Below, piece by piece: positions 1 through 35,917 of a stretch of DNA of 35,917 nucleotides. The stretch is from Bacteroidota bacterium (GTDB taxonomy: Bacteria; Bacteroidota; Bacteroidia; B-17B0; Aurantibacillaceae): positions 1 through 35,917 of the forward strand of contig JANYGK010000039.1 in the NCBI GenBank assembly GCA_025362395.1, in the 5' to 3' direction. Below the pieces are notes generated by a model. It was not told where the DNA came from and made no database searches. It was given only the letters and a program-made list of their open reading frames with translations. The stretch's first letter is position 1; each line of letters opens with the position of its first letter. The position numbers and the translations under genes were made by a program.

Positions 1-1
1 A

Positions 2-2029
2 GCTTTTTTTACCAAATGGCTGGATGCGGCTGAATGGAAAAAATTATCTCCGAAAGAAAAAATTGACACTGTTCGTATCTTGTCAGACATCCGCGAGGGA
101 ATAGGAATGCCGCTTTCTATTAATACTGCTTTATCTTACAAAGAAGACAAAGGGATTATTAAATTTTACGATCCCTATGAGTTGATCACTTATCTAAATG
201 AAAATTGTGACCATGCAGCAGGCTTTGTATTGGAGGCTTTAGACGGTGAAAGCACCGTTATTATTGAAGGATTTATTGAGGGAAAAGAATTCTCCTGTAT
301 AGTTTTAGAAGATACCGATTCTAATAATAAAGTGATTGCATTGCCTCCTACAGAAATTCGTAAAGGAAAAGAATTGTTTGATTACAGAAGTAAATACCTT
401 CCCGGCTTATCACGTAAGATCACCCCGATTGAAGCGACTAACGATCAAATTAATGCAATCCGTAAAGAGTGTGAACGTTTGTTTTCGGAATTGTGTTTTG
501 ATGTATATGCGCGTATCGACGGCTTTTTAAGCAAAGACGGAAACGTGTTTTTAAACGATCCTAATACCACATCGGGTATGATGCCTTCCTCGTTTTTCTT
601 CCACCAGGCAGCAGAAATAGGATTAACGCCATCACAGTTCCTAACCTATATTATTCGTACGTCTATAAGTAAGCGTATTAAAAACAGTAAAGGGGCAGCA
701 GTTTACGAACCGTTACTTCATAAACTCGATCATTTTTTACATAATGAAAAACATGCCGTAAATAATAAAATTCCGGTAGCTGTAATCTTAGGCGGTTACT
801 CTTCCGAAAGGCACATCTCTGTTGAAAGCGGTAGAAATATTTTTGAAAAGCTGGCCTCTTCCGAAAAATACGCACCGATCCCCGTTTTTTTAACCGGCAA
901 TAATTCAGAACATTTAATGTATCAAATTCCTGTAAATGCCCTGTTAAAAGATAATGCAGATGATATTAAAGATAAAGTAGATAACCGGGAAATTCATCCG
1001 GTAGTCAAACACATTATTGAAGAATGCAAAGCCATTACCGAAAAATACGGTTCACCTAATAATTTAATTGCACCAAAAAAAGTATCTTATACTGATTTGG
1101 CAAAATTGGTAAAACAAGTATTTATAGCCCTTCACGGCCGCCCCGGCGAAGACGGTGCCGTTCAGGAACAGCTTGAGAAAGTGGGGTTAACCTATAACGG
1201 TTCAGGCAAAGAAAGCTCTTCCATTACGATTGATAAATACAAAACTAATGAGATACTTTTAAAGAACGGCTTCCTGGTTGCCAAACATTGTTTAATTACA
1301 GCCGATGATTGGAAAAACGACAAAGAGAATATAAAAAAATTATTACAGAACGACTATATATATCCCTTAATTGCAAAACCCGTTGATGACGGTTGTAGCA
1401 GCGCCGTAAAAAAAATAAAGAACTTTGAAGAATTTGAAGCCTTTGCAACACTCATCTTCCGGCAAACGGAAGAGTTTGATGCCAAAGCCGCTGAAACTTT
1501 ACATATAAAACCAAAAGAAGAATTTCCCCAAAAACAGGTGTTATTAGTAGAAGAGCTGATCGGCAAAAAAGGCGCAAAACATTTTCTGGAAGTAACAGGA
1601 GGAATGTTAACCCGCTTGAACGCAGCAGGTGAGGTTGAATACGAAGTGTTTGAAGCATCTGAAGCTTTGGCAGAAGGCGATATTTTAAGTCTGGAAGAGA
1701 AGTTTTTGGCAGGACAGGGACAAAATATTACACCAGCGCGGTATGCAAGAGATGCGCAAGAACGCCGGCAAATTTCGAATCAAGTAAAGGAAACATTGGG
1801 GGCCGCCGCCAAAGTGCTTAACATTATGGGATACTGCCGCATTGACGCCTTTGTTCGAATTTTTGATGCAGAACATGTAGAAGTCATTTTTATAGAAGTG
1901 AATTCATTGCCGGGCATGACACCTGCCACATGCATCTATCATCAGGCAGCCATTAATGGTTATAAGCCTTATAATTTCATTGATTCCATATTAGAATTCG
2001 GTAAAATAAGCATTAAAACCATCGCCTGA
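2..2029 (+). CDS. Tandem D-alanine--D-alanine ligase-like ATP-grasp protein (5' end cut by window)
   Basis: The reading frame is open from base 2, so this is the 3' part of a longer gene; the TTG at 80 is not a credible start. The 675 visible residues hold two ligase units. Residues 1 to about 230 are the C-terminal part of an ATP-grasp domain, ending in a DPNTTSGMMPSS segment that corresponds to the E-x-N-T-x-P-G-M metal-binding segment of D-Ala-D-Ala ligases, with Asp replacing Glu. A second, complete ligase starts near residue 258 (VAVILGGYSSERHISVESG, the Ddl N-terminal motif), continues through LHGRPGEDGAVQ and ends with EVNSLPGMTPAT, which keeps Glu and Asn. Ddl enzymes join two D-alanines for peptidoglycan precursors in the cytoplasm. 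Whether both halves are active, or one makes another ligation, cannot be told. The ligase superfamily is clear; the substrate is inferred. Confidence 0.85.
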   Translation, partial: AFFTKWLDAAEWKKLSPKEKIDTVRILSDIREGIGMPLSINTALSYKEDKGIIKFYDPYELITYLNENCDHAAGFVLEALDGESTVIIEGFIEGKEFSCIVLEDTDSNNKVIALPPTEIRKGKELFDYRSKYLPGLSRKITPIEATNDQINAIRKECERLFSELCFDVYARIDGFLSKDGNVFLNDPNTTSGMMPSSFFFHQAAEIGLTPSQFLTYIIRTSISKRIKNSKGAAVYEPLLHKLDHFLHNEKHAVNNKIPVAVILGGYSSERHISVESGRNIFEKLASSEKYAPIPVFLTGNNSEHLMYQIPVNALLKDNADDIKDKVDNREIHPVVKHIIEECKAITEKYGSPNNLIAPKKVSYTDLAKLVKQVFIALHGRPGEDGAVQEQLEKVGLTYNGSGKESSSITIDKYKTNEILLKNGFLVAKHCLITADDWKNDKENIKKLLQNDYIYPLIAKPVDDGCSSAVKKIKNFEEFEAFATLIFRQTEEFDAKAAETLHIKPKEEFPQKQVLLVEELIGKKGAKHFLEVTGGMLTRLNAAGEVEYEVFEASEALAEGDILSLEEKFLAGQGQNITPARYARDAQERRQISNQVKETLGAAAKVLNIMGYCRIDAFVRIFDAEHVEVIFIEVNSLPGMTPATCIYHQAAINGYKPYNFIDSILEFGKISIKTIA

Positions 2030-2081
2030 TTCGCATCGTAAATCCGGAAAGATCTTGATCTGCCTAAAAACGGCTTTAACG

Positions 2082-2101
2082 ATATCTAATGATATTTTTT
2101 T
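2082..2101 (+). terminator. Weak candidate terminator after the ligase gene
   Basis: A 5-bp stem ATATC/GATAT with a 4-nt loop runs directly into seven T residues, 53 bases after the ligase stop codon. The stem is short and AT-rich, so this is only a candidate. Confidence 0.3.
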
Positions 2102-2142
2102 ATAGTAAAATGTGCAACCGTAACCTGTTTTTCAACATCAGT

Positions 2143-2228
2143 AATTGGTTTGTATTTTGTTGCTTATCAATTAATTGTAGTTTAATTAACCGATTATTAA
2201 CATGTGATAAACATGTAAGAAACCAATT
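2143..2228. other. Non-coding region with a paired AACATGT motif inside an inverted repeat
   Basis: The 303-base gap between the ligase gene and the next gene (2030-2332) holds no gene that I can support. Within it AACATGT occurs at 2199-2205 and 2210-2216, exactly 11 bases apart, one helical turn; each copy contains the palindrome ACATGT. A 9-bp inverted repeat, AATTGGTTT (2143-2151) and AAACCAATT (2220-2228), encloses the pair. It lies about 70-100 bases upstream of the promoter at 2299, so it could be an operator. In such AT-rich DNA, chance is possible. Confidence 0.25.
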
Positions 2229-2298
2229 ATAAACAATTTTTAAATATATCAAATACCTTCATTCGTCTAATAAGTTATTTTATTAACAATTATCGGTG

Positions 2299-2306
2299 TA
2301 CCTTTG
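2299..2306 (+). promoter_or_regulatory. Bacteroidota -7 promoter element (TACCTTTG)
   Basis: The sequence is an exact match to the TAnnTTTG element used by the Bacteroidota primary sigma factor, 27 bases before the ATG of the 145-aa gene. No clear -33 TTTG lies at the expected distance. Confidence 0.6.
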
Positions 2307-2332
2307 TTAATAACTGTAAAGGTACCATAAAC

Positions 2333-2770
2333 ATGTTTGAGATATTAAAAAGCTTCGAAAGTAAATTCGGTTCTCTTAAAAAAAAGGGACTTAGAATTGA
2401 AGGATTATCAATGATCGACCCAAAACGTAAGAAACATGTGATCATGATTTCTAAACCGTTTTTATTCGACAACCGTCAATTACCAAAATCTTACGAAGGG
2501 TTAGAGATTAAATCTAAAATAGAAGGTGGTTTACCGGAAGAATTTAAAATCGAAAAAGAAGCGATAAAAAAAGATTACTTATGGGCGCCAAACAAATTCG
2601 AGAAATTTGTGGACCGTTGCTCAGAAGATATTAAAAAACAATTCGGAAATCCAAACATGTCAAGATCAGAAATGTTAGATGCGTTGGCATTCGGTAGCTT
2701 CGAAGATCACAAGAAAAAAACATTAACGCTTATTGCAGAAGGTAAAATTCCTGCAATCAGCTTAAATTAA
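2333..2770 (+). CDS. Hypothetical basic protein, 145 aa
   Basis: I do not recognise a family. The protein is lysine-rich, lacks a signal peptide or membrane segment, and so is probably cytoplasmic. It begins MFEILKSFESKF and has an amphipathic, charged middle part (LEIKSKIEGGLPEEFKIEKEA) and a C-terminal helix-like part (MSRSEMLDALAFGSF). It is a single-gene unit: a TACCTTTG promoter lies at 2299-2306 and a good intrinsic terminator at 2827-2854. The ATG at 2333 fits the promoter position. Codon use looks like that of its neighbours. Its compact transcription unit argues for a real, possibly well expressed gene. No function is proposed. Confidence 0.75.
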   Translation: MFEILKSFESKFGSLKKKGLRIEGLSMIDPKRKKHVIMISKPFLFDNRQLPKSYEGLEIKSKIEGGLPEEFKIEKEAIKKDYLWAPNKFEKFVDRCSEDIKKQFGNPNMSRSEMLDALAFGSFEDHKKKTLTLIAEGKIPAISLN

Positions 2771-2826
2771 GATACAGCAATTGACTAGGGTATAATTAAG
2801 GGTTAAACTTTTTAAATTGCTTAAAG

Positions 2827-2854
2827 ATCCTCTCAGAAATGAGGGGATTTTTTT
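2827..2854 (+). terminator. Intrinsic terminator
   Basis: ATCCTCTC (2827-2834) pairs with GAGGGGAT (2841-2848) over 8 bp with one G.T wobble and a 6-nt loop, followed by a T tract to 2854. It ends the 145-aa gene's unit and separates it from signal peptidase. Confidence 0.8.
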
Positions 2855-2929
2855 ATGAAGTAGTTTTAAATATAATACACAGGCGCATAAAAAATAATAG
2901 AGATGTGCATTACAAAAATGCATTTTATG

Positions 2930-2937
2930 CACCTTTG
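2930..2937 (+). promoter_or_regulatory. Possible -7 element CACCTTTG overlapping the lepB start
   Basis: CACCTTTG differs from TAnnTTTG at one base. Its last base is the G of the only reasonable start codon (GTG 2937), so the promoter and that start cannot both be right unless the promoter lies elsewhere. Confidence 0.3.
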
Positions 2938-4043
2938 TGGTTAATAAGGTTTACTTTTTATTACCAACCTTTTTTGGTTACCTTTGGTTTATAGCTTGCA
3001 CTTTGGAAAGAATCCTGAAACATAAGAAAACACTGATTGAATGGGCAAAAGCTATTGGTATTTCTTTTTTCTGCGTACTGATTATTCGTACTTTTTTCTT
3101 TGAAATTTCTCCTGTCAGCTCTCCGTCAATGGAGCAGGGCTTATTAACGGGCGATTTTATGTTCATCAATAAACTCTCCTATGGGCCGCGTTTACCAAGG
3201 ACTTTATTAAGCATTCCTTTTGTAAACCAAAAGTTTTATTCCTCATTGTTCTCATTACCCTATCTGCGGTTATTTGGCAGCCCAAGCGTGGAACGGAATG
3301 ATATAGTGGTTTTCAATTATCCCCAAGAAGACGAGCATCCGGTTGATCACCGCACCTATTTTGTAAAACGTTGCGTGGCTATTGCAGGCGACAGTCTTAA
3401 GATTGTAAACGGGGAAGTGTATGTTAATAATCAGTCGGTTGATATTGAAGAAACGCTTCAATATAATTACCACATAAAGTCAGATACAGTTTTGGACTCA
3501 CTATTTATGGCACATTATAATATACATGAAGGCGGTAAGATCTCCGATAACAATGATTACTCTTTCACCTTAACCAAGGCACTGGCAGACACCTTAAAGA
3601 GCAAAACCTATATAGTAAGCATTGAAAAAAACACGGAGAAAAAAGAAATGTGGGATGAATTTGTGTTCCCTTTCAATAATAGGTACAAATGGAATGTTGA
3701 TAATTACGGCCCTTTGAAAATTCCCGCTGAAGGCGATACGATACGTTTGGATACGGTTAATCTTTGTTTTTTTGTGCGAATTATTTCCGTGTACGAAGGA
3801 AATATACTTGAATTAAAAAAGGATTCTATTTATATTAATAATAAGGCTGTCTCAATGTATGTTATTAAACAGAATTATTATTTTATGATAGGTGATAACC
3901 GTCATAACTCCCGGGATAGCCGCCATTGGGGCTTCGTACCTGAGGATCATATTATCGGTAAAGCAACCCGAATTATTTATTCTGCCGACAAATTATACCA
4001 TACAGGTGTGCGGTGGGGCAGGATTTTTAAAGGCATTCAGTAA
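2937..4043 (+). CDS. lepB: Signal peptidase I
   Basis: This inner-membrane serine protease removes signal peptides from exported proteins. After N-terminal hydrophobic segments (about residues 5-21 and 36-57) comes SSPSMEQGLLTGDFMFINK, with catalytic Ser64 just before Met65. The general-base lysine is Lys144 in YFVKRCVAIAGD. The C-terminal box GDNRHNSRDSRHWG lies at about residues 318-331. The family usually has a beta-rich periplasmic domain; here about 170 residues separate the Lys box from the last box, the long form common in Bacteroidota. The start is uncertain. No in-frame ATG precedes the catalytic Ser; the frame opens at 2901 after a TAG, and GTG 2937 is the best option. The WbqC gene begins directly at the stop codon, so the two are translationally coupled. 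Confidence 0.92.
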   Translation: MVNKVYFLLPTFFGYLWFIACTLERILKHKKTLIEWAKAIGISFFCVLIIRTFFFEISPVSSPSMEQGLLTGDFMFINKLSYGPRLPRTLLSIPFVNQKFYSSLFSLPYLRLFGSPSVERNDIVVFNYPQEDEHPVDHRTYFVKRCVAIAGDSLKIVNGEVYVNNQSVDIEETLQYNYHIKSDTVLDSLFMAHYNIHEGGKISDNNDYSFTLTKALADTLKSKTYIVSIEKNTEKKEMWDEFVFPFNNRYKWNVDNYGPLKIPAEGDTIRLDTVNLCFFVRIISVYEGNILELKKDSIYINNKAVSMYVIKQNYYFMIGDNRHNSRDSRHWGFVPEDHIIGKATRIIYSADKLYHTGVRWGRIFKGIQ

Positions 4044-4655
4044 ATGAATATAAATGAAGTGCTTTTATCAACCGCTTATTTACCGAATTTAGAGTATTTA
4101 AATAAGGTTATAAATAGTAGTACTGTTTATATAGATGCACATGAACATTTTGTAAAACAAACGTACCGTAACCGCTGCGAAATATTAACAGCTATGGGTA
4201 AGCTCATATTATCAATACCTTTGCTTAAGCAATCGGATAAAGAAATCATTACCAAAAAACGAATTTCGTATGCTGAGAATTGGCAACAACAACATTGGCG
4301 TTCTATAACAGGCGCTTATAAGAACTCACCTTACTTCGAGTTTTTTGAAGATGACTTCAAACCTTTTTACGACACTAAATACGAATTTTTATTCGACTAC
4401 AATTTAGAATTTCTTAAAGTTATTTTGCACATCCTAAGAACAAAGAAAGACATTCAGTTAACACATGAGTATGAAGTAAATCCGTTTCAAATAGTTGATC
4501 TCAGGGATTTAAGTTCAGAAAATAATTTTAATAAAGTATCTGTAACTCCCTATTATCAAGTATTTGAAGGTAAATCCGGCTTTACGCCAAACCTGAGTTG
4601 CATCGATGCTTTATTTAATGTAGGGTTAGAAACATTAAGTCTTTCAGGTTTTTAA
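4044..4655 (+). CDS. WbqC-like family protein
   Basis: The 203-aa protein fits the WbqC-like family (Pfam WbqC): an N-terminal LLSTAYLPNLEYL segment, then HEHFVKQTYRNRCEILTAMG, LSIPLL, and WQQQHWRSITGAYKNSPYFEFFEDD, which are the family's conserved blocks. WbqC proteins are linked by genomic context to polysaccharide synthesis, but their reaction is not established. The ATG starts on the base after the lepB stop, so it is co-transcribed and coupled with signal peptidase; this lepB-WbqC order is recurrent in Bacteroidota. The last six codons and the stop lie within a long inverted repeat (4635-4670), so the 3' end of the message forms a hairpin. Confidence 0.88.
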   Translation: MNINEVLLSTAYLPNLEYLNKVINSSTVYIDAHEHFVKQTYRNRCEILTAMGKLILSIPLLKQSDKEIITKKRISYAENWQQQHWRSITGAYKNSPYFEFFEDDFKPFYDTKYEFLFDYNLEFLKVILHILRTKKDIQLTHEYEVNPFQIVDLRDLSSENNFNKVSVTPYYQVFEGKSGFTPNLSCIDALFNVGLETLSLSGF

Positions 4656-4670
4656 TCCTGAAAGACTTAA
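4635..4670. terminator. 14-bp perfect inverted repeat between convergent genes
   Basis: TTAAGTCTTTCAGG (4635-4648) and CCTGAAAGACTTAA (4657-4670) pair perfectly with an 8-nt T-rich loop. The WbqC stop codon (4653-4655) lies in the loop, and the minus-strand phosphatase gene ends 4 bases away. A shared bidirectional transcript end is likely, although no long U tract follows on either strand. Confidence 0.55.
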
Positions 4671-4674
4671 TTAA

Positions 4675-5835
4675 TTATATCCTTATGCCTATTACTAATA
4701 CGTCATCTGTTTGGTCATTATCCTGTTTCCAGTTATTGAACGAGTAATCCAAAAACGCTTCCTGTTCATCCATGCTCATATCGTTCACGGTTTTTAGAAG
4801 GTCTTTAAAATTAGATTTATTTAATTTTTTATTCTTCTCGCCGCCAAACTGATCAATGAAACCGTCTGTATACAAATAAATACAATCATCTTTATGCAAA
4901 GTGAAAGTTGTATTGATAAATTTTTTTTCAATGCCCGAGTAAAATCCTATCGGGTACCTGCTGCCTTTCAATTCAATCATTTCATCGCCTCTTGTGATCA
5001 TAACAGATCTGAAAGCACCGGCAAATACAAGTTCATTACTTTCTTTATCGATACGTATTAATGAAACATCCATGCCGTCACTAAAGGCTTCATCGGGATT
5101 TTTATTGATCACCTTCTCTAATTCTTTATCTAATGTTTTTAAGATTGTAGAAGGATCTGTGATCTCTTTATTAATAAATACTTCTTTAAATATAGAATTG
5201 GCAACCATGCTCATCATGGCGCCCGGAACCCCGTGTCCTGTACAATCTATAGCGGCAATGTAGTTAAATTGTTCGTCTTCATAAAACCAATAGTAGTCTC
5301 CGCTTACAATATCTTTAGGCTTGTATAATAAAAACGATTCAGTAAAATAAGTTGCCAATTGTTCAGGCGTTTGTAAAATAGATTTTTGGATCCGCTGAGC
5401 GTAGTAAATACTATCGGTAATATCTTTGTTTTGTTGAAGCAATTGTTTATTGCTTTCTATCAATCGTTTTTCATTATGTTTTTTATCCGTAATATCATAG
5501 CCTACGCCGATTAATTGCCCATCATTTAAATAAGAAACATTCCATCTTACCCATTTTCTTCCACCGGCAGACGTGCGTAGCTCATGCTCAAATGTTTGCG
5601 TGGAAACCTGTTGATTTTTAAACGTCTGTAAGATTTTATGTTTGACCAATTCTCCTTCTGGCTTCGAAAAACGGGTCATTTCCCACCAGTTATTACCGAT
5701 CAGGTCTTTTGAATTGTAGCCCAGCAGTTGTTGAGCTGATTTACTCACGTAATCTATGCTTCCGTCATTATTTAAAACGACGATCAGTGTATTTAGTTTA
5801 TCCAGGATTTGATCCTGTATATCAATTGCAAACAT
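4675..5835 (-). CDS. PAS domain and SpoIIE-type (PP2C) serine phosphatase
   Basis: Residues about 12-118 form a PAS sensor domain (VVLNNDGSIDYVSKSAQQLLGY ... GVGYDITDKKH, typical of PAS with a PAC end). A short coiled-coil linker follows (about 118-140), then a SpoIIE/RsbU-type phosphatase from about 145 to 386. The acidic metal-binding positions are present: SGDYYW (Asp180), DCTGHGVPG (Asp197), YLYTDGFID and the terminal DQTDDVLV (Asp377/378). Such proteins dephosphorylate anti-sigma antagonists or similar partners in response to a signal; no anti-sigma, STAS or kinase gene lies next to it, so the partner is unknown. There is no signal peptide or membrane segment, so it is cytoplasmic. It appears to be a single-gene unit with a 5' leader of roughly 125 bases. 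Confidence 0.9.
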   Translation of the reverse strand: MFAIDIQDQILDKLNTLIVVLNNDGSIDYVSKSAQQLLGYNSKDLIGNNWWEMTRFSKPEGELVKHKILQTFKNQQVSTQTFEHELRTSAGGRKWVRWNVSYLNDGQLIGVGYDITDKKHNEKRLIESNKQLLQQNKDITDSIYYAQRIQKSILQTPEQLATYFTESFLLYKPKDIVSGDYYWFYEDEQFNYIAAIDCTGHGVPGAMMSMVANSIFKEVFINKEITDPSTILKTLDKELEKVINKNPDEAFSDGMDVSLIRIDKESNELVFAGAFRSVMITRGDEMIELKGSRYPIGFYSGIEKKFINTTFTLHKDDCIYLYTDGFIDQFGGEKNKKLNKSNFKDLLKTVNDMSMDEQEAFLDYSFNNWKQDNDQTDDVLVIGIRI

Positions 5836-5963
5836 TGTAAAATTTTTAAAGAAAAATAAATTGAGAAAATGCCGGAAATTAGCGCATTAAGCAGCAATAC
5901 CACATACTAAAGGGTCTGCTGCAACTCATTCGATTGATATACACGGTTGTGTTTTTCACATAG

Positions 5964-5997
5964 CAAATATAAGAGAAATTTTATATCTCCAAATATA
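5964..5997 (-). promoter_or_regulatory. Promoter of the PAS-SpoIIE gene (minus strand)
   Basis: On the minus strand TATATTTG (5964-5971) matches TAnnTTTG, and a TTTG (5990-5993) lies 18 bases upstream as a -33 element. The same octamer recurs at 5990-5997 with another TTTG 17 bases further up (6015-6018), so two tandem promoters are possible. AT-rich context lowers confidence. Confidence 0.45.
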
Positions 5998-6036
5998 TTT
6001 GCAATAAATTAATGCAAAATTAAATAGGTAAGAGGT

Positions 6037-6663
6037 CTAATGAAGCTTGGTACTGATCAAACTGATGAACTCCTTTCGTGTCGCATCTTTAAGAAATTCG
6101 CCTGTAAATGCCGAGGTTGTAGTAACACTGTTTTGTTTTTGTATACCACGCATTTGCATGCATAAGTGAGAGCATTCAATCACAACAGCAACACCTAAAG
6201 GTTGTAATGTGTTTTGCAGGCAATCTCTTATTTCGTTGGTTAAACGTTCCTGTACCTGAAGTCTCCTTGCAAACGCATCCACAACACGCGGTAATTTACT
6301 AAGTCCTACAATATATCCGTTGGGAATATAGGCAATATGCGCTTTACCGAAGAAAGGTAATAAATGATGTTCGCATAAGCTGTAAACTTCAATATCTTTT
6401 ACGATTACCATTTGGCTGTAATCTTCTTTAAACATAGCTGACCGTAATATTTCTGAAGGGTTCAGATCATAGCCCTGAGTAAGAAATTGCATTGCTTTAG
6501 CCGCTCTTACAGGTGTTTTAACAAGTCCTTCACGATCCGGGTTCTCGCCCACGTCATCTAAAATGTTTTTATACATGTCAGACATGGACTCCACTAATTT
6601 ATCATTGTATTGATCAATTTTCTTGTAGCCTGTCAGCTCATGTTCAAATTCTTCATTCAGCAT
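6037..6663 (-). CDS. folE: GTP cyclohydrolase I
   Basis: The 208-aa enzyme opens the GTP ring to give 7,8-dihydroneopterin triphosphate, the first step of folate, queuosine and biopterin synthesis. The zinc ligands are visible: Cys97 and His100 in [10 protein letters not shown] and Cys168 in [33 protein letters not shown] is the conserved helix region, here spanning residues 120-142. Length matches the bacterial family. It lies 41 bases downstream of the PTPS-family gene on the same strand, so the pair probably forms an operon that uses the promoter at 7132-7139. This points to a dedicated pterin path, although this may also be the folate enzyme of the cell. Confidence 0.96.
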
Positions 6664-6704
6664 ATTAAAAGTTTTTTAAGATAACAGTAAAAGGACTGAA
6701 ATGT

Positions 6705-7115
6705 TTATTCGCCGAAATATTCAACGTAATTACTCTCGGTTTCACATAATTTAATGCAATGTAAAGCGGCACCCATGTGTTTTATTTTATCGGCTAAAAT
6801 GTTCCAGATAAACAACGTTACATTCTCTGTAGACGGCATTACGTCCATTCCTTCTACGTCTAAATTTAAATTTTTATGATCCAGCACATCCGTCACATCT
6901 CTCCTTATTAAAGTGCTCAGCTCTTTTAAATTAACTACAAACCCGGTATCGGGATTTATGTTTCCTTTTACGGTAACAAACAGGTCGTAGTTATGTCCGT
7001 GCCAGTTTTTATTGGCACATTTGCCAAATACGGCTTCGTTTTTTTCTTCGCTCCAACCCGGATTAAATAATTTGTGTGCAGCGTTGAAATGTTCTTTGCG
7101 GGTAATATAAATCAT
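6705..7115 (-). CDS. 6-pyruvoyltetrahydropterin synthase / QueD family protein
   Basis: The 136-aa protein acts on dihydroneopterin triphosphate. Zinc ligands are His14 (HFNAAH), His39 and His41 (WHGHNY); the catalytic triad is Cys33, Asp79 and His80 (VLDHKNLN), and Glu125 (CETESNY) would anchor the pterin. The spacing from Cys33 to the HGH is five residues (C-x5-HGHNY), as in animal PTPS, whereas typical QueD has C-x3-HGH. By established family rules this favours 6-pyruvoyltetrahydropterin (biopterin-type) chemistry over 6-carboxytetrahydropterin, but promiscuity is known. folE follows on the same strand, which supports a shared path. The promoter abuts that of mqnB. Confidence 0.9.
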   Translation of the reverse strand: MIYITRKEHFNAAHKLFNPGWSEEKNEAVFGKCANKNWHGHNYDLFVTVKGNINPDTGFVVNLKELSTLIRRDVTDVLDHKNLNLDVEGMDVMPSTENVTLFIWNILADKIKHMGAALHCIKLCETESNYVEYFGE

Positions 7116-7123
7116 AGTAAATT

Positions 7124-7131
7124 TAGCTTTG
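7124..7131 (+). promoter_or_regulatory. -7 promoter element TAGCTTTG for mqnB
   Basis: It is an exact TAnnTTTG match 18 bases before the mqnB ATG (7150) and touches the oppositely directed element at 7132-7139. Confidence 0.6.
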
Positions 7132-7139
7132 CAAAAATA
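7132..7139 (-). promoter_or_regulatory. -7 promoter element TATTTTTG for the PTPS-folE operon
   Basis: On the minus strand this is an exact TAnnTTTG match, 16 bases before the PTPS ATG, and back-to-back with the mqnB element. The 5' leader would be about 10 bases. Confidence 0.55.
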
Positions 7140-7149
7140 CTAATTATAA

Positions 7150-7812
7150 ATGAAAATCCTTATTGTATCTGCCACACACTTTGAAGTCAAGCCGCTATTG
7201 GATTATCTTGAAATTGAATATGCAGCCCCCGGTCTGCATGTATCCGCTAAAAACCTTGCAAGTAAAGATATTAGGGTACTTATTACAGGAGTTGGCATGG
7301 TAAATACTGCTTATATGATGGGACGTTACACAAACACCTTATACGACCTTATTATAAACGCAGGCGTATGCGGAGCATTTAATACAGCAACGACACCGGG
7401 AGATTTAGTGCAGGTAACAACGGATGTCCTTAGTGAATTAGGCGCGGAAGATGACGACACATTTTTAACCTACGATGCATTAAATTTACCGGGAGAACAT
7501 ATTTTTTCCAATCATTTGAAAGAGTCGTTTAGTAAGATAGATATTTTGAAGAAAGTAAAAGGTATTACCGTAAATACAGTTCACGGTAATGAGAGGTCCA
7601 TTGAAAAAGTAAAACAATTGTATAACCCGGATGTTGAAAGTATGGAAGGAGCAGCGTTTTATGCTTGCTGCAAGCATGTGGGAGAAAATTATACGCAGGT
7701 AAGAGCCATTTCTAATTACGTGGAAAAACGAGATAAAAGCAAATGGCAAATGCCTTTAGCAATTAAAAACTTAAATGATTTTTTAATTGATTTGATAAAC
7801 GATAAACTCTGA
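7150..7812 (+). CDS. mqnB: Futalosine hydrolase
   Basis: MqnB removes hypoxanthine from futalosine to give dehypoxanthine futalosine in the futalosine menaquinone pathway. The 220-aa protein has the nucleoside phosphorylase-like fold signatures: ILIVSATHFEVKPLL at the N-terminus, INAGVCGAF for base binding, and VESMEGAAFYACC with the catalytic-region Glu. Its assignment over a general MTA/SAH nucleosidase is supported by mqnD immediately downstream (79 bases) and mqnC at 14192. The ATG at 7150 follows the TAGCTTTG promoter. It is cytoplasmic. Confidence 0.93.
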   Translation: MKILIVSATHFEVKPLLDYLEIEYAAPGLHVSAKNLASKDIRVLITGVGMVNTAYMMGRYTNTLYDLIINAGVCGAFNTATTPGDLVQVTTDVLSELGAEDDDTFLTYDALNLPGEHIFSNHLKESFSKIDILKKVKGITVNTVHGNERSIEKVKQLYNPDVESMEGAAFYACCKHVGENYTQVRAISNYVEKRDKSKWQMPLAIKNLNDFLIDLINDKL

Positions 7813-7821
7813 AATTATACT

Positions 7822-7861
7822 ATAAACAAATCTTTAATCTTATATCTTTTGTTTATTTTTT
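7822..7861 (+). terminator. Weak hairpin with T tract between mqnB and mqnD
   Basis: ATAAACAAA (7822-7830) pairs perfectly with TTTGTTTAT (7848-7856) across a 17-nt loop, followed by T residues to 7861. It may attenuate read-through into mqnD, but the stem has only one G-C type pair per arm. Confidence 0.35.
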
Positions 7862-7891
7862 AAACTTTACAAATTCTAAACTCTACACTAC

Positions 7892-8722
7892 ATGAATTTC
7901 ACTTTAGGTTTTTCTCCTTGCCCAAACGACTGTTTTATTTTTGATGCGCTCGTTCATAAAAAAATTGATACACATGGTCTTGATTTTACGGTAGTGATGG
8001 AAGATGTGGAAGCTTTGAATAACAGGGCTTTTAAGCAAGATCTGGATATTACCAAATTAAGCTATCATGCTTTTTTATACCTAACAAACTCTTACAACCT
8101 TTTAAACAGCGGCAGTGCTTTGGGTTTTAATTGCGGTCCCTTATTGGTGCAAAGTGCTAAGAATCCTGTAACTGATATTGATAAGGCATCGATCGCTATT
8201 CCCGGAAAATATACAACCGCTAATTTCTTATTGTCATTGGCGTTCCCTAAAGCCATAAACAAACAGGAAATGCTGTTCAGTGATATTGAAGATGCCGTGC
8301 TTTCTCATAAAGTAGATGCGGGTTTATTGATCCACGAAAACCGGTTTACTTATAAAGAAAAAGGACTCGAAAAAATAATAGATTTAGGTGAGTTTTGGGA
8401 AAGCCTCATCCATGCACCAATTCCGTTAGGAGGAATAGTTTCGAAAAAAAGTATTGACATAAAATTCGAAAAAACAATAGACCGTTTGATAAGGCAAAGT
8501 GTCGAATTTGCCTTTGCCAACCCCGAAAGCTGCATGGATTATGTGAAACAACACGCTCAGGAAATGGATGAAGAAGTAATGAAGAAGCACATTGCGCTCT
8601 ATGTTAACGAATTCTCTATTGACCTTGGTATCACAGGGAAGAAGGCTGTTCAGCTTTTGGTTGACAAAGCCTTTGAAACAGGATTAATTGCAGGGCCGGC
8701 CCCTCATATTTTTTTAGACTGA
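7892..8722 (+). CDS. mqnD: 1,4-dihydroxy-6-naphthoate synthase
   Basis: MqnD converts cyclic dehypoxanthine futalosine to 1,4-dihydroxy-6-naphthoate. The 276-aa protein starts with LGFSPCPNDCFIFDALVHKK, a hallmark of MqnD (and of the periplasmic-binding-like fold that MqnA and MqnD share). It continues with DITKLSYHAFLYL, FNCGPLLV and GLLIHENRFTY, all family blocks. It has no signal peptide and acts in the cytoplasm. It sits behind mqnB on the same strand, with a possible attenuator between them. Confidence 0.95.
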   Translation: MNFTLGFSPCPNDCFIFDALVHKKIDTHGLDFTVVMEDVEALNNRAFKQDLDITKLSYHAFLYLTNSYNLLNSGSALGFNCGPLLVQSAKNPVTDIDKASIAIPGKYTTANFLLSLAFPKAINKQEMLFSDIEDAVLSHKVDAGLLIHENRFTYKEKGLEKIIDLGEFWESLIHAPIPLGGIVSKKSIDIKFEKTIDRLIRQSVEFAFANPESCMDYVKQHAQEMDEEVMKKHIALYVNEFSIDLGITGKKAVQLLVDKAFETGLIAGPAPHIFLD

Positions 8723-8807
8723 TTCCGTTTATCCGGTAAACAGGCAGTTTATCCTAAAAATAGCATCTACTTAATAAATTCCTTTTATATTTATAAAAAA
8801 TAAATTT

Positions 8808-10823
8808 ATGCAAAAAATACTTTTCATAGCATCTTCTCTTTTTTTAGGAGCAAATGTATTCTCACAAACCATGGCGCCGGGTATTAACCTGAGTTATATC
8901 GATTCGTCCGTGAGTCCGCGTAACGATATCTACAAATATGCTAACGGAAAATGGCTTCAAAAACAACAAATTCCGGCGAGTGACGGGAGTTGGGGAAGCT
9001 TTAATGAGATCCATGAAGGTAATTCAGCCAATTTAAAAACGTTGTTGGCGGAAGTTTCAAAAGACACGAAAGCACTACCGGGAAGCAATGCGCAAAAAAT
9101 AAAAGATTTTTATTTAACGGGAATGGATTCCGCTAAAGCAGAAAAAGAAGGGGTTGCACCTATCAGCGCAGATATGGCATCTATTGACCTGATAAAAACA
9201 AAAGACGAGTTGTTGAAAACAACTGCCGCCTTAAATAAAAAAGGTATTGGCGGAATGATCGGTTTTTATGTGTATTCTGATTTTAAAAACAGTAATGCAA
9301 ACGCCTGTTATTTAGCGCAAACAGGCTTAGGCTTGCCTGATAAAGATTTTTACTTTGAAGCTAAATATGATGCCATTAAAAAAGAATATGAGCTTCACAT
9401 AACACGTATGTTCGAATGTTTAGGCAATACGCCGGCCATAGCGGAAGCAAACTCCAAAATAATAATAAATATAGAATCGCAATTGGCTAAAAATTGCCAG
9501 AATGCGGTTGAACAAAGAGATCCTCAAAAACAATACAACCCTTACACGCAGGTAGAGTGGCTTAAAATGAGCCCTAATGTTGATTGGAATATTTATTTTA
9601 CAGCGCTTGGCGTAAAGCTTCCCGGTAACATCATTATTAACCAACCTAAATTTTATGAAGGGTTAAATACTTTGATCAATTCTATAGCGATTGCTGATTG
9701 GAAACTATTCCTGAAATGGAAATTGATATCAGAAGCAGCGCCTTATCTCTCTTCTAAATTTGTAAAGGAAAGCTTTAAATTTAACGGAACCATATTAGCC
9801 GGTAAAAAAGAAATGAAGCCGCGTTACAAACGTGTGCAGGCTACTACAGATAATGTGTTGGGCGAAGCCTTGGGGAAATTATACGTTGAAAAATATTTTA
9901 ACGGCGATTCTAAAAAACGGGTTAATACCATGATCGATAATTTGATCGCTTCTTACAGGGAGCGTATTAACACTAGAGACTGGATGAGCATTGATACTAA
10001 AAAACAGGCACAGTTAAAGTTAGATAAAATCATTCGGAAGATCGGTTTTCCTGACACATGGATCGATTATACTCCTTTACCAATCACCACAGAATCGTAC
10101 TGGAAAAATATTTCTAACGGAGGTAAATTTCAGTTCGCCCGTATGATCAATAAAATAGGTAAGCCTGTAGACCGTATGGAGTGGGGTATGACGCCTCCTA
10201 CAGTTAATGCGTATTATAATCCTACATCTAACGAAATTGCTTTTCCTGCGGGAATTATGCAAGTGCCGTTCTTTGACCCTAAAGCAGACGATGCATATAA
10301 CTACGGTGTTATGGGGTCGATTATCGGTCATGAATTAACGCACGGTTTTGATGACCAAGGCTCACAATTTGATTCTGACGGAAATTTAAAAATGTGGTGG
10401 ACTGATACAGATTATAAAAACTTTAAAAACAAAACTAAATTGATCATTGATCAGTTTAACAGCTACAAAGCTATTGATACCTTACATGTAAACGGTGAAT
10501 TAACACAAGGTGAAAACATTGCGGATCTTGGCGGATTAACTATGGCATATTACGCTTATAAAAAATCGTTGAACGGTAAAAAATCTCCTGTTATTGCCGG
10601 TTACACAGGCGAACAACGTTTCTTTATTGCATGGGCACAAGGTTGGAAAACATTAATGCGTGATGCATTCTTAAAACAAATGATCGCTACAAATCCTCAC
10701 TCGCCGGGTAATTTCAGGGCAATGGGTCCATTAAGTAATATGCAAGAATTTTATGACGCGTTTGATGTAAAACAAGGTGACGGTATGTACCGACCTGCCG
10801 ACAAACGCGTGAGCATTTGGTAA
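8808..10823 (+). CDS. Secreted M13-family (neprilysin/PepO-like) metallopeptidase
   Basis: The 671-aa zinc peptidase has a signal peptide (MQKILFIASSLFLGANVFSQ, cleavage near residue 19-20), so it acts in the periplasm or outside. The M13 N-terminal region starts YANGKWLQKQQIP. The zinc motif HELTH lies at residues 508-512 (GHELTHGFDDQG), and the third ligand Glu569 and helper Asp573 lie in ENIADLGGL. NAYYNPTSNEIAFPAGIMQ, the substrate-binding strand region, precedes the motif. The C-terminus ends SIW, where the family often has C-x-x-W. Length is normal for M13. A near-match TATATTTA lies in the 50 bases upstream. It is followed by a strong terminator at 10905-10935. Confidence 0.95.
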   Translation: MQKILFIASSLFLGANVFSQTMAPGINLSYIDSSVSPRNDIYKYANGKWLQKQQIPASDGSWGSFNEIHEGNSANLKTLLAEVSKDTKALPGSNAQKIKDFYLTGMDSAKAEKEGVAPISADMASIDLIKTKDELLKTTAALNKKGIGGMIGFYVYSDFKNSNANACYLAQTGLGLPDKDFYFEAKYDAIKKEYELHITRMFECLGNTPAIAEANSKIIINIESQLAKNCQNAVEQRDPQKQYNPYTQVEWLKMSPNVDWNIYFTALGVKLPGNIIINQPKFYEGLNTLINSIAIADWKLFLKWKLISEAAPYLSSKFVKESFKFNGTILAGKKEMKPRYKRVQATTDNVLGEALGKLYVEKYFNGDSKKRVNTMIDNLIASYRERINTRDWMSIDTKKQAQLKLDKIIRKIGFPDTWIDYTPLPITTESYWKNISNGGKFQFARMINKIGKPVDRMEWGMTPPTVNAYYNPTSNEIAFPAGIMQVPFFDPKADDAYNYGVMGSIIGHELTHGFDDQGSQFDSDGNLKMWWTDTDYKNFKNKTKLIIDQFNSYKAIDTLHVNGELTQGENIADLGGLTMAYYAYKKSLNGKKSPVIAGYTGEQRFFIAWAQGWKTLMRDAFLKQMIATNPHSPGNFRAMGPLSNMQEFYDAFDVKQGDGMYRPADKRVSIW

Positions 10824-10904
10824 TAATTGCCTTATACTCTTTGGTATCGAACGGATGAGAACTATGTAACGATTCCAATATAAGTGAGTATAATTATGGG
10901 TTTA

Positions 10905-10935
10905 ACAAAAAAGACGGTTATACACCGTTTTTTTT
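10905..10935 (+). terminator. Intrinsic terminator of the M13 peptidase gene
   Basis: ACGGT (10914-10918) pairs with ACCGT (10924-10928) across a 5-nt loop. The stem extends through a G.T wobble into an A tract paired with eight T residues (10928-10935). Confidence 0.8.
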
Positions 10936-10971
10936 GTTTTCTTCTTCTTTCTGCTAACCCGCAGGCGTTAA

Positions 10972-10979
10972 TAAGTTTG
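10972..10979 (+). promoter_or_regulatory. -7 promoter element TAAGTTTG
   Basis: Exact TAnnTTTG match 68 bases before the ATG of the arginase-fold gene, located just after the preceding terminator. Confidence 0.5.
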
Positions 10980-11046
10980 GTTGAATTATAAAACAAGGGG
11001 GGTTCTTTATAAATAAATTTAATCCGATGCACAATGCAGATTAACT

Positions 11047-12207
11047 ATGAGCGACATACAACATTTTTTTAAACCGATTACCGTAACCGATTATAAAGAA
11101 AATCAGTTAGGGCATTTTATTTCAGTCTATGCCGAAGGAAACGATTTCCCCGACCTTACGGATATTGATATGGCGATTGTAGGAGTATGTGAAGAAAGAC
11201 GTGCAGAAGAAAATACAGGCTGCGGTATTGCGCCCGATGCCGTACGCGAATATTTATATAAATTATACCCGGGAAGTTTTCGTCCGCGCGTGGTTGATCT
11301 CGGTAACATTGAACCCGGGCATGAGGTAGACGATACCTACTATGCACTTAAATCGACCGTTGAATATTTGATCCGCAATAATGTTATTCCCATTATACTT
11401 GGCGGCAGCCAAGACCTTACCTATGCGCAGTTTTTAGGTTATGAGAAATTAGAGCAAACCATTAACGTGGTAGCTGTTGATTCGTGTTTTGACCTGGGTA
11501 ACCCCGAAGAAGATATTACAAATACAGCTTACCTCGGAAAAATTATTTTACATCAGCCCAACTTTTTATTCAACTACAGTAACATTGGTTACCAAACTTA
11601 TTTAGTGGATCAAACGTCGTTAAATATGATGAACCGTTTGTATTTTGATACCTACCGTTTAGGGCAGGTACGCGATGCTATTGAAGAATCTGAGCCCATT
11701 ATAAGGCACGCCGATATGCTGAGTTTTGATATTACAGCTATTAAGCACAGCGATGCGCCGGCAAATCCTAATGCTTCGCCAAACGGGTTTTACTCGGAAG
11801 AAGCCTGCCAGATGATGCGTTATGCGGGCATGAACGATAAATTATCGTCTTTAGGAATTTACGAAATAAATCCGGAGTATGATACTAACGGAAAAACATC
11901 GAACCTTGCCGCGCAAATGATCTGGTGCTTTATGGATGGCTTTTATAATCGCAAGCAGGATTTTCCGTCACGAACAAGTCCCGATTACGTTAAATTTCAT
12001 GTGGTGCTGCAGGACGAGAAATATGAGATCAACTTTTTTAAAAGTAAAAAAAGCGACCGTTGGTGGATGGAAATTCCTTATCCTCCAACCAAAGGTTTAA
12101 AATTTGAAAGACATACTTTACTTCCGTGTTCTTATAAAGACTACGAACTAGCCGTTAATAATGAAATCCCTGACCGTTGGTGGCAAACCTACCAAAAGTT
12201 GGCATAA
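11047..12207 (+). CDS. Arginase/formimidoylglutamase-fold protein with altered metal ligands
   Basis: The 386-aa protein has the ureohydrolase (arginase) fold blocks in order: IVGVCEERRAEENTGCGIAPDAVRE, IPIILGGSQDLTYAQF, VVAVDSCFDLGN, MLSFDITAIKHSDAP and LGIYEINPEYD. At each metal site a residue is changed. The usual GGDH is GGSQ (Gln122 for His), DAHxD is DSCFD (Asp135, Cys137, Asp139) and DxD is DIT (Asp228, Thr230). Three of six ligands are therefore missing, so ordinary Mn-dependent ureohydrolase activity is unlikely. About 75 extra residues follow the fold (from near 312, ending RWWQTYQKLA). It is a single-gene unit between terminators. Similar proteins in Bacteroidota are often labelled formimidoylglutamase; no histidine-degradation gene is nearby, so I do not assign that function. 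Confidence 0.8.
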   Translation: MSDIQHFFKPITVTDYKENQLGHFISVYAEGNDFPDLTDIDMAIVGVCEERRAEENTGCGIAPDAVREYLYKLYPGSFRPRVVDLGNIEPGHEVDDTYYALKSTVEYLIRNNVIPIILGGSQDLTYAQFLGYEKLEQTINVVAVDSCFDLGNPEEDITNTAYLGKIILHQPNFLFNYSNIGYQTYLVDQTSLNMMNRLYFDTYRLGQVRDAIEESEPIIRHADMLSFDITAIKHSDAPANPNASPNGFYSEEACQMMRYAGMNDKLSSLGIYEINPEYDTNGKTSNLAAQMIWCFMDGFYNRKQDFPSRTSPDYVKFHVVLQDEKYEINFFKSKKSDRWWMEIPYPPTKGLKFERHTLLPCSYKDYELAVNNEIPDRWWQTYQKLA

Positions 12208-12211
12208 ATTA

Positions 12212-12240
12212 AAAAAGGAAATTTTGCGTATTTCCTTTTT
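12212..12240. terminator. Bidirectional intrinsic terminator
   Basis: AAAAAGGAAAT (12212-12222) pairs with ATTTCCTTTTT (12230-12240) across a 7-nt loop. T tracts occur on both strands, between the convergent arginase-fold gene and the T9SS protein gene. Confidence 0.75.
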
Positions 12241-12256
12241 AATATTAGTGATGAGA

Positions 12257-13645
12257 TTAATCGACCTTAATGATCTTTCCTCTTTTAGCAATTTGGTTTT
12301 TATCTTTGATCGTATAAAAAAAGACACCATTAGGTTCTGAATTAATATTAATGCTGTTTTTGCCGGGTTCAATTTTTTGTGTTGCTATAATTTGGCCTGC
12401 TATATTACTGATCTCTATTTCGTAAGAATTTACATTAGGATTAGAAATGGAAATGACTCCTGTTGTAGGCGACGGACCCATATTAAAGTTAAGAATGCTT
12501 AAACTTTCAATACCAACCGAACGTTTGGGTTTATAAATAATAAGCCCTTTTTTACTTAATAATTGAGATTGCTTTAACCAAACGACATTATAAGATGCAC
12601 CCACACATCCAAAATAAATATTTCCTGTATTATCAAAATCAATAGCCGAAACATTTCCGTTTATATGTAGAGAAGTATCAGCTATCCAATCCGTTCTGTC
12701 ATAATGCGAAACATTATTGGTATTAGTAGCCCAAACAAACTTGTTATAGGTGCTTACTTTGATCCTTCCGTAAGTGTATTGATTATTGGGATTTTTTACC
12801 AGCCCCGTAGCAATTGAATCATAAGTATAAAAGGCGGTAAAACCAGGATCCGTATTTATTACCCAAGTGCCTTCTGTTCTGGAAGAATTATTATTAAAAT
12901 TTGCGGAGTCTACATCAGATGCCTTATACCAATGGGTTAGGGAATCGGCACAGCCGAGAGTGGTGTAAATATATTTGCCGTTGTAATAACCTCCACCGTT
13001 GCCTACAGTAAAATTTGTTCCGTCAAATAATAATACACCTTGCATATAACTCATAACAAGAAAAGTGTTTGATTTTTTATCAATATCAAAAGATGTAATA
13101 GGATCTAACGTGCCTGTACATACTACAGCTAATGTGCCTCCTGAAGTACTTTGAGGCGGCGTATTAAATACAGTATACCCTGCACCTGAAGATTTAATTA
13201 ACCTGTCTCCTGATGCGATCCACATGTTTCCACTACTGTCGCATTCAAGAAAGTTTGTATATATCAAATTACAATTATAAAAAGGAGAAGTATGCATCGG
13301 AGAATTGGTAGAATCTATTTTTTGCCATGTAGAACCGTTATATATTCCAATTCCGCCTAAAGTGCTGATCCAGACTTTGCCTGTTTTATCTACTTCAATA
13401 TCGTGTATCGTGGAATCAGGCAATAAGGTATTGTGCGTATTAAAATATTGCCAGTTACCGTTTAAAAATTTTGCGGCCCCTTTATTAAATGTTCCAACCC
13501 AATACTCATTTGCTGATATAACTTTAAGACAAGATATTTCATTTGAAGGCAGCCCCATCGTGGTATCAATAATCGTATAAGTGCCCGTTTGAGCATTTGC
13601 CAGTAAAGAGATACATGAAATGAGTAATAATAAATTTTTTCTCAT
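12257..13645 (-). CDS. Secreted beta-propeller protein with T9SS type A sorting domain
   Basis: The 462-aa protein has a signal peptide (MRKNLLLLISCISLLANAQ). Residues about 30-330 contain two-component-regulator-type propeller repeats of the form DxxGxxWxxTxxGxxxYNGxxW, for example VDKTGKVWISTLGGIGIYNG, CDSSGNMWIASGD and FDNTGNIYFGCVG. The C-terminal 80 residues form a type A sorting domain: GPSPTTGVISISN, YEIEISNIAGQIIATQKI and NGVFFYTIKD, ending RGKIIKVD. Such proteins pass the inner membrane by Sec and are exported to the cell surface or medium by T9SS, with removal of the C-terminal domain. The ligand or role is unknown. The promoter at 13663-13670 gives a short leader. Confidence 0.9.
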   Translation of the reverse strand: MRKNLLLLISCISLLANAQTGTYTIIDTTMGLPSNEISCLKVISANEYWVGTFNKGAAKFLNGNWQYFNTHNTLLPDSTIHDIEVDKTGKVWISTLGGIGIYNGSTWQKIDSTNSPMHTSPFYNCNLIYTNFLECDSSGNMWIASGDRLIKSSGAGYTVFNTPPQSTSGGTLAVVCTGTLDPITSFDIDKKSNTFLVMSYMQGVLLFDGTNFTVGNGGGYYNGKYIYTTLGCADSLTHWYKASDVDSANFNNNSSRTEGTWVINTDPGFTAFYTYDSIATGLVKNPNNQYTYGRIKVSTYNKFVWATNTNNVSHYDRTDWIADTSLHINGNVSAIDFDNTGNIYFGCVGASYNVVWLKQSQLLSKKGLIIYKPKRSVGIESLSILNFNMGPSPTTGVISISNPNVNSYEIEISNIAGQIIATQKIEPGKNSININSEPNGVFFYTIKDKNQIAKRGKIIKVD

Positions 13646-13662
13646 ATTATTAAATTGTAATT

Positions 13663-13670
13663 CAAATGTA
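13663..13670 (-). promoter_or_regulatory. -7 promoter element TACATTTG (minus strand)
   Basis: Exact TAnnTTTG match on the minus strand 17 bases before the ATG of the T9SS protein gene. Confidence 0.55.
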
Positions 13671-13738
13671 ATAATTATTTAAATTTATAAAAGCGATTGA
13701 CACTTTTTTTCGTTAAATTAAATCTAATTGGTTACATT

Positions 13739-14119
13739 ATGGCAAGAAAATTACTTTTTATTCTTTTATACATTGCCTTGGTATTGGAGTTAGGATTAAC
13801 CTTAGGATCCTTCTTTGCACGGAGTTTTACCCTAACCTTATTTAAAGTGTCAGAAACAAACGATACTTCTTTTTTAGCTTTTATAGTGGGTTGGCTTTGC
13901 CTCTTTGTTTCCTGTATTGTGTGCTTAACTATTTTGAAGCTTTGGAAAAAGCATAATGATGGTTATTTACTTTGCTATATCATGGGTTTCTTTTGGATCG
14001 CTATTGGTATTGCCATCTACGCGGGTTTTGGCAGGCCCGATAACCTGGTAATAGATTCAGTAAAAGGCCTGTTGATAGTTATTACAGCGTATATGAGCAA
14101 AAAGCAAGCCGCCCGGTAG
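13739..14119 (+). CDS. Small integral membrane protein, 126 aa
   Basis: I do not recognise the family. Translation from the ATG at 13739 (MARKLLFILLYIALV) is preferred over the upstream TTG at 13697, because it starts directly at a hydrophobic segment. Four membrane segments are visible, at about residues 4-26, 46-68, 78-98 and 105-121. A basic loop (KLWKKHNDG) lies between the second and third, and the C-terminus is basic (MSKKQAAR), suggesting both face the cytoplasm. The gene precedes mqnC by 72 bases on the same strand, so co-transcription is possible, but nothing in the sequence ties it to quinone synthesis. Confidence 0.75.
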   Translation: MARKLLFILLYIALVLELGLTLGSFFARSFTLTLFKVSETNDTSFLAFIVGWLCLFVSCIVCLTILKLWKKHNDGYLLCYIMGFFWIAIGIAIYAGFGRPDNLVIDSVKGLLIVITAYMSKKQAAR

Positions 14120-14191
14120 TTGATTTTAAACTAAAATCTTTCTTTTTTGTTTCCCTGTTTATAACGTAATTTGTACCGTAAAATAGAAAAC

Positions 14192-15319
14192 ATGAATGTT
14201 CAGTCACTTTTAAAACGCGCCGATAAACTTGAATTTTTATCCATAGAAGAAGGTGTGTTTTTATATGAAAATGCATCAACCCCCGAGTTGATGTTTGTTG
14301 CCAACAATATCCGAAATATTAAAAAACATAATTCTAAAAAAGTAACCTGGCAAATAGACAGAAACTTAAATACTACCAATGTGTGTATTGCCAACTGTAA
14401 ATTTTGTAATTTTTACCGCATCCCGGGCCATGCAGAATCTTACATTACAGATATTGAAACTTATAAACGCAAAATAGAAGAAACCATTAAATACGGCGGC
14501 GACCAGCTCTTGCTGCAAGGCGGCCATCATCCTGACCTCGGTTTAAGCTTTTACGTCAATTTATTTAAAGAATTAAAATCATTATTTCCTCAAATAAAAT
14601 TACATTCACTGGGGCCGCCTGAAATTGCCCACATTACCAAGCTTGAAAAATCGACTCATACCGAAGTTTTAAAAGCTTTAGTAGATGCAGGTTTAGACAG
14701 TTTACCAGGTGCGGGGGCGGAAATATTAAATGACCGTGTGCGTCGTTTAATATCAAAAGGAAAATGCACAGGCCGCGAATGGTTAGACGTGATGCGTGCC
14801 TGCCATCAATTAAATATTACAACATCGGCAACCATGATGTTTGGCCATGTAGAAACTATTTATGAACGCTTCGAGCATTTAGTATGGATCCGCGAAGTGC
14901 AGTCTGAAAAACCCGCAGAGGCCAAAGGCTTTCTGGCTTTTATACCATGGCCTTTCCAGGATGACGGAACCCTATTAAAACGGATCAAGGGAGTTACCAA
15001 TAATGTGAGCGCCGACGAATACATTCGCATGCTTGCCCTAAGCCGTATCATGCTCCCTAATATTGAGAACATACAGGCTTCCTGGTTAACCGTAGGAAAA
15101 CAAACAGCCGAAATTTGCCTGCATGGCGGAGCTAATGATTTTGGTAGTATTATGATTGAAGAGAACGTAGTAAGCGCCGCCGGTGCACCACATCGCTTCA
15201 CGTATAAAACTATACAGGATGCTATTAAAGAAGCGGGTTTTGAACCGCAATTAAGAAACCAGCAGTACGGAGAACGTGAGTTGCCGAAAGAGATCGTTGA
15301 GCAGGTTGTAAATTATTAA
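14192..15319 (+). CDS. mqnC: Cyclic dehypoxanthinyl futalosine synthase (radical SAM)
   Basis: The enzyme uses a [4Fe-4S] cluster and SAM to cyclise dehypoxanthine futalosine. The cluster motif CX3CX2C is visible as NVCIANCKFCNFYR. Other MqnC marks are GGDQLLLQGGHHP, LHSLGPPEI, GLDSLPGAGAEILNDRVRR and IEENVVSAAGAPHR. These separate it from MqnE, the related radical SAM enzyme. The ATG at 14192 is chosen; the frame extends up to a TTG at 14171, but no ribosome site supports that. It gives 375 residues, normal for MqnC. It lies about 5.5 kb from mqnB-mqnD on the same strand and is followed after 14 bases by an SDR gene, so those two are likely co-transcribed. Confidence 0.95.
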   Translation: MNVQSLLKRADKLEFLSIEEGVFLYENASTPELMFVANNIRNIKKHNSKKVTWQIDRNLNTTNVCIANCKFCNFYRIPGHAESYITDIETYKRKIEETIKYGGDQLLLQGGHHPDLGLSFYVNLFKELKSLFPQIKLHSLGPPEIAHITKLEKSTHTEVLKALVDAGLDSLPGAGAEILNDRVRRLISKGKCTGREWLDVMRACHQLNITTSATMMFGHVETIYERFEHLVWIREVQSEKPAEAKGFLAFIPWPFQDDGTLLKRIKGVTNNVSADEYIRMLALSRIMLPNIENIQASWLTVGKQTAEICLHGGANDFGSIMIEENVVSAAGAPHRFTYKTIQDAIKEAGFEPQLRNQQYGERELPKEIVEQVVNY

Positions 15320-15333
15320 GATCACAGCAGTTT

Positions 15334-16017
15334 ATGAATATTATTGTAACAGGCGCAAGCAGGGGAATAGGTTTTGAAGTTATTCAACAATTTTTAAAAA
15401 ATAACGATACCGTTTTTTGTTTAACAAGAAATACGGATACCCTAAAACCTTTAACGGATAGTAATTTACATACGCACTCAACGGATCTTACTTCTGTAGA
15501 GAGCATGAATGAAGCAGTATCTTTTATTAATCAAAAAGTAAAAAGCATTGATGTTATTATACATAATGCGGGAAGCTTGGTGAATAAACCTTACGAAGAC
15601 ATTTCTTACGATGAGCTGGAACGGGTTTATAAAGTAAATGTATTTGCCCCCTATTACCTTACACAACAATTATTGCCCTTATTAGGAAACGGTAGGCGTT
15701 CGCATATTGTAAACATCAGCAGCATGGGTGGTTTTCAGGGCAGCGCTAAATTTGCGGGCTTGTCAGCTTACAGCTCTTCAAAGGCAGCTATTGCCGGTTT
15801 AACCGAATGCCTGGCAGAAGAATTTAAAGAAAAAAACATTTCAGTAAACTGCTTAGCCATAGGTGCTGTACAAACACAAATGCTTGCGGAAGCCTTTCCC
15901 GGCTATATCGCGCCCTTATCGCCTAAGCAAATGGCAGAATATATTTTCGACTTTGCACTAAAGGGGCATCTTTACTACAATGGTAAGATCCTGCCGGTTT
16001 CTTCTTCGACACCTTAG
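15334..16017 (+). CDS. Short-chain dehydrogenase/reductase
   Basis: The 227-aa protein is a classical SDR. The cofactor motif TGASRGIG lies at residues 6-13, NAG at 78-80, the catalytic Ser at 119/120 (NISSMGG), and Tyr146 with Lys150 in YSSSK. Thr32-Arg32-type residues after the second strand (LTRNTD) suggest NADP(H) rather than NAD. It has no signal peptide. The gene follows mqnC by 14 bases. The substrate is unknown: a link to menaquinone is suggested only by position, and a sepiapterin reductase role is conceivable given the PTPS-folE pair elsewhere in the window, but nothing visible proves either. Confidence 0.88.
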   Translation: MNIIVTGASRGIGFEVIQQFLKNNDTVFCLTRNTDTLKPLTDSNLHTHSTDLTSVESMNEAVSFINQKVKSIDVIIHNAGSLVNKPYEDISYDELERVYKVNVFAPYYLTQQLLPLLGNGRRSHIVNISSMGGFQGSAKFAGLSAYSSSKAAIAGLTECLAEEFKEKNISVNCLAIGAVQTQMLAEAFPGYIAPLSPKQMAEYIFDFALKGHLYYNGKILPVSSSTP

Positions 16018-16187
16018 TTTAAATTTCCGGTAGTACGTTAAAGTATTCCTTTTTGAAGCCTGTTCCGAGCTTGTTTCGGGAAGGGTGTTCGTCAGTTGAC
16101 GAGCGGTAAATGTGAGAAACATTCATATCTATAGGTATCATCATGCTTAACTTGTTTCAGCATCCCACACACCGTTTCTTTTTCAAT
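16018..16187. repeat. Intergenic region with short hairpin repeats
   Basis: No gene is supported here. Three short dyads are visible: TTCCGA/TTCGGGAA (16063-16082, one bulge), TCGTCA-GT-TGACGA (16089-16102), and ATGCTTAA/TTCAGCAT (16143-16163, one mismatch, 5-nt loop). The last one matches, on the opposite strand, the hairpin at 19635-19655. These look like dispersed intergenic elements of the genome rather than a single site. Confidence 0.5.
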
Positions 16188-16319
16188 TTTCTTTTGCTTG
16201 AACAAAAGAAACAAAATTCAAGGCCGAACGCCAACTCCAAGCGGCCCCGCTCATGCCCTTCAAGCTTGCAATTCGCACCGTTCGGCCAAAGCAGCCGCAC
16301 TATTACCAACGCATGAGAA
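16188..16319 (+). repeat. Structured dispersed repeat, copy 1
   Basis: This copy aligns along its length with the reverse complement of 19711-19848. Stem A: TTTCTTTTG/CAAAAGAAA (16188-16211) with loop CTTGAA. That loop is complementary to TTCAAG at 16217-16222. Stem B: GGCCGAACG (16222-16230) with CGTTCGGCC (16279-16287), perfect over 9 bp. Stem C lies inside B: AACTCCAAGC (16233-16242) with GCTTGCAATT (16264-16273), 8 of 10 pairs. A conserved tail (CTATTACCAA..ATGAGA) follows. It lies 170 bases behind the SDR stop in sense orientation and is more GC-rich than the surrounding spacer. Confidence 0.8.
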
Positions 16320-16363
16320 ATGCACCTGTGTGTGATAGATATACATCCGTTTATAAGTCTAAC

Positions 16364-16390
16364 TAATTCCTCTTTCAAAAGGAGGAATTA
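16364..16390. repeat. 9-bp perfect hairpin upstream of the TonB receptor
   Basis: TAATTCCTC (16364-16372) pairs with GAGGAATTA (16382-16390) across a 9-nt loop. No T tract follows on either strand, so it is not an ordinary terminator. It ends about 45 bases before the -7 element at 16436. Confidence 0.5.
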
Positions 16391-16435
16391 TCATCTACCC
16401 AATACAAATCTTTATTTCATCCAAAAAAAAGATAA

Positions 16436-16443
16436 TATCTTTG
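16436..16443 (+). promoter_or_regulatory. -7 promoter element TATCTTTG of the TonB receptor gene
   Basis: Exact TAnnTTTG match ending only 9 bases before the ATG at 16453. The transcript would have almost no leader, and the TTG at 16441 lies inside the element, which rules it out as start. Confidence 0.6.
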
Positions 16444-16452
16444 CAAACTATA

Positions 16453-18819
16453 ATGCAAAAAATATACATATTATTTTTTCTTTTAATAACCCGAACCCTT
16501 CTTTCACAAGAAGAGCTGACGCAAACTATTCGCGGAACCGTTATTGATAAGCAAACACAAAGTCCTTTACCGGGTGCTGTGATAAGCATTGCCGGCACTA
16601 ATCCCATAAGAGCTGCATCTACCGATGCGGAAGGAAAATTCAGATTCGACTCTGTCGTGCTTGGAAGAAAACAATTAAAAATATCACTTATTTCTTACAA
16701 AGAAAAATCACAGACCGTTACCCTAAACAGCGGTAAAGAAACCGTTTTAAATATTGAATTGGAAGAAAGTGCCGTGCAGGGCCGGGAGGTAGTAGTAACA
16801 TCGGAAGTGGATAAAACAAAAACGAATAATAAAATGACTACGGTAAGCTCCCGCGTATTCAGCACTGAGGAAGCAAGCCGTTATGCCGGCAGCAGGGGCG
16901 ACCCCGCGCGTATGGCAGCTAACTATGCGGGGGTAAGTGGCGCCAACGACAGCCGTAACGATATTATTATCAGGGGAAATTCACCCCTGGGAATTCTGTG
17001 GCGCTTAAACGGCTTAGACATTCCTAACCCCAATCACTTTGGTAACCTTGGTTCTTCGGGCGGCCCTATCAGTATCTTAAATAATAATACATTAGATAAT
17101 TCCGATTTTTTAAGCGGCGCTTTCCCGGCAGACTACGGTAATGCCACGGCAGGTGTCTTTGATCTCAAAATGCGTTCGGGTAACAACGAAAAATATGAAT
17201 TTTTGGGTATGATTGGTTTTAACGGCTTCGAATTAGGAGCAGAAGGACCGTTTAATAAAAAGAAAAAGAACGGTTCCTTTATGATTAATTACCGTTACTC
17301 AACCTTAGCGGTTTTTAAATACATAGGACTCGATTTCGGCACGGGCAGTGCTGTTCCTCAATACCAAGACCTTACTTTTAAAACAGATTTTCCTACAAAA
17401 AAAGCGGGTAAGTTTTCGGTGTGGGGCATCGGTGGTTTAAGTTTTGTGGATCTTAAACAAAGTGATCAGTCAAAAGGAAATAACCTGTACGGATACAGCG
17501 GCCTTAATACGTCTTTTAAATCGAATGTGGGAGCAAGCGGCTTAGCACATACCTATTTATTGAACTCAAGCTCTTACATTAAAACAAACATCGGTATTTC
17601 GGGGCAGGGAAATATAATTACTGCCGATAGAGTGGATACAAGTAAGCATCCCGCAACCATAAGGCCTGATTACAGGAATACATCCTATACCATAAAATAT
17701 TCTGCCAATACAACTTATAACAAAAAATTTAATTCACGCAATTTCGTGAACGGCGGTTTTTATTTAGATCTGTATAATACGTCTTTTGTAGACAGTATCG
17801 ACAATGACGGTAAGGGTTTTGTGATACTCCGTAATTATAAAGGACAAACATTTTTAGGGCGCGGTTTTATAGAATGGAAACATTCCTTTAATGAAAAACT
17901 GTCACTCAATACAGGATTTACTTACCAATATTTAGTGTTAAACAGATCGAGTGCGCCGGAACCCAGATTAGGATTAAAATATGAATTCAGTAAAAAACAA
18001 TCGGTAAGCTTTGGAGCAGGCCTGCATAGCCAAGTGCAACCTTTGTATATTTATTTTGCAACGTCAAATTTAGGAAATGGCAACATCCGGGAAACCAACC
18101 GCAATTTAGATTTTACAAGGGCTGTGCACGCGGTTGTGGCATACGATGTAAACCTATTTAACAGCGTCCGCATTAAAGCAGAGGCTTATTATCAATATTT
18201 GTACAGTATCCCAATTAAATCGTATCCTAATTATTTCAGTACCGTTAATTTAGGTGCCGACTTTAACAGTCCCAATGTAGACAGTTTGGTAAGTAAAGGA
18301 ACAGGTGATAATTACGGAATAGAACTGACACTCGAAAAATTTTACAGCAAAGGCTATTACTTTTTAGTAACTGCTTCACTCTTTGAAAGCAAATACCGCG
18401 CAAGCGATAACGCATACCGCAATACTGCTTTTAACGGGAACTATGTATTTAATGCATTGGCAGGAAAAGAATTTAAAATTAAAGAAAAACATATTTTGGC
18501 TTTAGACGTTAAAGTAACTTATGCCGGTGGAAAGCGTTACGTACCAATTAATGTGGCAGCATCTATACTGTCACAAAGCGAAGTGCGCGATGGTACATTC
18601 GCGTATAATTATCAATACGACCCTTACTTTAGGATAGATATTAAACCATCTTATAAATTAAATACCAAACGTTTTACACATGAAATAAGTGTGGATATTC
18701 AAAATGTGACACGGCATAATAATATTTTTCAGCAGGAATACGATCTTAATACGCAAGCCGTTAAAACAGATTACCAACTAAAGTTCTTTGTTATTCCCCA
18801 ATATAGGTTAACGTTTTAG
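16453..18819 (+). CDS. TonB-dependent outer-membrane receptor with CarboxypepD_reg-like domain
   Basis: The 788-aa protein has a signal peptide (MQKIYILFFLLITRTLLSQ). Residues about 25-105 form the carboxypeptidase regulatory-like (Ig-like) domain: IRGTVIDKQTQSPLPGAVISI and TDAEGKFRFDSV. A TonB plug follows (about 110-235), with IIIRGNSPLGILWRLNGLDIPNPNHFG and GAFPADYGNATAGVFDLKMRS. The rest is a beta-barrel ending in RLTF, with a terminal aromatic as usual. It imports a large ligand across the outer membrane using TonB energy. No SusD-like partner follows, so it is not a classic glycan pair; the ligand is unknown. The ATG at 16453 is chosen because the upstream TTG overlaps the promoter. Repeat copies lie on both sides of the block it heads. 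Confidence 0.93.
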   Translation: MQKIYILFFLLITRTLLSQEELTQTIRGTVIDKQTQSPLPGAVISIAGTNPIRAASTDAEGKFRFDSVVLGRKQLKISLISYKEKSQTVTLNSGKETVLNIELEESAVQGREVVVTSEVDKTKTNNKMTTVSSRVFSTEEASRYAGSRGDPARMAANYAGVSGANDSRNDIIIRGNSPLGILWRLNGLDIPNPNHFGNLGSSGGPISILNNNTLDNSDFLSGAFPADYGNATAGVFDLKMRSGNNEKYEFLGMIGFNGFELGAEGPFNKKKKNGSFMINYRYSTLAVFKYIGLDFGTGSAVPQYQDLTFKTDFPTKKAGKFSVWGIGGLSFVDLKQSDQSKGNNLYGYSGLNTSFKSNVGASGLAHTYLLNSSSYIKTNIGISGQGNIITADRVDTSKHPATIRPDYRNTSYTIKYSANTTYNKKFNSRNFVNGGFYLDLYNTSFVDSIDNDGKGFVILRNYKGQTFLGRGFIEWKHSFNEKLSLNTGFTYQYLVLNRSSAPEPRLGLKYEFSKKQSVSFGAGLHSQVQPLYIYFATSNLGNGNIRETNRNLDFTRAVHAVVAYDVNLFNSVRIKAEAYYQYLYSIPIKSYPNYFSTVNLGADFNSPNVDSLVSKGTGDNYGIELTLEKFYSKGYYFLVTASLFESKYRASDNAYRNTAFNGNYVFNALAGKEFKIKEKHILALDVKVTYAGGKRYVPINVAASILSQSEVRDGTFAYNYQYDPYFRIDIKPSYKLNTKRFTHEISVDIQNVTRHNNIFQQEYDLNTQAVKTDYQLKFFVIPQYRLTF

Positions 18820-18890
18820 ATAGTTCTTAATATAATGTAACGGTATATTATCAGGTATAACTACATTAAACTTTTTAAACGTAAAAGTGT

Positions 18891-18898
18891 TAACTTTG
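18891..18898 (+). promoter_or_regulatory. -7 promoter element TAACTTTG
   Basis: Exact TAnnTTTG match 41 bases before the thioredoxin ATG at 18940. Confidence 0.55.
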
Positions 18899-18939
18899 AA
18901 TAATAGTCAATGTCAATCATCATAAAAAAATAAAATGCC

Positions 18940-19257
18940 ATGTTACAAACAAGTACAGATACTGATTTTGAAAATCTTATAAAATCAAATAATAAAGTAG
19001 TAGTAAAGTATTTTGCCGACTGGTGCGGATCCTGTAAATTATTTTCGCCAAAATTTAAACGCCATGCAAGCCATGAAGATAATGCCGATGTATTATTTTT
19101 AGATGTAAATGCCGAGGAGAATGAGACTGCGCGTAAGCTTGGCGGGGTTGATAATTTGCCGTTTATAGCCACCTTCAAAAACGGAATATTATTTGAGGGT
19201 TCAGCAACAAGCAAAGAAGAGTATTTACAAAAAATGATAGAGGATCTAAGAAAATAA
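18940..19257 (+). CDS. Thioredoxin family protein
   Basis: The 105-aa protein has the thioredoxin active site WCGSCK (about residues 28-33) and the cis-proline loop NLPFIATFKNG near residue 80. There is no signal peptide, so it is a cytoplasmic disulfide reductase. The CGSC centre differs from the CGPC of main thioredoxins, which usually alters redox potential. The DUF6952-like gene follows, with a large hairpin between them. In other Bacteroidota I recall a thioredoxin next to this small protein, often with a peroxiredoxin; none is present here. It has its own promoter at 18891. Confidence 0.9.
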   Translation: MLQTSTDTDFENLIKSNNKVVVKYFADWCGSCKLFSPKFKRHASHEDNADVLFLDVNAEENETARKLGGVDNLPFIATFKNGILFEGSATSKEEYLQKMIEDLRK

Positions 19258-19269
19258 AATATTTTAAAT

Positions 19270-19317
19270 CACATAGGCACATAGAAAACATAGTTTAAAA
19301 ATCTATGTGCCTATGTG
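19270..19317. repeat. 16-bp perfect inverted repeat between thioredoxin and DUF6952 genes
   Basis: CACATAGGCACATAGA (19270-19285) pairs perfectly with TCTATGTGCCTATGTG (19302-19317) across a 16-nt AT-rich loop. It begins 12 bases after the thioredoxin stop and ends 19 bases before the next ATG. There is no T tract after the stem. Each arm itself contains a near-repeat (CACATAG twice). Confidence 0.75.
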
Positions 19318-19336
19318 GTTAAATAAACTAACACAA

Positions 19337-19579
19337 ATGAAGATACCTGCCATAAAAAAATTAGTTGAAACCTATAATCTGGCTCAATTACAGGAAGCAG
19401 AAGCCGCTTTATTAGAAGAACAAAAACCGGCCATTGATGTGGAAGGCGATGATGAAGGTGAACAACTGACGCATATTTTAGCATCCATTTATATTAAAGA
19501 TAAAATGGAGCATCACGGTACAGCTTTCAATCAAGCTCTTCGTGATTTTAGTCAAAGAGTGAGAAACAGTATCGGGTAA
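19337..19579 (+). CDS. Small acidic protein, DUF6952-like, 80 aa
   Basis: The start is the ATG at 19337 (MKIPAIKKLVETYNLAQLQ). The frame runs up to a GTG at 19307, which lies inside the inverted repeat and is unlikely. The protein is predicted helical, with an acidic centre (DVEGDDEGEQLTHILASIYI) and a basic C-terminus (FSQRVRNSIG). It resembles the small Bacteroidota family that I recall as DUF6952 and that occurs next to thioredoxin or peroxiredoxin genes; the name is from memory and should be treated as likely, not certain. The function is unknown. The stop codon touches a 10-bp inverted repeat (19579-19636). Confidence 0.8.
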   Translation: MKIPAIKKLVETYNLAQLQEAEAALLEEQKPAIDVEGDDEGEQLTHILASIYIKDKMEHHGTAFNQALRDFSQRVRNSIG

Positions 19580-19655
19580 TCTCATTACTGATTGGGTTAT
19601 CCTGAACCCGTTAAAGAATCCTTCGGGTAATGAGATGCTGAAACGAGTTCAGCAT
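19579..19655. repeat. Two consecutive hairpins after the DUF6952-like gene
   Basis: ATCTCATTAC (19579-19588) and GTAATGAGAT (19627-19636) form a perfect 10-bp stem that encloses GGGTT/AACCC (19594-19609). A second hairpin, ATGCTGAA/TTCAGCAT (19635-19655, 5-nt loop), begins where the first ends and overlaps its last two bases. The second matches the dyad at 16143-16163 in opposite orientation. The first stem begins in the stop codon. These probably end the transcript or stabilise it, though no U tract follows. The rest of the 326-base gap up to 19905 holds repeat copy 2 and no gene. Confidence 0.6.
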
Positions 19656-19710
19656 GACGACCTCAATAGAGGGTTCGAAAGTACTGGTACGGATACATTA
19701 GGCCGGTAGC

Positions 19711-19848
19711 GTCTCTCATAAATTGGTAATAGTGTGCGCTGTTTTGGACGAACGGTGCGAACTGTAAGCCTGCAAAGAAAGAGCGGGGTCGCTTACAGTT
19801 GGTGTTCGTCCTTGAATTTTTGTTTCTTTTTGTTCAAGCAAAAAGAAA
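19711..19848 (-). repeat. Structured dispersed repeat, copy 2
   Basis: This is the reverse-complement partner of 16188-16319. Read on the minus strand, stem A is TTTCTTTTTG/CAAAAAGAAA (19823-19848), one pair longer than in copy 1, with the same CTTGAA loop and TTCAAG partner. Stem B is GGACGAAC/GTTCGTCC (arms at 19804-19811 and 19746-19753). Stem C is AACTGTAAGC/GCTTACAGTT (arms at 19791-19800 and 19760-19769), perfect over 10 bp. Changes relative to copy 1 keep pairing in stems A, B and C. It lies 58 bases behind the S41 peptidase stop, in sense orientation to that gene. Confidence 0.8.
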
Positions 19849-19905
19849 TAAGAAGATCAAAATATTACAAATCTGTTTTTTTTATCAAATTAGTCTATAA
19901 ACATA

Positions 19906-21342
19906 TTATTTAATCAACTCTTTTACCTTACGCATATCCAGATCCATCGCCTCCAGCACATCTTCTTTAGTATAAAATGTAGAATAATCAGGCATTAAGC
20001 CATGGCCGTTATTCTCAACATTAAGATCATGGTATATATGATAAAACGGTACAAAAATCCGTACATGAGTATGAGGCATATATAGAGTTCCGTTAATAAT
20101 TGCGTTACTTCCCGCAATGTTTCCGCCGGTTTCTTCGCCAATAACAGTGGCGTTGGCTTTATACTTTAAATACGTTGCGGCAATACAGCTCATCGAAAAA
20201 GATTTTCCGTTAATCAGTACAAATACATTTCCTTTAAACGCATTCCTATGCTTAGGTATTCCGAAAAAGTAATGTTTAAGTCTTCCGTTCTTTATTTTTT
20301 CAGGCATAAAAAAAGTAAACAATAAAGGGGTTATCCGTGTACCGAAATTCATTTTTAATTTAGGATTAAACACCAACAAATTTGCTTTCCTGTCAAAAGA
20401 GGCCTTAAACCGTTTATGAATTAAATAAGATAAAAAATTGATGCCGTCATTGATTTGCCCGCCACCGTTATCTCTTAGGTCTATCACAACGTTTTCAATA
20501 TGTTTATCTTTAATGTCTTTAAAAGTCCGTCTGAAAAATCGTTTCCAATGCCTTCCCGAAAAAGCGTTAATGCCAATTACGGCAATGGGCTTTGTATAAT
20601 CGATTACCGAATAACGACATGTTTTTATTTTTTGAATGTAAATTATAGAATCTTTTTTAGGTAAAATCAATGTGTCTTTTAAAGAAGAGATCGCATTAAG
20701 CTTACACGTATAAACAGCGCCTGTATTGTTTTTCAGTTTAACAGTGTATAAAGGCTTAAATCCGTAACAAAACGAATAATAATACTTGAACCATTCATAT
20801 TTAATTCCCCCTTTTTTATAGGTTTCATTATAACCGTCGGTTGTAAAAACAGAAAACAGGGTTTTTAATACTGTATCTAAAGGATGCCCGTCAATGCTGA
20901 TAATTTCATCGCCTGCTTTTATAGTTGAGTCGTTTGATAAATTATTGATAACGATCATTTTTTTATTGTTCAACAAAAAAGTATTAAGCGGTAAAATGGG
21001 CCGGCTAAGCTTTTCAACTGTTTTTACATACGCTTTTGAGGCAGCTACGTCTGTATGTCCGCAGCCTATTTTGGCAACAATTTGTTTCAGGTAAAACCTA
21101 ACCTGCATTTCATTCAGGGGTTTGATGATTTTTAATTTTATTGCTTCAATAAAGGCATGTAAAGAGTCTTTTGAAATGTAGCGGTACGGATCAGGGTGAA
21201 ATTTCAGAAGGTATTTTTCCGTATAATTAATATCTTGTAAAACTTCTTCAACAGAATACGTTTTTTGAATGTCAAATTTTTTATGTTGCGCTGTACAGCT
21301 AAAGCAGGTAATAAGAAGAATCAGGCAACAATAGAACTTCAT
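19906..21342 (-). CDS. S41-family (C-terminal processing-like) peptidase, probable lipoprotein
   Basis: The 478-aa protein begins MKFYCCLILLITCFSC, a signal peptide ending in a probable lipobox Cys16, so it is likely anchored outside the inner membrane. A PDZ-like segment lies near 125-155 (KAGDEIISIDGHPLDTVL). The S41 core runs from about 235 to 420: NVVIDLRDNGGGQIND (284-299), VLINGKSFSMSCIAATYLK with the candidate nucleophile Ser383, and GEETGGNIAGSNA. The general-base Lys of CtpA-type enzymes is not obvious, which fits the GEETGG subgroup. Its ATG lies 3 bases after the gldC stop, so the two genes are co-transcribed and probably coupled. Substrate unknown. Repeat copy 2 follows the gene. 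Confidence 0.87.
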   Translation of the reverse strand: MKFYCCLILLITCFSCTAQHKKFDIQKTYSVEEVLQDINYTEKYLLKFHPDPYRYISKDSLHAFIEAIKLKIIKPLNEMQVRFYLKQIVAKIGCGHTDVAASKAYVKTVEKLSRPILPLNTFLLNNKKMIVINNLSNDSTIKAGDEIISIDGHPLDTVLKTLFSVFTTDGYNETYKKGGIKYEWFKYYYSFCYGFKPLYTVKLKNNTGAVYTCKLNAISSLKDTLILPKKDSIIYIQKIKTCRYSVIDYTKPIAVIGINAFSGRHWKRFFRRTFKDIKDKHIENVVIDLRDNGGGQINDGINFLSYLIHKRFKASFDRKANLLVFNPKLKMNFGTRITPLLFTFFMPEKIKNGRLKHYFFGIPKHRNAFKGNVFVLINGKSFSMSCIAATYLKYKANATVIGEETGGNIAGSNAIINGTLYMPHTHVRIFVPFYHIYHDLNVENNGHGLMPDYSTFYTKEDVLEAMDLDMRKVKELIK

Positions 21343-21345
21343 GTT

Positions 21346-21675
21346 TTAATCTTTAGCTAAAACACCCATTCTTTTACCAAGCACGCTCATATACTCCCGA
21401 ATGTCTTTTACAGTAGCTTCATCATTGGTAGCCCGTAAATATGTATCGGTAAGCGTTACAATATTCTGATGAAAAAATTTTTTCATCTCATCAATGCTCA
21501 TTTCCTTTGTCCAAAGGTCAATACGCATCGTATTATTTTCTTTTTCATCCCAAAGCGCCAACATAATGCTTTTGCAAGAGCTTCCTTCCTTAGCATCGGG
21601 AGCTTCCCACTCTATAGTATGCGGTAATTGATTTTCATCAACAGTAACTTTAAATTTTATTTCAGATGTCGTCAT
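21346..21675 (-). CDS. gldC: Gliding motility-associated protein GldC
   Basis: The protein has the GldC pattern: TSEIKFKVTVDENQLPHTIEWEA, then KSIMLALWDEKENNTMRIDLWTKEM and IDEMKKFFHQ. In Flavobacterium, GldC is needed for full gliding but is not a core secretion component; its biochemical role is not known. I choose the ATG at 21675 (109 aa), which matches family N-termini and follows GAAGGAAC; the frame extends up to an ATG at 21711, giving 121 aa. There is no signal peptide, so it is cytoplasmic. The S41 peptidase gene follows after 3 bases. Presence of GldC agrees with the T9SS-sorted protein at 12257, but GldC also occurs in non-gliding relatives. Confidence 0.9.
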   Translation of the reverse strand: MTTSEIKFKVTVDENQLPHTIEWEAPDAKEGSSCKSIMLALWDEKENNTMRIDLWTKEMSIDEMKKFFHQNIVTLTDTYLRATNDEATVKDIREYMSVLGKRMGVLAKD

Positions 21676-21833
21676 AGTTGTTCCTTCATTATATCGATCT
21701 TCATTATACATTCCTTTAAACGGTAATATTTATAAATAGGACTCGGGTTGTTTATTCTTAAATTGATTTTAAATTTTCGCTAATTTAATTAAAATTTTAG
21801 CTTTAAAACGCTAATTAAACTCAATAATACTAA

Positions 21834-21841
21834 TACATTTG
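21834..21841 (+). promoter_or_regulatory. -7 promoter element TACATTTG of the RlmI-like gene
   Basis: Exact TAnnTTTG match ending 4 bases before the ATG at 21846, so the transcript would be leaderless or nearly so, if the ATG is the true start. Confidence 0.5.
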
Positions 21842-21845
21842 TAAC

Positions 21846-23030
21846 ATGATCCAATATCCTAAAATGACTTTGCAAAACGGCAAAGAATTACCTGTACTAC
21901 GCTTCCATCCCTGGATATTTTCTGGCGCTATTAAGCACCAGGACGGTGATTTAAAGGATGGGGATATAGTGGAAGTATATTCTGCCAAGGAACAGTTTTT
22001 GGGAATGGCCCAATATCAAAAAGGGAGTATTACGGGCCGTATTATTTCTTTCAGTAAACAACAAATTAATGTTGATTTTTGGGTTAAGAAAATACAACGC
22101 GCTTTTGATTACAGAAAATTTTTGAATTTAGAAGGTAACCCTCAAACCAATGTTTACCGATTGGTTTTTGGAGAAGGAGACGGTGCCCCCGGTTTAATTA
22201 TGGATTATTATGACGGACATGTTGTGTTACAGGCACATAGCATCGGTATGCATTTATGCAGGAAAGATATTGCAGAAGCATTGCAACATGTATATAAACA
22301 GCAACTGAAATCAGTTTATGATAAAAGTTCGGAAACGCTGCCTAATACTTATTCAACGGGTTTAGCAAACGAATATTTATACGGAAGCTGCAATGAGGAG
22401 TTAATTGTTTTGGAAAATAACGTTAAGTTTTATATTGATTTTATAAACGGACAAAAAACAGGTTTCTTTATCGATCAGCGTGAAAACAGGAGTCTGTTAG
22501 GGCAGTATAGTAAAGATAAACGCGTATTAAATACCTTTTCTTATACGGGAGGCTTTTCCATATATGCCGCAAAATTTGGTTGTGAAACGGTTCATTCGGT
22601 AGATTCAAGCGCTAAGGCAATTGACCTGTGTCATAAGAATGCGATCCTGAATAATGTAACCAATCATGAAGGCTTTGCCGCTGATACTTTTGATTATTTA
22701 AAAGACCACGGTAAAAATTATGATGTTATTATTTTAGATCCCCCCGCATTTGCTAAAAGCAGGGATGTGTCGCATAATGCCGTAATAGGCTATAAGCGCT
22801 TAAACCAAATGGCTTTGCAAAATATTAAAAAAGGCGGCATCTTATTTACGTTCTCCTGTTCGGGAGTTATTGATAAAAAATTGTTTTATAATACAGTAAC
22901 CGCTGCCGCTATCGAATCCAGAAGAAATTTAAAATTATTACACACAGTGTCTCAACCGGCCGATCATACCATTGTGCCTAATTTCCCTGAAGGTGAATAT
23001 TTAAAAGGATTGGTATTTTATGTAGAGTAG
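21846..23030 (+). CDS. rlmI: Class I SAM-dependent rRNA methyltransferase (RlmI-like)
   Basis: The 394-aa protein matches the RlmI layout (396 aa in E. coli). An N-terminal PUA domain (HPWIFSGAIK at about 22-31) is followed by a central domain with FGEGDGAPGLIMDYYDGHVVLQ, then the Rossmann methyltransferase with GQKTGFFIDQRENR, LNTFSYTGGFSIYAAKFG (SAM motif I), VDSSAKAID, and DVIILDPPAFAKSR (motif IV DPPAF). RlmI makes 5-methylcytosine in 23S rRNA; that target is inferred from family. FSCSG, the region that holds the catalytic Cys in related enzymes, is near residue 337. The promoter lies directly against the ATG. The desaturase-like gene follows after 57 bases. Confidence 0.93.
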   Translation: MIQYPKMTLQNGKELPVLRFHPWIFSGAIKHQDGDLKDGDIVEVYSAKEQFLGMAQYQKGSITGRIISFSKQQINVDFWVKKIQRAFDYRKFLNLEGNPQTNVYRLVFGEGDGAPGLIMDYYDGHVVLQAHSIGMHLCRKDIAEALQHVYKQQLKSVYDKSSETLPNTYSTGLANEYLYGSCNEELIVLENNVKFYIDFINGQKTGFFIDQRENRSLLGQYSKDKRVLNTFSYTGGFSIYAAKFGCETVHSVDSSAKAIDLCHKNAILNNVTNHEGFAADTFDYLKDHGKNYDVIILDPPAFAKSRDVSHNAVIGYKRLNQMALQNIKKGGILFTFSCSGVIDKKLFYNTVTAAAIESRRNLKLLHTVSQPADHTIVPNFPEGEYLKGLVFYVE

Positions 23031-23087
23031 ACTCAAATTGAAATAAATGATTATCTTTTAAAGGAATTGTTTCTCGCAAAAATTAAA

Positions 23088-23882
23088 ATGAATAATCTCC
23101 CAACAATTAAAGAACTTGGTTTAGATCTGTTATATCTAAGCCCTTTTCAAAAATTTTGGACTCTTATAAAGCCGTTTATATTTTCGGGATTATTTTTTCT
23201 ATTTGCAATATATCACCTATGGATCCCTGCCATACTTTCAGTCGTCTTATTACTCTTTACAACATATGTTTCAACATCGCATGATCTGGTACATATGAAT
23301 TTAGGCTTAAAAAGAAAGGTTAATACGGTGTTGTTAACAATTATTGAAATGCTGGTTTTAAGAAGCGGGCATACTTTTAAAATAGCACACCTTAATCATC
23401 ACAAATGTTTTCCTCACAAAGAGGACATTGAAGGAGAAGCTGCGCATATGTCTTTTTTGAGAACTATTATAGAAGGCCCCATTTACCATTTTAAATTATA
23501 TGGTTGGGCATGGAAAAAAGCGGTATGCAGGGATAAAGTTTGGCTGATACTAGAAGCGTTGTGGTTTGTAATAATTATTACTTTAAGCATTGTTATTTTC
23601 CCTAAAACCCCCATATTATTTTTTTACGTTTGCTTAGTAATAGCAGGGAGCTGGACGTATCCTTTATTTACGGTTTACATTCCGCATAATGCAAAAGAAG
23701 AGAATCCCCTGTTTCAAACAAAGGCGTTTAGAGGTGTGCTGATCAGCACTTTATTTGCGCAGCATAATTATCATCTAGAGCATCATTTGTACCCTATGGT
23801 GCCTCATCAAAATTGGTTAAAGTTATCAAAGCGTCTGGACCCTTATTTTAATAAACTTGGTGTAAAATTTATAAAGATATAG
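23088..23882 (+). CDS. Fatty acid desaturase-superfamily membrane enzyme
   Basis: Translated from the ATG at 23088 (264 aa); the upstream TTG at 23067 is less likely. All three histidine boxes of the diiron membrane desaturase/hydroxylase superfamily are present: HDLVH (65-69), HLNHH (101-105) and HNYHLEHH (226-233). Hydrophobic segments lie at about 28-62, 78-92, 158-172 and 176-198. The enzyme would act on a lipid, fatty acid, sterol or carotenoid in the inner membrane. The GHTFKIAHLNHH and HLEHHLYPMVP context recalls carotenoid-hydroxylase-like members, but I cannot fix the substrate. The next membrane protein begins 1 base after the stop, so the two are tightly coupled and likely work together. 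Confidence 0.88.
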   Translation: MNNLPTIKELGLDLLYLSPFQKFWTLIKPFIFSGLFFLFAIYHLWIPAILSVVLLLFTTYVSTSHDLVHMNLGLKRKVNTVLLTIIEMLVLRSGHTFKIAHLNHHKCFPHKEDIEGEAAHMSFLRTIIEGPIYHFKLYGWAWKKAVCRDKVWLILEALWFVIIITLSIVIFPKTPILFFYVCLVIAGSWTYPLFTVYIPHNAKEENPLFQTKAFRGVLISTLFAQHNYHLEHHLYPMVPHQNWLKLSKRLDPYFNKLGVKFIKI

Positions 23883-23883
23883 T

Positions 23884-24858
23884 ATGGAAGATAACCGAAG
23901 TTTATATAAAGTATTTGTAGAAAAAGGAATTTATCCGCTTATTCTTACCGGTATCGTTTTAATTTTTGTCGGGTTTTTTTTAATCGCTCAATCAGTAAGT
24001 GGTCAGCTGTTACCTCACGATGTTCATAATTTGGGAATGACAACCGCGCAGCTTTCATTTTTTAATGAGGGAAAAGTATTAAAATTTATGTTTCATGACC
24101 GAGTTGCTTTCGGCGGCTCATTAATATCTGTAGGCTTGTTATATAGTTGGTTGGCTGCTTTTCCTTTAAAGCAGGGCAAAGCATGGGCATGGTGGTTATT
24201 TGTGATCTCGGGACTTTCAGGCTTCGGCAGTTTTCTTACATACCTTGGTTATGGTTATTTAGACAGTTGGCACGGCATAGGTACTTTGCTTTTATTCCCC
24301 TTATATATAGCGGGCCTTTATTATAGTTACAGTTCAATTACGGGCCCTAAAACAATCAGGTATTTATTAATAAAAAATGCGGACACCCGCTTAAATTCTA
24401 AATTAGGACTCGGCAATATTTTTTTACTGTTCACATCCGTAGGTTTATTTTTAGGCGGTATTACTATTATGATCGTTGGTATGACAACTGTATTTGTACC
24501 GCAAGACCTTGGTTATATGCAAATAAAAGTATGCGGCTTAACGCAATTTAATTCTAAGTTAATACCAATTATTGCTCACGACAGGGCTTCGTTTGGAGGA
24601 GGACTTGCAACTATCGGCGTAATGTTCTTTTTTAGCATATGGTGCTCAAAGCCCGGGCGCGGTCTTTGGGAAATTTTGGCATTATCAATGTCTGTAGGGT
24701 TTTCAACGGCTATTGGCGTTCACTTTTGGATCAAATACTTTGACTTTTGGCATATAGCGCCGGCCTATTTTGGATTGCTTGTGTTTTATATCGGGTTATT
24801 TCTGACATACAAAGAAATGGTAAAAGATAACGTACATGATCCCGAAATAATGAACTAA
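23884..24858 (+). CDS. Integral membrane protein with internal duplication
   Basis: I do not recognise a named family. About eight membrane segments are visible in 324 residues. The protein is two related halves (about 15-150 and 180-310). Each has in order a P-x-D turn (LPHD 43-46; VPQD 205-208), an HDR(V/A)(A/S)FGG motif (His71; His232) and a D-x-WH motif (Asp127-His130; Asp287-His290). Spacings agree to within one residue between the halves. Conserved His and Asp in membrane segments could bind a metal, haem or protons, but no such site is proven. The gene starts 1 base after the desaturase-like gene, implying coupled translation and a role with that enzyme or its lipid product. Confidence 0.85.
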   Translation: MEDNRSLYKVFVEKGIYPLILTGIVLIFVGFFLIAQSVSGQLLPHDVHNLGMTTAQLSFFNEGKVLKFMFHDRVAFGGSLISVGLLYSWLAAFPLKQGKAWAWWLFVISGLSGFGSFLTYLGYGYLDSWHGIGTLLLFPLYIAGLYYSYSSITGPKTIRYLLIKNADTRLNSKLGLGNIFLLFTSVGLFLGGITIMIVGMTTVFVPQDLGYMQIKVCGLTQFNSKLIPIIAHDRASFGGGLATIGVMFFFSIWCSKPGRGLWEILALSMSVGFSTAIGVHFWIKYFDFWHIAPAYFGLLVFYIGLFLTYKEMVKDNVHDPEIMN

Positions 24859-24944
24859 TACCGTTGCTGAATTCTTCTTGCCGCTCATGCTATTTCTTAT
24901 TAATTGTTTGAATTATTAATTAAATTCGTACATCAAATTATACT

Positions 24945-25895
24945 ATGAACCCTATTTTAGAAGTAAAAAATATCAATAAGCAATATGCCAACCATATTGC
25001 TTTAAAAGATGTGAGCTTAATTGTTGAGCCTCAAAAAATATTTGGTTTGTTGGGCCCGAACGGTGCAGGAAAAACGTCGTTGATCCGCATCATTAATCAA
25101 ATTACAGGTCCCGATAGTGGCGAAGTGTTATTTAACGGCGAGCGTTTATCGCCTAAACATGTTGATTTTATTGGCTATTTACCTGAGGAACGCGGACTTT
25201 ATAAAAAAATGTCTGTTGGTGAGCAGGTGATGTATTTGGCGCAATTGAAGGGTTTAAAGAAACATGATGCAAAAGCAAAACTGAAAGAATGGTTTAAAAA
25301 ATTTGAAATAGAAAGCTGGTGGGATAAAAAAATTGAGGAACTCAGTAAAGGCATGCAGCAAAAAATTCAGTTTATTGTAACGGTTTTACACGAGCCTAAA
25401 TTATTGATTCTTGACGAACCTTTTAGCGGATTTGACCCTATTAATGCACAATTAATTAAAAAGGAAATTTTAGAACTGAGGGAAAAAGGGGCTACTATTA
25501 TTTTTTCAACCCATAACATGGGAAGCGTAGAGGAATTATGCGACAATATTGCCTTAATAAACAAAGCGGAAAAATTACTGGACGGATCCGTAAAAGAAAT
25601 CCGTAAGAACTATCAAAGCAACACATACCATATTACATTCAAAGGCAATTTAATCGGCTTTACAAATGCAGTGTGGGCCGGTGCTGAGTTTTTGGATAAA
25701 AAATCAGACGGGGACGTGCATTCCGTAACCGTAAAAATGTTGCGACAAAATAAGCCGAACGATTTATTGGAAGCTGTTTTAAGCAATGCGGAAATTTTAT
25801 CTTTCAATGAAATAGTTCCTTCTATGAATGATATTTTTATTTCGGTTGTTGAAAATAAGCAAACGGCAAACACACAAAGTTCATTTACGGAATAA
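24945..25895 (+). CDS. ABC transporter ATP-binding protein (NatA-like)
   Basis: The 316-aa ATPase has Walker A GPNGAGKT (37-44), the Q-loop INQITG, signature LSKGMQQK, Walker B LLILDEPFSGFDP and the switch His in STHNMGS. The C-terminal ~85 residues (SNTYHITFKGN onward) form the extra domain common in NatA-like exporters. It powers the permease encoded 39 bases downstream. A TAAATTCG sequence (one base off TAnnTTTG) lies at 24921-24928 and may be the promoter. The exported substrate is not shown; Na+ export is only a family suggestion. Confidence 0.93.
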   Translation: MNPILEVKNINKQYANHIALKDVSLIVEPQKIFGLLGPNGAGKTSLIRIINQITGPDSGEVLFNGERLSPKHVDFIGYLPEERGLYKKMSVGEQVMYLAQLKGLKKHDAKAKLKEWFKKFEIESWWDKKIEELSKGMQQKIQFIVTVLHEPKLLILDEPFSGFDPINAQLIKKEILELREKGATIIFSTHNMGSVEELCDNIALINKAEKLLDGSVKEIRKNYQSNTYHITFKGNLIGFTNAVWAGAEFLDKKSDGDVHSVTVKMLRQNKPNDLLEAVLSNAEILSFNEIVPSMNDIFISVVENKQTANTQSSFTE

Positions 25896-25934
25896 CCCAT
25901 ACCACTAAATTCTAAATCCTTATTTCCTGATATT

Positions 25935-27278
25935 ATGAATAAACTATTTTTAATTATCCAACGTGAATATTTTTCGAGAGTTAAGAAAAAATCATTTCTT
26001 TTAATGACTATTCTGGGTCCCTTATTAATGGCAGGTGTTATGGTAGTGCCTGTATGGCTTGCTATGCGCGACAAAACAGACCATCAAATTTTAGTATTGG
26101 ATCATAGTGGTTTATTTATTAATAAGCTGCCTGATTCAAAACAAATAAAATTTACCTACGGCGTAGAATCTTTACAAAGCGCTAAAGCCAAATTAAAAGA
26201 CGGACCCTTTGACCTGATCATGGAAATAGGATGTAATCCTTTAAATGATAAAAAAACAACGCCTTTACTGTATTATAAAAAACAACCCGGCGTAAGCGCG
26301 GAACAATACATTTCTAATTCCATTGAAAATATTTTATTTGATTACAGGTTACAGGGCGACAGCATAGATCTTTCGAAAATAGACAATGCACGCAGGCCTG
26401 TGGAAATGCTTACCATAAAGGTAACAGAAGACGGTAAGGATGAAAAAACAAATACAGGGACCAATATGCTTGTTGGTTTTATATGTGCCATTATTATTTA
26501 TTTTATGATCTTTTTATACGGCTCGCAAGTCATGCGCGGTGTTATTGAAGAAAAAACAAACCGTATTGTAGAAGTGATTGTATCCTCTGTAAAACCTTTC
26601 CAGTTAATGCTTGGAAAAATAGTAGGAATAGCCTTAGTTGGGTTAACACAATTTATTTTATGGATATTGCTTACCGTTCTTATAAATTTCGCAGTAACGA
26701 GCATTATCTTTAAAAACCAGATTGCCGATACCGCTAAACAAAATGCACAAGTTGAAAAGGTAATGAAAAACGATCTGTCGGCAGGTGTCAATAAAATGGA
26801 AAAAGTGCATTCTTCCAATGAAGTGATTGAATTGCTGAACGATTTTAATAATATCAACATCACTAAACTGTTATTATGTTTTGCTTTTTATTTTTTATTC
26901 GGGTACTTATTATATGCCGCTTTATTTGCAGGTATTGGTTCAGCAGTTGATAGTGAAGCCGATACACAGCAATTTATTTTACCCGTCACCATTCCGCTCA
27001 TCGCAAGCTTTATCATTGCACAAAGTGTAGCAACCGATCCTGACAGCTCCATGGCGCAATTCTTTTCTATATTTCCTTTAACATCGCCTATAGTTATGAT
27101 GGTGCGTTTGCCTTTTGATGTGCCTGCTTGGGAATTAATACTTTCTATGGTATCATTGGTAGTAGGGTTTTTATTTTTTACCTGGCTCGCCGGCAAAATT
27201 TACCGTACGGGTATTTTAATGTATGGTAAAAAAGCAAGCTGGAAAGAAATAGGAAAATGGTTGTTTTACAAAGCATAG
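25935..27278 (+). CDS. ABC-2 type transporter permease (NatB-like)
   Basis: The 447-aa membrane protein pairs with the preceding ATPase. It starts MNKLFLIIQREYFSRVKKKSFLLMTILGPLL, the usual NatB/ABC-2 beginning with an amphipathic helix and then the first membrane segment (22-44). A large outside domain (about 45-170) follows, then membrane segments at about 174-193, 222-256, 307-340, 353-373 and 401-424. GSQVMRGVIEEKTNRIVEVIVSS, after the second segment, is the conserved coupling-helix region of this family. A second soluble insert lies near 255-305. The gene is co-transcribed with the ATPase. Substrate unknown. Confidence 0.92.
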   Translation: MNKLFLIIQREYFSRVKKKSFLLMTILGPLLMAGVMVVPVWLAMRDKTDHQILVLDHSGLFINKLPDSKQIKFTYGVESLQSAKAKLKDGPFDLIMEIGCNPLNDKKTTPLLYYKKQPGVSAEQYISNSIENILFDYRLQGDSIDLSKIDNARRPVEMLTIKVTEDGKDEKTNTGTNMLVGFICAIIIYFMIFLYGSQVMRGVIEEKTNRIVEVIVSSVKPFQLMLGKIVGIALVGLTQFILWILLTVLINFAVTSIIFKNQIADTAKQNAQVEKVMKNDLSAGVNKMEKVHSSNEVIELLNDFNNINITKLLLCFAFYFLFGYLLYAALFAGIGSAVDSEADTQQFILPVTIPLIASFIIAQSVATDPDSSMAQFFSIFPLTSPIVMMVRLPFDVPAWELILSMVSLVVGFLFFTWLAGKIYRTGILMYGKKASWKEIGKWLFYKA

Positions 27279-27347
27279 CAGCAAAAATTAATTCAGAATT
27301 AGTCTTACAAAAATCGATGAACGGGAGGTTTTAAGCAACCAAAATAG

Positions 27348-27377
27348 TTTGATTTGAAAGGTATTTTATTATATTCG
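27348..27377 (+). promoter_or_regulatory. Promoter: TTTG, 18 bases, TATATTCG
   Basis: A -33 TTTG (27348-27351) and a -7 TATATTCG (27370-27377, one base off the consensus) are 18 bases apart, 11 bases before the ATG of the fused ABC gene. Confidence 0.5.
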
Positions 27378-27387
27378 TAATACTATT

Positions 27388-29190
27388 ATGGAAAAAGAGA
27401 TCTTGTTAGAGGTAAAGAACTTGGTTACTGAGTTTAAGTCCGACGGTGAATTAATGAAAGCGGTGAATGATGTATCGTTTACATTGCATAAAGGCGAAAC
27501 CATTGGTATTGTTGGAGAAAGCGGCTCAGGTAAATCAGTGACCTCTCTTTCTATCATGCAGCTTATTCCAAACCCGCCGGGTTATGTATCGGGGGGCGAA
27601 ATTTTATACCACTCCAAAACCAAAGGAACCGTAAATCTCAGGAATCTTGATCCTAAAGAAATGCGTTCGTTTCGGGGTAATGAAATTGCGATGATTTTTC
27701 AAGAACCCATGACAAGCCTTAACCCTGTGTATACATGTGGCAATCAAGTAATGGAAGCTATCTTGTTACACCAAAAAATATCCAAAAAGGAAGCGCATAA
27801 AAAAACCATTAAATTATTTGAGCAGGTGCAATTACCCGATCCTGAACGAATTTTTAGTGTATACCCACATCAAATTTCGGGCGGACAAAAGCAAAGGGTA
27901 ATGATAGCGATGGCTATGAGTTGCAATCCACGAATATTAATAGCCGATGAGCCTACAACGGCGTTGGATGTAACAGTACAAAAAACGATCCTGGACCTGA
28001 TGCTGCAATTGCAGCGTGAGCAGGATATGGGCATTATGTTCATTACCCACGACCTTGGAGTTATTGCTGAGTTGGCCGATACCGTTATGGTTATGTATAA
28101 AGGTAAAGTAGTGGAGCAGGGACCTGTATTAGAAATTTTCAGTAATCCTAAACATCCTTACACTAAAAGCTTGTTGGCATGTCGTCCTCCGTTAGACAGG
28201 CGCATTGTGCGTTTGCCGGTGTCTTCCGACTTTATGAAATTAGATGAGCAAGGTGTGATGGTTGAAATCCCTAAAACAGTAAGCGAGGCCATCAACAGCG
28301 TTATCATTACTAAGGAACAACGTACAGAACAGCATATAGAATTATACAGCAGGTCTAAAATTCTTGAAATACAAAATATTAAAACCTATTTTCCCAAAGC
28401 AAAAACACTGTTTGGCCAAACCAAAGAATGGATAAAAGCAGTGGATGATATAACGCTTGATGTATATGAAGGTGAAACACTGGGGCTTGTAGGTGAGAGT
28501 GGCTGCGGAAAAACAACATTAGGACGCACCATCTTAAGATTGACGGAACCCACAGAGGGAAAAATATTTTTTCAGCGCAATGACATGTTGAAGCTTAAAG
28601 CAGACGACATGAGACATTTCCGGAAAGATATGCAGATCATTTTTCAGGATCCTTACTCGTCATTAAATCCCCGCATTACAGTTGGTGAAGCGTTGATAGA
28701 ACCGATGCAGGTTCATAATTTACATTCATCCAACAGCAGCCGAAAAGAAAAAGTAATGGAGCTGTTGAAAAAAGTGGGTATGGAAGAAAAGCAATACCAC
28801 CGTTATCCTCATGAATTCAGCGGCGGGCAGCGCCAAAGGATCTGTATTGCCAGGGCCTTATCATTAAATCCTAAATTTATTATTTGTGATGAGAGCGTGA
28901 GCGCTTTAGATGTTTCTGTTCAGGCGCAGGTATTAAATTTATTAAATGATCTGAAACGGGAATTTAAATTTACCTATATTTTTATTTCACATGATCTGTC
29001 TGTTGTAAAATTTATGAGCGACCGAATGGTAGTCATGAATAACGGAAAGATAGAAGAAATGGGGGATGCGGATGCTATTTATTTAAACCCGCAATCAGAC
29101 TATACTAAAAACCTGATCAACTCTATACCAAAAGGCCAACTTACGGATATAAGAGCAAGCATTGAGAAAAAGAAATTGATCTTAGCTTAG
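27388..29190 (+). CDS. Fused dual-ATPase ABC protein, dipeptide/oligopeptide type
   Basis: The 600-aa protein contains two complete ATPase domains, equivalent to DppD and DppF (or OppD/OppF) in one chain, as in GsiA or YejF. Domain 1: Walker A GESGSGKS (43-50), [27 protein letters not shown], and the DppD-type C-terminal segment [16 protein letters not shown]. Domain 2: Walker A GESGCGKT (369-376), [18 protein letters not shown] and CDESVSALD. Both catalytic sites keep Asp-Glu, so both should hydrolyse ATP. The protein would energise import of peptides or similar solutes at the inner membrane. No permease or binding protein gene lies beside it, so partners are elsewhere. Confidence 0.94.
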
Positions 29191-29254
29191 TATTATCGTT
29201 CAGTTATCCTTCCGGAGGAATTTATTATTTCACCGCAATTCTCTTTTATTCTTG

Positions 29255-29262
29255 TATTTTTG
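29255..29262 (+). promoter_or_regulatory. -7 promoter element TATTTTTG
   Basis: Exact TAnnTTTG match 15 bases before the DedA ATG at 29278. The TTG codon at 29260 overlaps it and is rejected as a start. Confidence 0.55.
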
Positions 29263-29277
29263 TTTTTACAAACACTC

Positions 29278-29907
29278 ATGCTCGATTTCTTTAAAACATT
29301 AACCGACCCGCAAAGCATCATCCACTATGGCGGCCTGTGGCTGTTGTTGTTTGTAGTGTTTGCGGAGACAGGGTTATTGATCGGTTTTTTTCTGCCGGGT
29401 GATTCATTGATCTTTATTTCAGGACTATTGTGCGCAACCAAGCCGGGACTGTTGGGCGTTTCATTTATAACTTTAGTAGTGCTGTTAATGTCGGCAGCCA
29501 TTATAGGAAATATATTCGGTTATTGGTTCGGAAAAAAAGCGGGAGAAGCCTTATACACTAAAAAAGAGAATTTCTTTTTCAGGAAAAAGCATCTGGAAAC
29601 TACTAAACTCTTTTATGAAACACATGGAGGTAAAACACTGATAATGGGGAGGTTCTTACCCATTATAAGAACCTTTGCACCTGTGCTTGCAGGAGTTATT
29701 AAAGTAGATTTCAAATTATTTTTAATATATAATGTTATCGGTGCAATAGCCTGGATCGGATCCTTTGCAAGCATTGCCTATTTTTTAGGATTAAAGTTTC
29801 CGCAAACAGAGCATTATTTAGGATACATTGTGGTTGGATTAATCGTGATCACCGCTATTCCTGTAGCAATTACTTATTTTAAAAACAGAAATCCTAAAAT
29901 AGGCTAG
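29278..29907 (+). CDS. DedA/VTT-domain membrane protein
   Basis: The 209-aa protein from the ATG at 29278 has the DedA-family marks. An N-terminal re-entrant region reads FAETGLLIGFFLPGDSLIFISGLL. The central block is GNIFGYWFGKKAGE, and MGRFLPIIRTFAPVLAG holds the conserved Arg-x3-Pro...Arg-x3-Pro-type pattern. Membrane segments occur at about 20-40, 55-85, 132-165 and 178-196. Members of this family flip or scramble phospholipid carriers such as undecaprenyl phosphate, or maintain membrane potential; the exact role here is inferred. It is a single-gene unit. Confidence 0.92.
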   Translation: MLDFFKTLTDPQSIIHYGGLWLLLFVVFAETGLLIGFFLPGDSLIFISGLLCATKPGLLGVSFITLVVLLMSAAIIGNIFGYWFGKKAGEALYTKKENFFFRKKHLETTKLFYETHGGKTLIMGRFLPIIRTFAPVLAGVIKVDFKLFLIYNVIGAIAWIGSFASIAYFLGLKFPQTEHYLGYIVVGLIVITAIPVAITYFKNRNPKIG

Positions 29908-29972
29908 CTCTAAACAATAATTGGTATCACCGTCAATTAAATTCAGGCATGCAGTTTGGCAAACTCTTGTTT

Positions 29973-30725
29973 ATGAAAACAAAATATTCTCTTCTTTTAT
30001 TCGCAGGATTATGTGCTGCCGGTTGTAATAAAACAGCCACTATAAATCCTGCTAACCCAAACAGTTATGTAGGAACCGTTACTCCTAAAGAATTTTTATC
30101 CGATGCTACATTTAATAAGCTGATTATTGAAATTGATTATGTAAACGGCTATCAGCCTACAACGGCAGCAGTTAATAATATAGTTGCTTTTCTTCAAACC
30201 TACTTAAAGAAGCCAATGGGTATTGAAATAAGTCTTAAAGCGATAAGCTCACCGGGAAAACAAATTTTAACGATAGATGATATTCAAGCTGTAGAAAAAA
30301 ATAACAGAACGTTGACCGCCGAAGGAACTACACTAACGGCTTATTTTTTTATAGCGGATGGTGAGTATTACCAAAATACGTCTAATTCAAAAGTATTGGG
30401 TGTTGCTTATGGTTCTACAGCAATGGTATTGTTTGAAAAAAGCATTAAAGACCTTTCGGGAGGAATAGGACAACCCTCTGTAGCCATGCTTGAATCGACA
30501 GTTGCAGAGCATGAGTTCGGTCACCTTTTAGGATTGGTAAATAATGGAAGCCCGATGATCTCATCGCATCAGGATAATGCAAACGGAAAGCACTGTAATA
30601 ACTCACATTGCCTAATGTATTATGCTACAGAAACAAGCGATGTATTGGCAAACCTTGTCGGAAATACTATCCCCACGTTGGATGATAATTGTGTAAGCGA
30701 TTTGAAAGGAAACGGCGGTAAATAA
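29973..30725 (+). CDS. Archaemetzincin-like zinc metalloprotease lipoprotein
   Basis: The ATG at 29973 gives a lipoprotein signal (MKTKYSLLLFAGLCAAGC, Cys18); the ATG at 29949 would bury it behind eight residues. The 250-aa product carries HEFGHLLGL (His180, Glu181, His184), a metzincin zinc motif. The expected third His at position 11 of the motif is Asn190. Instead, after an insertion, KHCNNSHCLM (206-215) resembles the archaemetzincin RHCxxxxCLM: His207 could be the third zinc ligand, Cys208 and Cys213 match C-x4-C, and Met215 could be the Met-turn. Cys240 gives a further possible ligand. The protein would sit on a membrane surface facing out of the cytoplasm. Substrate unknown; the family assignment is mine by motif. 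Confidence 0.82.
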   Translation: MKTKYSLLLFAGLCAAGCNKTATINPANPNSYVGTVTPKEFLSDATFNKLIIEIDYVNGYQPTTAAVNNIVAFLQTYLKKPMGIEISLKAISSPGKQILTIDDIQAVEKNNRTLTAEGTTLTAYFFIADGEYYQNTSNSKVLGVAYGSTAMVLFEKSIKDLSGGIGQPSVAMLESTVAEHEFGHLLGLVNNGSPMISSHQDNANGKHCNNSHCLMYYATETSDVLANLVGNTIPTLDDNCVSDLKGNGGK

Positions 30726-30743
30726 TTAATACCTGTTAAAAAT

Positions 30744-30770
30744 AAAAAAGGCGATCATACATCGCCTTTT
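30744..30770. terminator. Bidirectional intrinsic terminator
   Basis: AAAAGGCGAT (30746-30755) and ATCGCCTTTT (30761-30770) pair perfectly across a 5-nt loop. A and T tracts on either side allow termination of both the lipoprotein gene and rny. Confidence 0.85.
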
Positions 30771-30793
30771 ACTAATTACAAAATTTAAAAAAA

Positions 30794-32344
30794 TTATTTC
30801 GCGTAAGCCGTAGCCCTTACTTCCCTGATCACCGTTACTTTTACTTGCCCGGGGTAAGTCATTTCAGTTTGTATTTTTTGTGAAATATCAAAGGCCAGTT
30901 GTTCTGATTGTTTATCGTCTACCTTATCGGCAGATACCAATACACGCACTTCTCTGCCTGCCTGTATAGCATAAGTTTTTTCAACGCCTTCATAACTCAA
31001 CGCCAATGCCTCCAAGTCTTTTAAACGTTTCATGTACTGTTCGGCAACTTCACGGCGGGCTCCCGGCCTTGCACCGCTGATGGCATCACATACCTGAACA
31101 ATGGGCGAATATAAAGTCGTCATTTCAATCTCATCATGATGGGCTCCGATGGCATTACATACTTCCGGTTTCTCTTTATATTTTTCAGCGAGCTTCATCC
31201 CTAAAATAGCATGCGGTAATTCAGGCTCTTCATCCGGCACTTTACCAATATCATGTAACAAGCCCGCACGTTTGGCAATTTTAGGATTTAATCCCATTTC
31301 ACTTGCCATAATGGCGCAAAGATTCGCTACCTCGCGGCTGTGTTGTAATAAATTTTGTCCGTAAGATGAACGGTATTTCATGCGACCTACCATGCGGATC
31401 AATTCAGGATGTAAGCCGTGAATGCCTAAGTCAATACAGGTACGTTTTCCTGTTTCAACAATTTCTTCATCGATCATTTTTTTAGTTTTCTCAACAATCT
31501 CTTCAATACGGGCCGGGTGAATTCGGCCGTCTGTTACCAATTGATGTAATGATAAACGACATATTTCTCTTCTTATCGAATCAAAGCAGGATAATGTAAT
31601 GGCATCGGGAGTATCATCTACAATCACCTCTACGCCTGTAGCGGCTTCCAATGCGCGAATGTTTCTTCCTTCGCGGCCAATGATCCGGCCCTTAATTTCA
31701 TCGCTTTCAATATGGAAAACCGTTACCGAGTTTTCAATAGCTGTTTCTGTTGCCAGACGTTGTATGGATTGAATGATGATTTTTTTCGCTTCCTTATTGG
31801 CATTAATTTTCGCTTCATCCATGGTGTCTTTAATAAAAGCCATGGCTTCCGTTTTTGCTTCCGCCTTAACGCTTTCAATCAATTGTGCTTTAGCATCATC
31901 CGCGCTTAAGCCCGATACTTTTTCTAAAAGCTCAACTTGTTTGCGGTGAGATTTTTCAATTTCTTCGCTTTTCTTTTTATATAATTCAACTTGTGAATTC
32001 AGTTGAATTTTTTGATTTTCGATCTCCCTGTCTTTTTTGGTAGCATCCTCAATTTTTTTAGCTAATTCCCCTTCCTTTTGTTTCGCTTTATTTTCGAGCT
32101 GAGATAATTGTTGGGTTCTTTCATTCACCGACTTATCATGCTCTGCTTTTAACTGGAGGAATTTTTCTTTGGCCTGTAAAATTTTCTCTTGTTTTAAACT
32201 TTCCGCTTTTAGTTCGGCCTGCTTAATTAAGTTCTCTTTTTCCAGCGCACCCGATTTGTTCAGTTTTGAATTTGCTATCGCAAACCCGGCAACTACTCCC
32301 GCTATAAGGGCTGCTGCAATAAATAGTATAGATATAATTGTCAT
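30794..32344 (-). CDS. rny: Ribonuclease Y
   Basis: The 516-aa membrane-bound endoribonuclease starts mRNA decay. The order is a transmembrane helix (about 3-24), a long charged coiled coil (about 30-150), a KH domain with the GxxG motif ([10 protein letters not shown], 221-230), and an HD domain with catalytic His364-Asp365 ([12 protein letters not shown]). This is the full standard architecture and length. The start [16 protein letters not shown] fits the family. It lies behind zapA on the same strand, separated by a terminator-like hairpin (32419-32466), so it may be only partly co-transcribed with zapA. It ends at the bidirectional terminator at 30744. Confidence 0.97.
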
Positions 32345-32418
32345 AAAAAATAGTGTGTCGCGCGTTGTTTATACTATTTAACCAAGTGTACGGGGCGACT
32401 ATCCAAACACTGATTAAT

Positions 32419-32466
32419 AAAAAAACGCACAAACAAATTTGAACTTTTTCAAACTGCCTGTGCGTT
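32419..32466 (-). terminator. Terminator-like two-part hairpin between zapA and rny
   Basis: On the minus strand AACGCACA pairs with TGTGCGTT (plus arms 32459-32466 and 32424-32431) and encloses an inner TTTGAA/TTCAAA hairpin. Seven T residues follow. It would end or attenuate the zapA message before rny. A 14-base perfect palindrome, GTCTTAATTAAGAC, lies just upstream of it at 32473-32486. Confidence 0.65.
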
Positions 32467-32496
32467 AAACCGGTCTTAATTAAGACGTTATATATA

Positions 32497-32805
32497 TTAT
32501 TCTTCTGTTCTTTCTATGTCTTCCTGATGTTTTGCCAACATTTGCTCTACATCTCCCAACACATTTTTCAGAGTGCTTAACTCTTTTTCAGCGGTAAGGT
32601 TTTCCTTTAGCAACTCTGATACTAATTGCAAGGCTACCATCGCCAAAATATCTTTTTTATCTTTTACTCCGTAAGTTTTTTCAAACTCCGAAATTTTCCG
32701 ATTTATAAGTTCTACTGCCTGTTTAACGTTGCGCTCGTCTTCACTTTTAACTTTCAGCGGATATAATCCGCCTGCAATTTCTACTTTAACACTTACGTCG
32801 CTCAT
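32497..32805 (-). CDS. zapA: Cell division protein ZapA
   Basis: ZapA binds and bundles FtsZ at the division site. The 102-aa protein has the family N-terminal part (VSVKVEIAGGLYPLKVKSEDE), the helix with AVELINRKISEFEKTYG, the KDILAMVALQLVSELL segment, and a C-terminal coiled coil. The ATG at 32805 is 20 bases downstream of the stop of the long coiled-coil gene, so the two are one operon. In E. coli ZapA works with the coiled-coil protein ZapB; the neighbour here is in a comparable position but far larger. It is followed by a terminator-like hairpin and then rny. Confidence 0.93.
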   Translation of the reverse strand: MSDVSVKVEIAGGLYPLKVKSEDERNVKQAVELINRKISEFEKTYGVKDKKDILAMVALQLVSELLKENLTAEKELSTLKNVLGDVEQMLAKHQEDIERTEE

Positions 32806-32825
32806 TAAACAAAGCTAATTTTCTT

Positions 32826-35147
32826 TTAAGCACTCAACAGAGCTATACATTTATCAATTTCACGCACCAACTCATTAATTTGTTTTTTCATAACGTTCTT
32901 ATCCGATCCGCTATTACTTGAACTAGTTGCTAATATAACATTTTTTCGGTGATTATCCAATTGTTTTATGTCAATATTATGGTTATCAACATGTTGTGAA
33001 ATATTAGACACTGTTTCCGTCATTTTTAACAACTGATTTGCCATTTCCTCTTTTTCATTTAATAAACTTAACCGTTCATCGCTTAAAATGTCAATTTGTT
33101 TAAATAAGCGATCAATAAACGCATCTTGCTCTTCTGCTTTTGATTGAGATTTTAAACCGGCAATTTCTGTTTCGAAAGAGGATACCGAATGGTTCAATTC
33201 TGTAATTTCAGAATTTAAAGAAGCAACCGTTGTTTGAAAAGACACCAATTGTTGCTCCAATTCCTGTTTTTTAGAAACTAATTCATTATAAGTATCCTGA
33301 AGATTTCCTGCTAATTCATTCGAAGATTGTGAAGCGCTTAATTCTTCTCTTAAATTACCGGCTTCTATTTTTAACAGGTCTAACTCCGCTTGTAAAGCCG
33401 AATTATTTGCCGTCAAAGTGGTAATTTCAAAATTCTTAGCGTGTAATGTTTCTCTTAAGTCTTCCGCTCTGCCTTCAGCCACTACTTTTAATTCTGTTAA
33501 TTCTACATTAACCAATTCCAGTTGTTGCTCGGCAATTTCCAATTTATCTGCTATGCTGTCAATTTCAGAAATTAAAGAAGTGTTTTCCGCTAACAGCTTT
33601 GTAAATTCAACCTCTTTATTTTCTAATGCCTGTGCATTGCTTGTAGAAAGCTCATTAATAAAATTGTCGAAATTTGTTTTCTCTGCTTCAAAAGTAGAAT
33701 TCAATGTTTCAAACTCTTCTTTTAACGAGGTATGTGAATTATTTAAATTTCCGTATTGAGACGTTTGCGCTTCAATAGTTGAATTTAATTCGGTGATCAC
33801 CAGGTCTTTTAAAGTAATACCCGATTCAAGATCACTGATCTTCGTGCTCAAATTTAAAATTTGCTCATCCATTGTTGAAAGCTGCGAATTTTTATAGCTT
33901 TCAAATTCAGAAGATAAAGAACTGTAACGTTCTGTGTGCAAAGTTATCTCAGATGATTTGCCTATTGACTCTTCATTTAAGGATTCAATTTGTCCTGTTT
34001 GAGAGATAAGAGTGTTGCTTAACTCATCAATGCTCGCTTTCAGGGCTTCATTTTCAGATGAAAGCGCATGAATATCATCAGATAATTTCGAATTTTGAGA
34101 AGTAGAATGAATCACTGTGTTTGACAGTTTCTCATCGTATTCGGCCATTAATGTATTAGTTAAAGAAACCGATTCGTTTTGAATAGAAGCTATTTGTGAT
34201 TCAAAGCTTGCTTTTAATTCATTTTCTTTTTCAAGGAATGAGTTGGTTAACGATTCAACGGTTGAATTTAATTCAGTTTCAAACTCAGCTTGTTTACTTG
34301 TCAGTTGCGTGTTAAGATCTGCTATTTGAGATTCGTAACCGGCAGTTAACGTTTCTCTCTCACCTGTAAATGTTTCAGATAACAATGAAATTTGACTTTC
34401 ATAGTTCGATACTAATTCTGAACGTTCATTATTCCACTGATACGTTAAGCCATTTATTTTTAATTCGTATTCGTTCGTTAAACCGGCTATGGTTTCATTA
34501 CCTGAATTTGATAGAGAAGATACGCGGTTTTCCGATTCCTGTTTCAATGATTCAAGCCGGGCAATGTACTCAGAGGTTAAGCCTTCAATTTTTGACTCGT
34601 AGGAAGCAACCGTTTCTTCGTGAGATGATTGATAATTTTGAGTCAGCTCATTGATTTTGTTTTCCAACTCTGTGCGAATGCCGCTTTGTTGGTACGTTGA
34701 GCTTGTTCTCAGTTCATTGATTTGTGATTCGTATTCTGATTTTAAGCCTGTAATTTCTTCCCGAGATGCAGAGTGTAGGTCTGCAATTTGTAGATCGTAA
34801 CCGGATGAAATGGTAGAAAGCCGGGCTGTCAGCGCTTCAATCTTAAGCAACAAGCCGTCTATTTCACTTTGCTTTTCACGAAGTTGTTCACCAATGGTAT
34901 TGCGTAATTCTTTAAAAGAGCTTACTTCACTTTTTAAATGAACGTTGTCACGCTCCATTACCATAAGTTTTGTATTCAACACATCAATCGAAACCTGTAA
35001 GCGTTTACAATCTTCATCGCGCTCTATCAGCTGATTACGGTAATCGCTTAAGGAGCGCTTCACTACATTATACTCTTTACGCAGCGCTACATCGCTATCT
35101 AAGACTTGTTGTAATTCCGATTTTATATTCTCTACATTCATTTTCAA
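32826..35147 (-). CDS. Very long coiled-coil protein encoded directly upstream of zapA
   Basis: The 773-aa protein has no signal peptide or membrane segment and is almost all coiled coil. Residues 1-116 are an ordinary charged coil. From Tyr117 to about 358 there are eleven consecutive 22-residue units whose first eight positions follow YESQIxxL (starts at 117, 139, 161, 183, 205, 227, 249, 271, 293, 315 and a weaker 337). The rest is Ser/Thr/Glu-rich coil, and the end reads INELVREIDKCIALLSA. I recall similar short C-termini in the small coiled-coil proteins encoded before zapA in other Bacteroidota, so this may be a greatly extended version. Twenty bases separate it from zapA. A division or scaffold role is inferred from context only. 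ATGs at 35147 and 35141 are both possible starts. Confidence 0.85.
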   Translation of the reverse strand: MKMNVENIKSELQQVLDSDVALRKEYNVVKRSLSDYRNQLIERDEDCKRLQVSIDVLNTKLMVMERDNVHLKSEVSSFKELRNTIGEQLREKQSEIDGLLLKIEALTARLSTISSGYDLQIADLHSASREEITGLKSEYESQINELRTSSTYQQSGIRTELENKINELTQNYQSSHEETVASYESKIEGLTSEYIARLESLKQESENRVSSLSNSGNETIAGLTNEYELKINGLTYQWNNERSELVSNYESQISLLSETFTGERETLTAGYESQIADLNTQLTSKQAEFETELNSTVESLTNSFLEKENELKASFESQIASIQNESVSLTNTLMAEYDEKLSNTVIHSTSQNSKLSDDIHALSSENEALKASIDELSNTLISQTGQIESLNEESIGKSSEITLHTERYSSLSSEFESYKNSQLSTMDEQILNLSTKISDLESGITLKDLVITELNSTIEAQTSQYGNLNNSHTSLKEEFETLNSTFEAEKTNFDNFINELSTSNAQALENKEVEFTKLLAENTSLISEIDSIADKLEIAEQQLELVNVELTELKVVAEGRAEDLRETLHAKNFEITTLTANNSALQAELDLLKIEAGNLREELSASQSSNELAGNLQDTYNELVSKKQELEQQLVSFQTTVASLNSEITELNHSVSSFETEIAGLKSQSKAEEQDAFIDRLFKQIDILSDERLSLLNEKEEMANQLLKMTETVSNISQHVDNHNIDIKQLDNHRKNVILATSSSNSGSDKNVMKKQINELVREIDKCIALLSA
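34074..34799 (-). repeat. 66-bp-period coding repeat array (22-residue units)
   Basis: This is the DNA for residues 117-358 of the coiled-coil protein. Units keep an exact 66-base period with no insertion or deletion, while the nucleotide sequence has diverged between units, showing that the period is kept at protein level. Confidence 0.75.
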
Positions 35148-35206
35148 TAAACATTTTGTTGTTCGTTAAAAATAGAGTATTGATAAACCTGTTTTACTCA
35201 ACTACT

Positions 35207-35214
35207 TAACTTTG
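35207..35214 (+). promoter_or_regulatory. -7 promoter element TAACTTTG of the M23 gene
   Basis: Exact TAnnTTTG match 49 bases before the M23 ATG at 35264, in the divergent gap with the coiled-coil gene. Confidence 0.55.
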
Positions 35215-35263
35215 CATCAACAATGCTATGTTAATTAAGTTACATAGATTTAATACAGCCATA

Positions 35264-35917
35264 ATGCGAAATTTCAAGTTAGTTATTTTATTTTTTTTAA
35301 GCTTCAAAACCTTTATTTACGGGCAATATAACGGTTTAGGGTTTTCTTATCCTTTAGCCGGGGCTATTGTAGTTACAGGAAATTACGGGGAAATACGCCC
35401 CAATCATTTTCATGCCGGGCTGGATTTTAGTACAGATCCTATTCTTAATTTACCTATTAAGTGCGTGGCCGACGGTTATATTAGTCGCATTAAAATAAGC
35501 GGCAGCGGTTACGGTAAAGTACTTTATGTAACACATCCTAACGGTTATGTTACTGTTTACGCGCATCAAAAAAAATATGCAGATAGGATAGATGCATACG
35601 TAAAACAAAAACAACTAGAACAGAAAAAAAATGACATAGAGTTATTCCCTGCTCAAAGTGAATTATCCATAAAAAAAGGCGAATTGATAGGATACACAGG
35701 CAACTCAGGAAGCTCAACCGGTCCGCATTTACATTTTGAAATAAGGGAAGAAAAAACAGAAATACCGCTTAACCCTTTATTGATTTATGATGTAAAGGAT
35801 AATATAAAACCGGAAATTACGCACCTGGCTATTTTTAATACTAGCGATACAAATGCTATTGTCACACAAACTGTAGTTACTTATAACCGTAAGCTTACAA
35901 AATTAAATACTTTTAAG
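35264..35917 (+). CDS. M23-family (LytM-like) peptidase, 3' end cut by window
   Basis: Translation from the ATG at 35264 gives 218 residues, open to the window end. A signal peptide (MRNFKLVILFFLSFKTFIYG) shows export. The LytM zinc peptidase core has H-x3-D in NHFHAGLDFS (His50, Asp54), the assisting His101 in VYAH, and H-x-H in GPHLHFEI (His155, His157). All zinc and catalytic residues are therefore present, and it should cleave peptidoglycan cross-bridges in the periplasm. An insertion between His101 and the last box (YVKQKQLEQKKNDIELF) is mostly charged. The sequence after 170 begins an extra C-terminal part typical of long Bacteroidota M23 proteins. It is divergent from the zapA-linked operon. 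Confidence 0.9.
   Translation, partial: MRNFKLVILFFLSFKTFIYGQYNGLGFSYPLAGAIVVTGNYGEIRPNHFHAGLDFSTDPILNLPIKCVADGYISRIKISGSGYGKVLYVTHPNGYVTVYAHQKKYADRIDAYVKQKQLEQKKNDIELFPAQSELSIKKGELIGYTGNSGSSTGPHLHFEIREEKTEIPLNPLLIYDVKDNIKPEITHLAIFNTSDTNAIVTQTVVTYNRKLTKLNTFK

Follow-up and report, generated by a model that had tools for sequence, protein, structure and literature searches.

Why do two stretches of DNA that lie in opposite orientation within one 35,917-nt sequence from a Bacteroidota bacterium (the window) align from end to end and differ by changes that preserve base pairing? The initial annotation suggested selection on an RNA or single-stranded structure, such as a 3′UTR element, a small RNA or a non-autonomous mobile element. 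We find that both stretches are copies of a short, non-coding, dispersed repeat of ~140-175 nt. Their places and full-length alignment are confirmed (83% identity by BLAST, with the second copy at 19714-19848 of the minus strand), and full matches to a covariance model, whose training set includes both, span 16184..16324 on the plus strand for copy 1 (cmsearch 153.6 bits, E 1.1e-29) and 19708..19851 on the minus strand for copy 2 (152.8 bits, E 1.6e-29). Against copy 1, BLAST gives 128 bits for a copy on contig C39 and 126 bits for copy 2, so the window pair is not special; the BLAST search with copy 1 reported 29 matches, some of which are two pieces of one copy.

Stem A of copy 1 (16188..16211, plus strand) is read from the sequence as TTTCTTTTG (16188-16196), the loop CTTGAA (16197-16202) and CAAAAGAAA (16203-16211), and covaries as helix 1. 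The linker CAAAA (16212-16216) and a putative pseudoknot partner TTCAAG (16217-16222), complementary to the loop, follow on the same strand; this segment (16212..16222) is assigned from the equality of T-run, A-run and linker A-run described below and from covariation of helix 2. A hairpin at 16222..16287 (plus strand), based on the sequence and on helices 3 and 4, comprises stem B (16222-16230 / 16279-16287) and stem C (16233-16242 / 16264-16273), and a conserved unpaired tail, CCGCACTATTACCAACGCATG, with many near-invariant columns, lies at 16295..16315 (plus strand). The corresponding parts of copy 2, all on the minus strand, are stem A at 19823..19848 (TTTCTTTTTG, 19848-19839; loop CTTGAA, 19838-19833; CAAAAAGAAA, 19832-19823), the linker CAAAAA (19822-19817) and the partner TTCAAG (19816-19811), assigned from sequence and length rule, a hairpin at 19746..19811 with stem B (GGACGAAC, 19811-19804 / GTTCGTCC, 19753-19746) and stem C (AACTGTAAGC, 19800-19791 / GCTTACAGTT, 19769-19760), both predicted as drawn, and the tail CACACTATTACCAATTTATG at 19717..19736. 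The pairing differences first noticed between the copies can all be read from the sequence: stem A has 9 bp in copy 1 and 10 bp in copy 2, the third pair of stem B is C-G in copy 1 and A-T in copy 2, and the sixth pair of stem C is C-G in copy 1 and T-A in copy 2. Two more had been overlooked: the linker grows from A4 in copy 1 to A5 in copy 2 alongside stem A, and two mismatches in stem C of copy 1 (C.A and C.C) are both paired in copy 2.

A covariance model was built and searched over the genome and its relatives, as the initial annotation had proposed, and returned 30 matches in the window genome (G000). At E 1e-4 or better, matches occur in 17 of 19 same-genus genomes, in 4 of 17 other genomes of the family and in 6 of 23 other genomes of the class; one genus alone holds >200, with 0 to 37 copies between congeners. 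The family is not a lone pair of copies explained by random drift, which had been named as the outcome that would speak against selection. The hosts are uncultured Bacteroidota, through whose genomes the element is scattered. Coding capacity is absent, as length-variable loops break the frames (read by eye), and a protein-coding reading of the 3′ tail, based on third-position-like variation, was dropped for the same reason. Rfam gave 0 matches above the gathering threshold for the window and four stretches with other variants, a lax Rfam scan of two loci returned only sub-threshold hits besides tRNAs, and the plasmids, phages and viral contigs searched contained no match.

Among 18 copies from the window genome, 17 of 33 pairs change on both sides, and these cover stem A, the loop-linker pseudoknot helix and stems B and C. 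The covariation score is 0.300, compared with 0.111 in shuffles (0 of 500 reach the observed value), and sliding the partner strand gives 0.101 or less. Both the constrained single-strand structure and the loop-linker pseudoknot proposed earlier are borne out by these counts, the latter by covariation of the second helix, whose pair 21-40 is A-U in 11 copies, C-G in 6 and U-A in 1, unbroken in all 18; 8 of the 18 copies lack pairing at the outermost position of this helix. In helix 1 (stem A), 5 of 9 pairs change on both sides. One model, R1, built on the RNAalifold structure, pairs the inner hairpin unlike stem C as counted for covariation and consequently under-uses the hairpin.

A new feature of the element is that the length of the pseudoknot linker tracks the length of the stem. 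Of 158 copies, 129 could be parsed, and in 104 of these the T-run, the A-run and the A-run of the linker have the same length; an earlier, cruder run-length count covered 115 of the 158. T-run equals linker in 51 of 68 distinct sequences, where shuffling gives a mean of 18 and a maximum of 30 in 10,000. By a second definition, 40 of 48 distinct genus sequences have a linker one shorter than the inner stem, a relation that extends to stems whose additional pairs are G-C or A-T. Of 12 modules in a second sample (11 from other families, 1 from a congener), 11 obey the length relation. The length coupling, in the copies and in the modules found elsewhere, points to a single-strand H-type pseudoknot. 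In the fold that we propose, the constant 5′ module would be such a pseudoknot, with the inner part of S1 formed by T_n:A_n and a closing pair, and a second helix of 6 bp would join the S1 loop to the CAAG box behind it; the A-run of the A-rich linker falls one nucleotide short of the inner stem. A long hairpin of stems B and C, which can be exchanged, and a 3′ tail that stays constant (CCGCACYATTACYAACGTATG) would complete the element. The A-rich linker may run along S1 as a triple helix of the A-minor kind, and the molecule would then be RNA. The fold would presumably act in single-stranded nucleic acid, where a trans-acting factor could recognise it and spread or maintain the element, and the arms may stay paired through selection, aided by conversion between copies. 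CptI, a type III antitoxin RNA, is described as an H-type pseudoknot whose first loop has one nucleotide and whose second loop, long and A-rich, occupies the minor groove of S1 (PMC4627078), a likeness of pseudoknot topology and an analogy of fold only. A type III antitoxin RNA would be expected as tandem pseudoknot repeats ahead of a ToxN/CptN toxin gene. Unlike CptI, the present element occurs as solitary dispersed copies fused to a hairpin, and no partner-like gene recurs beside them in 59 loci.

Orthologous pairs differ by both-sided compensatory changes, some uncompensated stem changes, hairpin exchange and hairpin loss. At the orthologous site L247/L334 one hairpin has been exchanged in full for another, and the copy listing contains wholesale changes of stem B alleles. 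Together with the rarity of G-U intermediates, this is the pattern that might arise if pairing were kept by mutation and not by function, with replication template switching and gene conversion among copies rebuilding one arm of a hairpin from its partner and covariation a by-product in a decaying repeat; template switching is reported to produce multi-base compensatory changes (PMC8794818). We consider this explanation rather unlikely, as it predicts neither the match in length between the stem and a linker lying beyond both arms nor the conservation of an unpaired tail. Over seven orthologous pairs with the same core (three of the ten pairs being left out), 1002 of 1107 core positions are identical versus 288 of 376 in the 30-nt flanks, and in 2 of the 7 the core is no better conserved than the flanks. 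Gene conversion among the copies could imitate compensation as well as conservation.

Better conservation of the core than of adjacent non-coding DNA at several orthologous sites, and the sense orientation of both window copies behind a gene, would also suit a host RNA element selected at each site, be it a 3′UTR stabiliser, a terminator or a small RNA gene family. The sense-oriented 3′UTR element of the initial annotation was rejected on the orientation counts: in 68 callable of 75 copies, the 5′ neighbour points in the same direction in 38 and in the opposite direction in 30, with genes taken as open frames of at least 100 aa and four copies flagged inside such a frame. This mixed orientation, a copy number of 0 to 37 between congeners, recurring neighbours that resemble ordinary host genes and the scarcity of G-U pairs make a host RNA element very unlikely. 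Among the copies examined for orientation, convergent gaps (15) outnumber divergent gaps (5).

Insertion occurs in either orientation and mostly in intergenic DNA. The rnhB gap contains the element in one genome (G019), and in three others (G004, G008 and G010) it holds between a few bases and a few tens of them; at a second site, 9 bases in G004 and 12 bases in G008 separate the sequences that flank a G012 copy. The window-type copies yielded no clean empty site giving exact ends or a target duplication, and an empty-site search with L064 found a rearranged locus in G005 and nothing else. Copies in G009, some in G001 and one in G015 are framed by terminal inverted repeats (TIRs); reading by eye, we found exact 6-bp TANNTA duplications in 5 of 14 TIR-framed copies and a second TIR type with 8-bp duplications in two G001 copies. 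The near-empty orthologous sites and the framed copies with target duplications in relatives support the mobile option among those first listed, and we believe the element to be, more likely than not, a non-autonomous, dispersed, mobile repeat, similar in kind to ERIC or Correia/NEMIS and with an anatomy of its own. The framed copies, several with target duplications, would also be expected of an ordinary TIR-type MITE moved by a DDE transposase, the structured core being passenger sequence. However, the same core lies within two unrelated TIR types, and the part shared across the genus is the core and not the frame. In the window genome 2 of 23 rows have an inverted-repeat score above that of every one of 30 shuffles, and they share no repeat. 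Window-type copies displayed no consistent terminal inverted repeat in this low-sensitivity test, and no target duplication was seen for them; the terminal-repeat alignment missed repeats visible by pattern in L240 and L270, which makes the negative weak. On balance, an ordinary MITE is an unlikely description.

REP/RAYT systems consist of dispersed intergenic hairpin repeats suspected to act as single-stranded DNA. The present element is, in contrast, much longer and not linked to Y1 transposase genes. The REP-type (HUH) nuclease suggested as a partner found no support in the 15 same-genus Y1-transposase loci (30 loci were returned), which contain 0 model matches within ~1.5 kb on each side, and a Y1 transposase was rejected as partner on two genomes with 29 and 11 copies (G016 and G007) and no Y1 match. 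TnpB/IscB omega-RNA elements, of the HEARO kind, are multi-copy structured RNAs with a pseudoknot, some copies being solitary; the present element differs in having no match in Rfam and no TnpB zinc-ribbon (PF07282) match in any of 31 genomes, compared with 6 of 14 positive control genomes. A reverse transcriptase, of a group II intron or another source, was likewise rejected, as was the Y1 transposase, because neither tracks the copies, RVT_1 being present in 12 of 31 genomes and in none of G000, G001, G008, G009 and G016, which carry 16 to 37 copies. The TnpB, Y1 and reverse transcriptase searches and the repeated neighbours revealed no enzyme tied to the element.

Repeats like ERIC, small and structured, are common, yet it is seldom clear whether their fold is important or what mobilises them. 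ERIC and Correia/NEMIS are reported as non-autonomous mobile sequences, and the present element shares with them an intergenic, non-coding, foldable character, a size of 100-200 bp and tens to hundreds of copies (PMC2267715, PMC10969869). The likeness is one of kind only and no homology is claimed: ERIC is described as a single long stem-loop (PMC2267715), whereas the present element, in a different phylum, has a pseudoknot with a length-coupled linker followed by an exchangeable hairpin. The linker-stem relation is a quantitative structural rule common to modules with unrelated downstream sequence. Speculatively, and with odds that we put clearly against it, the pseudoknot may be a portable RNA handle, with a strict stem-linker rule (probably an A-minor triple helix), a trans factor, and swappable payloads and transposon ends in several families; if so, the handle, and not DNA ends, would define a mobile system across several Bacteroidota families.

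The length rule and the hairpin changes at orthologous sites make two questions testable: does the element act as RNA or as single-stranded DNA, and to which protein does the pseudoknot bind? For an RNA, G-U pairs are scarce: they make up 6 of 525 standard pairs here, against 31 of 443 in 21 tRNAs. One-sided mismatches, on the strand folded here, are A.C in 35 cells versus G.T in 15 (22 versus 13 distinct contexts; flanked pairs in 94 of 158 copies, the other 64 being skipped as anchors were not found), a lean that by contexts has P about 0.4 for stem B and for stem C. A first count of G.T 44 versus A.C 219 (122 of 158 copies) was judged inflated by a conserved internal loop, and a significant strand bias obtained after adding stem A was a register artefact. 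As RNA of the strand first annotated, copy 2 is predicted to adopt the drawn fold and outperforms its dinucleotide shuffles (z -4.0, 0 of 200), and copy 1 outperforms them weakly (z -2.1, 4 of 200), its predicted minimum-energy fold keeping stem A without the B/C hairpin. When copy 1 is folded as DNA, stems A and B both appear.

The initial annotation had described an inverted pair of structured repeats with compensatory changes at 16188-16319 and 19711-19848 of the window, and the end-to-end alignment claimed for the two stretches is real by both sequence reading and BLAST. The two stretches, here taken as copy 1 (16184-16324, forward strand) and copy 2 (19708-19851, reverse strand), are two copies of a dispersed family, which confirms the observation and makes it larger than stated. 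A BLAST search with copy 1 hits 29 places in its own genome, some of which are two pieces of one copy, and its nearest relatives include a copy on another contig, scoring 128 bits compared with 126 bits for copy 2. The covariance-model check proposed in that annotation, run with a model built from 18 own-genome copies and searched over the own genome and its relatives, gives 30 matches in the own genome and positive results (E of 1e-4 or better) in 28 of 60 genomes. Besides the own genome these are 17 of the 19 congeners, 4 of the 17 further family members and 6 of the 23 further members of the class; the weak matches outside the genus are in part to the 5′ module alone.

A 21-base motif from the 3′ tail matches 45 stretches in the named collection, and every one carries the title of a Bacteroidota, Bacteroidetes or Bacteroidia metagenome assembly. 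Viral contigs yield no match to this motif or to the pseudoknot pattern, plasmids and phages yield none to copy 1, no Rfam family reaches its gathering score, and literature searches list no description of the repeat. The nearest in kind are the ERIC and Correia/NEMIS elements (PMC2267715, PMC10969869). We file the repeat under no known family among those considered, since for each of them at least one defining feature is missing or is not clearly established here. As the most likely reading we favor, with moderate confidence, a mobile repeat that is non-autonomous and carries a constrained pseudoknot module.

On the strand on which the fold was initially drawn (hereinafter the reader's strand), the repeat comprises, from 5′ to 3′, a T-rich lead, stem S1 (stem A of the initial annotation), a linker, a box, a long hairpin and an unpaired tail (CCGCACYATTACYAACGTATG). 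The inner pairs of S1 are T_n:A_n, and its loop has six bases, mostly CTTGNN; the linker is a C followed by A_n, and the box, NNCAAG, is complementary to the S1 loop, forming the second helix of the pseudoknot. The hairpin is built of stem B, an asymmetric internal loop, stem C and a variable loop. With this structure written out for the 18 own copies, 89.1% of cells are standard pairs and both-sided changes occur at 17 of 33 pairs. The covariation score of 0.300 compares with 0.111 in shuffles, which ignore the relatedness of the copies and of which none of 500 scores as high, and with at most 0.101 when the partner strand is slid, a comparison in which the tested structure has an advantage because it was derived from the same 18 sequences. 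Pairing is incomplete: 8 of 18 copies leave the second helix open at its outermost pair and 10 of 18 leave one stem C pair open, and the B/C hairpin is absent from the predicted minimum-energy RNA fold of copy 1 and present in that of copy 2. Variation in the tail (CGC ACN NTT ACY AAC GTA TG; for example, window 16295-16315) falls mostly at third-codon-like positions of RTITNV; a coding reading of the tail was rejected, as upstream frames are not kept.

The module follows a length rule. Parsing succeeded for 129 of 158 copies, and in 104 of these the S1 T-run, S1 A-run and linker A-run are equal (n = 4, 5, 6 or 7). The T-run equals the linker run in 51 of 68 distinct sequences (mean 18 and maximum 30 in 10,000 shuffles). 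In 12 of the 25 exceptions the linker run is 0 to 2, as in copies with a short palindrome inside the linker. A second definition admits only modules whose stem has 7 or more pairs and whose box matches; by it, 40 of 48 distinct sequences from the genus have a linker one shorter than the inner stem. The same relation appears in 11 of the 12 modules in a further sample, taken from genomes of four other families (11 modules) and from a congener (one), and it persists there when the extra pairs are G-C or A-T. An H-type pseudoknot whose first loop is short and whose A-rich second loop runs along S1 would impose such a rule, and the antitoxin RNA CptI has this topology in a crystal structure (PMC4627078); the linker here may make A-minor contacts. 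The parsed copies show several second-helix forms (CTTGAC/GTCAAG 43, CTTGAA/TTCAAG 32, CTTGAT/ATCAAG 13, plus others) and S1 closing pairs (G-C 58, C-G 45, T-A 13, mismatched 13). By eye, an unrelated sequence lies behind the module in the ten fetched stretches (not folded) of G042, one of the genomes in that further sample, and a different palindromic sequence behind some modules of G016. At loci L329, L336, L335, L346, L294, L299 and L020 a short palindrome such as TCACGCCTTGGCGTGA or TCCCGATAACTATCGGGA takes the place of the linker directly before the CAAG box, and in L291, L292, L299 and L353 the S1 loop contains an inserted REP-like sequence of the CCTTCGACTGCGCTCAGG type.

Orthologous insertions in ten genome pairs, judged by matching flanks, reveal changes since insertion. 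Three both-sided changes separate L272 from L350, two of them in stem B and one in stem C; L253 and L326 differ by A-T to G-C in stem C plus one uncompensated stem B change; and the own-genome copy (contig C88) and its G012 counterpart (contig C275) show both-sided changes at the S1 closing pair, second helix and stem C, together with uncompensated ones. Elsewhere, a different hairpin allele lies between matching flanks (L247/L334), the hairpin is missing in one genome and a palindrome occupies the S1 loop in the other (L357/L353), or one uncompensated stem B change accompanies an insertion in L091 that destroys stem C (L067/L091). For L346/L335, whose cores are dissimilar, the assignment as a shared insertion depends on a single short flank. 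Leaving out two pairs with different cores and one that lost the hairpin, the seven same-core pairs are identical at 1002 of 1107 core positions compared with 288 of 376 in the 30 bases either side; L234/L329 and L067/L091 show no such advantage of the core. Because other copies may have contributed through conversion, core conservation is no proof of selection.

Evidence for mobility includes filled and near-empty sites. The gap upstream of rnhB holds the element in G019 and a few to a few tens of bases in G004, G008 and G010, and where G012 has a copy at a second site, the flanking sequences are 9 bases apart in G004 and 12 in G008. The rnhB gap (L059, L174-L183, L185) is an insertion hotspot: some congeners carry other palindromic repeats there, and others have almost no sequence. 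In G009 the core is framed by terminal inverted repeats GGGTTCACTCAA..TTGAGTGAACCC, and among the 14 framed copies for which both ends are present (in G009, G001 and G015), 5 show by eye an exact 6-bp TANNTA duplication. Another frame, GGCTCTTCGACA, surrounds some G001 copies, with 8-bp duplications, again by eye, in L252 and L234. In the own genome, a test that also missed some known repeats placed the inverted-repeat score above all 30 shuffles in 2 of 23 rows, with no repeat in common. The core is therefore shared while the ends differ. A second, REP-like repeat of the CATGCTGAACTTGTTTCAGCATCTCA type lies beside both window copies (16128-16167 and 19631-19670), 5′ of one and 3′ of the other, and it or a related repeat (GTCATTGCGAACGAAGTGAAGCAATCTCAC) immediately precedes several other own-genome copies. 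At G016 loci L082, L083, L085 and L086, elements form convergent pairs separated by about 50-180 bases; in several, palindromes like GATACTTTTGCGAAAAGTATCCAAAAGC stand at the outer ends, giving composite inverted structures.

The window copies are flanked by SDR and S41 peptidase genes, as annotated, and the sequence between them includes a CarboxypepD_reg protein that weakly matches the TonB plug and a thioredoxin-like ORF (16441-18819 and 18940-19257). The suggested sense orientation behind a gene is not general: the 5′ neighbor, where callable, is sense in 38 cases and antisense in 30, and the gaps are tandem (23 and 22 in the two orientations), convergent (15) or divergent (5). Around 59 loci, the largest recurring cluster is 8 ABC-transporter-like proteins, and the accA/ispE region recurs beside copies in three genomes; these look like host genes rather than a partner. 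Among candidate enzymes, the TnpB zinc-ribbon is found in 0 of 31 genomes and reverse transcriptase in 12 of 31, missing from several copy-rich genomes. Y1 transposase occurs in 27 of 38 genomes and in neither G016 nor G007, and 15 scanned Y1 loci contain no element, which lends no support to a link with the suggested REP-type nuclease. Gene absence is weak evidence, because the genomes are incomplete assemblies.

Whether the structure acts as RNA or DNA, and on which strand, was approached through its pairs. In the 18-copy set, G-U accounts for 6 of 525 standard pairs, compared with 31 of 443 in 21 tRNAs of the fetched loci, for which the ARAGORN brackets held standard pairs only. Flanked one-sided mismatches are A.C in 35 cells (22 contexts) and G.T in 15 cells (13 contexts), an excess that would lean toward the strand opposite the reader's but is not significant by contexts; stronger values for this bias were artefacts. 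The predicted energy of the opposite strand is lower in both copies. Relative to shuffles, the opposite strand surpasses the reader's strand as DNA (z of -3.3 and -5.2 compared with -2.1 and -4.1) but not as RNA (-0.5 and -3.6 compared with -2.1 and -4.0).
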